Source: Colwellia sp. MB3u-45
GTDB lineage: Bacteria > Pseudomonadota > Gammaproteobacteria > Enterobacterales > Alteromonadaceae
NCBI RefSeq assembly: GCF_014077005.1
Contig: NZ_JACGVC010000053.1
Span: 186,001-250,000, forward strand
DNA: 64,000 bases
Direction: 5' to 3'
Shown here: positions 1 to 64,000 of the stretch, piece by piece
Position numbering within the stretch: the first letter of the stretch is position 1
Layout: the number at the start of each line of letters is the position of its first letter
Notes under the pieces: generated by a model
Database searches by the model: none
What the model saw: the letters and a program-made list of their open reading frames with translations, nothing else
Told to the model about the DNA's origin: nothing
Program-made: the position numbers and the translations under genes

Positions 1-1366
1 GATATTCAGGAAATTGAAAGCGAAAAATACGTTCTTGCGCTGACAATTCATTTTTACCGCCAATCATGTATCTGACATGCAGTTTAGCTAATTCATTTTC
101 CGTAAAGTCAGCTAATTCATAATCTTGTTGCTGCAAGCTTTGTATTAAATTTTTTCGGTCAGTAGCTTCACCACTTAGGCGCACACCAACAAAAATATTG
201 GCACGTTGCGCTTGGTTTGTTAGCTCAGCGTTGTCGGCATAACGGTAATTAAATTCAGTGATCACTCGTCCAGCAAGTGCCTTACAAAAGTTTCTAAAAC
301 TGCCTTTTTCTTCTGGTATTTTGACCGCAAACACCGCTTCTTTTTGCTCACTTAATTCACAACGTTCTGAGATATAGCGCAAGGTATGAAAGTTCATATT
401 GGCGCCAGAAAGAATCGCTACCAAAGACTCGTTACCTTGACTAGTGTGACAATATTTTTGTAATCCTGCTAAGGATAATGCGCCAGCGGGTTCTGCAATA
501 ACTCGCGTTTGTTCAAAAATATCTTTTATCGACGCACAAATTTCATCGGTCGTCACTGTTATGACATCGTCACAGTAATGCTTAATTAAATCAAAGGTAT
601 GCTCACCAATACGCTTAACCGCAACCCCATCAGCAAATAAGCCAACTTGGTCCAAATCAACCGGTTTGCCGGCGGCAAATGCTGCTTTTAAACAGGCAGA
701 ATCTTCGGCCTCAACACCAATAACTTTAATATGGGGTTGTAATTGTTTTAGGTAAACTGACATACCTGCTAATAAACCACCACCACCGACAGGAATAAAC
801 ACCGCATCTGTGTGAGGGTGTTGTTGTAATAACTCTTTTGCCACCGTACCTTGACCAGCAATAATGTCAACATCATCAAACGGCGGTACTACAGTTTTAT
901 TTTCAGCTTGGGCATAGGCTATAGCGGCTTGTTGTGCCTCATTAAAGTTCTTACCCACTAAGCGCACATCGGCACCAAAACGCCGTACATTATCCACCTT
1001 GATATCAGGTGTGGTAATGGGCATGACAATGGTGGCTTTAACACCTAATTTATTTGCCGCTAATGCTAAGCCTTGTGCGTGATTACCCGCAGATGCAGCA
1101 ATAACGCCGTCTAAGCATTGCTGCTCAGACAAGTTGACTAATTTGTTATAAGCACCACGTAATTTAAAAGAATGTACCGGTTGTTGATCTTCTCGTTTAA
1201 GAAAAATTTCATTACCTAAACGTGCTGATAATTTAGTTAATGGCGTTAGCGGTGATTCAATCGCTACATCATAAACTGGCGCAAGCAATATCTTGCGTAA
1301 ATAGTCTAAACCTTGCCCTTGTATAGCCTGGGCTTTTACTAATTCTACTTGTTCTGCATCAGTCAT
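1..1366 (-). CDS. ilvA: Threonine dehydratase (threonine deaminase) IlvA, 3' end cut by window edge
   Basis: PLP enzyme converting threonine to 2-oxobutyrate, the first step of isoleucine synthesis. I translated it by hand from the ATG at 1364-1366. It stays open for 455 codons to the window edge, so roughly the last 50-60 residues of the usual ~510 are missing. The PLP lysine lies in [10 protein letters not shown] (K68), and the glycine-rich phosphate loop VGGGGLL is present. Two C-terminal ACT-like regulatory modules follow; the second reaches the conserved [10 protein letters not shown] stretch at the edge. The start overlaps the last 8 bases of the ilvD remnant (ATGACTGATG), which is the expected translationally coupled ilvDA arrangement, so the operon end looks intact apart from ilvD. 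Expected regulation: feedback inhibition by isoleucine and ilvL attenuation. Confidence 0.96.
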
Positions 1367-1772
1367 TGTTGTCACCATTAAAATTGCCATCCAGTAATTC
1401 ACGATTACGCACTGCGCCTTGGATCATGGCATCAGCACAGTGAGCGTTGATCATGTATTCCACTGAATCAGCAATTAAATCGCGTGATGGCAAGCTATAA
1501 AGCATGCCGCTATGACCCATAGCAATACCATCATCAACCGCTATAGTATTAAATTCTTTTGCTACGCCACCAGCGCCTTCAATGGGACGAGCAACTAATT
1601 GGCCCATATCTTTCAAATGCACATGGCCGGGTACAAATTGGGTAAAAGAGTTCACGACCGCAATAATAGGTTTACCAAAATCACCATCTGTCATCCCCGT
1701 AGCGCGCCAAAGCGCCCGAGCTCCGGCCATATTTCGCCCTTGAGTAGAAGTTGCTGATCTTAATCTTGGCAT
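1359..1772 (-). pseudogene. ilvD: Dihydroxy-acid dehydratase IlvD, internally deleted remnant (137 codons)
   Basis: A full IlvD has about 610-620 residues and dehydrates 2,3-dihydroxy-3-methylvalerate/isovalerate. Here residues 1-116 match the normal N-terminus ([10 protein letters not shown] to NAHCADAM). They then run straight into IQGA (117-120) and a normal-looking C-terminal tail, VRNRELLDG (121-129). The Fe-S cysteines of the family (in ISNCDK and CGSCSG) and the whole catalytic core are gone, so the product should be inactive. The join at 1413-1436 is in frame and the start, stop and overlap with ilvA are preserved. In the E. coli protein, as I recall it, DAM occurs twice, the second time as DAMIQGA near residue 166. 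The mosaic therefore fits two deletions at short repeats. Assembly collapse is an alternative. The intact stop-start overlap may still serve ilvA translation. Confidence 0.9.
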
Positions 1773-1816
1773 GACCTTAGTTCCTGTATATATATGGCTA
1801 TTAATAAGCGCGATAA

Positions 1817-1840
1817 ATGTTAAAAATTATGTTAAAAATT
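1817..1840. repeat. Two tandem 12-bp copies upstream of ilvD
   Basis: ATGTTAAAAATT occurs twice head to tail, at 1817-1828 and 1829-1840, in the AT-rich ilvE-ilvD spacer. AAGCGC and GCGCTT flank the pair as short inverted arms. No function is recognised. Confidence 0.6.
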
Positions 1841-1884
1841 CACTCGATAATGCGCTTTTAACATAACTATTATTTTTTGGATTT

Positions 1885-1916
1885 GTTCAGCGTTCATCAA
1901 TCGAAAAACGCTGAAC
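1885..1916 (-). repeat. Perfect 10-bp inverted repeat in the ilvE-ilvD spacer
   Basis: GTTCAGCGTT (1885-1894) and AACGCTGAAC (1907-1916) are perfectly complementary across a 12-nt loop. Neither strand has a T-run after the stem, so it is not a classical terminator. In the transcript it would fold between ilvE and ilvD and could stabilise or process the mRNA. That role is inference. Confidence 0.65.
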
Positions 1917-1957
1917 ATTTAAGTAGTTAATATCGGCATATCGCCAAACTAACTAAA

Positions 1958-1983
1958 GCCCCGAACAGAGATGTTACGGGGGC
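1958..1983 (-). terminator. Weak terminator-like hairpin after ilvE
   Basis: On the minus strand GCCCC (1983-1979) can pair with GGGGC (1962-1958) across a loop, followed by TTTAGTTAG. It lies about 55 bases past the ilvE stop. The stem is short and the T-tract interrupted, so at most it is a partial terminator inside the operon. Confidence 0.35.
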
Positions 1984-2038
1984 GAAATCAGCGAGCACTA
2001 AATATAGATTGAGTTTATTTAGCGTTGAAAACTGAGCT

Positions 2039-2965
2039 TTACTCTACCTTGTCTAACCAGCCTTCAGGCACTTTGGTACTGCCATCAAAAATACCAAAAA
2101 ATGCTTCTTGTAGTGCTTTAGTGATAGGGCCACGCGAACCATTACCCACAGGCAAACCGTCGACTGACTTTACAGGAACCACTTCAGTTGCGGTGCCACA
2201 CATGAAAAATTCATCGGCGAGGTATAAAGATTCACGAGAAATTGATTCTTCACGCACTTCGTAGCCTAATTGCTTGGCAAGGACGAATACGGTGTCACGG
2301 GTCAAACCTTGTAAAATCGACGCGGTACCTGGCGGGGTATAAATAATTCCTTTGCGAATTAAAAATAAATTTTGCCCTGCGCCTTCACTGACCATGTTAT
2401 TAACATCTAAAGCCACGCCTTCGGCATAGCCATGGCGAGCGGCTTCAGTAGAAATTAACTGTGAAGACAAATAGTTACCACCGGCTTTTGCTGCGGTTGG
2501 CATAGTATTAGGAGCAAGTCTGTTCCAACTGGACACCCCCACTTCAACACCATTTTCAATGGCATCAGCGCCTAAGTAGGCTTCCCAGCTAAAGGCGGCA
2601 ATCATAACATCCGCTACGGCGTCAATCGGTGGACGAAGACCCATACCAATATCACCTAAAAAGGCTAAGGGTCTTAAGTAGGCTGATTTCAAATTATTTT
2701 TTACGACGGCATCTTTACACGCTTGAATGATTTCTGCTTTCGTGAAAGGGATGTTCATGCGATAAATTTTTGCTGAATCAAATAAACGGTCGATATGCTC
2801 TTCTAAGCGAAAAATACAAGTGCCTTTATGGGTATTATAAGCACGAATACCTTCAAATACTGATGAGCCGTAATGTAAAGCATGGCTCATGACATGCACC
2901 GTAGCATTTTGCCACGGCATAAGTTCTCCATTAAACCAAATTAATTCTGCGTTAACTTTTGCCAT
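2039..2965 (-). CDS. ilvE: Branched-chain amino acid aminotransferase IlvE
   Basis: Class IV PLP aminotransferase carrying out the last step of valine, leucine and isoleucine synthesis. The 308-residue length equals the E. coli enzyme. The PLP lysine is K160 in PTAAKAGGNYL. The substrate arm HYGSSVFEGIRAY (31-43), the EGAGQNLF stretch and the GTATEVVPV C-terminal loop are all present. The start MAKVNAELIWFNGE is the family start. It lies 112 bases behind ilvM in the ilvLGMEDA order, separated by a strong hairpin at 3000-3041. The coding sequence shows no damage, in contrast to ilvD downstream. Confidence 0.97.
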   Translation of the reverse strand: MAKVNAELIWFNGELMPWQNATVHVMSHALHYGSSVFEGIRAYNTHKGTCIFRLEEHIDRLFDSAKIYRMNIPFTKAEIIQACKDAVVKNNLKSAYLRPLAFLGDIGMGLRPPIDAVADVMIAAFSWEAYLGADAIENGVEVGVSSWNRLAPNTMPTAAKAGGNYLSSQLISTEAARHGYAEGVALDVNNMVSEGAGQNLFLIRKGIIYTPPGTASILQGLTRDTVFVLAKQLGYEVREESISRESLYLADEFFMCGTATEVVPVKSVDGLPVGNGSRGPITKALQEAFFGIFDGSTKVPEGWLDKVE

Positions 2966-2999
2966 TTTTATTCCTAAATTTTATGCGTATTGATCAGCC

Positions 3000-3041
3000 A
3001 ACCACTAATAAAGCTTAACTGATTAAGCTGTATTAGTGGTT
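3000..3041 (-). repeat. 42-nt near-perfect palindrome between ilvM and ilvE
   Basis: The outer arms AACCACTAATA (3000-3010) and TATTAGTGGTT (3031-3041) pair perfectly for 11 bp. The inner arms AGCTTAA (3012-3018) and TTAAGCT (3023-3029) pair for 7 bp around a CTGA loop, with one mismatch between the blocks. There is no T-run on either side. Within a co-transcribed operon this suggests an mRNA stability or cleavage hairpin rather than a terminator. Confidence 0.75.
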
Positions 3042-3077
3042 GTGATTAGTTTTAATCTAGCGATGTGCGTTGCACTG

Positions 3078-3320
3078 CTATGATGCGCTATTGTCTACCT
3101 TGACTTCTTTGATGTCGATTAGTTTATTAATTTGATCAACCAAAAGTTCAATCGGACGTTCGCTTCTGACCAATAATTCAATAGTGCCTATGTTAGTACC
3201 CGTGTTAACTTTTGCGTTTATACCACTGATTAAAAAACCGCGATAGCGAGTCACTTGTAAAATGCGTTCAAGTACCACTTGCTTATCATCCGCTGTGATC
3301 ATTAATTGATAGTTATTCAT
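3078..3320 (-). CDS. ilvM: Acetolactate synthase II small (regulatory) subunit IlvM
   Basis: An 80-residue ACT-domain protein, close to the ~87 residues of E. coli IlvM. The beta-alpha-beta pattern starts at NYQLMITADDKQVVLERILQ and includes GFLISGINAKV. It binds and activates the large catalytic subunit encoded immediately upstream. The ATG directly follows the ilvG stop (TAAATG) with GGAGAG a few bases upstream, so the two are translationally coupled. The tail after residue 70 is short and charged. Confidence 0.93.
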   Translation of the reverse strand: MNNYQLMITADDKQVVLERILQVTRYRGFLISGINAKVNTGTNIGTIELLVRSERPIELLVDQINKLIDIKEVKVDNSAS

Positions 3321-4985
3321 TTAGGTACTCTCCATCATTTTATCGTTAGCGGTGTTCGGCGGTACAAGCGGCCAGACATTTTCTTGTGCATCAATTTTAA
3401 CTTGTAAAAGGTAAGGTCCGTCATGCTCAAGCATTTCTTCGATGGCGGCGCTTACTTCTGACTTTTTGGTGATCATTTTTGCTTTAATATCAAAGGCATT
3501 GGCTAGCATAATAAAGTCAGGGTTATCGGCTAAATCAGTTTCACTTAATCGGCCATTGAAAAATAGGTCTTGCCATTGGCGCACCATGCCTAACTTGGCA
3601 TTATCAATAAGTACGATTTTAACGGGCAATTGAAAACGCTTAATCGTTGACAGCTCTTGCACATTCATCATAAAAGAGCCATCACCGGAAACGGCAATAA
3701 TACAGTCTGTTGGCCGACTCACTTGTGCACCCACTGCTGCGGGTATACCAAAGCCCATAGTGCCCATGCCGGCACTGGTTAAAAAGTTACTTGGGTCATC
3801 AAACACCATGTGTTGTGCTGCCCACATTTGATGCTGTCCAACATCTGTGGTTACGCAGCTATTTTCTGGCATTTTATCGCTAATTTCTTTTAACACAGCA
3901 GGCGCAAAAATTGACTCCCCTGGATGGTTATAATCCCAAGCAAAGTTGTTATTCATTTCATGACAGACGGCTTGCCAAGGTTTGATGGCTAATGGAATAG
4001 CGAGTGCAGGTAAATTAACCTTTAAGTCGCCTAATATTGAGGCATCGGCAATTCTGCGTTTATTAATTTCTGAGGTATCAATATCAAAATGAATCACTTT
4101 CGCATGTGGCGCAAATTCATTTAACTTACCGGTAACGCGATCATCAAAACGTGCTCCTACGGCAATCAACAAATCACATTCTTGTACCGCGATATTCGCC
4201 GCCTTAGTACCATGCATACCCAACATGCCAAGGTAATTTTCATCTTCAGGGTCAATGGCGCCTAAACCTTTGAGGGTGGAAACGCTCGGCAAACCTGTTA
4301 TTTTAGCAAAATCTCTCAACTCGTCGATAGCATTGGCCATACCAACACCACCGCCAACATAGAGAATAGGTTGCTTGGCTTGATTTAATAAGGCGATAGC
4401 ACTACCCACATTCGCGGGCGGTAATTTCACTTTGTTTTCTAAGTTGACTAATTCATCTAAAGAGCGGTTAACTTCTGTGATTTGAATATCTTTAGGAATA
4501 TCAACTAATACCGGTCCTTGTCTGCCTTCTAACGCAATAGCAAAGGCTTGGTGTAGCACTTTTGCTAAATCATTAATATCGGTAACTTGAAAAGAGTGCT
4601 TGGTACAGGCAAGTGATAAACCAAAAATATCAATTTCTTGAAAGGCATCAGAGCCCATAGCAGCCGTGGCTACCTGCCCAGTAATGGCAACAACAGGAAT
4701 TGAATCTGCCAAGGCATCCGCCAGGCCGGTGATCAAGTTAGTCGCGCCTGGACCTGATGTGGCAAAGCAGACACCCACTTTACCGGATGCTCTGGCATAA
4801 CCTACGGCAGAAAATGCCGCGCCTTGCTCATGTCGACACAAAAAGTGTTCCACTTTACTATCGTAAAGCGCATCGTAGATTGGCATTATTGCGCCACCAG
4901 GATAGCCAAAAACATGCTCAACGCCATGCTGTTCTAGCACATTAAATAATAAGCCTGCGCCGGTTAATTTTTTTTCAGTTGTCAT
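3321..4985 (-). CDS. ilvG: Acetolactate synthase II large catalytic subunit IlvG
   Basis: ThDP-, FAD- and Mg-dependent enzyme joining pyruvate with pyruvate or 2-oxobutyrate, the first shared step of branched-chain synthesis. It has 554 residues against 548 in E. coli. The catalytic glutamate E53 lies in [11 protein letters not shown]. The ThDP pyrophosphate motif [17 protein letters not shown] is followed by [14 protein letters not shown]. The SGPGATN loop and central FAD region are present. The frame is open throughout, unlike the frameshifted copy in E. coli K-12. It is the first structural gene after the ilvL attenuator, and ilvM follows without a gap. Confidence 0.97.
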
Positions 4986-5119
4986 GTCTTTGTTTTACTA
5001 TGCGATCACATTTTATGCACGGGTGATATATTTTCATAATACCCTGTAACTATGTTGTGATGTACAAGTATACTCCTAAAAGTTAATAATGCTTGTGCGC
5101 TACGCGCGGTTTAATAACG

Positions 5120-5155
5120 ACAAACCCCCCGGTCCTTGCGGAGCGGGGGGTTTGT
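5120..5155 (-). terminator. ilv attenuator hairpin
   Basis: An 11-bp perfect stem (5120-5130 with 5145-5155) contains six G-C pairs flanked by A-T pairs. It encloses a 14-nt loop with an inner TCC/GGA pairing, and TCGTTATT follows on the minus strand. It lies between the leader peptide and ilvG. As recalled, the C-run/loop/G-run layout closely resembles the E. coli ilvGMEDA attenuator. T-rich sequence also follows on the plus strand, so it may end transcription both ways. Confidence 0.88.
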
Positions 5156-5190
5156 TATTTTAAGATTTTTTATTTTCTTTAGCTCAACAA

Positions 5191-5259
5191 TTACCCCCGC
5201 AGCGATTTAAGAATCACCACGATGAGGACGTTAATAATCATTGAGTTATAATGTTTCAT
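5191..5259 (-). CDS. ilvL: ilvGMEDA operon leader peptide IlvL (22 aa)
   Basis: A 23-codon frame read by hand on the minus strand from the ATG at 5257-5259 to TAA at 5191-5193. Residues 8-17 read IINVLIVVIL, so ten consecutive codons include three Ile, two Leu and three Val. That is the regulatory signature of a branched-chain attenuation peptide. The stop lies about 35 bases before the attenuator stem, and ilvG begins further down. When charged Ile/Val/Leu tRNAs are scarce, ribosome stalling here should favour antitermination. The sequence differs from the E. coli leader, but position and composition make the call strong. The upstream AAGAA is only a weak ribosome-binding site. Confidence 0.88.
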   Translation of the reverse strand: MKHYNSMIINVLIVVILKSLRG

Positions 5260-5294
5260 GTTAATCTGTATTTTCTTCAGTTAATCAATTTCAA

Positions 5295-5350
5295 GGCTAG
5301 TAATGTCTAGCCTATTTAAATTAGTACCATAGCTCTAATAACAAGCGCAA
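5295..5350 (-). promoter_or_regulatory. Candidate ilvL promoter and leader inverted repeat
   Basis: On the minus strand TTGCGC (5350-5345) and TACTAA (5326-5321) are separated by 18 bases. That would place the transcript start near 5313, about 55 nt before the leader ATG. A 6-bp inverted repeat GGCTAG/CTAGCC (5295-5300, 5307-5312) falls at the expected 5' end of the RNA. The -35 match is only moderate, so the assignment is tentative. Confidence 0.4.
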
Positions 5351-5513
5351 GTATTTTTGTTAGAGCTTTTTAGTTAAAACTATCTTCTTAGTTATAACTG
5401 TCATTTTTTCTCTGCGTTATTAGTAGTTTTATTTAGTAGTTTTATTTTTAGCGAAAACGATATTACTTAGCTACACTTGCGAAAAGTAATCGTTAAAATA
5501 AAAATGGATTTTT

Positions 5514-7037
5514 ATGGCTTTAGCCTGTGTTTTCAGTCGAGCTCGTGTTGGACTTGAGTCGCCCTTAGTCACGGTAGAAGTGCATTTAGCCAATGGCTTG
5601 CCAGCCTTTAATATTGTTGGCTTACCTGAAACATCGGTCAGAGAAGCCAAAGACCGCGTGCGTAGCGCCATTCTTAATTGCGGTTATGAATTTCCCGCTA
5701 AGCGTATTACGGTAAATTTAGCGCCGGCTGATTTACCCAAAGAGGGCGGTCGCTTCGATCTGCCCATTGCCATAGGTATTCTTGCCGCCGCTGCCCAGCT
5801 TCCTGAAGCAGATTTAAACCAATATGAATTTGCTGGCGAATTAGCCTTGTCGGGTGAACTTCGCGCTATTATTGGTGAAATACCTATGGCAATGGCTTGC
5901 AAAGAAAGTGGCCGAACACTGGTAATACCGACGGTAAACGCCGAACAAGCGAGTTGGGTGCAACAAGTAAAAATATTAAGCCTGTCACATTTAAAGCAAC
6001 TCTTTCCACATTTTCTAAAACAACAAAGCTTGCCACTGGTGCAAACAAGAGTGCTACAAACCTATATAACCAAGAGTGTGCACGATATTGCCGACGTTGT
6101 TGGTCAACCATTGGCTAAGCGAGCGCTAGAAATTGCCGCTAGTGGCCGTCATAACCTACTATTTATTGGACCTCCTGGTACAGGGAAAACTATGCTCGCC
6201 AGTCGTTTGCCGGGCATTTTACCTCCTATGACCGAGCAGGAGGCGTTATCCAGTGCCGCTATTCAATCGATTTGCCATGAAAATATAAGTCCTGAGTCAT
6301 GGTTAACACGGCCGTTTCGCGCGCCGCATCATACGGCATCTTCAGCTGCCCTCGTTGGTGGCGGCAGTTATCCGCAGCCAGGTGAAATTTCATTAGCCCA
6401 TAACGGCGTACTCTTTCTCGACGAATTACCTGAATTTGAGCGCAAAGTACTCGACGTGTTACGCGAACCGATGGAATCTGGCGAAGTCACCATTTCACGT
6501 GCATTGGTCAAACAAACTTTCCCCGCACAGTTTCAACTCGTCGCGGCTATGAACCCAAGCCCAACCGGATTTTACAATGACAAGCGTAGTACACCAGAGC
6601 AGGTTTTACGTTACCTCAATCGACTTTCTGGGCCATTTTTAGATCGTATTGATATTCAAATTGAAGTCACTAGGTTACCGCGAGGCATGTGGGCGAACGA
6701 TGATGGCAAAGGTGAGTCGAGTAGCACTATTCAAAAACGGGTCAGCATTTGTCACCAAAAACAAATTTTACGCCAAGGCAAAGCAAACGCACAACTCAGT
6801 AGTGCTGAAGTTAGAAGCTTCTGCCAACTGGTTCCTGATGATAATGAATTTTTAGAATTAGCGATTGAAAAACTCAATCTATCGACCAGAGCACATCATA
6901 AAATACTAAAAATTGCTAGAACACTGGCCGATATGGAAGCGATCGAGCTTATCGAACGCAAACACTTAATCGAAGCCTTGTCGTATCGCGCTATGGATAG
7001 AATATTACGCCATTTAACCGACGCTATTGCGCTATAG
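5514..7037 (+). CDS. comM: ComM/YifB family AAA+ Mg-chelatase-like ATPase
   Basis: A hexameric AAA+ helicase of the ComM family. In Vibrio cholerae ComM promotes branch migration during integration of transforming DNA. The 507 residues match the family. The N-terminal YifB domain (about 1-180) contains PAFNIVGLPETSVREAKDRV. Walker A GPPGTGKT is at 219-226, Walker B is LFLDELPEF, and the Mg-chelatase C-terminal lid domain follows. The ATG is preceded by an AT-rich leader without an obvious Shine-Dalgarno. It sits divergent from ilvL, the neighbourhood also seen in enterobacteria. Its presence does not prove competence. Confidence 0.95.
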   Translation: MALACVFSRARVGLESPLVTVEVHLANGLPAFNIVGLPETSVREAKDRVRSAILNCGYEFPAKRITVNLAPADLPKEGGRFDLPIAIGILAAAAQLPEADLNQYEFAGELALSGELRAIIGEIPMAMACKESGRTLVIPTVNAEQASWVQQVKILSLSHLKQLFPHFLKQQSLPLVQTRVLQTYITKSVHDIADVVGQPLAKRALEIAASGRHNLLFIGPPGTGKTMLASRLPGILPPMTEQEALSSAAIQSICHENISPESWLTRPFRAPHHTASSAALVGGGSYPQPGEISLAHNGVLFLDELPEFERKVLDVLREPMESGEVTISRALVKQTFPAQFQLVAAMNPSPTGFYNDKRSTPEQVLRYLNRLSGPFLDRIDIQIEVTRLPRGMWANDDGKGESSSTIQKRVSICHQKQILRQGKANAQLSSAEVRSFCQLVPDDNEFLELAIEKLNLSTRAHHKILKIARTLADMEAIELIERKHLIEALSYRAMDRILRHLTDAIAL

Positions 7038-7054
7038 CAGGGCATTTTTAATCT

Positions 7055-7957
7055 TTAAGGTGCAACGATGTGCATATGGCCACCTTTGTAATCAAGGGTA
7101 ACAATGAAATGTTTAAGTACATCATAACCCAGTAATCCTTTAATGCTTTTCCCTTTTATACGGCTGCCAAGCTGACTACCTTGAGAAGAAAGGTTAGCGG
7201 ATTGGTTTTTACCGGGCACACTAGTGAGTACATTTTCTAATTCATAGGGGCCAATTTTGATGACTGGCAGGCGAAATACTTGATGAATACCTGCAGCATT
7301 GATGCCATTAGAGATGCCACTCTTTATCTCAAACTTACTCAACCAATCAAAATGCTCGGCTGTTGATCTTTTTAACATTAGCCCTCCAGAATTACCGGTA
7401 TCTAGGACTAACCAGACAGACTTCTCATTATTAAGTCGCACATTGACAATAGGTTGTCGTGAATATTTGTCAAATTTCATTTTCACGTTGGCGAGTTTTT
7501 GCATGTCTATTGCGTCACGGGTAATTAGCCGTATTTTTTTCTTGGGGTAATCAAGTTGCACAACAAAGTTGTTGAAAAAGCCAGCGCCGAGCAGTAACTG
7601 ATTACTATGATGACCGATAAAAATCTCAACGACATTATCCAACGAAAAATCTGCACCCAGTAAATTAACCGGCACGTTATTATAAGTTTTTCTGGTTTTA
7701 GTGTCATAAACCCCCTGCACTTTAATTTTTGTTCCTGTGCTAAATTCAAGGCCATTTTTTTGCATAAAAGCACTATTAATACTATTAATTTGTGCTCCGG
7801 AGTCAAGTATGGCGTAACCATCAATACCTGATACGACGACTGGAATTTTGACATGGCCATCAACTAACTTAAAATCGATCCATTGGGTGACCCCAGAGAA
7901 AGACAGAGGTGAAAAAAAACATAAAAAACCTAGGCATAAACATCTCAACTTGAACAT
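7055..7957 (-). CDS. Secreted retropepsin-like aspartyl protease family protein
   Basis: A 300-residue exported protein whose signal peptide has the hydrophobic core CLCLGFLCFFSPLSFSG. The mature part carries two aspartyl-protease signatures: LDSGAQINSI (DSG at 52-54) and LVLDTGNSGGLML (DTG at 186-188). It also has paired LLGAGFF and LLGYDVL strands typical of the fold. Both aspartate motifs lie in one chain, so it should form a pepsin-like two-lobe enzyme rather than a viral-type dimer. Periplasmic location is inferred. It lies between comM (convergent) and ilvY, 82 bases past the ilvY stop, with no obvious metabolic tie. The substrate is unknown. Confidence 0.82.
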   Translation of the reverse strand: MFKLRCLCLGFLCFFSPLSFSGVTQWIDFKLVDGHVKIPVVVSGIDGYAILDSGAQINSINSAFMQKNGLEFSTGTKIKVQGVYDTKTRKTYNNVPVNLLGADFSLDNVVEIFIGHHSNQLLLGAGFFNNFVVQLDYPKKKIRLITRDAIDMQKLANVKMKFDKYSRQPIVNVRLNNEKSVWLVLDTGNSGGLMLKRSTAEHFDWLSKFEIKSGISNGINAAGIHQVFRLPVIKIGPYELENVLTSVPGKNQSANLSSQGSQLGSRIKGKSIKGLLGYDVLKHFIVTLDYKGGHMHIVAP

Positions 7958-8039
7958 TGTTATTATTTCCTTATAAAATTTGTCTCAGGAGATCAAAAAC
8001 TAATACTACAATTACTGAGTTTATTTTTATATGATGATT

Positions 8040-8915
8040 TTACTTTATCGCATCAAAAAATGCCTGAATCAGCGGTTTTTCCTTGCTCTGGTTTAAACAG
8101 CAAATACCTAGGTCAAAGGGCTCAATTTCACCGACATCGGCTAAATATTGCACCCGGTCTTTCACCGGACTATTTTCTACTACCACTCTTGGCACAATAC
8201 CGACACCACACCCTAAAGCCACCATACTGACCAAGGCTTCATGACCAGAAACCGTGGCGTAAATATAGGCTTTACCTTGTTGTTTCCTACGAAACCAATA
8301 TTCAAAACGTTTTCGTGCTGGGCCGTGCTCGGGCAAAATAATCGGTATGTCAGACCAAACAAAGTCGTGCTGAATTTGCTGCTGAACTTGACACACCATA
8401 GTGGGCGCAATTACTGATAAGGGTATTTTTGCCAGATGGTGAAAAGTAAAAATGCGCGACAGCTGCTCAGGTTTAGCGGCAATGGCAAAATCAACCGCTT
8501 GCTTTTCAACTTGCTCTAATGCGTCGGCGGCGTCACCCGTTGTTAACATAATTTCAACCAGCGGGTGCTGTTGTCGAAAACGTTCAAGTAATGGCGGCAA
8601 ATGACTATAGGCGGCGGTTACAGAGCAATAAATATGCAACTTGCCTTGTAATTCTGCTTGTTTTTGATTCAGTGAAAGCTGTAGTAACTGCCACTGCTCA
8701 AGTTGTTGCTCAGCAAATTGTAAAAACTGTTTCCCTGCCTCACTTAACACCACAGTGCGGTTATCTCGGTGTAATAATGCACTGCCGAGTTCAAGCTCTA
8801 AGCGCTGGACTACTCGGCTTAATGTTGAAGGGCTGACGTGATGAAGTTCAGCGGTTTTGCCAAAATGTAATGATTTTGCTAAATCAACAAACATCCGCAA
8901 TGACTTTAATTCCAC
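8040..8915 (-). CDS. ilvY: LysR-type regulator IlvY, activator of ilvC
   Basis: A LysR-type activator that senses acetolactate or acetohydroxybutyrate and turns on ilvC. The N-terminal winged helix reads HFGKTAELHHVSPSTLSRVVQRLE. The effector domain has CSVTAAYSHLPPLLERF, TTGDAADALEQV and GHEALVSMVALGCGVGIVP, all nearly identical to E. coli IlvY as recalled. I chose the GTG at 8913-8915 because AAGGA precedes it by five bases and the product then begins VELKSLRMF, with 291 residues against 297 in E. coli. The frame is open for 20 further codons upstream, but those translate the operator. Divergent from ilvC. Confidence 0.93.
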   Translation of the reverse strand: MELKSLRMFVDLAKSLHFGKTAELHHVSPSTLSRVVQRLELELGSALLHRDNRTVVLSEAGKQFLQFAEQQLEQWQLLQLSLNQKQAELQGKLHIYCSVTAAYSHLPPLLERFRQQHPLVEIMLTTGDAADALEQVEKQAVDFAIAAKPEQLSRIFTFHHLAKIPLSVIAPTMVCQVQQQIQHDFVWSDIPIILPEHGPARKRFEYWFRRKQQGKAYIYATVSGHEALVSMVALGCGVGIVPRVVVENSPVKDRVQYLADVGEIEPFDLGICCLNQSKEKPLIQAFFDAIK

Positions 8916-8950
8916 AAAAATCCTTAAAGGTAAATAGCGTTGAGAAACTG

Positions 8951-8980
8951 TATTGCAAATATTGCAACACTGCAATGCAA
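8951..8980. promoter_or_regulatory. IlvY operator in the ilvY-ilvC intergenic region
   Basis: ATTGCA-ACAC-TGCAAT (8961-8976) is a perfect 6-bp inverted repeat of the TTGC/GCAA type recognised by IlvY. A further ATTGCAA half-site lies at 8952-8958, giving ATTGCAAATATTGCAA as a direct repeat. The cluster sits 36-65 bases upstream of the ilvY GTG and about 110 upstream of ilvC, the standard place for LysR autoregulation and activation. TATGAT at 9013-9018 is a possible ilvC -10 element. Confidence 0.75.
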
Positions 8981-9087
8981 ATATATCATTTTAAGCAACG
9001 ATATATTTTCGTTATGATAGCGCTAAGGTCAACAAATTGACCACTTAACTAATTTTCTTGGTCAATAACCAAGTACAGGAGAGCAAA

Positions 9088-10572
9088 ATGGCTAACTATT
9101 TCAATACATTGAGTTTACGCGAAAAACTAGCACAGTTAGGTAAATGTCGCTTCATGAATCGTGAAGAGTTTAGTGATGGTTGTAATTTCATTAAAGATTG
9201 GAATATTGTTATTGTTGGTTGTGGCGCTCAAGGCCTTAACCAAGGCCTGAATATGCGCGACTCCGGTTTAAACATCTCTTATGCCTTACGTGATGCTGCC
9301 ATTGCAGAAAAACGTCAATCTTATCAGTGGGCAAGCGACAATGGTTTTACTGTAGGCACTTATCAAGAATTAATTCCACAAGCCGATTTAGTGTTAAATC
9401 TTACACCAGATAAGCAACATACGTCAGCGGTTAGTGCCGTTATGCCACTGATGAAAGAAGGTTCTTCTTTAGCTTACTCTCACGGTTTCAACATTGTTGA
9501 AGAAGGCATGCAGATTCGCTCTGACATTACTGTGGTGATGGTTGCCCCTAAATGTCCTGGTACTGAAGTGCGTGAAGAATACAAACGTGGTTTTGGTGTG
9601 CCAACACTTATCGCTGTTCATCCTGAGAACGATCCTCAAGGTAATGGTTGGGCTATCGCAAAAGCCTACGCTTCAGCAACGGGTGGCGATCGCGCTGGTG
9701 TTTTAGCCTCTTCATTCATCGCAGAAGTTAAGTCAGACTTAATGGGCGAGCAAACCATCCTATGTGGTATGTTGCAAACAGCCGCTATTTTAGGTCACAA
9801 GCAATTGTTGGCTCAGGGTGTTGAAGCAGGTTATGCACGTAAATTATTACAATACGGCATCGAAGGGGTTACTGAAGGCTTAAAGTATGGCGGCATTACT
9901 AACATGATGGACCGTTTATCTAACCCAGCTAAAATTAAAGCCTTTGATATGTCGTTAGAATTAAAAGAGATTTTACGTCCTTTATTCCAAAAGCATATGG
10001 ATGACATCATCGAAGGTCGTTTCTCTGCCGGTATGATGGCAGACTGGGACAACGGTGATGCTAACCTATTAAAATGGCGTGAAGAGACCGCTGAAACGTC
10101 TTTCGAAAAAGCACCAACATGTGATACCGAAATTTCTGAGCAAGAATATTACGACAAAGGTATTTTCGTTGTCGCTATGGTAAAAGCGGGTGTTGAATTA
10201 GCCTTTGATGCTATGGTTGACTCAGGCATTATCAATGCTTCTGCATACTACGAGTCGCTACATGAAACGCCGTTAATTGCTAACACTATCGCCCGCAACA
10301 TGTTATACGAAATGAACGTGGTGATTTCTGATACAGCAGAGTACGGTAACTACCTATTCTCGCACGCTGCTGTACCTTTATTGGAAGGCTTTGCGAGCAA
10401 ATTAACCTTAGAAGAATTAGGTGAAGGTTTAAAATCTAGCTCTAATGGTGTTGATAACGCGCGTTTAATCGAAGTTAACGACGCTATTCGCAGCCATGGT
10501 GTAGAAGCTATTGGTAAAGAATTACGCGGCTACATGACTGATATGAAGCGAATAGTTGAAGCGAATAGTTAA
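9088..10572 (+). CDS. ilvC: Ketol-acid reductoisomerase, class II, IlvC
   Basis: NADPH- and Mg-dependent isomeroreductase of the second shared branched-chain step. The true start is the ATG at 9088 ([23 protein letters not shown]), preceded by AGGAGAG. The frame upstream of it is not conserved. This gives 494 residues, the long class II form (491 in E. coli) with a duplicated knotted C-terminal domain. The Rossmann motif is [20 protein letters not shown]. The catalytic acidic residues lie in [11 protein letters not shown] and the later EYGNY helix. Divergent from ilvY and followed by a strong terminator, so it is monocistronic. Confidence 0.98.
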
Positions 10573-10592
10573 TAGTTAACGTATTTATTACC

Positions 10593-10628
10593 AGCGGTGT
10601 TGGCACAATTGGCAACACCGCTTTTTTT
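10593..10628 (+). terminator. Rho-independent terminator of ilvC
   Basis: A 10-bp perfect stem AGCGGTGTTG/CAACACCGCT (10593-10602, 10613-10622) with a 10-nt loop is followed directly by seven Ts. It lies 20 bases past the ilvC stop. Confidence 0.93.
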
Positions 10629-10674
10629 ATCCAGCGCGATCGTGCTGTTTTAGTAAGAATAAAAGGGAAGATTA

Positions 10675-10992
10675 ATGACACAATTCAATAACGTCAGTAT
10701 TTCATCAGTGGCCAGTATTTATTTTGATGGCCAAGTGACGAGCAGAAAAGTCACTTTTGCAGATGGCTCGACTAAAACCTTAGGCATTATGATGCCGGGT
10801 GAATATACTTTTGCCACTGCAGAAAAAGAATTAATGGAAATTCAACAAGGTACGCTTAGTGTACTATTGCCAGGTAGTGATACGTGGCAAACCATTACCG
10901 CCAATCAAGCCTTCAATGTGCCTGCCAATGCATCCTTTGATGTTAAAGTAAGTGAATTAACCGACTATTGCTGTTCGTATATTGCTGAGTAA
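10675..10992 (+). CDS. ppnP: Pyrimidine/purine nucleoside phosphorylase PpnP
   Basis: A small cupin-fold enzyme (DUF1255, formerly YaiE) that phosphorolyses many nucleosides. The 105 residues match the family, with GEYTFATAEKELMEIQQGTLSVLLPG, a tryptophan in DTWQTI and FNVPANASFDVKV as the cupin strands. The N-terminus extends about ten residues beyond E. coli PpnP. AAGGGAAG lies a few bases before the ATG. It stands alone between the ilvC terminator and a bidirectional terminator shared with proB. Confidence 0.92.
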   Translation: MTQFNNVSISSVASIYFDGQVTSRKVTFADGSTKTLGIMMPGEYTFATAEKELMEIQQGTLSVLLPGSDTWQTITANQAFNVPANASFDVKVSELTDYCCSYIAE

Positions 10993-11027
10993 TATGCATT
11001 AGCAGTTAAAAAAGCGAATAACGATTA

Positions 11028-11050
11028 AATAAGGGTCTTTGACCCTTATT
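11028..11050. terminator. Bidirectional terminator between ppnP and proB
   Basis: The 10-bp perfect stem AATAAGGGTC/GACCCTTATT has a TTT loop. T-rich sequence follows on the plus strand and the A-rich flank gives a modest T-run on the minus strand. Both converging genes end within 40 bases. Confidence 0.8.
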
Positions 11051-11070
11051 TTGATCTCACCTAAAATATC

Positions 11071-12180
11071 CTATTGTTCTGCGCTTAACACCACCATATC
11101 GTCACGGTGAATAACCACCTTACTGGGACAACAACCAAGCAGAGCCGCAATATTGTCACTTTTACTGCCTTTAATTCGCTGTAAATCTCGCGCATTATAT
11201 TGGCTGATACCTTTGGCGATCTGTTGAGCATTTTTAGCATCATAAATATCAATACAGTCGCCGGCTTGAAAGTCGCCGCTAACCTCAGCCACTCCGGATG
11301 GTAACAAAGACGCTCCTTGCTTGGTTAACGCACTGACAGCGCCAGCGTCTAATAACACCTTGCCATTACTTTTTAAGGTGTGCTTTAACCAATGTTTGCG
11401 GGCCCGTGTTGCCCCTTGTTGAGCGATAAAGTGCGTACCTGGGTTATCACCACGTAAAATTTGTGCAAATACTTCGCCACGACTGCCGTTTAAGATATAA
11501 GTGTCAATACCATTTTCTACCGCTTTTTCTGCCGCTTGAATTTTTGTTTTCATGCCGCCGGTAGCCAAAGGATTGTTGGTGGCGCCAGCCATGGCATAAA
11601 CTGCCTCGTCGATTTTGGTGATAACAGGAATTAATTTAGCTTGTGGATTTAAGCGGGGATCTGCTTCAAAAACGCCATCAACATCACTTAAAATAAATAA
11701 ACTGTCTGCTTCACTGACCAAGGCAACTAATGCCGCTAAGTTATCATTATCACCGACTTTTAACTCTTCTGTGGCCACAGTATCGTTTTCGTTAACAATA
11801 GGAATAATGCCATTGGCTAGTAATATTCTTAAGGTGTTTTTAATATTAATATAACGTTGGCGATCTTTTAAATCACCATGAGTTATCAAGAGCTGACTGC
11901 ATGGCACATCAAAAAAACGTTGCCAATTCGCCATCATTTTCATTTGTCCAACAGCAGCCATTGCCTGTTTAGTAGGAATTGAGGGGTTGGGAGAGCCGTG
12001 CACAATCAAACTTCTGCCCGCGGCAACACTGCCAGATGAAACCAAAATAACTTCTTTACCTGCTTGCTGGCATTGAGTAATAAAGCGAGCAATACCAAGG
12101 ATATATTTACCGCTACAGCCATTGGCATCTGGAGCCACTAAAGCACTGCCAACCTTTATCACCACACGTTTAAACTTCAT
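11071..12180 (-). CDS. proB: Glutamate 5-kinase ProB
   Basis: Phosphorylates glutamate in the first step of proline synthesis. The 369 residues (367 in E. coli) comprise an N-terminal amino-acid kinase domain and a C-terminal PUA domain (about 277-360). The kinase domain starts VVIKVGSALVAPD and includes ILVSSGSVAAGR, IVNENDTVATEELKVGDNDNLAALVA and GGMKTKIQAAEKA. The start MKFKRVVIKVGS fits the family. proA, its usual partner, is not on either side: downstream is the convergent ppnP, upstream a 430-base gap. Feedback inhibition by proline is expected. No damage seen. Confidence 0.96.
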   Translation of the reverse strand: MKFKRVVIKVGSALVAPDANGCSGKYILGIARFITQCQQAGKEVILVSSGSVAAGRSLIVHGSPNPSIPTKQAMAAVGQMKMMANWQRFFDVPCSQLLITHGDLKDRQRYINIKNTLRILLANGIIPIVNENDTVATEELKVGDNDNLAALVALVSEADSLFILSDVDGVFEADPRLNPQAKLIPVITKIDEAVYAMAGATNNPLATGGMKTKIQAAEKAVENGIDTYILNGSRGEVFAQILRGDNPGTHFIAQQGATRARKHWLKHTLKSNGKVLLDAGAVSALTKQGASLLPSGVAEVSGDFQAGDCIDIYDAKNAQQIAKGISQYNARDLQRIKGSKSDNIAALLGCCPSKVVIHRDDMVVLSAEQ

Positions 12181-12614
12181 GATAACCCCCTATTTTGTAT
12201 TTGCTTAGCTTGCCTTGAAAAGTAGTTGATATGCAATTAATTTATATCTATATCTGCTATTTTCTCATGCTTTATAGCATTAGCTCTCTTAAACCATTAT
12301 TTTGCTATGTTAAAATTGTAATTTACTCGGCAAAAACCCGTAGTAATAAATTTATGATGCGTTTTTAGCCAACTAGCTTGTTCTATGCTAACACCAAGGA
12401 GTATTGAAGCTAGCGTCAACCTTACGTTGAAAAACTAATGACAAATATCATTTTTTTAGCTTTCATTACCATTTCAAGCTGCACGACAAATAAAGCCAAC
12501 CTAAGTTTTTTGTCGCCTATCATATAAGTTTTTAACGATTTTTACTGAAAATAAGACTAAAACCCATTAAGATTATAAGCAGTAATTATCATCTTGAAAG
12601 TTTTGGTTTTTTAT
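12181..12614. other. 434-base intergenic region, divergent promoters
   Basis: It separates proB (minus) from the acyltransferase (plus) and presumably carries both promoters. The only coding hint is a 29-codon frame on the plus strand (12438-12527) with a hydrophobic stretch and a lipobox-like ISSC. It lacks a clear ribosome-binding site and I do not call it a gene. Nothing else recognised. Confidence 0.5.
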
Positions 12615-13520
12615 ATGTTACATTTTTTACCTGGCCCAGTTATTGGCTGTATCTCTGTTATTTTGTATATTGCCAACACTATACTCTGGCTTATACCCAT
12701 ACTTATATGCTCGCTACTAAAGGCATTAGTGCCCTTGAGTCAATGGCAAAAATTCTTCAGTTATTTACTGGATCAGTTGGCGAGCAATTGGGTGCTCTGC
12801 AATACCTTTATTCAAAAAGTATTCACCAAAACAAAAATAAATGTCACGGGTTTAGAAAAGTTAAAAATGAAAGACTGGTACCTGGTGATTAGTAATCATC
12901 AGAGCTGGATTGATATCCTAGTATTACAACGCGTTTTACACGGTAAAATACCCTTCTTAAAGTTTTTTTTAAAGAAAGAGTTAATTTATGTCCCTTTGCT
13001 GGGCTTGGCTTGGTGGGCGCTCGATTTTCCTTTTATGAAACGTTATAGCCAACATTTTTTAAAGAAAAACCCGCACCTAATCGGTAAGGATATCGACACG
13101 ACAAAAAAGGCTTGTGAAAAATTTAAACACAAACCCGTGAGTGTGATGAATTTTATAGAAGGCACACGCTTTACAGCAGAAAAACATCAACAACAGCACT
13201 CGCCTTTTCAACGACTATTAAAACCAAAAGCTGGCGGTATTGGTTTTGTCCTGCAAGCAATGAAAGGTAATCTAAGTAAAGTGGTTAACGTCACTATTTA
13301 CTATCCTGATGGCACACCAAAATTGTTTGATTTTTTGTCAGGAAAAATTAAACAGATAAATATTGCCATTGAAACTCAAGATATTGATGAGTCACTCAAG
13401 GGGGATTATGTTAATGATCGGGCTTATAAAATTCAGTTTCAAAAGTGGGTTAACCAACTTTGGCTTGATAAAGATAAAAAAATGCTCCAACTTGAAGCAC
13501 AAGCTAAGAAGGATATGTAA
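12615..13520 (+). CDS. yihG: YihG-type membrane-bound acyltransferase (PlsC/LPLAT superfamily)
   Basis: Glycerolipid acyltransferase superfamily protein. The catalytic block NHQSWIDILVLQ holds a histidine and aspartate four residues apart (the usual HX4D motif is NHQSWID here). The second block is FIEGTRFT. Two N-terminal hydrophobic helices (about residues 5-40) anchor it in the inner membrane. WALDFPFMKRYS and EKHQQQHSPFQ closely resemble E. coli YihG. The ATG at 12615 gives the family-like start MLHFLPGPVIG, 301 residues. A TTG 21 bases upstream is possible but not needed. It overlaps the next gene by one base (TAATG), so a channel and a lipid-modifying enzyme are co-translated. The exact acyl substrate is not known from sequence. 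Confidence 0.85.
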   Translation: MLHFLPGPVIGCISVILYIANTILWLIPILICSLLKALVPLSQWQKFFSYLLDQLASNWVLCNTFIQKVFTKTKINVTGLEKLKMKDWYLVISNHQSWIDILVLQRVLHGKIPFLKFFLKKELIYVPLLGLAWWALDFPFMKRYSQHFLKKNPHLIGKDIDTTKKACEKFKHKPVSVMNFIEGTRFTAEKHQQQHSPFQRLLKPKAGGIGFVLQAMKGNLSKVVNVTIYYPDGTPKLFDFLSGKIKQINIAIETQDIDESLKGDYVNDRAYKIQFQKWVNQLWLDKDKKMLQLEAQAKKDM

Positions 13521-14779
13521 TGCAGGTTATAATCACCTCATGGTTAACTGAACAAGGTATTCAGGCGCCATACATAACCTTAAGTAGTGTTGTTATTGGT
13601 TGTTTGTTAATTTTACTATTCTGCAGTGTTAGTTTTTATATTGCGAAAAACTATGTACTTGCGGTTATTCATAAATTAATTAGCACATCAAAAAATACTT
13701 GGGATGATCACTTATTTGATCATCAAGTATTTTCACGTATCTCCTTGCTGGTGCCTTTTGTCTTATTGTTATTACTGACGCCATTTTTCTTAGAGGCAGA
13801 GTCTTTGCTTGCCGTTGTTCTCATGGTATTTGCAAAAGTTGGCATTTGCTTTCAGGTCGCGCGCAGCATTAGTGCATTACTCAATGTGATCAATAGTCTT
13901 TATCAACAAAAAGCTAGCGAACGCTATTTACCATTAAACTCAACCTTGCAAGTGATTAAACTTGTGGTGTATTTAGTGGCAACAATACTGGCAACTTCGC
14001 TACTATTAGACCGTTCACCACTCTACTTACTCAGTGGTTTAGGTGCGTTAACTGCGGTGTTAATTTTAGTATTTCAAGATACGATTAAAGGTTTAGTGGC
14101 GAGTATTCAAATTTCAGCTAACAAAATGGTCGCCCCGGGCGATTGGATTGAGTTACCCAAATATGGCGCTGATGGCGATGTTATTGAGATAGGGTTAAAC
14201 ACAGTAAAAGTGAAGAATTTTGATAATACCGTCACAACAGTGCCTACTTATGCCTTAACTAGCGACTCATTTAAAAACTGGCGCGGTATGCTAAATTCAG
14301 GCGGTAGAAGAATTAAACGCGCTATTGTTATTGATCTTAGCAGTATTAAATTTTATAACTCAGAACAGCTTGAAACGTTAAAGTCAGTGCAACTTATTGC
14401 GAGCTATCTTGCTGACAAGCAAACTGAAATTCGCCAACAAGCGGCACAAGAAGTCACAGGTAATACCAATACTGCCGCCATAATAAACACTCGACAGTTA
14501 ACCAATATTGGCACCTTTCGAGCTTATATCAGCGCCTATTTAAAACAACATCCAAAGGTGCATCATGAGATGACCTGTATGGTCAGGCAACTACACGCAA
14601 CAGAGGTTGGCTTGCCGCTGGAGTTATACTTTTTCAGTAGTGATCAAGATTGGGTTAACTATGAAGCGATACAAGCAGATATATTCGACCATCTATATGC
14701 TGCCGCGCCACTTTTTGATTTAAGAGTGTTTCAACACCCCAGTGGCTACGACTGGCAAAATGCTAATGCTAACGCATAA
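13520..14779 (+). CDS. ybdG: MscS-family mechanosensitive channel, YbdG type
   Basis: A small-conductance osmotic channel of the YbdG subfamily, 419 residues (415 in E. coli). Five hydrophobic helices fill roughly residues 20-200. The pore-lining segment is LSGLGALTAVLILVFQDTIKGLVASIQIS. The MscS beta domain reads GDWIELPKYGADGDVIEIGLNTVKVKNFDNTVTTVPTYAL. The C-terminal SGGRRIKRA and PLELYFFSSDQDWVNYEAIQADIFDHL blocks match YbdG specifically. It starts within the stop of the acyltransferase gene. Its last codons (NANANA) fall inside a 25-bp tandem repeat, so the extreme C-terminus may be recently altered. Confidence 0.93.
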   Translation: MQVIITSWLTEQGIQAPYITLSSVVIGCLLILLFCSVSFYIAKNYVLAVIHKLISTSKNTWDDHLFDHQVFSRISLLVPFVLLLLLTPFFLEAESLLAVVLMVFAKVGICFQVARSISALLNVINSLYQQKASERYLPLNSTLQVIKLVVYLVATILATSLLLDRSPLYLLSGLGALTAVLILVFQDTIKGLVASIQISANKMVAPGDWIELPKYGADGDVIEIGLNTVKVKNFDNTVTTVPTYALTSDSFKNWRGMLNSGGRRIKRAIVIDLSSIKFYNSEQLETLKSVQLIASYLADKQTEIRQQAAQEVTGNTNTAAIINTRQLTNIGTFRAYISAYLKQHPKVHHEMTCMVRQLHATEVGLPLELYFFSSDQDWVNYEAIQADIFDHLYAAAPLFDLRVFQHPSGYDWQNANANA

Positions 14780-14833
14780 CGCCAAGGCTAACGCTGACGC
14801 ATAACGCCAAGGCTAACGCTGACGCATAACGCC
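14768..14833. repeat. 25-bp tandem repeat spanning two convergent gene ends
   Basis: The unit GCTAACGCTGACGCATAACG + CCAAG is complete at 14787-14811. It is almost complete at 14812-14833, and a copy lacking six bases lies at 14768-14786. The ybdG stop lies in the first copy and the tesB stop in the third. The tesB C-terminal codons (EGVMRQR, stop) are the likely source, duplicated outward into the spacer and the ybdG end. Confidence 0.88.
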
Positions 14834-15670
14834 TTCTTGCATAGTAGAGGCAACTAATAAACCTGCACGGTTAAATATTTGTCCTCTTACTAGGCCACGG
14901 CCACTACTCGCTGACGGGCTATCAATACAGTAAAGTAGCCATTCATCGATACGAAATGGGCGATGAAACCACATGGAGTGATCTATCGTGGCCAGTTGAA
15001 AATTTGGCTGCCAGTAGCTTACTCCATGTGGAAATAAAGCCGTTGGCAAAAAAGAAAAGTCTGAAGAATAAGCTAATAAATAGGTATGGATACGAAGATC
15101 ATCAGGTAAGTTACCATTAGACTTTATCCACATATGACACTTAGCGTCAGTTCTTTCTGGTTTTAGCCAGTTATACTGCTCGACTGGTCTTGTTTCGATC
15201 GGTTTTTCAGATAAAAATTTACCACGGATTTCTTCTGGAATAGACGCTTGATGGTCGAAAATAAAATCTGTATATGACTTTAACTCTTCAGGACCCGGCA
15301 CCAGTGGCATAACATCTTGGTGATCAAAACCCTGCTCATGCTGTTGAAATGAGGCGGTCATGTAAAAAATAGCCTGACCATTTTGAATAGCGTTGACACG
15401 TCGAGTGCTAAAGCTGCGGCCATCACGAATATTTTCTACTTGGTAAACCACAGGTTTAGTGGCATCGCCCGGTCTTAAAAAATAGGAATGGAATGAGTGC
15501 ACATTATGAGTTACTGCCACAGTCTCTTGTGCTGCTGACAATGCTTGCCCCATCACTTGGCCACCAAATAAGGCTTTAAAGCCTAAATCTTGGCTTTCAC
15601 CGCGATAAATACCTTGCTCTATTACTTCTAGTTTCAACAACGTAGAAAGATCTTTTAATACCTGACTCAT
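14813..15670 (-). CDS. tesB: Acyl-CoA thioesterase II TesB
   Basis: Double-hotdog thioesterase hydrolysing medium- and long-chain acyl-CoA in the cytosol. It has 285 residues (286 in E. coli). N-terminal hotdog: YRGESQDLGFKALFGGQVMGQALSAAQET. HSFHSYFLRPGDATKPVVYQVENIRDGRSFSTRRV is the classical TesB core. C-terminal hotdog: ATIDHSMWFHRPFRIDEWLLY, and the end reads GLVRGQIFNRAGLLVASTMQEGVMR. It is convergent with ybdG; the last codons lie in the tandem repeat but remain family-like. The 257 bases upstream separate it from a divergent small gene. Confidence 0.96.
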   Translation of the reverse strand: MSQVLKDLSTLLKLEVIEQGIYRGESQDLGFKALFGGQVMGQALSAAQETVAVTHNVHSFHSYFLRPGDATKPVVYQVENIRDGRSFSTRRVNAIQNGQAIFYMTASFQQHEQGFDHQDVMPLVPGPEELKSYTDFIFDHQASIPEEIRGKFLSEKPIETRPVEQYNWLKPERTDAKCHMWIKSNGNLPDDLRIHTYLLAYSSDFSFLPTALFPHGVSYWQPNFQLATIDHSMWFHRPFRIDEWLLYCIDSPSASSGRGLVRGQIFNRAGLLVASTMQEGVMRQR

Positions 15671-15841
15671 AAAAATATAACTCTAATTAATCGTGACCAA
15701 TTAAAAGCATTATAACCTGCTATAGCTTTAAACATAACGTACTAAATTTTTAAACCCGCACTTTTGAAACAATATTAGTAATAAATCATCTCAGGCCATT
15801 AACAAAATGGTTAGCAAGTAGTAACAATTTAACTATTGATA

Positions 15842-15891
15842 TTGACAAAAATCTCAGCTATGTTGTTATCATCTAAGCTATGTTTTTATCA
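15842..15891 (+). promoter_or_regulatory. Candidate promoter with a 16-bp direct repeat at 20-bp period
   Basis: AGCTATGTTGTTATCA (15856-15871) and AGCTATGTTTTTATCA (15876-15891) differ at one base and start exactly 20 bp apart, two helical turns. TTGACA (15842-15847) with TTATCA 18 bases later could form a sigma-70 promoter. The first repeat would then overlap its spacer and -10. This suits a regulator bound to one DNA face, or a recent duplication. Confidence 0.5.
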
Positions 15892-15927
15892 ATAGATACA
15901 TGATATTTATAATATTATATCCTAGCA

Positions 15928-16215
15928 ATGTATCGTAACAATGTAAAAAAAGAGGCTATTGTGCACGCAGTTTTTGAACGAGAAGCATTACTAGAAAGAC
16001 GTCAATATACGCCGCAGCAATCAAACTTGTGGGATAAATTGTCGCTGGCACAAAAATTTGCCACCAATAGTCTGGCACAATTTGGCTATGACCTATCTTT
16101 TATTCGTCATAGTAAATCTGGCAATATCGCCATTTTGTTATGTGATAATAATGCCGCAACGATTGCTGATGATGGTGAAATTAGTACCTTGCCCAGTATT
16201 GTCATTAGAGCCTAG
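15928..16215 (+). CDS. Small hypothetical protein (95 aa)
   Basis: No family recognised. It is a soluble mixed-charge protein with no signal peptide or membrane segment. The middle resembles two helices (FEREALLERRQYTPQQSNLWDKLSLAQKFATNSLAQFGY). The end looks like a beta hairpin with a conserved-looking core: LSFIRHSKSGNIAILLCDNNAATIADDGEI. Base composition matches the neighbours. The start could be the ATG at 15928 or a GTG near 15961; the upstream Shine-Dalgarno is poor. It stands alone, divergent from tesB, behind the directly repeated promoter at 15842-15891. Such an arrangement suggests its own regulation. Function unknown. Confidence 0.65.
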   Translation: MYRNNVKKEAIVHAVFEREALLERRQYTPQQSNLWDKLSLAQKFATNSLAQFGYDLSFIRHSKSGNIAILLCDNNAATIADDGEISTLPSIVIRA

Positions 16216-16353
16216 TTCAAACCGTTATCCAAATATCCAATAGCGGCTCTTAAAAGTGGCTTTTTTGTTGGGATTAAAAATAAATGCGTAATGATCTGCT
16301 AATAGCATTTATTAAATTAACTTCTACCGCCAGCAAGTAACATTCCTACCCTG

Positions 16354-18189
16354 CTATTTTTCAATATCAGCACACTCACTCAATCGAGAAAGAAAAACAT
16401 AGGGATCAATATCCTGAATACTGGGTGCTGCAATTGAAAAAATAACGTTAACGGAATAATCGCCTAAGTTAGCAAAAAACCGGGTTTTTATTGCCTGCTT
16501 TATACGGGTAAATTTAATCAGTACTTGCTCCGGCGTTTGATGTGGACACAAAAACAAGTATTCCCCATCACTAATAACACCCGCATAGTCTTCTGCATCA
16601 AGATTTTCGTTAATAATAGTGGCCAGTACCTGGCTAACATCAGCCAACACTTTCCGGTTAAAGCGAAAACTGAGCTCTTGCCAGTTTTCAACCTTTAAAT
16701 AGGCGACTGAAATATTATATTGGTACTTTCTTGCCATTTTATATTGCTGTTGATACCAACGTTTAGTTTGCACCGCTTGGGTTAAATGAGTTTGGGGCAA
16801 CTCTATTTCATCGTAATTATGATTAAGCTGTTTACGATGCGCTTGAAAAAAGCAATAAATGATAAAAAGTAAGCTACAACTTAGCATGCTAGCAAGCAAT
16901 ATAATCCATAGCTGTTGGCGATGATACTTCTCACTAAACGCTAAACTCAGTTGGCTTTGTTCCGCTAAATTCAAGGCTAATTTTTTGGCTTTATTACTGG
17001 CCGATGTAGCGATGGCCGCTAATGAATTTTTTACACTGACATTTGGATACAATGCTTGATACAGGGTGAGATAATGCTTTTGTGCCTCGATTGCCTGCTC
17101 AAATAGCTTTTGTTCGCTGTAGTAGTCTGTGAGCAATAAAAATAAAACTATTTGTTGCGGCGACAAGACGACATTTTCGGCTAAAGACTGAGCAGAGAGC
17201 AGCATAGTATCAGCTTCTGTAGGCTTATCTAAAGCATACAGCACTCTTACTAAAGCAATTTTCGCCGATAAATTAAACCGTACTAAGTTATGTTGATTAA
17301 AAACTGCGTGGGCATTTAGCAAGCGCACTTCTGCCAACGTAAACTGCTGCTGTTGATACAGCACTTGCCCTAAACCAAGTTCTGCATAGGCGGCGCGAAT
17401 AGGTAAATTATACTGCTTGGCAAATTGTAGCGACTGCCAAAAAGCATTATAAGCGTCATTATATTGCTGTAATTGGTAATAGGCATTAGCCACTAAATGA
17501 TAGCTGCGGGCAATACCTGCTGTTCTTGACATAGTTGTACGTAATTGTAATACGTGATTAAGCAATTCTACCGCGTTGTTATATTCTGATAAATAAAAAT
17601 GCGCTTCAGCAATAATTTCTAAGAGGGTGATCTGGTCAACACTTTGCTGGTTCTGGCTCAGTATACTTTCCACTTTAGTTAACGCTTTTACTGCCAAAGC
17701 GTAGTCATCATTTAAGGCATAAGCCACCACTGAATAAGCCAGTGCCTGCAAATGATAATTCATATTACTGGCTTGATCAGCCAACCATGCCGCTGTTTGT
17801 GAGGTTTCTCTTAACTGAATATATTTGCCTTGAGCATAATAACCACGGGCAATTTTCAATAATAAGTCTAATTGTAAATCGACATCAGTCGGCTCTGTTT
17901 CGCTACCATATTGGGCAAATTGCAATGCTACTGACAAGTCACCGCGATTAAAGGCAACATCTGACAACAAGGAAAATGCCTTGGCAACCCTATCATGACT
18001 GTATTGATCTGGGTTATTTACCACGGCTTGTGCAACGTCAACCACATCTTGACTAATCAATAGCTCTTTATCTTGCAGATAATAAGCATCAAGCAATTGC
18101 CGATAGTTTTTATCCTTGCTTATTGAGTCGGCTTGAGCCGTAAGCAAAAGGCAAAAATTTATTAAAATACCCAACAGCATTCGTTTCAT
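16354..18189 (-). CDS. Membrane-anchored TPR sensor with degenerate GGDEF-like C-terminal domain
   Basis: A 611-residue protein. It has an N-terminal signal peptide (MLLGILINFCLLLTAQADS) and a long array of TPR-like helices (about 50-400, for example ALQFAQYGSETEPTDVDLQL and YHLVANAYYQLQQYNDAYNAFWQS). One transmembrane helix follows (about 423-445, LWIILLASMLSCSLLFIIYCFF), then a cytoplasmic domain. That domain has the length and strand order of a GGDEF cyclase, but the signature is SDGEY (540-544) and the metal-binding aspartates are not obvious. It is therefore probably not catalytic and may bind nucleotide or protein. The periplasmic TPR plus TM plus cyclase layout is common in Alteromonadales sensors. 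Not part of an operon. Confidence 0.7.
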   Translation of the reverse strand: MKRMLLGILINFCLLLTAQADSISKDKNYRQLLDAYYLQDKELLISQDVVDVAQAVVNNPDQYSHDRVAKAFSLLSDVAFNRGDLSVALQFAQYGSETEPTDVDLQLDLLLKIARGYYAQGKYIQLRETSQTAAWLADQASNMNYHLQALAYSVVAYALNDDYALAVKALTKVESILSQNQQSVDQITLLEIIAEAHFYLSEYNNAVELLNHVLQLRTTMSRTAGIARSYHLVANAYYQLQQYNDAYNAFWQSLQFAKQYNLPIRAAYAELGLGQVLYQQQQFTLAEVRLLNAHAVFNQHNLVRFNLSAKIALVRVLYALDKPTEADTMLLSAQSLAENVVLSPQQIVLFLLLTDYYSEQKLFEQAIEAQKHYLTLYQALYPNVSVKNSLAAIATSASNKAKKLALNLAEQSQLSLAFSEKYHRQQLWIILLASMLSCSLLFIIYCFFQAHRKQLNHNYDEIELPQTHLTQAVQTKRWYQQQYKMARKYQYNISVAYLKVENWQELSFRFNRKVLADVSQVLATIINENLDAEDYAGVISDGEYLFLCPHQTPEQVLIKFTRIKQAIKTRFFANLGDYSVNVIFSIAAPSIQDIDPYVFLSRLSECADIEK

Positions 18190-18590
18190 TGAACCTTGAC
18201 TTCCTATTCTGGGTGAGAGACTGTTTATCTTTCAAGGTTAAAATTTATACCATGTCATAGTTCAAATGCAAGCCTAGCTTTGTGGCAATTTTGTGCTCGG
18301 CTTGTCGCTTTATTCGCTTGGCTAATCACTTAATGAAATGGGCATAATACTGGCGCCTATAAAAACCTTCCTAGCTTGTCTGAATATCAAATCAAGTAGC
18401 TTAACTATAATCGCACTTGACGTTATAAAGCACAAAACAAGCACAAAGCCAGTAAAAATCCGAGACGAGAAATGACGAATAAAAGCGCCGAAATGGCTCA
18501 ATGTAGATACAAGCATAGCTTATCTTAAGCTATCACTTCGTCATCACAATCTCTAGAAACTGTGTCTGCTATGTTATCTTTTGTTGTGGA
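18190..18590. other. 401-base intergenic region
   Basis: It lies upstream of the TPR protein (minus) and downstream of the DUF885 gene (minus), so it should hold the TPR gene's promoter and possibly a terminator. No strong hairpin seen. A 64-codon minus-strand frame (18322-18516) encodes one hydrophobic helix but has no ribosome-binding site or recognisable relative. Confidence 0.4.
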
Positions 18591-20375
18591 TTAATTTACG
18601 CTTGATAGCTCTTCCTGCTGTTTAGCCTTTTTGTTGGCAACATATTCCATCATTACATTTTCCAACATGGATAAGGGCATCGAGCCATTTTTCAAGACTT
18701 GATCATGAAACTCTCTCAAATCAAAGTCTTGACCTAAGGCTTGCTCAGCTATTTTACGCAGTTTTTTAATGGTTAATTCGCCCATTTTATAAGACAAGGC
18801 TTGGCCCGGCCAAGAAATATAGCGGTCAATTTCAGTTTTAACGTTGTGCAGCGATAATGCCGTGTTATTCGCTAAATAGTTCATCGCTCGCTCGCGGCTC
18901 CAACCCTTCGCATGCATGCCCGTATCAACCACCAGTCGACAAGCTCGCCACATTTCATAAGTTAATCGGCCAAAGTTACTATAAGGGCTTTTATAAAAGC
19001 CCACTTCTAGGCCCAAATACTCAGAATAAAGCCCCCAACCTTCGCCAAACGCTGAGATATAAGTATTATTTCTAAATTTAGGCACATTTTGCATTTCTCG
19101 GGCAATGGAGCCTTGTAGATGATGACCGGGCACCGCTTCATGTAAGGTTAACGCCTCTAAAACATATAAGGGTCGACGGTCTAAGCGATAAGTGTTGACC
19201 CAATAGTTACCGGCCTGATCATCTCGTGATGGTCCAGAGTATCGTCCCGTGGTGTATTTAGGGGCAATGTTAGCGGGCACCTCAATAACGCCGTAAGGTG
19301 TGCGCGGTAAGGTTTTAAATAATTTAGGTAATTGAGCATCCATTTTTTTCGCTATAAATGAAGCTTCTTTTAACAAGCCTTCTGGGCTTGTGGCATAAAA
19401 TTGTTTATCGGTACGCAAAAAATGGACAAAATCAGCAAAGCTGCCGGTAAAGTTTAATTGCTGAATAATATTGTCCATCTCACTTCTGATCCGCTTCACC
19501 TCGGCTAAACCTGTGTTATGCACTTCATCAACGGAAAGCGGCAAAGTAGTGTAATGCTGTAACCGATTTAGATAATAATTTTCGCCATTAGGTAAAGAGC
19601 TAGCGGCAATATTGCTTCTAGCATTGGGTTGGTAATGTTGCACCATATAATCATAGTATTTTTGGTAGCTTGGCATAACACTGCCTAAAATAATGTCGGC
19701 GGCTTGTGCTTGTAGCTCCAATTTAAGTGCTGGGGGGAAATAGGCCGGTAGGGTTAAAAATGGCTGATAATAGCTGCTTAATGTCGCATCTGTTTTTATA
19801 AAAGCTTGAATCGATTCTTCAAAACCTTGTAAGACTATTTTAGGTTGGGTGATACCCGCTTCAATGCCTTTATCCATCCAGTACATTTGCTGAGAAAAAT
19901 ATTTTTCTAAAGCGCCTAGTCGAGTGAGGTAGTCACGATAATCTTGTTCAGTTTTAAAACTTACTTGGCTTTTTATACGGCTGATCCAAACATGAAAGCC
20001 TGACTCCGCCGTTAGCGGCATGTAATGTTCTTTGTTGGTATAACTATCCAATTGATTTTTAATGGTATAGGACAACACCGCATGATTAATGACCTCATCT
20101 TGCTGAAGACCTTGAACGGCAACCTGTGCTAAACGTTGATCAATAGCAAGTAACGCTTGATGCTGCTGCCTAAGGGTGTCGGGTGATAAATCAGGTAATT
20201 GGCGGTTAGTTTCGCCAGCAGTATCTTGATTAAATGGGCTTTGCAGATCATTAAAGCGCTGATAGTCTTTAATGATCTCTGCAAGATCATGGTTCACTAA
20301 GCTCACTTGAAGCTTGGGTGACTGACACGCCATAACAAAAAGAAATACAAATAGGGTGATTGAAAATACTTTCAT
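18591..20375 (-). CDS. DUF885 family lipoprotein, putative zinc peptidase
   Basis: A 594-residue exported lipoprotein. The signal peptide MKVFSITLFVFLFVMACQS ends in a lipobox with the cysteine at position 17. The DUF885 domain fills the rest. The metal-site-like HEAVPGHH is at 412-419, followed by a conserved FGEGWGLYSEYLGLEVGFY that would give the third glutamate ligand. GMHAKGWSRERAMNYLANN and YISWPGQALSYKMGELTI are typical of the family. Members are thought to be carboxypeptidase-like metalloenzymes, but the substrate is uncertain. The lysine-rich C-terminal tail is unremarkable. It stands alone, with an inverted repeat in its upstream region. Confidence 0.85.
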   Translation of the reverse strand: MKVFSITLFVFLFVMACQSPKLQVSLVNHDLAEIIKDYQRFNDLQSPFNQDTAGETNRQLPDLSPDTLRQQHQALLAIDQRLAQVAVQGLQQDEVINHAVLSYTIKNQLDSYTNKEHYMPLTAESGFHVWISRIKSQVSFKTEQDYRDYLTRLGALEKYFSQQMYWMDKGIEAGITQPKIVLQGFEESIQAFIKTDATLSSYYQPFLTLPAYFPPALKLELQAQAADIILGSVMPSYQKYYDYMVQHYQPNARSNIAASSLPNGENYYLNRLQHYTTLPLSVDEVHNTGLAEVKRIRSEMDNIIQQLNFTGSFADFVHFLRTDKQFYATSPEGLLKEASFIAKKMDAQLPKLFKTLPRTPYGVIEVPANIAPKYTTGRYSGPSRDDQAGNYWVNTYRLDRRPLYVLEALTLHEAVPGHHLQGSIAREMQNVPKFRNNTYISAFGEGWGLYSEYLGLEVGFYKSPYSNFGRLTYEMWRACRLVVDTGMHAKGWSRERAMNYLANNTALSLHNVKTEIDRYISWPGQALSYKMGELTIKKLRKIAEQALGQDFDLREFHDQVLKNGSMPLSMLENVMMEYVANKKAKQQEELSSVN

Positions 20376-20854
20376 GACAAGATCTCAAAGATTAATTTAC
20401 ACAGGAAACTCAATAACTAAATACCATAACAAAAGATAAGTATTTATAAAGAAAAGTTTTCTCTGACAGGATAATTTTCTTGTTGTGCTTATATACAAAA
20501 CTTAACGGCTAGCGACAACATCTCAAGATAGCTGCTTGTGTCAGTTGACAAAGGCTGAGTTGCACAGATTATTGTTGCGAATTAAACACATCTGTGCAGG
20601 CAATACTAGATTAAAAACAACACGATAGACGGCTAAGATAGAACAAAGACAAGGCTAGCGCTTTATTACCAAAAGAGTTAAGTTATAAATAAGCCTTTAA
20701 TAGCTTACCTGCTGCGAGTTAAGTGAACAATAAACCAGTATAATTAGCTTTATTGTTGTTTTTAATACTTTTTATTGTGGTATTTTCACTAAAATTATTA
20801 CAGAATAGCTTTCCAGCTATTATTAGCGAATGCCGTAGATCAAAGGTTGGAATA
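20376..20854. other. 479-base divergent intergenic region with inverted repeat
   Basis: It separates the DUF885 lipoprotein (minus) from a diguanylate cyclase (plus) and should contain both promoters. TGCACAGAT (20561-20569) and ATCTGTGCA (20590-20598) are perfect 9-bp inverted arms 20 bases apart, a possible operator pair. The frame just upstream of the cyclase ATG is open to about 20753 but hydrophobic and unlikely to be translated. Confidence 0.5.
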
Positions 20855-21868
20855 ATGAAGTACCATGATTCTATAGTAACAGCCGAAAAAAAAATGCACG
20901 CCGCCATCAAGCAATTGCAGCTATGGCATATAGCAGCGACGCCAATTAATTACGCGGTGAGTTACGGCTACCTCAATAAACATTCAAAAGCACTTAATGC
21001 CGCCATTGAAAAACAATTAGCTGCGGTTAAAAAGCTTGATAACTTCTTTTTAGAACAAATATATAGCCAATATATTTTAGTGCAAAGTGCCTTTCGAGGT
21101 GAGTTAATTGACGATCTTGATGAAGTATTAATCGATTTACAAGCCAATAGTCAACAGTCTTCCTCTTGCACAAAACGATTAGTGACTCAATTAGATGATA
21201 ATATGGTGCGTTTAAACTCGACTGATAAAGACGAAATATTTATTGCGATTAAAAAAATCCGCCAAACAACTCAAGAGTTCAAACTTGCACAAGAAAAAAT
21301 TGTTGAGCAATTACTGGTCTCAAAACAGTCAACTGAGGCATTGCGCTCAGAATTAGAAGATGTAAAAAAAGAAATTTATTTAGACCCTTTAACTAGATTA
21401 TATAATCGTAAAGCTATGGCAAAGCATTTAGAGCTTTGGTGCTCTGCTGATCCTGATCAGCAGGTGGCGGCGATAGTCATTAATATCGATCAATTTTCTC
21501 AGATGAATGAAAGTTTGGGGCCACTGATCAGTGACGTGTTATTAACAAAAATAGCTAATAAAATTAGCAGTTACGTCGATGAAAGTGGCTTACCGATAAG
21601 ATCGGCTGGCGATGAGTTTTTGATCCTACTGCCAGATGTTGAACGCAGCATGGCGGGCGAAATTGCTGAAAAAATTCGACAAAGTATAGAAAAATTAAGA
21701 TTTATCAGCAGTAAATCAGGTACTCGTTTACCACAAATAACCCTCAGTATGGGGGTCAGTGATTATAATGTCGCCACGAGTGCTCATAACATCATTAACC
21801 AGACCCGTGCACTGATTAACCAGCAGGCTAATCGCCGAACTAATTTCGTTAGTATCGCCAATAGTTAA
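20855..21868 (+). CDS. Diguanylate cyclase with N-terminal helical domain
   Basis: A soluble 337-residue protein from the ATG at 20855, preceded by AAGGTTGGA. Residues 1-165 are helical and coiled-coil rich without a recognised sensor domain. From about 170 a GGDEF domain begins with the usual YLDPLTRLYNRKAM. The signature is SAGDEF (AGDEF at 251-255), a variant normally compatible with c-di-GMP synthesis. The RxxD inhibitory site is replaced by SGLP, so product feedback is probably absent. LSMGVSDYN and the C-terminal helix complete the fold. The longer upstream frame would add a 34-residue hydrophobic leader but lacks a start signal. It converges on the broken DUF523 gene with four bases of overlap. 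Confidence 0.85.
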   Translation: MKYHDSIVTAEKKMHAAIKQLQLWHIAATPINYAVSYGYLNKHSKALNAAIEKQLAAVKKLDNFFLEQIYSQYILVQSAFRGELIDDLDEVLIDLQANSQQSSSCTKRLVTQLDDNMVRLNSTDKDEIFIAIKKIRQTTQEFKLAQEKIVEQLLVSKQSTEALRSELEDVKKEIYLDPLTRLYNRKAMAKHLELWCSADPDQQVAAIVINIDQFSQMNESLGPLISDVLLTKIANKISSYVDESGLPIRSAGDEFLILLPDVERSMAGEIAEKIRQSIEKLRFISSKSGTRLPQITLSMGVSDYNVATSAHNIINQTRALINQQANRRTNFVSIANS

Positions 21869-22331
21869 CCCAGTGTAAGCTCGCTAATGAGTTCGGCGAG
21901 GTTTTTCTCTGAAAATACTTTTATGCCATTTGCTCTTAAGATAGTGGTGGTAATACCTTGCCCCGCTATCTTCTGTTGATTGAACTGGCCATTGTAAATA
22001 CTGGAACTGCCACATGACGGACTAGATTCTTTTAATAGTGCATAACGAATATTATGTTTTTGGCAGAGCAATAACGCCTGATTAGCACCTTGTTCAAAAG
22101 CATGGGTAACATCATGACCCATAATAGTTTTCACGATTATTTTTCGCCAATAATTCGAATTTCTGCGGGCGCTCTTGGTGTGGTTAATCCGCCAGCTAAC
22201 TCAGGACAAATAACCACCAAGCGTTGCTCTTTTTTCCAAGCTGTCAGCGTGGTGTGAGTTAATAAATTATCTCCACCATCATATCTGACTTTATTGCCTA
22301 AAAAGCAGCTACTGATGAGGATTTTTTCCAT
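21865..22331 (-). pseudogene. tudS: TudS/DUF523 family protein, split by a -1 frameshift
   Basis: DUF523 proteins are small Fe-S proteins related to the thiouracil desulfidase TudS. The first part (22331-22137) carries SSCFLGNKVRYDGGDN and VICPELAGGLTTPRAPAEI, then stops. The second part (from about 22136) carries VKTIMGHDVTHAFEQGA, LLKESSPSCGSSSIYNG and GQGITTTILRANGIKVFSE. Together they make one normal ~155-residue protein with its three cysteine motifs. The break lies at five As (plus-strand Ts 22140-22144). One extra A would read GEKIIVKTIMGHD without interruption. It may be a real mutation, a sequencing error at a homopolymer, or slippage-tolerant. The second part could be made alone from a GTG at 22134, but would lack two cysteines. 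Confidence 0.85.
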
Positions 22332-22398
22332 TAATTTTTAACCCTATATTTTTAAATTACTATCATGCTGTGATTAAATAACATTGACTGAAAGTCTA

Positions 22399-22713
22399 CT
22401 AAGATCCTGATGACAACAGCAGCTTAATTTCCTGCAGTCCAGTGCGGTCTTGCGCTGTAATACACTCGAGCCAACATGCATGACTGTACTCTTCAAAGTT
22501 GAGTAAAAACTCATAGTTACTATATTTTATTCTTAAACAATACAGGTCTGCACCTTGTAAAACCTCCAACACTGTTGCCGATACACTGAGTAAAATATGA
22601 TCAATAACGGCTGTTTTATCATCCATTGTCCATTCAACATTAAAACTAAGCTGTAAAGTGCTCGGATTTATTTCCTCAACATTGATGATTTCTATATTAT
22701 TTTTTATCTGCAT
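22399..22713 (-). CDS. Small hypothetical protein (104 aa)
   Basis: No firm family; it may belong to one of the small DUF families of Shewanella/Vibrio-type bacteria (DUF3630-like), which I cannot confirm. It is acidic and soluble, without signal or membrane segment. The N-terminal half alternates like beta strands (NIEIINVEEINPSTLQLSFNVEW), followed by a helix and LRIKYSNYEFLLNFEEYSHACWLECI. Two tryptophans and three cysteines have no metal-motif spacing. It lies behind a 190-base region shared with the divergent cytochrome c gene, and 67 bases before the DUF523 gene on the same strand, so co-transcription is possible. Confidence 0.65.
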   Translation of the reverse strand: MQIKNNIEIINVEEINPSTLQLSFNVEWTMDDKTAVIDHILLSVSATVLEVLQGADLYCLRIKYSNYEFLLNFEEYSHACWLECITAQDRTGLQEIKLLLSSGS

Positions 22714-22907
22714 ACCATTTTCTTCTTAGTTTAAGTTTAGTTAAGTTAACCGTAATCAGTTGCTTAAAACTTGTCTTAGCGTCACAAAATATTAGATAAA
22801 CTTTCATCCTGATACGATCGTAAAAAAAGCCACGACAACAGTATACTTTTTACATATAATCAACTGAGGATCCTTTAAAAATTATTGACCAAAGAGAGAT
22901 AATATTT

Positions 22908-23207
22908 ATGAAAAAATTTACTTTAGCCATTGCTGCTACTGTTATGATGGCTTCACCTGCATTCGCTGGTGACGCAGCTGCGGGCAAAGCAAAAACTGCC
23001 ATGTGTTCAGCTTGTCATGGTGCTGCGGGTATTTCCGCTATTCCAATGTATCCGAACCTTGCCGGCCAAAAAGAAGCTTACCTAGCTCAGCAATTAAAAA
23101 ACTTTAGATCAGGCCAACGTAAAAACGCAGTAATGGGCCCTATGGCGATGGCATTATCTGACGACGATATTGCTAACATTTCAGCATACTACTCAAGCCT
23201 TAAATAA
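22908..23207 (+). CDS. Periplasmic c-type cytochrome (class I, c5/c553-like)
   Basis: A 99-residue exported monoheme cytochrome. The signal peptide [18 protein letters not shown] ends at AFA-GD. The heme site CSACH lies near residue 35, and the axial methionine is probably in VMGPMAMAL. The closing helix [15 protein letters not shown] is standard. Start chosen at the ATG preceded by AGAGAGA. It likely shuttles electrons to a terminal oxidase or peroxidase; the partner is not encoded nearby. A strong terminator follows. Confidence 0.93.
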
Positions 23208-23224
23208 CCTTAATTTTTGAGGTT

Positions 23225-23250
23225 AAAAAAGCGCTATTAGGCGCTTTTTT
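23225..23250. terminator. Bidirectional terminator between cytochrome c and recQ
   Basis: The stem AAAAAAGCGC/GCGCTTTTTT (23225-23234, 23241-23250) has a TATTAG loop, with T-runs leaving on both strands. It serves the cytochrome gene on the plus strand and recQ on the minus strand. Confidence 0.92.
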
Positions 23251-23289
23251 TGTGTCTGTCTTTTCTTGCCGCTTTCTCTCGCTTAGGTT

Positions 23290-25089
23290 TTAGTTTTGGT
23301 GCTGTTTAATCAAAGAGAGAAACGGTTCACCATAGCGTGCAAGCTTAGTGTCACCTATACCACTGACATTAAGCATTTGTCTTGACGTTAAAGGTTTTAC
23401 TCTGGCCAATTCAGCTAATGTGGCATCGTTAAAGACAATAAACGGTGCTATGTCTTCAAGACTCGCTATTTCTTTACGCAATGATCTTAGCTTAGCAAAT
23501 AAGGCTCTATCGTAGACTTTATCGCGTTTATTGCCTTGCCAATAGCTCGCTTTTTGTAAACGAGGCGTGGCCAACATCAGCGGCTGTTGTCCTTTTAAAA
23601 CCCCACCGGACGCTTGTGTTAGACATAAGTTCGACTGAGCAGCGATATCTTGTTGTAAATAGCCTAAATGAATCAATTGCCGTACGATTGAAAACCAATA
23701 GCTGGGCGTTTTGTCGCTGCCAATACCAAAAGTTGATACTTTGTCATGACCCAAGGCAATAATTTTATCATTAAGTTCGGCCCGTAAAACTGCCACCACA
23801 TGCTCAACATCACCATTGCCTTCAATTCTATAGACACAAGAAAGCACCATTTGTGCCGCTTTTGTCGCGTCAAATTGACTCGGAGGATCCAAGCAAATAT
23901 CACAGTTACCGCAACTTTTTTCAGTAAACTCGGCAAAGTAGTTTAATACCACTCTACGCCGACAGGTTTGCGCATCAATAAAACCTCGCATGGCTTGAAA
24001 ACGCTGTAACTCAACGTTAACGCGTTGTTCATTTTCACCTTCTGCAATACGTTTGCTAATACGTTCAACGTCTTTTTCATCATAAAGAAAAAGCGCCTCT
24101 GCGGGTAAGCCATCACGCCCAGCACGACCTATTTCTTGATAGTATGACTCTACTGTTCTTGGGGGCTCATAGTGAATAACAAAACGGACGTTGGATTTAT
24201 TAATGCCAAGCCCAAAAGCCACTGTTGCTACCACTATCTGAATATCATCTTTGGCAAATTTATCTTGAATAATATTACGAATGTCAGACTCTAATCCGGC
24301 ATGGTAAGCCGCACAATTAATGCCCGTTTGTGCTAAATTTTTCGCTAGTTTTTCAACTTGCCAACGGCTATTGCAATAAATGATGCCACATTCGTCTTTA
24401 CGCTTGTTGATATAACCCATAACTTGTTGCTCACCTTGATATTTATCTGCCAAGGTAAAACGAATATTAGGTCGGTCAAAACTATCAAGGTGAATGTAGG
24501 GATCATGCAAAGCCAATTGTTGTAAAATATCTCGGCGTGTTGTCACATCCGCTGTTGCGGTTAACGCCATCACAGGCACATGCGGAAAGTTTTGCTTTAG
24601 CAGATGCAATTGTGTGTATGCGGGGCGAAAATCATGTCCCCATTGCGATATACAATGAGCTTCATCAATCGCAAATAAACTGATGTTGAGTTGTGATAAA
24701 CCTTGAATAAAATAATAATTTTTCAGCCGTTCAGGGGCAACATAAAGTAGCTTTATTTCACCTTGACTTAAACGTCGAAATATAGTGTTAATGGTCTCAG
24801 TGTCGAGTGAAGAATTTACATAAGCCGCTGATATCCCTTGATTAACTAGGCCATCAACTTGATCTTTCATTAATGCAATTAAGGGGGAAACAACAATAGT
24901 GATACCCGGCATTAAGGTTGCTGGCAGCTGATAGCACATTGATTTGCCGCCACCGGTGGGCATTAATACTAAGCTGTCACGGCCCTGAAGTGCATAATTA
25001 ATAATGTCTTCTTGGCCGGCACGGAAGCTCTGATAACCAAAATGATGTTTAAGAGCTTCAGTTAATCTTGTAGGGGAAGTGGCTTGCAA
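23290..25089 (-). CDS. recQ: ATP-dependent DNA helicase RecQ
   Basis: A 3'-5' superfamily 2 helicase of the RecF pathway and replication-fork repair. The 599 residues (609 in E. coli) show Walker [16 protein letters not shown] (TGGGKS 45-50), [19 protein letters not shown], the aromatic-rich loop, ALTATAD and [20 protein letters not shown]. The zinc site follows with four cysteines (C in QTCRRR, then [12 protein letters not shown]). After it come the winged helix and a C-terminal HRDC domain (about 520-599). It is complete. Neighbours yigI and rarD beyond it recall the enterobacterial recQ region. Confidence 0.97.
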
Positions 25090-25216
25090 CAGACAGTCTT
25101 CATTGGGTGAAATCGACCGACATTTTAACGTAGTAACAGCTTTGTGCGGAGATTTATTTTCAATATCAGCATAATTATTGTTATTCTTTTATCTCATCGG
25201 ACCAAAAGGAAACTTT

Positions 25217-25672
25217 ATGACACATGAAGAGACGTTTATGCAGCTTGCTCAATATTGGAACCAAGCCATGCCATTTAACAAGCTATTGGGCTTAGAAATC
25301 ACCCAATTTAATAGCCAAGAGTCAGTTGTTAGTATTGTCTGGGACGACAAGCTAATTGGTAATCCGGAACAAAAAATACTGCATGGCGGCGTTACGGCTT
25401 CAGCGCTTGATCTGGCCGGTAGCGTTGTTGCTGCCGCCAATATCCTCACTCAGTTAGCTGAATTATCACCCGAAATAATTACACAAAGCTTAAGTCGTTT
25501 GAGCACTATTGATTTACGGACCGATTTTTTAAGACCCGGACGGGGAGAAAAATTTATTGCGACAGCGAAAATCATTCGTAGTGGCAGTAAGGTGGCAGTT
25601 GCCCGCATGGAGATGCATAACGAGAAAGGTGACCATATTGCCTTTGGCACGGGCACTTATATGGTGGGATAA
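25217..25672 (+). CDS. yigI: YigI-type hotdog-fold acyl-CoA thioesterase
   Basis: A single hotdog-domain thioesterase (PaaI superfamily), 151 residues from the ATG at 25217, which has AAAGGA ten bases upstream (155 in E. coli YigI). The core reads PFNKLLGLEITQF, then ILHGGVTASALDLAGSVVAAA with the catalytic-region HGG, then TIDLRTDFLRPGRGEKFIATAKIIRSGSKVAVARMEM. It hydrolyses acyl-CoA in the cytosol; chain length cannot be read from sequence. The upstream extension of the frame to 25178 lacks a normal start. rarD follows after 91 bases on the same strand. Confidence 0.88.
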   Translation: MTHEETFMQLAQYWNQAMPFNKLLGLEITQFNSQESVVSIVWDDKLIGNPEQKILHGGVTASALDLAGSVVAAANILTQLAELSPEIITQSLSRLSTIDLRTDFLRPGRGEKFIATAKIIRSGSKVAVARMEMHNEKGDHIAFGTGTYMVG

Positions 25673-25763
25673 AAGCAGCCATCCTGAGTATTAACATGGG
25701 TTGTTTAGCCCAATAATGCTATTATGGTCATTATCTCACCAACCTTAACTCATAACTTACTCC

Positions 25764-26675
25764 ATGCCAATATCTGAAAAAACCGCCTTACGTGGCGGTA
25801 TTATTAGTGCCGTTAGTGCCTATACTATGTGGGGTATCGCGCCACTATATTTTAAACTAATAGACCATATTAACGCCGATGAAATTTTAGTACATCGCGT
25901 GGTTTGGTCAACTGTTTTATTAATCTTAGTCGTGCTGCTGACCAAAAGATCGCGCAATTTTATTGCCACTATTACTCAGCCCAAAATAGTTATGCGATTA
26001 ACCATTTCAGCGACACTGCTTGCCATGAATTGGTTTATGTTTATATGGGCGGTTAACAATGGCCATTTACTTGATGCCAGCCTAGGTTATTACATTAATC
26101 CACTTTTCAGTGTGGCGTTAGGGGTTATATTTCTAGGTGAACGCTTGCGACCTTGGCAGCTATTTGCCGTTGGACTCGCCTTTATAGGTGTGATGATTCA
26201 ACTCTTTATGGTTGGGTCACTACCGATGATTTCATTAGCATTGGCCGCCACTTTTGGTACTTATGGCTTATTACGTAAAACCATGCCGTTAGACTCATTT
26301 GTCGGCTTACTGATCGAGTCTCTGATGATGTTGCCGATAGCCTTGATTTATTGGTTAGTGTTTTTAAAAACTAGTACAACCAATATGTTAGACAATGATA
26401 TGTCATTAAATATGCTCTTGGTTTGTACCGGCATTGTTACTACTGCGCCCTTGTTATGCTTTTCTGCTGCCACAAAACGTATGACCTTAACGGCTTTAGG
26501 ATTTTTTCAATACATTGGCCCAAGCATCATGTTTATTTTGGCAACGTTTTATTACCAAGAGCCATTATATTTTGCTAAATTAATTACGTTCGCCTGCATC
26601 TGGACCGCATTAGCGATATTTAGTTTTGATTCAGTAAAAGCGAGAAGACAGGCGATAAAAACAGCCACAACATAG
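25764..26675 (+). CDS. rarD: RarD-type EamA family transporter
   Basis: A 303-residue inner-membrane protein with about ten hydrophobic helices in two EamA repeats. Family marks are GIISAVSAYTMWGIAPLYFKLI, EILVHRVVWS, NWFMFIWAVNNGHLLDASLGYYINPLF and LGERLRPWQLFAV, all close to E. coli RarD. E. coli RarD was linked to chloramphenicol sensitivity; the true substrate is unknown. No strong Shine-Dalgarno is seen. Paired with yigI as in enterobacteria. No terminator with a T-run follows. Confidence 0.92.
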   Translation: MPISEKTALRGGIISAVSAYTMWGIAPLYFKLIDHINADEILVHRVVWSTVLLILVVLLTKRSRNFIATITQPKIVMRLTISATLLAMNWFMFIWAVNNGHLLDASLGYYINPLFSVALGVIFLGERLRPWQLFAVGLAFIGVMIQLFMVGSLPMISLALAATFGTYGLLRKTMPLDSFVGLLIESLMMLPIALIYWLVFLKTSTTNMLDNDMSLNMLLVCTGIVTTAPLLCFSAATKRMTLTALGFFQYIGPSIMFILATFYYQEPLYFAKLITFACIWTALAIFSFDSVKARRQAIKTATT

Positions 26676-26818
26676 CGAGAAGAAATAGTGCAGAAGAGTG
26701 ACAGATGAGAAAGTTTTATCTGCCAGAGGTGTTTAAAGCAGGGTTAATCGCCGCGCTAGGCCGTTACAACAGATGTTAAACCCGTTGCAACGGTTAGCCA
26801 GTGTACTGTCTTGGAAAT

Positions 26819-28993
26819 TTACAGTGTTTCTAAGTTCGCATAAGCAACAACAAGCCACTTGCAACCCACGTCAGCAAAGTTAACTTGAATACGACTTTGC
26901 GGACCACTACCTTCGTAGTTTAATACCACACCATCACCAAACTTTTTATGACGAACATTTTGGCCGAGTTTAAAGCCCGAATTACCAAATGTTTCTAAGG
27001 TCAGGGCCGATGAAAATTTCCCTGTTGTGACAGGTTTCTTCACTTGATTTTGCAGACGAATTGCCTCTGTACAATCGTCAGGTAGTTCTCTCAAAAATCG
27101 ACTCGGCTTGTGATTTTTTTCCTGACCATACAATCGACGGCTTTCTGCATGGCATAAATATAATTTTTTCATTGCCCGGGTCATACCGACATAGCACAAA
27201 CGTCGCTCTTCTTCTAAGCGACCATGGTCTTCAACCGACTGCTGCGAAGGAAACATGCCTTCTTCTAAACCGGCAATAAAGACCAATGGAAACTCTAAGC
27301 CTTTAGCCGAGTGCATGGTCATTAACTGTACCGCAGGTTCATGATCATCGGCTTGTGACTGACCAGATTCTAGCGCTGCATGGGTTAAAAAAGCGGTAAG
27401 TGGGCTTTGCTCTTCTTCAAGCTCTGGGTCAACCTCAAAAGTTTGACAAGCGTTCACTAGCTCATTTAAGTTTTCAATACGAGCTTCAGCACGCTCACCT
27501 TTTTCGGCTTGATACATCGCCTTTAAGCCTGAGTGTTGAATAACATAGTTGGCTTGCTGATCAAGATTTAACTTGCTTGAGTCGTCTTCTAGCTGATCAA
27601 TAACATTGATAAACTGTTGAATAACCTTGGCACTTCGGCCTTTGAGTTCCTTATTTTGCACCATATGTTGGCAGGCTTGCCACAAGGTACATTCTAAGTT
27701 TCTTGCGCCATCACGCACTAGACTTAAGGTTTGATTACCAATGCCACGGGTTGGGGTATTGATAACACGTTCAAAGGCTGCATCGTCATCACGATTATTT
27801 AATAAGCGTAAGTAAGCCAGCGCATCTTTAATTTCTTGACGTTCAAAAAATCGTAAACCACCATATATGCGGTAAGGTAATTTCGCTTGAATTAAGGCTT
27901 CTTCCATTAAACGTGACTGCGCATTACTGCGATATAAAATCGCCACGTCATCAAGTGAGCCATCATCTTTTTGCCAATCAGCAATGCGTCCGGCAATAAA
28001 ACGTGCTTCATCTATCTCATTGAATGCAGTATAAATAGATATTTTTTCACCGGCATCATCTTCGGTCCATAAATCTTTGCCTAGACGATTATTATTGTTG
28101 TCAATCAGCTGATTAGCGGCCTTGAGAATATTGGCAGATGAACGGTAATTTTGCTCAAGTTTAATCGTTTTTGCGCCATCAAAGTCTTGCAAAAAACGTT
28201 GGATATTTTCAATTTTTGCGCCACGCCAGCCATAAATAGATTGGTCGTCGTCACCAACAATCATGACCTTGCCACTTTTTTGGCCTAACAAGGTTAACCA
28301 AGCATATTGAATCGCGTTAGTGTCTTGAAACTCATCAACTAAGACATGAGCAAAGCGCTGTTGATAATGCTGTAATAGCTCTGGATTATTTAACCAAAGC
28401 TCATGGGCGCGAAGTAATAATTCGGCGAAGTCGACTAAGCCTGCACGGTCACAAGTGTCTTGATAAACCCGATAAACTTTAACAAAAAGCTCTTCTGTTA
28501 CGTCATGTTGGGCATCAATATGTTGCGGGCGTAAGCCTTCATCTTTTTTACCATTGATATACCAAAGAAATTGTTTGGGAGGCCAGCGTTTTTCATCAAG
28601 TTCTAACGAGCGCACAATGCGTTTAATCATGCGTAGCTGATCGTCTGAGTCAAGCACTTGAAAACTTTGTGGCAATTTCGCTTCTTGAAAATGCATACGC
28701 AATAAACGATGCGCTAAGCCATGAAAAGTACCAACCCACATTCCTTGTACATTACCATCAACGGTTTGTTCAACACGGGCTCGCATTTCAGCTGCCGCTT
28801 TATTGGTAAAAGTAACCGCTAAAATACTATGAGGAGATGCGTGTTCAACCTTCATTAACCAAGCAATACGTTGCACTAAAACCCGGGTTTTACCGCTACC
28901 GGCACCGGCAAGCACCAGCATATTTTGTAGTGGTGCAGCAACAACATCTCGTTGTTTATCGTTCAACGACTCAAGTAATTCAGAAACATCCAT
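26819..28993 (-). CDS. uvrD: DNA helicase II UvrD
   Basis: A superfamily 1A 3'-5' helicase acting in nucleotide excision and mismatch repair. The 724 residues (720 in E. coli) show the Q-motif LNDKQRDVV, Walker A AGAGSGKT (29-36), VDEFQDTNAIQY, VGDDDQSIYGWRGA, LEQNYRSS and VQLMTMHSAKGLEFPLVF. The final ~40 residues form the conserved Tudor-like tail (GQNVRHKKFGDGVVLNYEGSG). It lies downstream of yigB on the same strand, after 182 bases without a gene, as in E. coli. Complete. Confidence 0.98.
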   Translation of the reverse strand: MDVSELLESLNDKQRDVVAAPLQNMLVLAGAGSGKTRVLVQRIAWLMKVEHASPHSILAVTFTNKAAAEMRARVEQTVDGNVQGMWVGTFHGLAHRLLRMHFQEAKLPQSFQVLDSDDQLRMIKRIVRSLELDEKRWPPKQFLWYINGKKDEGLRPQHIDAQHDVTEELFVKVYRVYQDTCDRAGLVDFAELLLRAHELWLNNPELLQHYQQRFAHVLVDEFQDTNAIQYAWLTLLGQKSGKVMIVGDDDQSIYGWRGAKIENIQRFLQDFDGAKTIKLEQNYRSSANILKAANQLIDNNNNRLGKDLWTEDDAGEKISIYTAFNEIDEARFIAGRIADWQKDDGSLDDVAILYRSNAQSRLMEEALIQAKLPYRIYGGLRFFERQEIKDALAYLRLLNNRDDDAAFERVINTPTRGIGNQTLSLVRDGARNLECTLWQACQHMVQNKELKGRSAKVIQQFINVIDQLEDDSSKLNLDQQANYVIQHSGLKAMYQAEKGERAEARIENLNELVNACQTFEVDPELEEEQSPLTAFLTHAALESGQSQADDHEPAVQLMTMHSAKGLEFPLVFIAGLEEGMFPSQQSVEDHGRLEEERRLCYVGMTRAMKKLYLCHAESRRLYGQEKNHKPSRFLRELPDDCTEAIRLQNQVKKPVTTGKFSSALTLETFGNSGFKLGQNVRHKKFGDGVVLNYEGSGPQSRIQVNFADVGCKWLVVAYANLETL

Positions 28994-29175
28994 AGCGAGG
29001 TAAAATCAAAAAGCGAAAATATAACCCTATCATAGCAAGTTCAGCACTATTTTGATAACGCTATCCTTAGCCAAGCTAACTAATAAAGTGATCAACTTGG
29101 CATTAATTCATCTTCAGGCTAGCTTTTGACTGTATTGTTTGAAATTTATTAGTTAAAAGTAATAAATACAATAAT

Positions 29176-29901
29176 TTATGTCAATATTTTGGCGAGCTGC
29201 TCAATGTTGTCAAGCGCAAGCGTCGGGAGAACTTTTAGGGGTTTACCGACTTTATATGGGTTTAACCAGGCGGTTTGACAGCCAGCATTAATAGCACCAA
29301 AAACATCATTTTTACCACAATCGCCAACATGTAGTAGTTGTTCAGGGCGAATTTGCAAAGCCGTACAGGTTTTATCAAACATATCGCGGTCAGGTTTTAA
29401 TTTATTGTCAATCGAGGCATGAAAGTGTTCAGTAAAGTATTTTGCGATACCTATTTTTTGGGTATCAACATTACCGTTAGAAATCGCCACTAGTGGCATC
29501 TTGCGCTGAAGAAAGCTCAGAAAATCATGGGTCTGTTGCGGTAAAGTAAAGTTACTACGTTGCTCAACAAAATAAGCTAAAGCGGTAGCGGCAAAAATAT
29601 TGGCCTCTATACTGGTTAAGCCAAATGACAGAGCACCTAGGTAATAAGTTTTTTCTCGCAATAAGCCCACGTCATGCTGTAGTTCTGGTGATTGTGCGAT
29701 AACCTGCTGGCGAAAAGGCCACCAAAAGCTAAAATCAAAACGATATAAGTGACTATCAATGCCATAGTCACTCAAGCTTTTGTGTAAATAAGCGACCATC
29801 TTTTTATCGGTCGCCACCATAATCGGTTGATTGCTGTATAGGGTATCGTCTAAATCAAAGCTAATCGCATGAAAGGGTTGTAATCGGCGATAAAATCTCA
29901 C
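29176..29901 (-). CDS. yigB: HAD-family phosphatase YigB
   Basis: A HAD hydrolase, 241 residues (238 in E. coli, where YigB dephosphorylates FMN and riboflavin precursors). Motif I is FDLDDTLYSNQP, motif II VAISNGNVDTQ, and motifs III/IV are the lysine in NKLKPDRDMF and HVGDCGKNDVFGA. The start is GTG at 29901 (MRFYRRLQPFHAISFDLDDTL), matching the E. coli N-terminus. It begins only 11 bases after the DUF484 stop; xerC usually sits between them. Co-transcribed with lptM-lysA-dapF-DUF484. Confidence 0.92.
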   Translation of the reverse strand: MRFYRRLQPFHAISFDLDDTLYSNQPIMVATDKKMVAYLHKSLSDYGIDSHLYRFDFSFWWPFRQQVIAQSPELQHDVGLLREKTYYLGALSFGLTSIEANIFAATALAYFVEQRSNFTLPQQTHDFLSFLQRKMPLVAISNGNVDTQKIGIAKYFTEHFHASIDNKLKPDRDMFDKTCTALQIRPEQLLHVGDCGKNDVFGAINAGCQTAWLNPYKVGKPLKVLPTLALDNIEQLAKILT

Positions 29902-29912
29902 AATGTTTCTAC

Positions 29913-30623
29913 CTAATAGAGATGTTGATGTAAAAGTTTTGCCACCAATTTTTTAAATTGGTTTAGCAATAAGGTATCCATACGCGGATCAAAATGCTCA
30001 GCATCTCGGCTACTAATGGCTAAAAAACCGATATCTTCTTGGTTGTGCGTCAGTCGTACTAAAACCACTGACCCGGAGCTTGCTTGAGCAAAAATTAATG
30101 CTTGTTCACTTTGTTGTAAGCGGCCAAAATAGTATTGATCTTTACTTAATCGGCTGGCCATTATTTCTGCGCAATCATCAGTAATTAAAGCACTGTGATT
30201 GACCGCGACCGGCTTTATTAACCATACTTTAAAGGCGTCAAACGATAACAACTCAGTGGTCGCTTGATGCAAACAATCCAGTAATTCTGCTGCGGTTGTG
30301 CAATCGAGTAAACGTAAATAAAGATCGCTGTATAAGGCAAATAATTGTTCATTTTGGCTTGCGATCACCATGAGTTGGGTGATTTCTTCTTCCAAATTAT
30401 GAATTTTTTCGCGTTGTTGTAACAATTGACGCTCAACTAAAGAAATAGCGCCACGTTGATGATCTGGCAACCTTAAGCCGGTAACAAACTCGGCTTGACG
30501 ATTAAAAAATTCAGGATGCTGTTGCAGATAGCTGACAATTAATTCATCGGTTAACTGTATTTCATCAGCTGATTTTAAGGTCTGTTCACTTGCTTGCATC
30601 ACTTTATTTTTATCTTTATTCAT
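29913..30623 (-). CDS. DUF484 family protein (GAF-like)
   Basis: A 236-residue cytosolic protein of the DUF484 family, present next to dapF in most gammaproteobacteria (YigA in E. coli). The N-terminal marker is the conserved [53 protein letters not shown] short coiled coil follows, then a GAF-like domain (about 95-230) with [37 protein letters not shown]. Its function is not established. The start overlaps the dapF stop by four bases. Downstream, yigB starts 11 bases later, with no room for xerC. Confidence 0.88.
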
Positions 30624-31450
30624 AGATTTATTTGCCCATCGAAGACATGCACAGCGGGACCTGTCATTTTGACCGAATTACCTGGGCCTTTCCAAAAAAT
30701 CTTCAATTGCCCCCCAGGTAAATCAACCAAGACTTGTCGATTAAGTTTCTTTTGCATCTGGCCAACAACAACAGCAGCACATGCGCCACTGCCACAAGCG
30801 AGTGTTTCAGCAGCACCACGTTCATAAACCCGCAGTTTAATATATTCAGCTGACACCACTTCCATAAAGCTAATATTCGCTTGTTGAGGAAAACGTTCAT
30901 GCAATGACAAAGCTCTACCCAATTGCTCTACGGGTGCTTCTTTGACATTATCTACCGTTAAAACGCAGTGCGGGTTGCCCATTGACACAACACCACAAAG
31001 CACGGTTTCGTCATCGCTACGCAGAATATAAGTGCCTTCTGCTTTTTGTGCGGTAAAGGGAATTTTTGCTGGTTCAAATTGTGGTACCGGCATATTGACC
31101 GAGACATTGCCGTCACGCTCAATAAACAAGGTCATTTTGCCTGATTGCGTTGACACTTTTATTTTATGTTTATTCGTTAAACCCTTTAAGCGCACAAATT
31201 TCGCAAAACAACGTGCGCCATTGCCACATTGCCCAACTTCACTGCCATCAGCATTAAAAATTCGATAATGAAAATCTAAATCTGGATCATAAGGAGGTTC
31301 AACAATGAGCACTTGATCAAAACCAATACCAAAATTTCGATCGGCCAGTTGTTTAATCTGCTCATTCGATAAAAAAACATTTTGGGTGACATTATCGATG
31401 ACGATAAAATCGTTACCTAAACCGTGCATTTTAGAAAAATTGATTAACAT
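30620..31450 (-). CDS. dapF: Diaminopimelate epimerase DapF
   Basis: Interconverts LL- and meso-diaminopimelate for lysine and peptidoglycan. The 276 residues (274 in E. coli) have the two catalytic cysteines in [11 protein letters not shown] (C75) and [16 protein letters not shown] (C219). The opening [13 protein letters not shown] and the GNPHCV and ERGAAETLA loops are intact. It lies between lysA (17 bases upstream) and DUF484 (4-base overlap), a tight lysine/cell-wall operon. Confidence 0.97.
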
Positions 31451-31467
31451 TTACATCCAATCTCACA

Positions 31468-32718
31468 CTATAAAGGTAGTAAGCTTTCACCTAGCCATAA
31501 TTGGCTTAAGGTTTCGCGTTTTCTGACTAAATAACTTGCGCTGTCGTCCACCATCACTTCAGCAGCACGTGGCCGACTATTGTAATTTGAACTCATGGTA
31601 AAACCATAGGCACCGGCACTGCGTATGGCGAGTAAGTCGCCTGCACTTATTGCCAGCGCTCGATCCTTACCGAGAAAATCACCGGTTTCACATATTGGGC
31701 CAACCACATCGTATTGCGCACTGGTCACATCATCACGTTGTTCAACCGGAATAATCGCCTGCCATGCTTGATATAATGCCGGTCTGATCAAATCATTCAT
31801 TGCTGCATCAACAATCGCAAAATTACGCTCTTCACTGACTTTGATATATTCTACTTCGGTCACTAAAATACCGGCATTGGCCATGATGGCTCGGCCCGGT
31901 TCATAAATAAGGGTGAGATCACGACCCGTTAACTTTTGTGCAATCGCTTGGGCATATTCTTTAGGGTGAGGCGGCTGCTCGTCGTCGTAACAAACACCTA
32001 AACCACCACCGACATCGATATGCGATAATGTAATACCTTGTTCGGCTAAGGTGTCAACTAACTTTAATACTCGATCGAGTGCGTCTAAAAATGGGGCAAT
32101 TTCGGTCAGCTGTGAACCAATATGGCAATCAACCCCTTGAATATTAATATGAGACAAGGTGGCGGCGTATTGATACAACTTAGGTGCTTGCTCAATACTA
32201 ATACCAAACTTATTCTCTTTTAAACCCGTTGAAATATAAGGGTGTGTGCCAGCATCAACATCAGGATTAACCCGTAATGAAATGGGCGCCATTTTGTTTA
32301 ACCCTAGCGCAACAGCTTGGATACGGTCTAATTCTGCCGCTGATTCAACATTAAAACAGTAAATACCTAAATTTAGCGCGTAAGTTATTTCTTCTGAGGT
32401 TTTACCAACACCTGAAAATACAACCTTTTTTGCATCGCCACCGGCTTCAATCACCCGCATCAATTCGCCTTTTGAGACGATATCAAAGCCTGATCCTAAC
32501 CGCGCCATGACATTTAGCACCGCAAGATTACTATTAGCTTTAACGGCATAACAAACCAGATGTGGGCGCTCTCCAGCCGCTTGGTCAAAAGCATGCCAAT
32601 GGCGCTCAATAGTCGCTCGAGAATAGATATAAAGTGGTGTTCCGTATTGCTTTGCTAACTCAGCAACCGAACAGTGCTCAGCGTATAATGAATGTTCTTT
32701 ACGATTAAAAAAGTCCAA
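31468..32718 (-). CDS. lysA: Diaminopimelate decarboxylase LysA
   Basis: A fold-III PLP enzyme making lysine from meso-diaminopimelate. It has 416 residues. The PLP lysine is K60 in VCYAVKANSNLAVL. The HIGSQLTEIAPF and HIDVGGGLGVCYDDEQPP loops and the C-terminal GPICETGDFLGKDR with the partner-site cysteine are present. Placement between lptM and dapF is the Pseudomonas/Shewanella arrangement, unlike E. coli where lysA is elsewhere. It starts 11 bases after lptM ends. Confidence 0.97.
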   Translation of the reverse strand: MDFFNRKEHSLYAEHCSVAELAKQYGTPLYIYSRATIERHWHAFDQAAGERPHLVCYAVKANSNLAVLNVMARLGSGFDIVSKGELMRVIEAGGDAKKVVFSGVGKTSEEITYALNLGIYCFNVESAAELDRIQAVALGLNKMAPISLRVNPDVDAGTHPYISTGLKENKFGISIEQAPKLYQYAATLSHINIQGVDCHIGSQLTEIAPFLDALDRVLKLVDTLAEQGITLSHIDVGGGLGVCYDDEQPPHPKEYAQAIAQKLTGRDLTLIYEPGRAIMANAGILVTEVEYIKVSEERNFAIVDAAMNDLIRPALYQAWQAIIPVEQRDDVTSAQYDVVGPICETGDFLGKDRALAISAGDLLAIRSAGAYGFTMSSNYNSRPRAAEVMVDDSASYLVRKRETLSQLWLGESLLPL

Positions 32719-32729
32719 TGCCGTTATTC

Positions 32730-32900
32730 CTATGGTTCTAAATTGCTTTTATCACTGCTTTTATCAGTTTCTGGGCTTGTTTTTGGTAAGTTCTCTTGCT
32801 GTTGCTCAGGAGTTTGATATAAAGGGCCTTTAATGCCGCAGCCTGTTATGGTGACTAAACTAAGCAAACAAAAAAAAGTAATTGTAATTTCTTTACGCAT
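32730..32900 (-). CDS. lptM: LPS assembly lipoprotein LptM (YifL)
   Basis: A short outer-membrane lipoprotein that helps LptD fold and form its disulfides. The lipobox and start of the mature protein, TITGCGIKGPLYQTP, are the family signature. The remaining ~35 residues are Pro/Ser/Lys/Asp-rich and disordered. I set the start at the ATG at 32900 (MRKEITITFFCLLSLVTITGC), giving 56 residues. ATGs at 32927 and 32969 in the same frame would add basic residues, and none has a clear Shine-Dalgarno. First gene of the lysA-dapF cluster, divergent from cyaY. Confidence 0.88.
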   Translation of the reverse strand: MRKEITITFFCLLSLVTITGCGIKGPLYQTPEQQQENLPKTSPETDKSSDKSNLEP

Positions 32901-33010
32901 AATTGATTTATTCGATTTTTTTCCCATGATAGACGTTTTATAATGCCATGACCAACAAATACCAAGCAAAGATTAAACAATCTTAAGGCGCAGGTAAAAA
33001 GGAACAGTTA

Positions 33011-33331
33011 ATGAATGATAGTCAGTACAACTTAGCCGCTGAGAACATCTTACTAGCGATAGAAGAAGCCATCGAAAATTGTGGTTGTGATATCGATTAT
33101 GAAGGTGTTGGCGGGATGTTAACCCTCACCTTTAAAAATGCCAGTAAAATCATCATCAACAAACAAGCACCCTTACATGAAATTTGGGTAGCAACGAAAT
33201 TTAATGGCCACCATTTTCACTTTGAAAATGATCAGTGGTTTGATAAGCGTGGCGGCGGAGAGCTATGGCAGTTTCTGTCTACTGCAGTCAGCAAACAAGC
33301 AGAAGAAACTATTGTCATTGCTGAACAATAA
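33011..33331 (+). CDS. cyaY: Iron-sulfur cluster assembly regulator CyaY (frataxin)
   Basis: A 106-residue bacterial frataxin, the same length as E. coli CyaY. It binds iron and tunes IscS activity. The acidic first helix ENILLAIEEAIENCGCDIDYE and strands GGMLTLTFKNASKIIINKQAPLHEIWVATKFNGHHF are typical. RGGGELWQFLSTAV closes the fold. AAGGA precedes the ATG. It is divergent from lptM; hemC begins 22 bases after its stop, linking Fe-S and heme synthesis genes. Confidence 0.94.
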   Translation: MNDSQYNLAAENILLAIEEAIENCGCDIDYEGVGGMLTLTFKNASKIIINKQAPLHEIWVATKFNGHHFHFENDQWFDKRGGGELWQFLSTAVSKQAEETIVIAEQ

Positions 33332-33352
33332 ATATTGAATAAGGTAACTGAA

Positions 33353-34285
33353 ATGACCCAAAAAACCGTACGTATTGCAACGCGTAAAAGCGCGCTGGCG
33401 TTATGGCAAGCAGAATATGTTAAGGCAAAACTTGAGCATTTTCATCCAGGTATCCAGGTTGAATTAGTGCCCATGACCACCAAAGGTGACATTATTCTTG
33501 ATACGCCACTGGCCAAGGTTGGCGGAAAAGGCTTATTTGTTAAAGAACTTGAAGTGGCCATATTAGAAGATCGTGCAGATATTGCCGTGCATTCAATGAA
33601 AGATGTACCGGTTGAGTTTCCAGAAGGCTTAGGGTTAGATATTATTTGTCCGCGCGAAGACCCGCGAGACGCTTTTGTTTCTAACACTATTGATAGCTTA
33701 GCCGACTTACCCCAAGGTGCGATTGTCGGTACCTCAAGTTTACGTCGTCAATGTCAAATTAAAGCCCTGCGGCCCGACTTAACTATTCGCGACCTACGTG
33801 GTAACGTCAATACTCGGCTTAAAAAGCTCGATAATGGTGAATATGACGCCATTATTTTAGCTGCAGCTGGGCTTATTCGTTTGGAAATGCCAGAACGTAT
33901 TCGAGAATATATTGCGCCAGAGGTAATGTTACCGGCGAATGGCCAAGGTGCAGTGGGTATCGAATGTCGCATTGACGATGTCACCATTAAAGCACTGTTA
34001 GCGCCACTAAGCTGTGAAGAAACTCGTCTTCGCGTATTGGCAGAACGTGCGATGAATCGCGCGCTTGAAGGCGGTTGTCAGGTACCTATTGGCAGTTATG
34101 CTGTGCTTAATAACCAAGAGATATATTTACGCGGTTTAGTTGGCTCGGTTGATGGCAGTGAAATATTAACCAGTGAAATTCGTGGCCACATTAACCAAGC
34201 TGCGCAATTAGGTAACCAGCTAGCTGAGCAATTATTGGCTAAAGGTGCTGGCAAAATTCTTCGTCAGGTGTATGACCAAGCATAA
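33353..34285 (+). CDS. hemC: Porphobilinogen deaminase (hydroxymethylbilane synthase) HemC
   Basis: Joins four porphobilinogens into hydroxymethylbilane. It has 310 residues from the ATG at 33353, preceded by AAGG; the in-frame TTG at 33335 is less likely. The dipyrromethane cofactor cysteine is C242 in [14 protein letters not shown], the same number as in E. coli. The catalytic aspartate region [18 protein letters not shown] and the basic [11 protein letters not shown] and [11 protein letters not shown] loops are intact. It overlaps hemD by 14 bases. Confidence 0.97.
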
Positions 34286-35030
34286 GCTTAAAATATTAAT
34301 CACGCGCCCTGAAAAAGCTGGGCGCGATCTACAAGATTGCCTGCAACAACAGGGTTATCAAAGCTATTGTCAGCCGTGCTTTGATTATCAAGACGGTGCC
34401 AGCCTTGAGCAATTACAAGCATTACAAAGTCAACTGACGCGTCCACTGGTCATATTTATTAGCGTCGCAGCAGTAGAGTTTGCTAATAAACTGATGCCAA
34501 TATCCTCATGGTCGACCAAAGAGGTTATCGCGGTTGGGGCTGCTACTGAGCAAGCATTAAAAACATTAGGCATCAGCGCCTTAGTCCCTGCAAAACATGA
34601 TAGCGAGGGGCTGTTGGTGTTGCAGCCATTACAAAACGTACAGGCAAAAGACGTGCTCATTGTCCGTGGCGATGGTGGCCGAGAACTTATTGCAGAAGAT
34701 TTGCGACAGCGTGGCGCCTCGGTACATTATTTTGAAAGTTATCGGCGTGTTTGGCGAAATTGCTCGCCAGAAGTTATCAAAACATGGCATCAACAGCAGA
34801 TAAATTGTATCTTAATCACTAGTAACGCTTTGCTAGAATTCATAGTAAACTTAATTGATAACTCAGACAATTACTGGCAAGAGCAATGTTTGTGGATTGT
34901 GGCAAGTAATAGAATTGCGCTCAAAGCCAAAGCAATGGGTATTAGCCGAATAATAAATGCCAATGGTGCCAATACCACTGCTATTATTAATGCGCTAGCC
35001 TATGAGCAGAAATTAAGTTATATCAAGTAG
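34272..35030 (+). CDS. hemD: Uroporphyrinogen-III synthase HemD
   Basis: Closes hydroxymethylbilane with ring-D inversion. It has 252 residues from the ATG at 34272, inside the end of hemC; the frame is open nine codons further up. The protein diverges fast, as usual. It keeps the [22 protein letters not shown] opening, [32 protein letters not shown] and the late [14 protein letters not shown] strand of the two-lobe fold. Followed by hemX after 67 bases. Confidence 0.93.
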
Positions 35031-35097
35031 TATAAACAGCATATTAGCCTAATATATTTAATGTGCGTAGCGCCAACATGTAAGATGGGATCAGTTC

Positions 35098-36582
35098 ATG
35101 AGCGATAAAAAACCACCCGAGCAAACCAAAGCCGATAATAATACTTCAGCGGTTGACAGCCAGGTTGAACATCAAGCCGACTTATCTGCGTCTTCGAATA
35201 AACTGGCAACGGCTGATAATCCAGAAAAATCTCCAGATAAAGCTGATAATATAACTGAAGCTAAAACAAAGGCCACTGCTGCACAAAGCAGCAGGGAGAC
35301 TCAGCCATCATCAAATAAAAACCATGATAAGAGCACCGCATCTGTGAAAAACACCGCATCTAGCACATCAAGTAAGTCGACAACTGCCGGTACGGCAACG
35401 CTGGCAGAAAAAAGCACAGCAAGCCATGCTAAGCAAAGTACGCAGAAAACTTCAAAAACGGCAGTGGTAGCATTAATTATTGCATTATTGGCTATTGCCG
35501 CCAGTGCGGGTCACTATTATTGGAGTGAACAACAAAAAGCTCAATATAACTTGCAACTTAATGAGCTTGTAAAACGCCAATTAGTCGAAAATCAGCAGCA
35601 AATTGCCCAACAACTGTTAGACAATAAACAGCGTATTGCTCAGCAATTCTCACAAAGTAAACAAGCAAGTACTGCTGAGCTAAACGCGCTGCGTAAAAAC
35701 TTTGAACAAGGTGAGAACTTGACAAAAAGTCACAGTGAAACGCTGGCACAATTACAGCAGCAAGTGGCAAGTTTAAGTAACAACCAACCTAGTGATTGGT
35801 TGTTACAAGAAGCGGAATACCTTATTCGAGTCGCGTCAAGAAGCCTGTGGTTAGAAAAAGAAACCAGTGCCGCTATTAGTTTACTTAATGACGCTGACTT
35901 ACGTATTAAACAATTAAATGACCCCCAGTTTTTCGCCTTGCGTCAAATTATTCAGCAGGATATCGCCAAGCTAGCATTACTACCGACACTAACAACAGAT
36001 AACGCTATTTTAAAACTGATGACATTGGCTCAACAAACTCAGCAATTAGCGTTAATAAAGACTCATACTTCAGCAAATAATGACCAAAAAATCGATGATG
36101 AATTAAGCGAAAATCCTAGTGATTGGCGGGAGAATCTTGCTAAAACATGGCACAGTATCACGGCTAAATTTCTTACTATTAGTAAAAAATCAGCAGATTC
36201 GAAACCATTAATGTCTCCCGGGTTTACACAAAACTTACGTGAAAATTTAAATTTGAAGTTACAAACTGCCATATGGGCGGCCAGTAAAATGAATCAAGAA
36301 ATTTATCAGCAAGCGCTAATTGAAATTAATCATTGGCTCAAAGATTATTTTGATATGAGCGATATTGGTAACCAGAACTTCTCAAATACTATTCTAAAGT
36401 TACAAAATGAAGTTATTAGCGCTGAATACCCGAATAGATTAGATTCTCTAGCAGCAGTTAGACAGTTATTATCTACTAAAAAGCAGCTTGTGGTACCTTC
36501 GAAAGAAAAGCCCAGTGCGGCTCAAGCATCAAAAGAAAGCATTACTGAACCGGTTGCTGTTGATCAGCAAGAGGGCGCGTAA
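35098..36582 (+). CDS. hemX: HemX family membrane protein
   Basis: A 494-residue single-pass inner-membrane protein. Residues 1-120 are a low-complexity Ser/Ala/Lys/Asp/Thr-rich cytosolic tail. One transmembrane helix (TAVVALIIALLAIAASAGHYYW, about 121-142) follows. Then come a Gln-rich coiled coil (about 143-230) and the conserved periplasmic domain with DWLLQEAEYLIRVASRSLWLEKETSAAISLLNDAD. It is named for position in the heme operon; despite old annotation as a methyltransferase it has no SAM-binding site. The tail is much longer than the C-terminal conservation needs. It overlaps hemY by one base (TAATG). Confidence 0.9.
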   Translation: MSDKKPPEQTKADNNTSAVDSQVEHQADLSASSNKLATADNPEKSPDKADNITEAKTKATAAQSSRETQPSSNKNHDKSTASVKNTASSTSSKSTTAGTATLAEKSTASHAKQSTQKTSKTAVVALIIALLAIAASAGHYYWSEQQKAQYNLQLNELVKRQLVENQQQIAQQLLDNKQRIAQQFSQSKQASTAELNALRKNFEQGENLTKSHSETLAQLQQQVASLSNNQPSDWLLQEAEYLIRVASRSLWLEKETSAAISLLNDADLRIKQLNDPQFFALRQIIQQDIAKLALLPTLTTDNAILKLMTLAQQTQQLALIKTHTSANNDQKIDDELSENPSDWRENLAKTWHSITAKFLTISKKSADSKPLMSPGFTQNLRENLNLKLQTAIWAASKMNQEIYQQALIEINHWLKDYFDMSDIGNQNFSNTILKLQNEVISAEYPNRLDSLAAVRQLLSTKKQLVVPSKEKPSAAQASKESITEPVAVDQQEGA

Positions 36583-37772
36583 TGATAAAAATAATTATAC
36601 TGATCGTTTTCATTATCGCATTAGTCGCGGTTGCTCCAACACTTATTAGTGACCCTGGTTATATGCAAATATCCTTTGGTGGCACTGTGATAGAATCGAC
36701 TGTGGTTGCTGGCGTTATCATGCTAACGCTGATTTTTATTACCTTACTGCTTAGCCTTAAATTTTTCCGTGGCGGGCTAAATTTTAGCTTCGGCGCTTGG
36801 AATAAAATTGCTTTTGCTAGTCGTCGACGTGCGCTGAAAGATTTTAACCAAGGCATTGCAGCCTATGTGTTAGGTGACTATAAACAAGCAGAGCACTTAT
36901 TAGCTAAATCATCAGCTAAGGCATCATCTTTTGAGCAAATCGCTTACCTTGTTGCCGCAGATGCTGCGCAAAAACAAGCGTTAAAACCAAACACCGACCA
37001 CTATTTATCCTTGCTAGAACAAACCACTAGCAGCTTAAAAGACCCAGGGTTAGAAACGGTATTAATTAAAATTAAATTACTGATCGGTCAGCATAATTAC
37101 CCACAAGCACGTACTGTGATCGATCAATACCATAAGCATATCGGGCATGACGCAAGGCTGTTATCGTTAGAAATAGAGTTAAGCTTAATTGAACAGCGTT
37201 TTGACTATGTTATTAAGCAGTTAAATACAGCCGAAAAACAAAAGTCGATTAGTGAAAAAACTATCACGCAATGGCAACAGCAAGCTTTTTACGGCGCTTT
37301 TAATAGCCAAATTAAACAACATGATAATAATGCTTTGATGGATTATTATCAGCAACTGCCGAAGAAAGTGAAGCAATCAGAAACAGTCGTGCTTGCTTAT
37401 TGTCAGGTCTTAGCAGAAAACCAAGTTAATGCACCTTTAGCCAAACTATTATTACCAATAATAAAGAAAGGGGCGGCAATTAACCTGTTAAAAGCGGTCA
37501 GAACATTACCTATTACCCAAGCTGATGAGTTAATGGCGGCGGCACAGAAACACTTACACAGTGCGCCACAAAATGCTCTTTGGTTGTCATTGGTTGCCCA
37601 CTTTGCCAAGGTTTCACAGCAATGGCTGTTAGCAGAAAAGGCATTTAATAGCTTAGTTAACTTGGAAGAGAAGCAGTATGATAAAGTCGATTTACTGGCT
37701 TTTTCACAAGTTCTTGAACACCAAGGACAACTTGAAAAGGCGAATCAAGTCCTGAGAAAAATTCACGCATAA
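36582..37772 (+). CDS. hemY: HemY family TPR membrane protein
   Basis: A 396-residue inner-membrane protein with two N-terminal transmembrane helices (about 3-25 and 40-64) around a short periplasmic loop DPGYMQISFGGTVIEST. The SRRRALKDFNQGIAAYVLGDYKQAEHLLAKSS motif begins a TPR-rich cytosolic part. E. coli HemY (398 residues) is linked to heme synthesis but its biochemical role is unresolved. It is not the protoporphyrinogen oxidase of Bacillus that shares the name. Last gene of hemCDXY; the converging arfA hairpins lie about 50 bases beyond. Confidence 0.92.
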   Translation: MIKIIILIVFIIALVAVAPTLISDPGYMQISFGGTVIESTVVAGVIMLTLIFITLLLSLKFFRGGLNFSFGAWNKIAFASRRRALKDFNQGIAAYVLGDYKQAEHLLAKSSAKASSFEQIAYLVAADAAQKQALKPNTDHYLSLLEQTTSSLKDPGLETVLIKIKLLIGQHNYPQARTVIDQYHKHIGHDARLLSLEIELSLIEQRFDYVIKQLNTAEKQKSISEKTITQWQQQAFYGAFNSQIKQHDNNALMDYYQQLPKKVKQSETVVLAYCQVLAENQVNAPLAKLLLPIIKKGAAINLLKAVRTLPITQADELMAAAQKHLHSAPQNALWLSLVAHFAKVSQQWLLAEKAFNSLVNLEEKQYDKVDLLAFSQVLEHQGQLEKANQVLRKIHA

Positions 37773-37823
37773 TCACTCGCGCCTAACACACTGATCAGCA
37801 GTAGGTAAATGTATAAAGCTTAA

Positions 37824-37888
37824 AAGCCCTATTTAATAATGGTTACAACCTAAGGGCTTAAACCGCTATTAAATAGGACTCTTGTCCT
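37824..37888 (-). terminator. Nested alternative hairpins at the 3' end of arfA
   Basis: Three inverted repeats share bases. AGGAC/GTCCT (37875-37879, 37884-37888) lies inside the arfA frame. CCTATTTAATA/TATTAAATAGG (37828-37838, 37867-37877) is an 11-bp perfect stem. AAGCCCT/AGGGCTT (37824-37830, 37853-37859) overlaps the stop codon and is followed by TTTTA on the minus strand. They cannot all form together. The last may also end hemY transcription. Confidence 0.65.
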
Positions 37889-38061
37889 TTATGTTTTTGT
37901 GTTCTTTGATAAGCACCCTTACCTTTTTTAGCGGTAACTATTTGCTGTTTATACAATCTGGACGTAACAACAGCGGCTAAAAAATTATCTTTAATAACCC
38001 CACGGCCTAATTCACAACCACCTTGATTTTCTTGGTGTTTTTTTACTTTAGTCTTAGTCAT
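37858..38061 (-). CDS. arfA: Alternative ribosome-rescue factor ArfA
   Basis: A small basic protein that rescues stalled ribosomes with RF2 when tmRNA fails. The 67 residues contain GRGVIKDNFLAAVVTSRLYKQQIVTAKKGKGAYQR, matching the conserved IKDN...KKGKG core of E. coli ArfA. An N-terminal charged extension (MTKTKVKKHQENQGG) precedes it. In known species the mRNA is cut or terminated inside the frame so that ArfA is itself made from a nonstop message and kept low by tmRNA. The hairpins at 37824-37888 overlap the last codons and the stop, which fits that logic. Convergent with hemY. Confidence 0.9.
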   Translation of the reverse strand: MTKTKVKKHQENQGGCELGRGVIKDNFLAAVVTSRLYKQQIVTAKKGKGAYQRTQKHKGQESYLIAV

Positions 38062-38203
38062 ATTCGTTTACCTTTTACTTGGTTTATTAAGTTAAATTAC
38101 TACAAAATTATTGCTTCGCAGCCAAAACGCGCAGAGTATATACGAATCAAAAAATTATGCAAAAATTTTAAATAAGATTAATTAATTACCATCATAAAAA
38201 CTT

Positions 38204-38881
38204 ATGAAAAATAATAATGTAATAAAAATTAAAGCCGTCGCCCGTCATCATGGTTTATTTATCACCTTAACTGGGTTTATAGCTTTACTTATTATGGCTT
38301 GGCTATGCAGCTATTATTGGCAGCAAGCCCGCTTTCCTTTGATGTTTATGGTCCTCGCTTGCTTAGTGACGATATTTATCGGTTTACTAAAGTTAGCTGA
38401 ACCAGCACACAGCTTGATCCTGACAGCTGAAACCTTAACTTTTCATCATCGTCATGGTCGTTGGCAATTTAATTGGCAACAGATCCGCAACCTACATTGC
38501 GTGACCAATACGGTCGGCCTCAGCCGTGAAGAATTAAATTACGTTGGCATAAAACTAAGTTCGATAGATAGCCTAGCAAACAATATCTCGCTGCGTTTAG
38601 CCAACCGAATGATCCACGAACAAAAGCCCCTAATTCACTATTGTATTAAGCATCAATTGCTAACCTTTGAGCAAGGTATTTTAAATTTTGAACCTTACGT
38701 TTTAAAGGATGGTAGCATCATTAAAGGGCCATTAGCCGCTTTTATGCATCATAGTGAGGTATTGCATCATGCACTTGGCGCGCACCTATTTATTGCCGCA
38801 AGCAATTTAAATGACTCAATTGACGACTTTGTATTTTTGGCAAATACATACTTAGCTAATGCGAAAGAAGCCTATAGTTAA
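38204..38881 (+). CDS. DUF2982 family membrane protein
   Basis: A 225-residue protein with two adjacent transmembrane helices near the N-terminus (about 17-37 and 43-62). A cytosolic domain follows, beginning with a strand pair that reads HSLILTAETLTFHHRHGRWQFNWQQIRNLHCV, a PH-like pattern. FVFLANTYLANAKEAYS ends it. It fits the DUF2982 family of marine gammaproteobacteria, role unknown. The ATG is preceded only by AT-rich sequence. Not in an operon: arfA lies divergent and a 325-base empty stretch follows. Confidence 0.75.
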   Translation: MKNNNVIKIKAVARHHGLFITLTGFIALLIMAWLCSYYWQQARFPLMFMVLACLVTIFIGLLKLAEPAHSLILTAETLTFHHRHGRWQFNWQQIRNLHCVTNTVGLSREELNYVGIKLSSIDSLANNISLRLANRMIHEQKPLIHYCIKHQLLTFEQGILNFEPYVLKDGSIIKGPLAAFMHHSEVLHHALGAHLFIAASNLNDSIDDFVFLANTYLANAKEAYS

Positions 38882-39206
38882 TATCAACGTTGTTTAATTT
38901 GTAACAACTGAAATTGAATTATTCATTCTTCGCTAAACCACTGTTGGTTCCAAGCTGCCCTTAAGGGCATAAACCTAATATTATTTATGAGTATACGCAT
39001 ATAGTGAGCATCAATAATTTTTAAAACAATCTCTGTAAATGATACATGTCTCAACCCTGATGAGCAGCCAGACATGCAAGTTTGGCATTTGCACCTTATA
39101 TCTGTTCTATGAGGTTTATGATTTAGTTGTGCGCAGAAAATAAATTAAGGCTGATGTTTATTGTTTAAACCTAAGCATTCACGTCCATGTGTTCAACAAA
39201 ATAGCC
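38882..39206. other. Intergenic region of 325 bases
   Basis: It lies between the convergent DUF2982 gene and fre. TGCCCTTAAGGGCA (38956-38969) is a 14-bp perfect palindrome without a spacer or T-run. No open frame with coding features was seen. Confidence 0.4.
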
Positions 39207-39239
39207 CTTTTATTTAATAAAATTGTTATTAAATAAAAG
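39207..39239 (-). repeat. 13-bp perfect hairpin containing the fre stop codon
   Basis: CTTTTATTTAATA (39207-39219) and TATTAAATAAAAG (39227-39239) pair perfectly around a 7-nt loop. The fre stop TAA (39231-39229) lies in the 5' arm of the RNA stem. The stem is almost all A-T and no T-run follows. Confidence 0.7.
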
Positions 39240-39924
39240 CAAAGGCATCAGCATACATATGTTCAATTAATGCGCCTTTTTTAACAAAGTCTTCACGCAC
39301 GGCAGCGACCATTTCAAAACGGCCAGCTAAGTAAATGTCATAATCGACTAAGTTGTTAACTTCTGCCATCACCACTTTATGTACCATGCCTGTGCGACCT
39401 TGCCAATCATCATTCGGCGCTTCAATTACAGGGGTAAATTTACCATTGGGTAACTTATTAATGATGGCCGCTGTTTGCTCTAGCTCATAACACGCACTTG
39501 GGTCACGTAAGCCCCAGTAAACGATAACTTCACGTTCAGAATGCTGTAATGCTAAATATTCAAACATAGATTTTATGTATGAGAATCCTGTACCACCGGC
39601 AATAAGTAATAATGGGCGTGTACTTTCTTCGCGCAATTGCGCATTACCTAACGGCATTTCGATGGTAACTTCAGTGTTGGCTTTAATGTGCTCAATAACT
39701 TGCATTGGATAACTGTCTGAGCCAAAAGCACCAATTTGTAATTCAATTAATTGTGCACCTGGGGCACTAGCAATTGAAAAAGGGCGTTTATCATCGTCAC
39801 TCATTACAAAATTTAAATATTGTCCGGCAGAAAAATCAACAGGCTGACTTGGCTTTAAAAGCGCCTTATAAACATGCTCTGTTAATGGTGTTAACGACGC
39901 TACCTGACATGTAATCACTTTCAT
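39229..39924 (-). CDS. fre: NAD(P)H-flavin reductase Fre
   Basis: Reduces free FMN, FAD or riboflavin with NAD(P)H, feeding ferric reduction and other flavin-dependent reactions. The 231 residues (233 in E. coli) show the flavin-binding RPFSIASAPG, the pyridine nucleotide site LLLIAGGTGFSYIKSM and the C-terminal YLAGRFEMVAAVREDFVKKGALIEHMYADAFAF. It lies alone on the minus strand in a gene-poor stretch. Its last codons form one arm of a long hairpin. Confidence 0.95.
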   Translation of the reverse strand: MKVITCQVASLTPLTEHVYKALLKPSQPVDFSAGQYLNFVMSDDDKRPFSIASAPGAQLIELQIGAFGSDSYPMQVIEHIKANTEVTIEMPLGNAQLREESTRPLLLIAGGTGFSYIKSMFEYLALQHSEREVIVYWGLRDPSACYELEQTAAIINKLPNGKFTPVIEAPNDDWQGRTGMVHKVVMAEVNNLVDYDIYLAGRFEMVAAVREDFVKKGALIEHMYADAFAFI

Positions 39925-40512
39925 TTATTTTGTACCTTATTACTGCCTGCTGGTTATTTTGCTACAGTATTATTAGTGTATGAGTTACAGCAATTAGACG
40001 AACTAAATACTGTTTTTAAATGGTCTGACTAAGAGATTTTAGTTCTGCTAATTTCTCTAATGGATTGATGAAATCTTTTAAACTACTCTATTAGAATTGA
40101 ACCAAAAATTTGTCGGTATTATAACGGTTGAAAGATAAAATCCCTAATTGATAGTAATATGATGTAAATTATTTTTTGACTCTGATCGTCATTGCAATAC
40201 TAAAGCTGCTTTATACCCGCTCGATTGATGCTGAGAATACCGTTCCTAGCGACCTCGGTAATGACTCCCATACAACTCGACTAATTTACAGCCATCTAAG
40301 AACAGCACTTCTCGACATGAATAAATCCTCATACTTGGAGTTAGAATAACAAAAAAAACAAAACAAAGCAGGAGCATATTATTGAGCAATAGCGGGCAAG
40401 CGTGATTGAAAGTAACACGGATATCAAATGTTTAGGCAAACTTAGCCGCAGCCATTATTTTTTCAATTACTTTTCAATTGTATAAGCAGGTAATTTTATT
40501 GCTGATATAAAA
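39925..40512. other. 588-base gene-free region upstream of fre
   Basis: No convincing open frame on either strand. The segment 40188-40265 is less AT-rich than its surroundings and bounded by inverted ends (listed separately). The rest is AT-rich. It should contain the fre promoter near 39950-40000; rho terminates at its far edge. Confidence 0.5.
40188..40265. repeat. Candidate small palindromic (MITE-like) element, 78 bp
   Basis: The segment starts with GTCATT (40188-40193) and ends with AATGAC (40260-40265). It contains TACCG/CGGTA arms (40238-40242, 40256-40260). Its ends recall the dispersed GTCATT-type palindromic repeats of gammaproteobacterial intergenic DNA. With one copy visible this cannot be confirmed here. 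Confidence 0.3.
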
Positions 40513-40532
40513 ATGCCAGCATTTGCTGGCAT
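40513..40532 (-). terminator. Rho-independent terminator of rho
   Basis: ATGCCAGCA/TGCTGGCAT form a 9-bp perfect stem, followed on the minus strand by TTTTTAT. It lies 25 bases past the rho stop. Confidence 0.92.
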
Positions 40533-40556
40533 CATTAAACAATGTTTATCTTGGTA

Positions 40557-41816
40557 TTACTGGCGCTTCATTGAATCAAAAAACTCATTATTAGTTTTTG
40601 TCATCGCCAGTTTATCAATCATGAATTCCATCGCGTCAATTTCACCCATTTCATGGACGATTTTACGTAATATCCACATTTTTTGTAATTCATCAGGCTT
40701 AGTTAATAGCTCTTCGCGACGTGTGCCACTGCGGTTAAAATGAATGGCTGGGAAAACACGTTTTTCCGCAATTTTGCGTGATAAGTGTAGTTCCATATTA
40801 CCTGTGCCTTTAAACTCTTCGTAGATAACTTCATCCATTTTAGAGCCAGTATCAACAAGGGCTGTTGCTATGATGGTTAAGCTACCGCCTTCTTCAATAT
40901 TACGCGCTGCACCGAAAAAGCGTTTTGGACGATGTAAGGCATTGGCATCAACACCACCGGTTAATATTTTACCTGATGATGGAATAACCGTATTGTATGC
41001 ACGTGCTAGTCGAGTAATTGAATCTAGTAAAATAACCACATCTTTTTTATGTTCAACTAAACGTTTTGCCTTTTCAATAACCATTTCTGCTACTTGAACA
41101 TGACGACTCGCTGGCTCATCAAAGGTAGAAGCAATAACTTCACCTTTAACTAAGCGCTGCATTTCTGTTACTTCTTCCGGGCGCTCATCAATAAGTAATA
41201 CCATTAATTCAGCATCAGGATGATTATGGGCAATGCTTTGGGCAATATTTTGTAGTAATAAAGTTTTACCCGCTTTTGGTGGTGCAACGATCAAACCACG
41301 TTGTCCTTTACCAATCGGTGAAGCTAAATCTAACACACGTGCGGTAATATCTTCAGTCGAACCGTTACCGCGTTCCATCGTCATACGGTTGGTTGGGTGA
41401 ATAGGTGTTAGGTTTTCAAAAAGAATTTTATTACGAGAATTTTCAGGTCGATCAAAGTTAACTTCATTAACTTTTAATAGTGCAAAATAACGTTCGCCAT
41501 CTTTTGGTGGGCGAATTTTACCGTTAATAGTATCGCCGGTACGCATACTAAATCGGCGTATTTGGCTTGGTGATACATAAATATCATCAGGACCGGCTAA
41601 ATAAGAAGAATCTGCTGATCGCAAAAAGCCAAAGCCATCTTGTAGAATTTCTAAAACACCACTACCAAAAATATCTTCACCACTTTTAGCATGGGCTTTT
41701 AAAATGGCAAAAATAATGTCTTGCTTGCGATTACGAGCCAAATGCTCCAATTTCATTGATTCTGCGAGCTGAATTAGTTCGCTGATCGACTTTTCTTTAA
41801 GTTCATTAAGATTCAT
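40557..41816 (-). CDS. rho: Transcription termination factor Rho
   Basis: A hexameric RNA-dependent ATPase ending untranslated transcripts. It has 419 residues, the same as E. coli, with no insertion domain. The opening is [19 protein letters not shown]. The primary RNA-binding fold contains [29 protein letters not shown]. Walker A is PPKAGKT (179-185), Walker [17 protein letters not shown], and the secondary-site loop [20 protein letters not shown]. It lies 187 bases downstream of trxA behind a strong terminator. That leader may carry autoregulation; I could not identify a rhoL-like leader peptide. Confidence 0.99.
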
Positions 41817-41975
41817 AGTGGTGGGTTCTTAGACTATTTAGGTTGTTATGCTGCGCCGTTTGGCGATTTAGGATGTTTGAGTATGGTGTTGAGATGTTCT
41901 TTTGTTCGAAATCTAAATTTAGCATTAAAAAGCAAAGCCGTAAAGGATCACTTAGTTGATCTTTAGCTAAAAAAC

Positions 41976-42003
41976 AAAAAGGCCCGATCATTCGGGCCTT
42001 TTT
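41976..42003. terminator. Bidirectional terminator behind trxA
   Basis: The 12-bp perfect stem AAAAAGGCCCGA/TCGGGCCTTTTT has a TCAT loop, and T-rich sequence follows on both strands. It begins at the trxA stop codon and separates trxA from the rho leader. Confidence 0.93.
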
Positions 42004-42330
42004 TTATAAATTCTTATCAATAAACTCTTTTAATTGAGTTTTTGATAACGCACCAACTTTAGTGTCAGCGACAACGCCATCTTTAAATAGTAACAGCGTA
42101 GGAATACCACGAATGCCATATTTAGGTGGAGTGTTAGAATTTTGATCAATGTTTAATTTACCGATAGTTAATTTACCAGCATATTCTTCAGCAACGTCAT
42201 TTAACAACGGCGCGATCATTTTACATGGTCCACACCATTCAGCCCAAAAATCAACTAGGACTAAACCTGATGCATTGATTACATCAGTGTCAAAACTATC
42301 ATCTGTTAACTGAACAATTTTATCGCTCAT
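42004..42330 (-). CDS. trxA: Thioredoxin TrxA
   Basis: A 108-residue cytosolic disulfide reductant, close to E. coli TrxA (109). The active site is EWCGPCKM with C33 and C36. The cis-proline loop is [14 protein letters not shown], and the core aspartate lies in [12 protein letters not shown]-like sequence precedes the ATG. The trxA-rho neighbourhood with rhlB-gppA divergent is the classical gammaproteobacterial one. Confidence 0.98.
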
Positions 42331-42517
42331 TTATATCTCCATTAAAGGTGGCCTATCGCCAATTGTTTAAGATTATACCTTCATCACCATTAATTACCAA
42401 CATTGATATATAACAGTTATCGACGTTTTATTTCAAAATCAACTAATGCTATCAATTTATTAAGGCTTTTATGTGAATCTAATTTTTATTAATAGCGTAA
42501 CCTGTTAAGCTAGCGGT

Positions 42518-43783
42518 ATGAAAAAAACACACTTAACAGAAATAAAGTTCTCCGAACTTAAGCTCGAGCCTACCGTGGTAAACGGCCTCGAATCAATGGG
42601 CTTTGAATATTGTACTGCAATTCAAGCAAAGTCTCTTCCTATACTCATGACGGGCAAAGATATTGCCGGTCAAGCGCAAACTGGTGAAGGTAAAACTATT
42701 GCCTTTTTAGCGGCAACATTTCATCATTTATTACAGAAAAAAGATGTTAGCCACAATCAACCGCGTGCCTTAATTATGGCGCCAACACGTGAGCTTGCAA
42801 TTCAAATTCATCGCGATGCCATTGAAATGGCAAAAAGTACCGGGTTACGCCTTGGTATTGTATATGGTGGTGAAGGTTACGAAAGTCAACGCCAAGAACT
42901 TGAACAAGGTGTAGATATTTTAATCGGCACTTGTGGCCGCTTACTTGATTACTTAAAACAAGGTATTTATAACCTTAGTAATATCGAAGTTGTGGTACTT
43001 GATGAAGCGGATCGTATGTTCGATTTAGGCTTTATTAAAGACATTCGTTATATGTTTGGAAAAATGCCAACAGCGACTGAGCGTTTAAGCATGCTATTTT
43101 CTGCTACCTTATCTTTTCGGGTTAAAGAATTAGCTTTTGAACACATGAACGATCCTGACAGTGTTGAAGTAGAACCTGACCAGAAAACCAATGTTCGTAT
43201 TTCTGAAGAGCTATTTTATCCTTCTAACGAAGATAAAATGTCTTTACTACAAACATTGATTGAAGAAGATTGGCCAGACAAAGCGATTATTTTTGCCAAT
43301 ACTAAACATGTTTGTGAAAAAATATATGCCCACCTTGAAGCGGATAATATTCGCGTAGGTATGCTTACCGGTGACGTTATTCAAAAGAAACGTCTGAAAA
43401 TTTTAGAGCAATTTACCGCGGGGCAACTTGATGTTTTAGTCGCTACCGATGTAGCAGCACGTGGTTTACATATTGAAGCCGTGACTCATGTATTTAATTA
43501 CGACTTACCTGATGACTGTGAAGATTATGTACATCGTATTGGCCGTACAGGCCGAGCGGGTGCTACTGGCCATGCCATTAGTTTAGCATGCGAGCAATAT
43601 GTTTTTAATTTACCCGCAATTGAAAGCTACATTGATCATTCATTACCTGTCAGTAAATATAATCATGATGCGCTATTGACCGACTTACCAAGACCTAAAC
43701 CGCGCCCGCGTCGTCATAAGCCTCACAATGGTGGCCAAAATCGAAGCCGCAATCCAGGTACTAGGCCTCAAAGGAACAGCTAA
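42518..43783 (+). CDS. rhlB: ATP-dependent RNA helicase RhlB
   Basis: DEAD-box helicase of the RNA degradosome. It has 421 residues, the same as E. coli. Motifs: [14 protein letters not shown] (Q), AQTGEGKT (I, with the RhlB-typical glutamate), [30 protein letters not shown], and [10 protein letters not shown]. The basic tail [20 protein letters not shown] binds RNA or RNase E. It is divergent from trxA; gppA follows after three bases, making a two-gene operon. Confidence 0.96.
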
Positions 43784-43786
43784 TTA

Positions 43787-45325
43787 ATGACGACCACTTC
43801 AATGGAGACTTTATCACCTCTGTATGCCGTGGTCGATTTAGGCTCCAATAGCTTCCATATGTTGCTCACTCGACAACTTGCCGATAGTGTGCAGGTTGTT
43901 GACAAAGTAAAGCGTAAAGTGCGCCTTGCTGCTGGCCTGAGCGCAGAAAATATATTGTCTGAGCAAGCCATGGCAAAAGGCTTAGAATGTTTAAGTTTTT
44001 TTGCCGAGCGCCTGCAAGATATCCCCAAAGAAAATATTCGAATTGTGGCCACTGCCACTTTAAGGTTAGCGCATAATCGTGCTGATTTTATGGCCAAAGC
44101 TGAGCAGGTTTTGGGACATAAAGTCACCTTGTTAAGCGGCATTGCTGAAGCTAAGCATATATACCTTGGCGTAGCTCATACCAGTTATAGCGCAGATAAA
44201 CGCTTAGTTTTAGATATTGGCGGTGCTAGTACAGAGATTATTGTTGGTCGAGGCTTTAGGGTTAAACAAGCTCATAGCCTTAACTTAGGTTGCGTCACTT
44301 ATAATCAACAATTTTTCCCCGATGGTACGCTTACGGCTGAAAACTTCGCTGATGCAATATCTGCCGCTGAACAGACTATTGCCACGGTAAAAGCTGATTT
44401 TTGTGCAATTGGTTGGCAATGTGTACTAGGCGGTTCAGGTACTATGCAAGCATTAGCCGAAATGTTGATTTATCAACATAAGCCCAGTGTGCTTTCATTG
44501 AACTTTCTTTATCAGGTGCAAAAACAATTACAAACCTTTGAGCATATCAAGGATATTAATTTACCCGGTTTATCAACCGAGAGAAGCCCTGTGATTGCCA
44601 GTGGCTTAGCTATTCTCATTGCCTTATTTCAACAATTTTCTATTCAACAATTAACCCTCTCTAGTGGTGCCTTACGTGAAGGCTTACTATACGAAATGTT
44701 ACCCGATAGCCACACCACTAATATTCGCCAGCGCACTATCCAGGCGTTAAGCCAACGTTTTCATATTGATCAACAACATGCCGATAGTGTAAAGCGGCAA
44801 ATTCGCACGCTGTTTACCCAATTGAAAAGCTCATGGAATTTACCTGAGGGTAATGCATTAGAGTTATTATTGGCCAGCGGGGACTTGCATGAAATAGGTT
44901 TATTGCTTGAATACAAATACCATCAACAGCACAGTGCTTATATTCTTACTCATGCAGACCTTGCGGGCTTTAGTCAGCCAGATCGGCAACTACTGGTGAG
45001 TTTGGTCACACTTTATAAAGGTGATATCAACCAAGTGCTTATTGAACAACAATCAGCGATAGAGGCTGAAAGTGCGACAAAATTATTAATTATTCTTCGC
45101 TTAGCGGTAAAATTGTGCCGTCGCCGCAAAGACGATAAATTACCAAACTACCATATAAGGCTCAATGAGAAAGCTTTGTTCTTGTCCTTACCCAAAGCTT
45201 GGCTCATGCAACACGCGCTAATTCATGATGAATTAAAGCAAGAAAATGACCATATTGCCCGCCTAGGTTATCGCTTGCACATTGACTGTGAAAATGAATT
45301 AAGTGTCTTGGCCACGCCAGACTGA
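43787..45325 (+). CDS. gppA: Guanosine pentaphosphate phosphatase/exopolyphosphatase GppA
   Basis: Ppx/GppA phosphatase degrading pppGpp and polyphosphate. It has 512 residues (494 in E. coli). The N-terminal ASKHA fold shows YAVVDLGSNSFHMLL, LVLDIGGASTEIIVG and VLGGSGTMQALAEM. The C-terminal helical domain carries ASGDLHEIGLLLEYKYHQQHSAYILTHADLAGFSQPDRQ. It follows rhlB so closely that translation is probably coupled. Whether GppA or Ppx is meant rests mainly on the rhlB context. Confidence 0.92.
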   Translation: MTTTSMETLSPLYAVVDLGSNSFHMLLTRQLADSVQVVDKVKRKVRLAAGLSAENILSEQAMAKGLECLSFFAERLQDIPKENIRIVATATLRLAHNRADFMAKAEQVLGHKVTLLSGIAEAKHIYLGVAHTSYSADKRLVLDIGGASTEIIVGRGFRVKQAHSLNLGCVTYNQQFFPDGTLTAENFADAISAAEQTIATVKADFCAIGWQCVLGGSGTMQALAEMLIYQHKPSVLSLNFLYQVQKQLQTFEHIKDINLPGLSTERSPVIASGLAILIALFQQFSIQQLTLSSGALREGLLYEMLPDSHTTNIRQRTIQALSQRFHIDQQHADSVKRQIRTLFTQLKSSWNLPEGNALELLLASGDLHEIGLLLEYKYHQQHSAYILTHADLAGFSQPDRQLLVSLVTLYKGDINQVLIEQQSAIEAESATKLLIILRLAVKLCRRRKDDKLPNYHIRLNEKALFLSLPKAWLMQHALIHDELKQENDHIARLGYRLHIDCENELSVLATPD

Positions 45326-45407
45326 AAAATCATCAAACTCGTATCCTTAACTCTTCTGATTATTATCGTCTGGAAGAAAAATCGCCCCTTGTTCCTGAGC
45401 ATAAAAA

Positions 45408-45429
45408 AGTCGTGCTATATAGCACGACT
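45408..45429 (-). terminator. Terminator of hemB
   Basis: A 22-base perfect palindrome (AGTCGTGCTAT and its complement) is followed on the minus strand by TTTTTT. It is 49 bases past the hemB stop and near the end of gppA, but the T-run favours only hemB. Confidence 0.88.
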
Positions 45430-45477
45430 ATTAACTGACAGTAAATTCAGCACAGCTTTGAGTATTTCAACGGCTGT

Positions 45478-46503
<1,026 letters not shown>

Positions 46504-46596
46504 CTATAATAATTTAATTTTACTTTTCTATACGTATAGCCACATCCAATGAATTAATGCACTGACAACTTTGCCTATAGCTTTTTAAACTGGCCC

Positions 46597-46612
46597 CTAG
46601 TGAGCTCACTAG
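46597..46612. repeat. 16-bp perfect palindrome between the GGDEF remnant and hemB
   Basis: CTAGTGAGCTCACTAG is a perfect palindrome, with TGG and CCA flanks extending the symmetry imperfectly. It lies about 100 bases upstream of hemB and 80 past the GGDEF remnant. It could be an operator or an old terminator. Confidence 0.55.
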
Positions 46613-46692
46613 CCATTAAATGGAGGCTAAAAATGCATGATAAAGAACTATACTTAACATGTTTTTCTTTTTATCAAATCGCTATTGAAGCA

Positions 46693-47001
46693 CTAAGTTG
46701 ACAGATTCATTATTTCAATGGGCATTACTTGTACTTGATCTCGACCCGCTTGCTTAGCTTTATAGAGGGCTTTATCTGCCTTATCAAAGATAATTTCAGG
46801 TGTCACACCTTGCTCTTGCTGATACGTTGTCAGACCACAACTGACGGTTAAATGAATAACATTTTCATGATTGAAAATATGTTGTTGGCGCGCACGTTGA
46901 CAAATATCTTCTGCCAAAGCTAAAGCCCCTTTTTCATCTGTTTCAGGCAGGATCAAGCAAAACTCTTCACCACCATAGCGACAAGCAACATCCGTACTGA
47001 A
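46693..47001 (-). pseudogene. Diguanylate cyclase remnant: 3' half of a GGDEF domain behind tatD
   Basis: The frame directly after the tatD stop reads FSTDVACRYGGEEFCLILPE, continues through VIHLTVSCGLTTYQQEQG and ends with DKALYKAKQAGRDQVQV. That is the second half of a GGDEF domain with an intact GGEEF signature. The first half (DPLTGLxNR, metal-binding aspartates) and any sensor part are missing. It shares tatD's frame and begins at the first codon after its TAA, so a deletion probably joined the two exactly there. A TTG at 46956 could start an 87-codon peptide, but that would lack GGEEF. Not expected to be functional. Confidence 0.85.
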
Positions 47002-47796
47002 TTACGCATTGCGAGTACTTAAATTGAAAACGCGTTCACTATTAAGGGTTGTTTGTTTGATAATTTCCTGTTCACTATAACCCATTAATTCGGCTAACAC
47101 AGTGACAATATAAGGTAAGTAGCTAGGTTCATTACGGCTACTTTTGGGTTTTGGACGAATGTTTCTTGGCGTTAAATAAGGCGCATCTGTTTCGATCATT
47201 AGTCGATCTAGTGGAATAAAAGGCACAATATCGCGTAACTCTTGACCACGACGCTCATCGCAAAGCCAACCGGTAATGCCAATATACATGTCAGCATCTA
47301 TACACTGCTGTAACTCTTTTTGATTGCCGGTAAAGCAATGGGAAACCATGGCGGGAATACGAGCAATATAAGGTTTTAAAATTTCAAACCAAGGTTCGAA
47401 GGCATCACGTTGATGTAAGAATAAGGGTAATTGAAGTTGCTCTGCTAACGCCACTTGCTGAGTAAAAACATTTTTCTGATTGCTGGCACTTGAGAAATTA
47501 CGATTAAAGTCTAGCCCGCACTCACCAATCGCTTTGACGCAGCTATTTTCAGCTAAATCAGCCAGTTGTTGTTGAAAATTTGTCTCAGCATGGTCTGCGT
47601 CGTGCGGATGAATACCGGCAGTACTATATAAGTAGTCTGGATAGTCCTGGCAAAGCTCAATCGCTTGCTTACTTGCAAAAATATTAGTGCCAGTAACCAG
47701 TAAGGCATTAATATTTTTTGCTTTAGCGCGGGTAATAACAGCAGAAAGATCTTTGTCAAACCGTGTGTTGGTTAAGTTGACACCAATATCAATCAA
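47002..47796 (-). CDS. tatD: TatD family 3'-5' DNase/metal-dependent hydrolase
   Basis: A TIM-barrel metallohydrolase, 264 residues (260 in E. coli), acting as a DNA exonuclease in repair and DNA turnover; not needed for Tat export. Metal ligands lie in MIDIGVNLTNTRFD (near-N-terminal, with asparagine in place of the usual HxH histidine, as in E. coli TatD), GIHPHDAD, GECGLDFNRN, LPLFLHQRDAF, VSHCFTG and IETDAPYLTPRN. The C-terminus RVFNLSTRNA looks complete. It begins 15 bases after the small secreted protein in the tat operon. Right behind its stop lies a cyclase remnant. Confidence 0.93.
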   Translation of the reverse strand: MIDIGVNLTNTRFDKDLSAVITRAKAKNINALLVTGTNIFASKQAIELCQDYPDYLYSTAGIHPHDADHAETNFQQQLADLAENSCVKAIGECGLDFNRNFSSASNQKNVFTQQVALAEQLQLPLFLHQRDAFEPWFEILKPYIARIPAMVSHCFTGNQKELQQCIDADMYIGITGWLCDERRGQELRDIVPFIPLDRLMIETDAPYLTPRNIRPKPKSSRNEPSYLPYIVTVLAELMGYSEQEIIKQTTLNSERVFNLSTRNA

Positions 47797-47811
47797 GGGA
47801 CTATAAACTCG

Positions 47812-48327
47812 TTATTTCATGCGTTTAACACGAATCTTTCGATTGGAATCTGGGAGGTTTTTCTTCAAATAAACCGCACTCATAAAGCCTTTTTTAAGTA
47901 AGACACTATCGCCGACTTCAATTTTAAGAAAGTCATTATCAGTTTGCTGCCATTGTTGACCGTTGGTAAAGGTGAAGCGCCATTTATCGTAGTGATCTTT
48001 ACTTAACTGCTCAACAATCAACACAACTTGTTGGTCTTCTTCAGCTACTTTGTATGTGGTTAAATGTTCTGCACCAAAGTCTGCTACTTTTGTCGACGTA
48101 GGAGCCATGGTAGTTTCATCTTTAACCTCGGGCGTATTTTTTACCATTTTAGCCTTCACATTGACGGCTGGCACAGCTTGCTCAGCTAAGTCATCAAAAC
48201 AAACCAAACGCGCTAAACTGTCTTGAATTTTTAGACATTGGGCTAAGCTAACATTAAGTGTTTCTGCTTTTGTTGTTAATGATAACAAGGTCAAAATAGT
48301 AAGCGTTATAATAGAATTATTTTTCAT
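47812..48327 (-). CDS. Small secreted hypothetical protein in the tat operon
   Basis: A 171-residue protein with a signal peptide (MKNNSIITLTILTLLSLTTKAETL). The mature start SLAQCLKIQDSLARLVCFDDLAEQ has two cysteines spaced like the C...RLxCFDxLA motif seen at the start of many periplasmic proteins. A flexible linker (about 52-82) follows. Then comes a beta-rich domain, VVLIVEQLSKDHYDKWRFTFTNGQQWQQTDND, with a basic end RKIRVKRMK. No function assigned. It overlaps tatC by one base, so it is firmly within the operon. Sec export is likely, as no twin arginine is present. Confidence 0.72.
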   Translation of the reverse strand: MKNNSIITLTILTLLSLTTKAETLNVSLAQCLKIQDSLARLVCFDDLAEQAVPAVNVKAKMVKNTPEVKDETTMAPTSTKVADFGAEHLTTYKVAEEDQQVVLIVEQLSKDHYDKWRFTFTNGQQWQQTDNDFLKIEVGDSVLLKKGFMSAVYLKKNLPDSNRKIRVKRMK

Positions 48328-49082
48328 TATTGTTCTTCCTTTGATGCTGTTTCTTCTTCTGTTCGATAATAAACAGAGGCGATAATAATACCTAACTCAA
48401 ATAGCAATAGCATGGGTAATGCCAGCATGGTTTGAGAAATAATATCTGGTGGTGTTAACAACATACCAACGACAAATGCACCCACCACAATATAAGGGCG
48501 TTTAGTGCGTAAGCTAGCTGGAGTTGTTACGCCAGTCCAACACAGTAATATAATGGCAATAGGGATTTCAAATGCGGCACCAAAAGCAAAAAATAGTTTT
48601 AAAACAAAATCCAAGTAGCTGCTAATGTCTGTTGCAATGGTAACGCCATCGGGTGCTACCGAAGAAAAGAAGGCGAAAGCAACTGGAAACACCACATAGT
48701 AAGCAAACGCAATACCGCCATAAAACAATAAGGTACTACCTAGCATTAAGGGGGCCATTAAACGTTTTTCATGCTTATACAAACCAGGCGCAATAAACGA
48801 CCACAATTGATATAAAATGTATGGCATGGCAAGAAATATCGATAAGACAATGGTGAGTTTAAATGGCGTAAAGAAGGGGGATGCTACATCAGTCGCGATC
48901 ATTTGCGTACCCTCTGGCATAACGGCCAAAAGTGGCTTTGCGACATATTGGTAAATATCTTGGGCAAAGTAAATCAACGAACAGAAAATAACTAACACAC
49001 CTAACACTGCATGCAATAATCGTGTTCTCAGTTCTAATAAGTGATCAAATAATGTGTGATTTTGTTTAGCGGCTGAACTCAT
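48327..49082 (-). CDS. tatC: Sec-independent protein translocase TatC
   Basis: Six-helix receptor for twin-arginine signal peptides. It has 251 residues (258 in E. coli). Conserved marks: HLLELRTRLLHAV with the functional glutamate, the FTPFKLTIVLSIFLAMPYILYQLWSFIAPGLYKHEKR loop, and YVVFPVAFAFF. PPDIISQTMLALPMLLLFELGIII ends the helices. It overlaps tatB by four bases (ATGA). Confidence 0.97.
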   Translation of the reverse strand: MSSAAKQNHTLFDHLLELRTRLLHAVLGVLVIFCSLIYFAQDIYQYVAKPLLAVMPEGTQMIATDVASPFFTPFKLTIVLSIFLAMPYILYQLWSFIAPGLYKHEKRLMAPLMLGSTLLFYGGIAFAYYVVFPVAFAFFSSVAPDGVTIATDISSYLDFVLKLFFAFGAAFEIPIAIILLCWTGVTTPASLRTKRPYIVVGAFVVGMLLTPPDIISQTMLALPMLLLFELGIIIASVYYRTEEETASKEEQ

Positions 49083-49447
49083 TTACCCTGCTTTTCATTT
49101 TTATTATCATCGAGCTGTTCGACTTTTTCAGACGAGTCTGTTGTGTTTTCAGCTGTTTGATAAGGATTATTGACCATTGCTGCCGCTTCTTCTAGTGACT
49201 TCACTGACGCGGCAACTTCTGGTGATAAGTCTTTCATGCCAGCTTGTTCAGCTTTCTTTAAATTAGCATGCAGTTCATGAATACGTAGCTCTTCAGTGAG
49301 TTCATTTTTAACGCCCTCACTAAAATTACGCATGCTATTTATCCAGCTACGCACAGAACGAATTGCTACGGGTAATCGCTCGGGCCCTAGTACGACTAGG
49401 CCAATAATAGCAATTAATAGCAGTTCCCAAAAACCTATATCAAACAT
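49079..49447 (-). CDS. tatB: Twin-arginine translocase subunit TatB
   Basis: A single N-terminal transmembrane helix (FDIGFWELLLIAIIGLVVLGPERLPVAIRSVRSWI) with the TatB glutamate and GPERLP hinge. An amphipathic helix and an acidic cytosolic tail follow; 122 residues. The tail is shorter than E. coli TatB (171). It binds TatC and hands signal peptides over. It overlaps tatA and tatC at its two ends. Confidence 0.95.
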   Translation of the reverse strand: MFDIGFWELLLIAIIGLVVLGPERLPVAIRSVRSWINSMRNFSEGVKNELTEELRIHELHANLKKAEQAGMKDLSPEVAASVKSLEEAAAMVNNPYQTAENTTDSSEKVEQLDDNKNEKQGK

Positions 49448-49725
49448 TAGACTTGGTCTTTCTCTTTTTCAGCCACAGTACTTTCTTTGGCTGTTTTATC
49501 ACCTAAACTGTCGTTATTAGCTAAATCTTCTTGGCTAGCGTCTTCTTTTTTTGCTGTATCGTCAGTTACTGCACTTTTAAATCCTTTCACTGCTGATCCT
49601 AAATCAGTACCCAAATTACGTATTTTTTTTGTGCCAAACAACAATACGACAATGACCGCAATAATTAATAATTGCCAAATACTTATACCGCCCATAAAAA
49701 ACTCCAATAATTTATTAGATTTCAT
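49447..49725 (-). CDS. tatA: Twin-arginine translocase subunit TatA
   Basis: The pore-forming subunit: a short helix ([39 protein letters not shown]) with the FGTKK hinge and an acidic tail; 92 residues. The ATG at 49725 gives [18 protein letters not shown]; the inner ATG (MGGISIWQ) matches the E. coli start better and is equally possible. First gene of tatABC-171aa-tatD. Confidence 0.95.
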
Positions 49726-49795
49726 TATAAAGTTTATAGAAAAAAAATCACCAACTGATATGATAAATAGTGAGGTAAAACAAATTTTGATAAGA

Positions 49796-50767
49796 ATGTA
49801 TTGTAAAAACCAGTGTTATTGGCATTTTTGCCTAGTGTTATTTTACTTTGCATTTGCAAGTGCAGCACAAGCTTATGCTTCAGTAGAAGTAAAAGCGTCC
49901 GCTGAACAAAAAGATGAACACTGGATGCAAGGATTGCATGAAACGGTTTCTGACTCCGTTTATCAATCTGCGCAATGGTTTGATAGTTTTTTTATTGCAA
50001 ATGATAGTGAACAACAAAGTCCAAAAACAACCGCAAAAATTAGTTTTGCTTGGTTGCCAAAAAGTCGTGACTGGAGTGAAATCAAGCCACGCTTTCGATT
50101 GCGTGTTAAATTGCCGCATTTTCAAGACAGAGTTAGTGTGGTGTTATCTGACGAAACAGATGATGAACTCAACAATCTACCGCTAGAGTCAGTCAACACC
50201 AATTCGAGCACTGAAGAAGAAAAGTTTTCTTTAGCACTAAACTATACACAAGATAAAAAAAATGACCGGTTAATGAATTATCGTTTGGGTATTTCAGGTG
50301 GCGATATATTTGCTAGAGCAAAACATAAACGTCGCTTAACTATTAATACCAAGCAAGGTTTTTTAGTTGAACCGTCAATGTATTACTACCTTAATGATGG
50401 CCTTGGCGCTAAATTATTGTTGGAGTACGATTATCAATTAAGTAGCAAATCACTTTTTCGTCTAAATTATAGTATTCGAGGCTCTGCGGCCTTTAGTGGT
50501 ATTCGCTGGAAGCATGGTTTTTATAAACTAGAGCAAATAAATCACACCACGGCATCAGTGCTGAGCTTACAAGCTGAAGGTGAACGCAACGGGGCACGAG
50601 GCTTTGTTATTGATAAGTACACCTTAAGTTATCGATACCGCTTTAATGCTGTGCGCGATTGGTTGTTTTTTGAAATAGAACCTTTTGTCGAGTTTCCCGA
50701 GCAAGAAAATTACAACACAACTCCGGGTATTGCCTTACGCATTGAAGGCTTTTTTCACAAGGGTTAG
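49796..50767 (+). CDS. Secreted beta-rich hypothetical protein, possible outer-membrane protein
   Basis: No family recognised. From the ATG at 49796 there are 323 residues. They start with a signal peptide ([20 protein letters not shown], cleavage after AQA). A helix ([26 protein letters not shown]) follows, then many alternating strands such as [26 protein letters not shown] and [19 protein letters not shown]. The end reads [25 protein letters not shown], ending in aromatic strands. That pattern suits a beta-barrel or lipid-binding periplasmic fold. Starts further up lie antisense to tatA and are unlikely; ATG at 49760 is an alternative. Divergent from tatA and convergent with the GGDEF-EAL gene. 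Confidence 0.7.
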
Positions 50768-50790
50768 CGCTAACTTGTTCGAGCGTTAAA

Positions 50791-53424
50791 CTAGGCCTGA
50801 ATCATTGCTACCGCATTACTGTTAGTATCAAGATAACTTTCAGTATCAGCATTATTGTCCGCTATTTTTCCTGGCCGGTTAATATAATAACCTTGGCCAA
50901 ATTGACAACCTACGGTTTGTAGCTTCTTGAACATGGCTTCAGATTCAATGCCTTCCGCCACTAGTTGGTAGCCAAATTTTGTCCCCAGCTCATGCAAGGC
51001 CTTAATTAAAGATAAGTTTTTATCATTGTGATTTAAAGCATGGATAAAACTGCGATCGAGTTTAATAAATTCAAACGGGTAATTATGTAAAAAATTAAAA
51101 GACGATAAACCAGCACCATAATCATCTAAAGCTAACTTAACGCCAAACTCTTTCAAGCTCTTTAAGCCTTTAAGTGCGAGTTCGGTATGTCGAGCAAAAG
51201 CAGATTCATTAAACTCAAGAATCAGTCGTTCAGGCTCAACTGTATTAGCACTGATTAAGGCCATTAATTTTGCTAATTGGTTCGCTTGAATTAAGTGACG
51301 GCCTGATAGGTTGACACCAATATAAGTGTGCTCATATTCTTTTGACTGTTGCCATCGTTTTAATTGCAAACAAACTTGTTCAATCACCCAGATTTCTATA
51401 TCCAAAATCATACCGGTTTCTTCTGCCATAAAAAGAAACTCACTCGGGGTTAACAAGCCCTTGGTTGGATGCTGCCAACGTAAAAGTACTTCAAAGCCTA
51501 TAGTTTTAGTTGAGGTTAAATCTAAAATTTGCTGATAATGTAATTCAAACTGTTTGCTTTGAATGGCTTGCCTTAATTCTTGCTCAAGCGTCATGCTGGC
51601 AATAATTTTTTCCCGCATGCTGTCCTCAAAGAAAACGTATCGACCGCGGCCTAAACTTTTTGCTTCATACATTGCGGCATCAGCATCACGTAATATTTCG
51701 CTGGCATCTTTATAGCCAACCCGACTTTGAGCAATGCCCATACTGGCATTTGAATACAAGGTATGACCCTCAAGTTCAAAGGGTTGCGCAATTGATGTAA
51801 TGATACGAGATGCAATTTCTTCAATATCTTCACGTGCTTGTAATGAGTCTAATAACACTACAAACTCATCACCACCTAACCGGGCTAAAGTGTCATTGTC
51901 GCGCACACAATAGCCTAGGCGACGCGCAATTTCGATTAAAAATTGATCGCCAGCGTGATGTCCTAAGGTGTCGTTGATCATTTTAAAGCGATCTAAATCA
52001 ATAAATAAAACGGCAAACCTATGGCTAGGATGGCGCTTTAAATGTCGAATAGCATAGGTTAAACGCTCTGAAAACATCGATCTATTGGGCAGTTGTGTTA
52101 AAGCATCATGATGCGCGTCATGATACAAACGTGCCTCTGCTTTTCGACGTTCTTCAATTTGCATACGTAAATTGAGATTGGTTGCTTGGAGCTCTTGGGT
52201 GCGTTTATTGACTCTTTCTTCAAGCACTTCATGGTTTTTTCTTGCTTGTTGTTGCGTTTTTTGTCGTAAAATTTCAATGGCAATATGGTGACTAACAAAA
52301 CGCATAAGCTCGAGATCTTTACTGTGATAAGCATTTTTGTCTTGATAATGCTGGATAGCAATAACCCCAAAAATCTCACCCTGATTAGATAAAGGGGCGG
52401 CCAGCCAAGCCTGTGTTAAGGCGAAATCAGGAGATGGCGAGCTAAAGTCACATTGTGTTACTTCACCTTCTGCCGCTAACGTGTACATTATGCTATCGCT
52501 CAAAAGAATAGGTTTACCCTTTCTTATGACCATTTCAGACAGGCCGCTACTGAGCTTTCTCGTCGCGGGCTGTGTAAATTTCTCATCACAATAGTAAGGA
52601 AATTCTAATTGGCTTTTATTTTCAGATAATAAGGCGATATAAAAATTTTTTGCGGGTAATAGCTTATTGATTTCGTCATGCAAGGCTTGATAAAGTTCGG
52701 ATATAGCTTGCGATTTTGTTGTTAGTTCAGAAATATTAAGCAGCACTTGATGTGTTTTAACTGCCAATTGCCTTTCAACAATTTCACGCTGTAACTCTTG
52801 ATTGGTTTGAGTTAATTTAATGGTACGTTGTTGAATACTAGACTCTAATAACTCTCTACTTCGAACGCGATCTATAGCTGTGACTAAATGTTCAGCAATA
52901 AACTCTAAAATTTGGCAATTTTCCTCAGAAAAATAGCGTTTTTTATCATAACTTTGTAGAGAAATAACACCGATAACCTGTTCGCCACGTTTTAATGGCA
53001 CACCAAGCCAATCTGTCCATACTGAGCCATACAAGACAATTTTATCCGCTTTGGCCAGTGCCATTCTTTCTTTGGCAGAACAATGTATTGGTGCTTGGCT
53101 TTCTAAAACTAGGCCGGTTAGACTTTTTCGTCCTTTAGCTACATCAAGATCTTCATGTAAACGCTTTTCTACAGGATTATGGCAGTAAGTGAATTGTAAT
53201 TCGTTAGAGGGGGTTAACAAGGCTATATTGAAACTGTCAGTAGCTAGTAAGGTTTTAATTACGGATTCAAGACCTTGATAAAACGCATCTAGATCGGTTA
53301 TTGAACTGGATAATTCAGACAGCTGTAACAAACTCGATTGTTTGTTTTTAAGCTGTCGATACTTTTTAAGTAGCGATTTTAACTTAGGAAGTTGGCGTAT
53401 CGCATGAGTATTTTCCGTCGCCAT
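50791..53424 (-). CDS. GAF-GAF-GGDEF-EAL cyclic-di-GMP signalling protein
   Basis: A soluble protein of about 877 residues (numbering here from the GTG at 53433, three codons earlier). GAF 1 (about 45-190) is followed by a coiled coil, GAF 2 (about 245-390) and another coiled coil (395-435). The GGDEF domain has DALTQLPNRSMF and RLGGDEF (520-524), with an intact RxxD inhibitory site (RDND, 511-514). The EAL domain starts near 615 with EVLLR (648-652), and LALDDYGAGLSSFNFLHNYPFEFIKLDRSF carries its metal ligands. Both catalytic sets look usable, so it may switch direction through its GAF sensors. I prefer the ATG at 53424, which has GTGGA just upstream. Alone in its transcript. Confidence 0.92.
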   Translation of the reverse strand: MATENTHAIRQLPKLKSLLKKYRQLKNKQSSLLQLSELSSSITDLDAFYQGLESVIKTLLATDSFNIALLTPSNELQFTYCHNPVEKRLHEDLDVAKGRKSLTGLVLESQAPIHCSAKERMALAKADKIVLYGSVWTDWLGVPLKRGEQVIGVISLQSYDKKRYFSEENCQILEFIAEHLVTAIDRVRSRELLESSIQQRTIKLTQTNQELQREIVERQLAVKTHQVLLNISELTTKSQAISELYQALHDEINKLLPAKNFYIALLSENKSQLEFPYYCDEKFTQPATRKLSSGLSEMVIRKGKPILLSDSIMYTLAAEGEVTQCDFSSPSPDFALTQAWLAAPLSNQGEIFGVIAIQHYQDKNAYHSKDLELMRFVSHHIAIEILRQKTQQQARKNHEVLEERVNKRTQELQATNLNLRMQIEERRKAEARLYHDAHHDALTQLPNRSMFSERLTYAIRHLKRHPSHRFAVLFIDLDRFKMINDTLGHHAGDQFLIEIARRLGYCVRDNDTLARLGGDEFVVLLDSLQAREDIEEIASRIITSIAQPFELEGHTLYSNASMGIAQSRVGYKDASEILRDADAAMYEAKSLGRGRYVFFEDSMREKIIASMTLEQELRQAIQSKQFELHYQQILDLTSTKTIGFEVLLRWQHPTKGLLTPSEFLFMAEETGMILDIEIWVIEQVCLQLKRWQQSKEYEHTYIGVNLSGRHLIQANQLAKLMALISANTVEPERLILEFNESAFARHTELALKGLKSLKEFGVKLALDDYGAGLSSFNFLHNYPFEFIKLDRSFIHALNHNDKNLSLIKALHELGTKFGYQLVAEGIESEAMFKKLQTVGCQFGQGYYINRPGKIADNNADTESYLDTNSNAVAMIQA

Positions 53425-53581
53425 CAAGTCCACTTATAAATTCCGTTTTATCATTAGTATTATTTTTGTACGGCTAGTCTAACAAAATAAATAGGCTTAG
53501 CGAGAGCTTAGCGTCATTTATTCTTTAATTATCATCAGATAAGTTCAGTTCTGGCTAAAAATTTCACGATTTCAAATAAAT

Positions 53582-53639
53582 AGACGGTGACACTGTCTGC
53601 ATAAACGATAAAAAATCATAGTTTAACTATGCTTTTTTT
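53582..53639 (+). terminator. Two hairpins with T-run ahead of yceH
   Basis: AGACGGTG/CACTGTCT (53582-53589, 53591-53598) is followed by CATAGT/ACTATG (53617-53622, 53626-53631) and seven Ts (53633-53639). No plus-strand gene ends just upstream; the nearest ends at 50767. It may therefore be a leader terminator of yceH, or an insulator against stray transcription. Confidence 0.5.
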
Positions 53640-53719
53640 ATGAGTAATTATGCACTATTACATGGTAAAGATGCAAGTTGCTTGATATAACTAGATGTTT
53701 TAATAAGGATGCTTTTAAT

Positions 53720-54415
53720 ATGATTTCATTATCCGCAGTGGAATGCCGCATTATCGGCGTGATGCTAGAAAAAGAAACGACAACACCAGAGCAATGTCCT
53801 CTTTCTATCAACAGCATAACCTTAGGCTGCAATCAAAAAAGTAACCGTGAACCTGTAATGTCACTGGCAGAAAATGAGGTGCAAAACGTTGTTGATGAAC
53901 TGGTACAAATGCATCAGTTAATGATAGATCAAAAAGCTTCCAGCCGAGTAAATAAATACTTTCATCGCTTTTGTAATACTGAATTTGGCAATCTACAATT
54001 TTCAGCTCAGCAAAGAGCCATTATTTGCGTGTTATTCCTCAGAGGGCCACAAACACCAGGAGAGTTAAGAATACGTACCAACCGTCTAGCTGACTTTGCT
54101 GATGTCAGTGAAGTTGAAGTGGCCTTAAATCAATTACAAAACCTTAACAATCAAAGGCTAGTCAAAAAACTCGAACGAGAGCCAGGAAAGCGCGATTCCC
54201 GCTATGTACATTTACTCTCAGACCTTGATGCAGGTGACTTAGTTCAAAGGGACTTAGTTAAAGGGAACTTAGCTGAATCGAGCGTCACTCAAACAGAAAA
54301 TATTGCCTCAGCCAATGATCCTAAACTAGCTCAGAGAGTAACCGAGTTAGAGCAACAAGTGGCGGTATTAACAGAACAAATGGCTTGTTTAACTGAGCTA
54401 CTTGAAGACAAGTGA
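53720..54415 (+). CDS. yceH: YceH/DUF480 family protein
   Basis: A 231-residue protein of the YceH family, two winged-helix domains in tandem. The start MISLSAVECRIIGVMLEKETTTPEQCPLSINSITLGCNQKSNR is the family N-terminus; AAGGA lies 13 bases before it. The second domain has LFLRGPQTPGELRIRTNRLADF. A short C-terminal coiled coil (RVTELEQQVAVLTEQMACLTELLED) follows. Between them is a variable linker with a 15-base internal repeat. Function is unsettled; DNA binding is inferred from the fold. Confidence 0.9.
   Translation: MISLSAVECRIIGVMLEKETTTPEQCPLSINSITLGCNQKSNREPVMSLAENEVQNVVDELVQMHQLMIDQKASSRVNKYFHRFCNTEFGNLQFSAQQRAIICVLFLRGPQTPGELRIRTNRLADFADVSEVEVALNQLQNLNNQRLVKKLEREPGKRDSRYVHLLSDLDAGDLVQRDLVKGNLAESSVTQTENIASANDPKLAQRVTELEQQVAVLTEQMACLTELLEDK
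54236..54280 (+). repeat. Threefold 15-bp in-frame repeat in yceH
   Basis: GACTTAGTTCAAAGG, GACTTAGTTAAAGGG and AACTTAGCTGAATCG are consecutive diverged copies. They encode DLVQR-DLVKG-NLAES in the linker before the coiled coil. Five-residue expansion keeps the frame and probably only alters linker length. Confidence 0.6.
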
Positions 54416-54468
54416 CGATTAATTTCATCGCCGTGTGGAGCCAGTTTAGGTAACACTTTTACTTGATT

Positions 54469-54504
54469 GAATTCTTTTGATTATTCTTTTGATTACTCTT
54501 TTGA
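54469..54504. repeat. Three tandem 12-bp copies after yceH
   Basis: GAATTCTTTTGA, TTATTCTTTTGA and TTACTCTTTTGA lie head to tail and end four bases before the stop of the converging 134-aa gene. The shared core is TTCTTTTGA/CTCTTTTGA. Confidence 0.75.
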
Positions 54505-54507
54505 TCA

Positions 54508-54912
54508 TTATTGCAGATGGACTAACCCGCTATCATCACGTTCAAAACCATGGCAGATATAACCGCTTTGTGGACGTTTTTTCTTGGCGATTTGATGGAA
54601 ATGCTCAAAGCCGACTGAAAAGGCAAATGGGTTGGCGTTGTAGTCGGCGTAAGCTTGATCACTGCCGTTCTTCGCTTCTCTGACGCCAGCAGCGAATGAG
54701 CTTAAAAAGTCATCTCTGTTATTGAGCAAAATGGTGGTGGGGCCATTTACATCTTCAACGAGTTCAAACGCGCCGAGTGCAATATACTTATCAACAACTA
54801 GGTTATTGAATACGCCACAGTATTGTTCAGTTTCTTCATCATAAGCCACGGGTGAGTCATCGCTTGCTTCCATTAAAGAGACAAATAACTCTCTTACTTT
54901 TTTTGAAATCAT
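54508..54912 (-). CDS. Small acidic hypothetical protein (134 aa)
   Basis: No family recognised. It is soluble and acidic with no signal peptide or membrane helix. The start MISKKVRELFVSLMEASDDSPVAYDEETEQ follows AAGGAAT. The middle reads YIALGAFELVEDVNGPTTILLNNRDDFLSSFAAGV. The end is aromatic-rich: AYADYNANPFAFSVGFEHFHQIAKKKRPQSGYICHGFERDD. The clear ribosome-binding site and coding-like composition support a real gene. The stop is next to the 12-bp tandem repeat, convergent with yceH. Neighbours give no hint of function. Confidence 0.72.
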   Translation of the reverse strand: MISKKVRELFVSLMEASDDSPVAYDEETEQYCGVFNNLVVDKYIALGAFELVEDVNGPTTILLNNRDDFLSSFAAGVREAKNGSDQAYADYNANPFAFSVGFEHFHQIAKKKRPQSGYICHGFERDDSGLVHLQ

Positions 54913-55123
54913 AAACTATTCCTTTTCAAGCCATATTTGCGTCGTCAGCTTAAGTTTAAGCTTTAACCCTTGTTTGCCATTATAAAGCTTTGATTAATTT
55001 ATACGGCAAAGCTGCGTTCTGCCATAGCGTAAGAAGAGCTTTAGCGGGTTAAGTTGATAACATCAATTGCCAGCCAACTTAGCCCGCGTCAGCTTAACTA
55101 CTGACAATGTGAACTGACAAATG

Positions 55124-56203
55124 TTAACTGCCTAATATTTTAAGTGGTAGCGACAATGCGTCATTGCCTGTTTGGCCCACTAGCCAAATAATGGCAGATA
55201 AACCCCCAACGGTAACGACATACCATAATGCGGAGACAATTTGTGCATAGCGATTAAGGGGCAGTAACTGGCTTAAATGTCGGCGTTTATATTCAAAAAA
55301 TATTTCTATGCTACCAATAGCCAGTAAAAAGCCTAACAGCGCTAAACCAAAGTAATAACTGATATAAATACCCAGTGCTGCGCCTAAGGCACAAGCGACT
55401 AAACCTACTTTAGAGTTGATTGAAAAAGCGATGCTTTTCAGCACATGGCCACCGTCTAACGGCAATATGGGCAATAAGTTAAATAAATTGAGCAGGGCAT
55501 TAAATACGGCCAAACCGGCGAGTATTTCTATATCGGTCAGCCAATAACCCACTAAGCAAGCGATAGAAAGTATTAAGCCGAAAAAGGGCCCCATAATTGA
55601 AATAACAATGTCTTGCCAGCGGGTATTAATTTTATCATCGCTCAGCGCTAAACCGCCAACAAAGGGGATGAGATATATGCCTTTAGTTTTCAAGCCAAAG
55701 TATTTCATCGCTCGAATATGACCATATTCATGAAAAACGAGGCAAAGAATCAGTGCGATGGCAAACTCAATAGAGAATAACCAACTATAAGCCGCTAAAC
55801 TGCCGGCAGCAAATAGCACTTTAACCACCTTGGCACTTTTCAATAGCTTCAAGCCTAGGCCAGCCATACCGACTAAACTAAATTTAATTGGTTGCTTTTC
55901 CCCTTTGACGATTTGGCGTTGCTCTATGTCTTTTTCATTGAGGGTATTGTCGTGTAATAGCTCGTTATTGACTAACAGTTGAAATTGCAGCGCAAAAGGT
56001 TGCCATTGCAGTGAACCCTTGAGTTCTACGGGTAATTCGCCATGCTCATTTTGTAGGGTAAATTTATGTGTAAATGACTCACTGTCGGCATGAGCATTAA
56101 TTTGTGAGACACATTGCTCATCCCAAAATACTTGCTGCCATCCGGCCATTGACCCTTCTAATCTTAGTGTTTTTCCTAGACATTCTACTTCTAATAATTG
56201 CAA
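55124..56203 (-). CDS. M50 family site-2-protease-like membrane metalloprotease
   Basis: A 359-residue multipass membrane protein. The zinc motif HEYGH (158-162) lies in a hydrophobic helix and the third ligand in NLLPILPLDGGHVL (242-255). Residues 1-105 form a soluble beta-rich N-terminal part (LECLGKTLRLEG-like strands, FALQFQLLVNNELL) that may sense substrate. The helices GPFFGLILSIACLVGYWL and the C-terminal membrane segments complete an S2P core without a PDZ domain. It is not RseP (no PDZ). Substrate and partner are unknown; no anti-sigma factor is nearby. Confidence 0.85.
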   Translation of the reverse strand: MQLLEVECLGKTLRLEGSMAGWQQVFWDEQCVSQINAHADSESFTHKFTLQNEHGELPVELKGSLQWQPFALQFQLLVNNELLHDNTLNEKDIEQRQIVKGEKQPIKFSLVGMAGLGLKLLKSAKVVKVLFAAGSLAAYSWLFSIEFAIALILCLVFHEYGHIRAMKYFGLKTKGIYLIPFVGGLALSDDKINTRWQDIVISIMGPFFGLILSIACLVGYWLTDIEILAGLAVFNALLNLFNLLPILPLDGGHVLKSIAFSINSKVGLVACALGAALGIYISYYFGLALLGFLLAIGSIEIFFEYKRRHLSQLLPLNRYAQIVSALWYVVTVGGLSAIIWLVGQTGNDALSLPLKILGS

Positions 56204-56544
56204 TTAATTAACTCAGCATATAAAACCTTGCCCGATTATCGCTATATTTGCAGCCGCATCAAGGTTTATTGATAAAACATTAAGGACAGTTAATATTTTA
56301 AAATATGTTGGACCTCATTTATTTGGCTCTGTTGAGGTTAATTGTTGCCGCCTTAGACCGCATTAACTTGGCTATTCATATTGTGCCTATCAGGTTGATT
56401 TCCTGTGTAACGCTTGACGGACTCAAGTGTGAGCGACAAAAAATGGCCTAAAGCTATATGGCGAACTGTAAAAGTAAGCTTAGTTAAAAGACTTACTTTC
56501 TCTCTAAGCTATCAAGCGCGCTGTAAAACACGGTAATTTATTGG
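56204..56544 (-). other. 341-base spacer with tyrB terminator
   Basis: It lies between the M50 protease (minus) and the aminotransferase (minus). AAAGTAAG/CTTACTTT (56471-56478, 56492-56499) pair around 13 bases, with TTTT after the stem on the minus strand. That is a probable terminator 46 bases past the aminotransferase stop. The rest should hold the protease promoter; no coding frame seen. Confidence 0.55.
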
Positions 56545-57738
56545 TTATTGCTCAACTCGTGTGACCGCTAAAACGCTGGCGACTAGGTAATCCATATGTT
56601 GCTCTGGAATTGATGCCAGATTAATGCGTCCGTTATTCAAGCCGTATATGGCATATTGATCTCTGAGTATTTCCATTTGCTCTGCGGTTGCTGGCAACAT
56701 AGAAAACATGCCTTCTTGAGATAAAATATAATCAAAATAATTATCGCCTGAGTGTTGGCGAAAGGCAGCGCAAAGTTTTGCTCTTATGGCTTTAATTTTG
56801 ATATTTATCTGTGTCAGTTCATCTGACCACACTTTTCTCAGCTCAGGGGTTTTAACAATGGTTTTTACAATTTCAGCGCCATTAGACGGTGGTACCCAAT
56901 AAGTGGTTTTACTCATAATAGCAAGTTGAGCTTGCGCTTTGTCTGCCTCTTCTTGTGTTGGACTTAAAATATAAGCCGCACCGACTCGATCACTGTATAA
57001 ACCGAAGTTTTTTGAACAACTTACGCAAAGTGCTAGGCGATCAACCGTATTGGCGATAGTCAGTAAGCCAGCCGCATCTTCATTTAATCCGTCGGCAAAG
57101 CCTTGATACGCAGTGTCAATTAAGGGTAAAAAGCCGGTAGATTTTGCTAGCTGAGCAATTTGCTGCCAATGTGGCAATGTTAAGCGTAATCCTGAAGGGT
57201 TATGGCAAGAGCCGTGCAAGAGCACAACATCATTTTCGCCCAATTTTTCAAAGGTATTGAACATGCCAATTTCATCAAGCATCATGGTTTTTTTGTTAAT
57301 AAAAGCGTATTCCTCATAAGCCAAGCCGGCGGCTATAATGGTGGGAATATGGTTGGCATAGGTGGGATCACTTACCCAAATTTTGGCCTCAGGGTTGGCG
57401 AGCTTAATTAAATCTAATATGGCGCGTAAGCCGCCACTGCCACCAGCGGTTTGAATGCCATTGATGTAGCCATTCACGGTTTGGTTTGCAAACACCATTG
57501 CTTGTAGTAATTGCACATATTCAAGATCACCTTTTGAACCGACATAGCTTTTATTTCGCCCGGCATTGGCGAGCTGTTGGTCGGCTTGCTTTACTGCTTG
57601 CATTAGCACGACCTTGTCATGGCTATCTTTATAAACGCCTACGGTTAAATCAACTTTAAAAGGCCTTTCATCTTGAGATGAACGTGCCATTAAATCTATA
57701 ATTTCGTCAGTAGCAGGTAAGGGGATATTGGCAAACAT
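56545..57738 (-). CDS. tyrB: Aromatic amino acid aminotransferase (TyrB/AspC class I)
   Basis: A class I PLP transaminase for aromatic amino acids and aspartate. It has 397 residues, the same as E. coli TyrB. The PLP lysine is K243 in CVSCSKNFGLYSDRVGA. The opening MFANIPLPATDEIIDLMARS and KVDLTVGVYKD are typical. The HGSCHNPSGLRLT and IDTAYQGFADGLNEDA segments bind cofactor and substrate. TyrB and AspC cannot be separated safely by eye; TyrB-like is favoured. Monocistronic. Confidence 0.9.
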   Translation of the reverse strand: MFANIPLPATDEIIDLMARSSQDERPFKVDLTVGVYKDSHDKVVLMQAVKQADQQLANAGRNKSYVGSKGDLEYVQLLQAMVFANQTVNGYINGIQTAGGSGGLRAILDLIKLANPEAKIWVSDPTYANHIPTIIAAGLAYEEYAFINKKTMMLDEIGMFNTFEKLGENDVVLLHGSCHNPSGLRLTLPHWQQIAQLAKSTGFLPLIDTAYQGFADGLNEDAAGLLTIANTVDRLALCVSCSKNFGLYSDRVGAAYILSPTQEEADKAQAQLAIMSKTTYWVPPSNGAEIVKTIVKTPELRKVWSDELTQINIKIKAIRAKLCAAFRQHSGDNYFDYILSQEGMFSMLPATAEQMEILRDQYAIYGLNNGRINLASIPEQHMDYLVASVLAVTRVEQ

Positions 57739-57911
57739 GAGTTCTCTTTAATTAACTAATCAATAAGTAAGGTAATCGAATATATTCAAGGCAAGAGTAT
57801 ACGCTATTATTTACCATGATTTTTAGCCGAATTATTTAGCAGTATGATAAGGCAAAAAATATTTAAGGCCTTATTTGCGATACTGGCATAGGTTAATCTC
57901 AGACAAAAAAC

Positions 57912-57943
57912 AGTTAGTAACATTATTTAAAATGTTACTAACT
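57912..57943. repeat. 13-bp perfect inverted repeat between tyrB and the helicase gene
   Basis: AGTTAGTAACATT (57912-57924) and AATGTTACTAACT (57931-57943) surround ATTTAA. It is AT-rich, strong and without a T-run. It sits 25 bases from the RhlE-type terminator. Both flanking genes run on the minus strand, so it may be a second terminator arm or an operator for tyrB. Confidence 0.65.
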
Positions 57944-57968
57944 TAAATAATTTAACTAAAGAGCCAAT

Positions 57969-57997
57969 AAAAAAGGCCGATACATTAAGTAGCGGCC
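57969..57997 (-). terminator. Terminator of the RhlE-type helicase gene
   Basis: On the minus strand GGCCG and CGGCC pair across a 13-nt loop and are followed by TTTTTTATT. It is about 60 bases past the helicase stop. Confidence 0.82.
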
Positions 57998-58057
57998 GTT
58001 AAATTCAGCTAAATCACATTAAGGTTTATCGGCACTTAGCCTTACTAAACCTTTAAG

Positions 58058-59380
58058 CTATTCATCTTCAGCATATCCGGCCCAAATATCGGCATTGACG
58101 GTCGGCTTCTTTTTGCGTTTTTTCTTACCGCTGCCTTCGGGTGCGGCCATCGGCTTTTCTGCAGCTAAAATTGAATCATCGCTAATTTCATCGGCCTCAA
58201 AACCTTCGACTTGCTCACGTTCAAGCCAAATTTTATTCTTTTTCTCAATCACTTTAAAGTGATGATAATCTTCATGATCGATAAGCGATATCGCCAAGCC
58301 TACTTCGCCAGCACGGCCACTTCTGCCAATACGATGCATGTAGTCTGATGGACTTCTGGGTAAGTTAAAATTGATCACTACGGGCAGTTTTTCAATGTCT
58401 AGGCCACGAGCCGCAATATCAGTGGCAATTAACACGGCAATCTCGCCGGCTTTAAAGCCGTCAAGCACTCGACTACGTTCGCCTTGGCCTTTATCGCCAT
58501 GAAACACGGCAGCAGTAATGCCATGTTTAGCCAATTTTTCAGCCAAATGTTCACAGTGGTGTTTGGCATTGACGAAAATAAGCGCTTGTCGCCATTGCTG
58601 TTGCTGAATTAAATGCGCTAATACTGCTGTTTTTTCGCCCTTGTTAACAGTAAATACCCGCTGTACCAAGGTGCTGGCGTCGCTACTTTGTAATTGTATT
58701 TCAATCGGGTTATTAAGCAGTTCTTGGGTTAATGCCTTGACTTGCTCAGGGAAGGTCGCTGAAAACAATAAGGTTTGTTTTTTCTTTGGCAATAAGGCTA
58801 ACAGCGCTGAGAGTTCTTCAGTAAAGCCGAGACTTAACATTCTATCGGCTTCATCAAGCACTAAGGTGTTGACCTTATCGAGCTTAATCGCATTACTTGA
58901 AATTAAATCCAGTAATCGACCTGGCGTTGCCACTAAAATATCGCTGCCGCCACGTAAGGCCAGCATTTGCGTATTAGCTGATACACCACCAAAAACCGCC
59001 ACGGTTTTTATTTTGCCGTTAAAATGCACGGCATAAGACTTAATGCTATCCGCTACTTGCTTGGCAAGTTCACGGGTAGGCACCAAAATTAGGCCAGTAA
59101 CATAGTTACCTTTAGTACTACTCGCTAATGATTTTTCAGCCTGTGGTGGCAAAGTAAGTTGCTGTGCTTGTATTTTTTGCAATAGCGGCAGTGCAAAGGT
59201 AGCTGTTTTACCTGAGCCAGTATTTGCCCCGGCAATTAAGTCACGTCCGGCTAATACACTTGGAATAGCTTGCGCTTGAATGGGCGTGGGCTGTTGATAT
59301 TCCAGTTCAGTTAGTCGAGCTAACAAAGGTGGAATTAGGCCAAGTTCTGTAAAATTGGCTGGCGTTGTGACAGAGGTCAT
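58058..59380 (-). CDS. rhlE: DEAD-box RNA helicase, RhlE type
   Basis: An RNA helicase of 440 residues from the ATG at 59380 (MTSVTTPANFTELGLIPPLL). The frame is open 27 codons further but that stretch does not look conserved. Motifs: YQQPTPIQAQAIP (Q), GANTGSGKTATFALPLL (I), [34 protein letters not shown], and DYMHRIGRSGRAGEVG. The tail is lysine-rich (SGKKKRKKKPTVNADIWAGY), typical of cold-adapted or ribosome-associated helicases. The 329-base upstream region to the divergent SNF2 gene carries its promoter. Confidence 0.9.
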   Translation of the reverse strand: MTSVTTPANFTELGLIPPLLARLTELEYQQPTPIQAQAIPSVLAGRDLIAGANTGSGKTATFALPLLQKIQAQQLTLPPQAEKSLASSTKGNYVTGLILVPTRELAKQVADSIKSYAVHFNGKIKTVAVFGGVSANTQMLALRGGSDILVATPGRLLDLISSNAIKLDKVNTLVLDEADRMLSLGFTEELSALLALLPKKKQTLLFSATFPEQVKALTQELLNNPIEIQLQSSDASTLVQRVFTVNKGEKTAVLAHLIQQQQWRQALIFVNAKHHCEHLAEKLAKHGITAAVFHGDKGQGERSRVLDGFKAGEIAVLIATDIAARGLDIEKLPVVINFNLPRSPSDYMHRIGRSGRAGEVGLAISLIDHEDYHHFKVIEKKNKIWLEREQVEGFEADEISDDSILAAEKPMAAPEGSGKKKRKKKPTVNADIWAGYAEDE

Positions 59381-59709
59381 TAATATAAAGGGCTCAAAGC
59401 TAGGGTAATAACTGCCTATTTTAGCGTATTTATGCCCAGCTGAGTTAGTGAAATCGATCATATCTTGGCGTAATCTTATGCCATCTTATTTCAGGTAAGC
59501 ATACGGCGTACTATACATTGGTATCATCAGGAGCATTGAAGGTTTTAAGTCTCAGTGGTATTATTCGTATGAAACATGAGTAATCCGCAATCAGCAGTTA
59601 ACCCTGAAAGTTCTATTACTATACTTAATACTTTTATCCTGTTGAGAAGATATAATGACTTAACTTTTCAACTTACCCATCTATTTGAGTTCTTAATAAT
59701 TAAAACCTT
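59381..59709. other. 329-base divergent region between two helicase genes
   Basis: It should contain promoters for rhlE (minus) and the SNF2 gene (plus). No hairpin, operator or small gene was recognised. A 60-90 codon frame just before the SNF2 start overlaps it in another frame and is not supported. Confidence 0.4.
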
Positions 59710-62700
59710 ATGGCTAAAAATACGTTTACACCTGAGTTACTTGAACAACACTTTACCAAAAATGAATGGAAAAAAGGCACGAGAATTTTTCAGGCTAAAG
59801 GTATTAAAACCTGTGCTCTTGACGGTGAAACAATTCGTGGCGTAGTTTTTAGTGAGCGCTCTCGCCAAGTAGGGTATTTAACTCGGTTAGTTTTTGAAGA
59901 GAAACAGGGTGATATTACCAGTTATTGTGACTGTTATATTGGTCGCGATTGTAAACATGGCGCTGCTTTAGCGCAGTATTTTGTTGATGAACATTTTGAT
60001 CACAATAGTATTGCCTCATCTGAAAAAATAGTGGATAAATGGCTGACCCGCTTTCAAGCCCAACCCAGTAGATATCAACCCAATAGCCAACAAAAGTCAT
60101 TATTATACTTTTTAAAGCCTAACAGCTATAACGAAGATGATTATTTTACCTTAGGGATTAAATCAGCTCGACCAAAAAATAGTGGTGGTTGGAGTCATAC
60201 CCTTGGTAGTGAATATTCTGCCAGTTCGTTAATTAATAGTGCCTATGCGACGAACGAAGATGTTGGGGTACTAACCGAGCTTATTCGCACAAATCAATAT
60301 GGCGATAACATTAAATATTTTGATTTATTTGCCCGTATTATAAAAACTAATCGCTGTTTTTGGCAGACAAATTATGACCTGAACGACGCAATTACCTTAG
60401 GTGATCCCCTAGAAGCACAATGGCAGTGGTTGGCATTGGGTAACCATTTACATACCTTGCAGCTGGTTTTTATGCAGCCATCAAGCAGTATTCTTATTAT
60501 CAAAGCACAACCGCTGTGCTATTACGATGAAGAACAAAATTGTTTTGGGGAAATTAAGACCAATACTCAATGTGATTTTGAAGCCGATTTACTCAATTCA
60601 CCTATTTTCGAAGAAGATAAATTACCTTGGGTAATGAGCAAGTTGTCAATGTCGTTAGGTGATGCAGTGCAGCGCTTACCAAAACCAAAAACAGAATTTT
60701 CCCAAGAGTTAACTAAGCCTGAAGTGCATTTGCACTTTTCTACCCCTGCAGAAGCTAATCCACAGTCAGGTTTTGTGCGAGTTAATTTCTCTTATCAAGG
60801 TAATTTAGTTAATCCGCATAATGACAGTGTCACGGTTTCACCTGCTAACTTGACTGGCGATGACAGTGACGGCGCTAGCAAGGTAAAGCTGTATCGAGAT
60901 TTATCCTTTGAACAAACGGTCATTGATAAACTCTCGACCTTAAAATTTAATGCTCAGCCTAAGCCTAAGCGTTACACTTTTACCAATGAAGACTATTTAA
61001 ATAAAGACAAAGTGCCTAAGTTTTCAATGCTGATGCAAGGGCGCTATGCTTGGCATCACTTTTTGCATCAAGAATTACAAGTGCTTAAAGATCTGGGCTG
61101 GCATATTAGCTTTGCAGATAATTTTTATTATAAAGCACTCTCCACCGACAGCATATTTGACGCGGAAGTGATTGAAACCGATGATCATGATTTCTTCTCC
61201 TTAGGGTTAAACTTAACCATTGATGGTAAGAAAATGCCGGCGTTTCCTATTTTGCTAGGGGCTATTGAACAATTACCTAAATCGGTATTATTTGATCGTG
61301 ACAAAGTGGCTGGCGACAAAATCGGTGGCGAAAAAACGCAGCTTATTGCACCCGACTCACCGATTTATGTTGATCTAGATAATGGGGACTTTGTTGCTTT
61401 GCGTTATCAAAGCGTACAGCCGATCTTAAAACAATTTATTGAACTGTTTATGCCCAACGCCTTAAATAAAGATGGCAGGATGGAGTTATCACGCTTTCAA
61501 GGACATCAAACATTATCAATGTTAGATGACCAAGGCATGATAGCAACAGGTACCAGTAAGTTAAGAGCGCTGGCGGATAAATTGAGCAACTTTCAACAAG
61601 TTACCACAGTACCTGTGCCTCTTGGTTTAAACGCTACGTTAAGAACTTATCAGCACCAAGGATTAAACTGGCTACAGTTTTTACGCGAATATCAATTAAA
61701 CGGTATTCTGGCGGATGATATGGGCTTAGGTAAAACCATTCAAGCCTTGGCGCACTTACTGGTTGAAAAACAGCAAGGTCGACTTAATAAGCCAGTACTT
61801 ATTGTGGCGCCCACCAGCGTTATTTTTAACTGGGCAAATGAGATAGAAAAATTTACCCCACAACTTTCATATCAAGTATTACACGGCAGTAAACGTCAGC
61901 AACACTTTGATTGTTTTGACCAGAGTGAAGGCAGTGAAAATCAAGTTGATATCATCATTACCAGTTATGCGTTAATTATTAAAGATTTAGAACATTACTG
62001 TGAACAACAATTTTATTACCTTATTCTTGATGAAGCGCATTATATAAAAAACACTAAAACTAAGTTATATCAAGCGTTTATGGCACTAAAGGCGCAGCAT
62101 AAGTTATGCTTGACCGGTACGCCTATGGAAAATCATTTAGGCGAGTTTTGGGCGCAATTTAATTTTTTACTGCCAGGATTTTTAGGGGGACAAAGACAAT
62201 TTACTAAGCTCTTTAGAACCCCAATAGAAAAGCATGGGGATCATGAACGTAAGCAGCTATTAAACCAGCGTATTAAACCGTTTATTTTACGCCGAACCAA
62301 AGATAAAATAGCCACAGAGTTACCACCAAAAACTGAGATCATTCAAAAGCTACGTATTGAAGGTAAGCAAGCTGAGCTCTATGAATCAGTACGCTTAGCC
62401 ATGGACAGTCGCTTAAAAGATATTATTGCCGATAAAGGTTTAAAACGTAGTCAGATAGAAGTTTTAGACGCGTTATTAAAACTAAGACAGGTATGTAATC
62501 ACCCTAAGTTATTATCACTTGAAGGCGCTAAAAAGGTCAATCAATCGGCTAAGCTTGATTATTTAATGGAAACGCTGCCCGAGCAAATTGATGAAGGCCG
62601 TAGAATATTAATATTTTCACAGTTTACCAGTATGCTAGCTTTGATAGAGGCAGAGCTGATTGAAGCGGGTATTGGCTACGTTAAATTAACCGGTTCAACC

Positions 62701-63060
62701 ACTAAAAGACAAGAGGTAGTTGATAAGTTTCAACGCGGTGAAGTGCCGGTGTTTTTAATTAGCTTACGTGCTGGCGGTGTGGGCTTAAACTTAACTGCAG
62801 CCGATACCGTTATTCATTTTGATCCTTGGTGGAACCCTGCGGTGGAAAACCAAGCCACGGATAGAGCATACCGCATTGGCCAAGACAAGCCCGTTTTTGT
62901 CTACAAATTGATTATTGAAAATTCAATAGAAGAAAAAATTCAAAAAATACAGCAAAACAAAGCCGAGCTTGCAAAAGCCTTATTATCTGAAGAAGTCAGT
63001 GATAGCAAATTGAGTTTAACCGATGATATTTTAACCTCACTGCTTGCACCGCTAAGCTAG
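59710..63060 (+). CDS. SWIM-domain SNF2 family DEAD/DEAH helicase
   Basis: A 1116-residue Swi2/Snf2 ATPase. A SWIM zinc site (YCDCYIGRDCKHGAALAQYF, about 72-92) opens it. A long middle region (about 100-640) without a recognised domain comes next. Then the ATPase core: GILADDMGLGKTIQALAHLL (Walker A near 668), LILDEAHYIKN (near 773) and LCLTGTPMENHLGEFWAQFNFLLPGFLG. RIKPFILRRTKDKIATELPPKTE, ISLRAGGVGLNLTAADTVIHFDPWWNPAVENQATDRAYRIGQ and the C-terminal helicase half follow. It resembles stand-alone bacterial SNF2 helicases rather than RapA, which lacks SWIM. It has no methylase, nuclease or defence partner here. Confidence 0.9.
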   Translation: MAKNTFTPELLEQHFTKNEWKKGTRIFQAKGIKTCALDGETIRGVVFSERSRQVGYLTRLVFEEKQGDITSYCDCYIGRDCKHGAALAQYFVDEHFDHNSIASSEKIVDKWLTRFQAQPSRYQPNSQQKSLLYFLKPNSYNEDDYFTLGIKSARPKNSGGWSHTLGSEYSASSLINSAYATNEDVGVLTELIRTNQYGDNIKYFDLFARIIKTNRCFWQTNYDLNDAITLGDPLEAQWQWLALGNHLHTLQLVFMQPSSSILIIKAQPLCYYDEEQNCFGEIKTNTQCDFEADLLNSPIFEEDKLPWVMSKLSMSLGDAVQRLPKPKTEFSQELTKPEVHLHFSTPAEANPQSGFVRVNFSYQGNLVNPHNDSVTVSPANLTGDDSDGASKVKLYRDLSFEQTVIDKLSTLKFNAQPKPKRYTFTNEDYLNKDKVPKFSMLMQGRYAWHHFLHQELQVLKDLGWHISFADNFYYKALSTDSIFDAEVIETDDHDFFSLGLNLTIDGKKMPAFPILLGAIEQLPKSVLFDRDKVAGDKIGGEKTQLIAPDSPIYVDLDNGDFVALRYQSVQPILKQFIELFMPNALNKDGRMELSRFQGHQTLSMLDDQGMIATGTSKLRALADKLSNFQQVTTVPVPLGLNATLRTYQHQGLNWLQFLREYQLNGILADDMGLGKTIQALAHLLVEKQQGRLNKPVLIVAPTSVIFNWANEIEKFTPQLSYQVLHGSKRQQHFDCFDQSEGSENQVDIIITSYALIIKDLEHYCEQQFYYLILDEAHYIKNTKTKLYQAFMALKAQHKLCLTGTPMENHLGEFWAQFNFLLPGFLGGQRQFTKLFRTPIEKHGDHERKQLLNQRIKPFILRRTKDKIATELPPKTEIIQKLRIEGKQAELYESVRLAMDSRLKDIIADKGLKRSQIEVLDALLKLRQVCNHPKLLSLEGAKKVNQSAKLDYLMETLPEQIDEGRRILIFSQFTSMLALIEAELIEAGIGYVKLTGSTTKRQEVVDKFQRGEVPVFLISLRAGGVGLNLTAADTVIHFDPWWNPAVENQATDRAYRIGQDKPVFVYKLIIENSIEEKIQKIQQNKAELAKALLSEEVSDSKLSLTDDILTSLLAPLS

Positions 63061-63063
63061 CCT

Positions 63064-63100
63064 AGCAGGTATAGCCATTAAATTAATGGCTATACCTGCT
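63064..63100. repeat. 18-bp perfect inverted repeat at the SNF2 gene end
   Basis: AGCAGGTATAGCCATTAA (63064-63081) and its exact complement (63083-63100) are separated by one base. It starts four bases past the SNF2 stop and lies 36 bases before the stop of the converging gene. No T-run follows, so Rho-independent termination would be atypical; a bidirectional RNA 3'-end block is plausible. Confidence 0.85.
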
Positions 63101-63136
63101 GTGAAAACACAGCGACTATATTGTTGCAAACATCGG

Positions 63137-63742
63137 TTAAGTAAATAACTGAAGATATTGCACACCTGATGACGAATATAGCCAGAATAACAGCGCTAAA
63201 TTAATCATGACCGTGCTCCAAAAAACCCGTATAAAGGTTTTTTTTGATGATTTATGCCGAAGAATTTGTTGCGCGAGCGCTGCACCCGGCCATCCCCCTA
63301 TTAAAGCAAGCATATGTAAAGTGCTTTCTTGAGTGCGCCATGCACCACGTTGTGCTTTTGATTTATCGACCGCATAACTGAGAAAAGTTAAAACACTTAA
63401 CCCGATATAAATAGACATTAATTTTTGCGGTAAATAGCCTAAAGTAAAAGTGATCATGATGACGGCTAAAAAGATGAGCGAGAAATAAATAGAGCATTGA
63501 CTGATTTTTTTAGGTTGCTTTTTCTTGAGTTTTTCACCTAAGAAGGTGGCATCACAAGCGCAATATCGACCGGCTTTATCTTTGGTGATTGAAAAAGTAA
63601 TAATGTCACTAATTTGCGGTATTCTAGCTTTATTAGCAAAGGCAGATTGATGAATAAAAACCTGGCTAGCAACATCGTTATGGGCAATAAAGCCAAAAGC
63701 TTTATCCGCATGCCATTTTGTTAACTTGCCTTTAAAGCGCAT
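63137..63742 (-). CDS. Cold-shock domain fused to DUF1294 membrane protein
   Basis: A 201-residue fusion. Residues 1-75 form a CSD-like OB fold (GKLTKWHADKAFGFIAHNDVASQVFIHQSAF) in which the RNP1 motif is KAFGFI and RNP2 is VFIHQ. A basic linker GEKLKKKQPKK follows. After it come two transmembrane helices (about 84-103 and 106-122) and the DUF1294 signature DKSKAQRGAWRTQESTLHMLALIGGWPGAALAQQILRHKSSKKTFI, with a last helix. This fusion is widespread in gammaproteobacteria but its role is unknown; nucleic-acid binding at the membrane is inferred. Convergent with the SNF2 gene. Confidence 0.9.
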   Translation of the reverse strand: MRFKGKLTKWHADKAFGFIAHNDVASQVFIHQSAFANKARIPQISDIITFSITKDKAGRYCACDATFLGEKLKKKQPKKISQCSIYFSLIFLAVIMITFTLGYLPQKLMSIYIGLSVLTFLSYAVDKSKAQRGAWRTQESTLHMLALIGGWPGAALAQQILRHKSSKKTFIRVFWSTVMINLALLFWLYSSSGVQYLQLFT

Positions 63743-63811
63743 TTCCTTGTATCCCTGCTACTTTGCATCTTCCTGGTGAGAAATATCACTTGGCTAATGA
63801 ATTGCCTAACT

Positions 63812-63859
63812 GATATTCAATTTGGTATTCAATTCGACATTCAATTCAGTATTCAATGC
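63812..63859. repeat. Four tandem 12-bp copies upstream of the CSD-DUF1294 gene
   Basis: GATATTCAATTT, GGTATTCAATTC, GACATTCAATTC and AGTATTCAATGC are head to tail with the invariant core ATTCAAT. They lie 70-117 bases upstream of the start of the minus-strand gene, within reach of its promoter. Only 141 bases follow before the window ends, with no gene seen there. Confidence 0.8.
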
Positions 63860-64000
63860 GATATGCATCATAACTATCTCATAACATTAAATAAAAAACC
63901 AGATAGAAAGCTAGCTTTTAATGGCTGAAATTTCAGCAGAAAAGTTTATTGAACATTATTAAACTCACAGGCTAGCGTCACTTTTAGGATTGTCATACCA

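Follow-up and report, generated by a model that had tools for sequence, protein, structure and literature searches.

Analysis of a 64,000-nucleotide stretch of the genome of Colwellia sp. MB3u-45 (the window) identified an ilvD gene cut down by internal deletions to a 137-codon open reading frame, and elsewhere in the same genome a full-length gene for a second dihydroxyacid dehydratase. Together with the distribution of both genes among relatives, this very probably reflects the displacement of one enzyme by another. We also consider likely the fuller explanation, in which displacement left behind a still-constrained and probably translated ilvD remnant that may be coupled to ilvA.

The ilvD remnant and its operon

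Within an ilvG-M-E-(D)-A operon, the remnant occupies the place between ilvE and ilvA; ilvY-ilvC is farther off. It was compared with ilvD of two other strains of the genus, Colwellia sp. MB02u-6 (G012) and Colwellia sp. C1TZA3 (G008), the window genome itself being G000. The intact 623-codon ilvD of C1TZA3, whose product scores 1165 bits against the PRK12448 model, served as the reference for deletions. The features of the region, in window coordinates, are:

1..1366 (-): ilvA, which leaves the window; whole in locus L038, with 526 amino acids from the overlapping ATG and a score above the TIGR01124 cut-off
1359..1366 (-): ilvA start overlapping the remnant stop, ATGACTGA; 8-bp overlap, with the ilvA start codon at 1366-1364 and the ilvD stop at 1361-1359
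1359..1772 (-): ilvD remnant; ATG start, 414 bp, 137 codons, comprising 117 N-terminal and about 20 C-terminal residues
1372..1376 (-): GGTGA within the remnant, likely the ilvA ribosome-binding site
1413..1420 (-): join of deletion 2, AAGGCGCA; 1305 bp lost relative to C1TZA3
1425..1434 (-): join of deletion 1, TGATGCCATG; 156 bp lost relative to C1TZA3; coordinates from the ORF offset
2039..2965 (-): ilvE
3078..3320 (-): ilvM
3321..4985 (-): ilvG
5127..5149 (-): terminator-like hairpin after the leader, a consensus match only
5191..5259 (-): Ile/Val/Leu-rich, attenuator-like leader peptide MKHYNSMIINVLIVVILKSLRG before ilvG
8040..8975 (-): ilvY
9058..10572 (+): ilvC

The products of ilvG, ilvM, ilvE, ilvA, ilvC and ilvY all pass curated NCBIfam cut-offs, in agreement with the first-pass annotation, which had called these genes intact. 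We take the MKHYNSMIINVLIVVILKSLRG leader to be attenuator-like from what is known of ilv operons. Rfam searches at gathering thresholds gave no match in loci L035-L038, of which L038 holds the ilv operon and the other three the second enzyme.

An NCBIfam profile search aligned residues 1-117 of the remnant to positions 1-117 of the 616 in PRK12448, and its last 20 or so codons correspond to the IlvD C-terminus. The score of 247 bits falls far below the curated cut-off of 710. The CDK motif and the second cluster cysteine (SCSGM) are absent from the remnant sequence, leaving only Cys112, and so is the C-terminal TDGRFSGG motif, whose serine is proposed to be catalytic in the excerpts available of PMC9543379 and PMC5770437. 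Judged by its sequence, the remnant should no longer be an enzyme. The ORF, the profile match, the overlap and the missing motifs thus bear out the earlier description of 137 codons with normal IlvD ends, a preserved start, stop and ilvA overlap, and a lost catalytic core. The reading frame carries no stop or frameshift of the kind expected of a pseudogene, either in the window genome or in MB02u-6. AlphaFold2 returned no confident fold from 27-row alignments (mean pLDDT 47.6 for the window genome and 38.3 for MB02u-6), and with these two low-confidence predictions we set aside the idea of a folded mini-domain.

Two deletions shared by two genomes

Comparison with C1TZA3 agrees with the earlier proposal of two deletions at short repeats. 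Deletion 1 (156 bp) is flanked in the intact gene by two copies of the 10-mer TGATGCCATG, and deletion 2 (1305 bp) lies between AAGGCGCT and AAGGGGCT, an imperfect 8-bp match. Each length is divisible by three and together they remove 487 codons. Since 10 of 12 repeated 9-mers in the intact gene (and 4 of 4 repeated 10-mers) are in phase, in-frame deletions mediated by repeats are by themselves no sign of selection, and we dropped the deletion lengths as evidence for it.

MB02u-6 has both joins, with 94% identity over residues 85-137. Its remnant differs from that of the window genome at 15 of 108 shared codons and carries a private third deletion, of 87 bp, in-frame, between ATGGGC and ATGGGT, which removes 29 residues. 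In favour of an assembly collapse or misassembly, the window genome is a draft of 59 contigs. Against it, the locus sits within a 502-kb contig, and MB02u-6, which is clearly diverged and carries an extra deletion, has the same junction, so we rejected this explanation as extremely improbable.

Residue-level constraint on the remnant

The two genomes have the junction in common; provided that they inherited it from a common ancestor, whatever differs between their remnants postdates the deletions. The 108 shared codons hold 11 synonymous and 5 non-synonymous differences (dS 0.171, dN 0.020, dN/dS 0.118); the flanking ilvG, ilvM, ilvE and ilvA have dS of 0.168-0.192 and dN/dS of 0.025-0.123. 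Neutral simulation (5000 runs, at a divergence of 0.179 taken from 622 four-fold sites) gave a mean of about 33 changed codons, against the 5 replaced residues observed. No run of the 5000 produced five or fewer changes; at half that divergence, a single run of 5000 did. By a cruder test, the probability of at least 11 synonymous changes among 16 is 1.3e-4 to 2.6e-3 over kappa 1-8. The non-synonymous rate of the remnant is thus not near neutral, and its residues are under constraint, as measured between two genomes and if the junction is shared by descent. The first-pass annotation had foreseen neither this constraint nor the presence of the remnant in a second species-level genome.

The 5' part of the remnant, with 7 synonymous and 2 non-synonymous differences, gives a stronger signal than the 3' part, with 4 and 3. 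Three tail changes, S-to-G, E-to-D and Q-to-N, are common to the window genome and MB02u-6 relative to C1TZA3. The density of differences near the join equals that of the flanks; with no local drop there, no recent exchange is visible, and we consider a recent exchange of the junction between strains unlikely, and likewise a parallel deletion.

A second dihydroxyacid dehydratase

The first-pass annotation had proposed searching the genome for another ilvD/edd-type dehydratase, and that search succeeded. The window genome has three PF00920-family loci. Besides the remnant, these are a gene for a 6-phosphogluconate dehydratase (988 bits; edd cut-off 708) and a third gene, on another contig:

G000:C49:353843-355519: second dihydroxyacid dehydratase, full length, 559 residues from a start conserved in relatives

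Its product scores 721.6 bits against the TIGR00110 ilvD model (cut-off 618.15) and 790.5 bits against PRK00911 (cut-off 644), and lies below the cut-offs of the L-arabinonate dehydratase, Edd and xylonate models. Among solved structures, those of plant chloroplast dihydroxyacid dehydratases are closest to it (5ym0, 712 bits), with an alignment that spans the three cysteine motifs. The gene is under strong purifying selection, with dN/dS of 0.032 between the window genome and MB02u-6 and 0.030 between the window genome and C1TZA3. On these grounds we predict that it is active as a dihydroxyacid dehydratase.

Cluster cysteines are present at NPCNMH, GCDKN and GACGGM in the second enzymes of the window genome, MB02u-6 and C1TZA3, and that of the window genome also has TDGRFSGG. 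The intact IlvD of C1TZA3 reads VPGHVH, without the first cysteine, and both this protein and the remnant have glycine there. According to the excerpts available of PMC9543379, three cysteines mark the oxygen-stable [2Fe-2S] type, and enzymes missing the first, such as that of E. coli, are of the oxygen-sensitive [4Fe-4S] type. The second enzyme would then carry an oxygen-stable [2Fe-2S] cluster, and the lost IlvD would have carried an oxygen-labile [4Fe-4S] cluster.

In a consensus scan of the DNA before the second gene, promoter-like sites were no more frequent than expected by chance, and two terminator-like sites, both weak, turned up; a leader or attenuator there was discarded. The attenuator-like region at 5127-5259 (-) precedes ilvG, and the second gene, on its other contig, lies outside it.

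The first-pass annotation held that the strain would be an isoleucine, valine and leucine auxotroph unless a second ilvD existed. It rightly named that condition, but the auxotrophy itself is not supported. In its favour are the losses from the remnant described above (CDK, the SCSGM cysteine and TDGRFSGG); against it stand the full-length second dehydratase, with a dN/dS of 0.03, and the remaining ilv enzymes of the window, all of which pass their cut-offs. Auxotrophy is therefore very unlikely, and was rejected because the genome encodes a second enzyme, which together with intact IlvG, M, E, A and C predicts that the strain is prototrophic for isoleucine and valine.

Origin of the second enzyme

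Among the matches listed, the nearest sequences outside the genus, at 90-91% identity, come from Psychromonas sp. MB-3u-54, Colwellia marinimaniae, Colwellia sp. TT2012 and a Colwellia MAG, and beyond these identity falls to 71% or less. A quick tree of 103 rows was built on the best 80 of 389 matches minus the duplicates L065, L066, L068 and L070; it gave warnings of long branches, and two pairs of identical rows were entered twice. Nine Colwellia/Psychromonas rows formed one clade (SH-aLRT 100), placed next to five uncultured Flavobacteriales with an SH-aLRT of 91, which is not decisive. Within the best 80 of 389 matches, the Colwellia/Psychromonas clade is nested among 74 that are nearly all from Bacteroidota. 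Those with other labels are two Gammaproteobacteria MAGs, one Ignavibacteria and one unplaced sequence, and one is a Kapaibacterium, which NCBI places in Bacteroidota.

The DNA upstream of the second gene in C. marinimaniae is unlike that in the window's group, consistent with the gene having arrived, or moved, separately in the two. Sixteen further genomes of the family carry enzymes of another such clade, 52-59% identical to that of the window genome, with G185 standing apart. In a genome of another genus, one that keeps an intact IlvD, a copy 90% identical to the second enzyme is cut by a contig end (G138:C30:9240-9752, locus L211). Further IlvD/Edd-family genes are present at G012:C38:326183-326437 and G008:C83:48170-49711 (frames of 616 and 600 amino acids).

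Probable displacement of IlvD across the family

We surveyed 395 genomes drawn from the larger family, counting G138 as a carrier. Among the matches listed, 24 carry the second enzyme: 7 at 90% identity or more, 16 at 52-59%, and G138 at 90% in its contig-end fragment. Intact IlvD is missing from 16 of these 24 (the window genome, MB02u-6 and 14 others), against 65 of the 371 genomes without the second enzyme (Fisher p 5e-7, kinship ignored), again among the matches listed. The 65 comprise 29 genomes with weak matches and 36 with none; as far as listed, most of the 65 belong to three small-genome genera (g10, g50 and g52), which account for 24 of the 29. Displacement is not forced, since 8 of the 24 keep IlvD beside the second enzyme (C1TZA3, G227, G138, G185, G018, G279, G228 and G397). 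C1TZA3, with both genes intact, represents an intermediate stage, and Psychromonas sp. MB-3u-54, outside the family, also has both enzymes.

The surroundings of ilvA were examined in 12 of the 14 other genomes without an open ilvD (all save G337 and G268; in G290, about 1 kb upstream only). At E 1e-5 or better, G330, whose second enzyme is of the other clade, holds a frameshifted C-terminal part of ilvD before ilvA (L206, G330:C12, about 5211-6219) and G357 a short C-terminal piece. Shorter C-terminal pieces were found by eye in G310 and G362, and the other genomes of the 12 gave no trace of ilvD near ilvA at E 1e-5. Just upstream of the G330 vestige is a terminator-like hairpin followed by T's. 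The Colwellia MAG ALOHA_DT_125 (G421) has an independent internal deletion, in which codons 1-56 of ilvD are joined in phase, N-to-C, to codons 598-611, with 4 stops in the 56 codons (L225, G421:C234, 3844-4050). G362 shares with this MAG 16 bases that hold the first of the MAG's stops. Decay to nothing is thus the common course.

Possible reasons for the open reading frame

The likeliest and simplest reason for the open frame is coupling to ilvA. The stop of the remnant overlaps the ilvA start and the presumed ribosome-binding site GGTGA lies inside the remnant, an arrangement kept in all three genomes, the overlap being ATGAATGA in MB02u-6 and ATGA in C1TZA3. That the frame has been kept mainly for this coupling is plausible, if somewhat short of probable. 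Coupling is not needed everywhere, as ilvA is retained in G330, G310, G357, G362, G276 and others with no open ilvD frame in front of it; and with 10 of 12 repeated 9-mers in phase, the frame could have stayed open by luck. Nor does coupling by itself predict constraint on residues; it leaves their conservation unexplained, which makes a selected small protein a serious rival.

Under this alternative the remnant is kept for its peptide, which might, for example, use the former N-terminal dimer segment to bind a partner enzyme of the pathway or the newly acquired dehydratase. The dN/dS of 0.118, the shortfall of replacements against the neutral simulation and the unbroken frame favour it, as does the contrast with the dead counterpart in the ALOHA MAG. 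Against it, the constraint comes from two genomes only and weakens towards the 3' end, the shared substitutions indicate that the tail is not frozen, MB02u-6 has shed 29 more residues, and no confident fold was predicted. We therefore regard a functional small protein as possible but doubtful. The same tentative standing applies to its broader form, a natural conversion of an essential enzyme into a microprotein. Here the enzyme, displaced by a laterally acquired, oxygen-stable equivalent, would have been trimmed at its own locus to 108-137 residues and would serve a new function under selection within the branched-chain operon.

A plain pseudogene, in which the deletions were late and separate in both lineages, or were exchanged, and the low dN/dS mostly dates from the whole gene, seems unlikely. 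Other lineages with the second enzyme do show neutral decay, deletion 1 sits on a 10-bp repeat and can recur, and the constraint signal is stronger in the 5' part. However, both joins are identical in the two genomes while deletion 2 has only an imperfect 8-bp match to recur on, and the dS of the remnant resembles that of its neighbors, with no recent exchange visible.

In the explanation that we prefer, displacement with coupling, lateral transfer would have brought the ancestor of these Colwellia a second dihydroxyacid dehydratase, of the [2Fe-2S] type and descended from Bacteroidota. The step then having two enzymes, the resident ilvD of the ilvGMEDA operon, of the [4Fe-4S] type, would have lost its core in the lineage of the window strain and MB02u-6, through two in-frame deletions mediated by repeats. 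The imported enzyme would now perform the reaction. The remnant, probably still translated, would stay open since it contains, at its 3' end, both the ribosome-binding site of ilvA and the overlapping start, allowing ribosomes that complete the remnant to move on to ilvA.

Comparison with known systems

The replacement of a core biosynthetic enzyme is caught here part-way, with both-present, gutted, vestigial and vanished stages in one family, and the predicted change from an oxygen-labile to an oxygen-stable cluster type in cold-water bacteria suggests a testable cause. The remnant offers a test case for the fate of a dead gene in a working operon, which may persist for the passage of ribosomes or be put to new use as a small protein. 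It also serves as a warning for annotation, as an obviously broken biosynthetic gene does not imply an auxotroph. A full-text search of open-licence papers, including the excerpts available of PMC9543379, PMC5770437 and PMC7542103, found no description of a gutted ilvD or of such a displacement.

With the Escherichia coli-type IlvD (PRK12448, [4Fe-4S]) the remnant shares its descent, both termini and its place in ilvGMEDA, but it lacks 487 codons, including the cluster cysteines and the C-terminal motif. The second enzyme resembles the plant/Bacteroidota-type enzyme (PRK00911; 5ym0, 5ze4; [2Fe-2S]) in being full-length, scoring over the cut-off and having all three cysteine motifs, but occurs here in Colwellia/Psychromonas, away from both its usual phylum and the window's ilv operon. 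Finally, as when a laterally acquired equivalent displaces a resident gene that then decays, both-present (C1TZA3), remnant (window genome and MB02u-6), vestige and no-trace stages are all seen, whereas the leftover here is not rotting but keeps an open frame and residue-level constraint.
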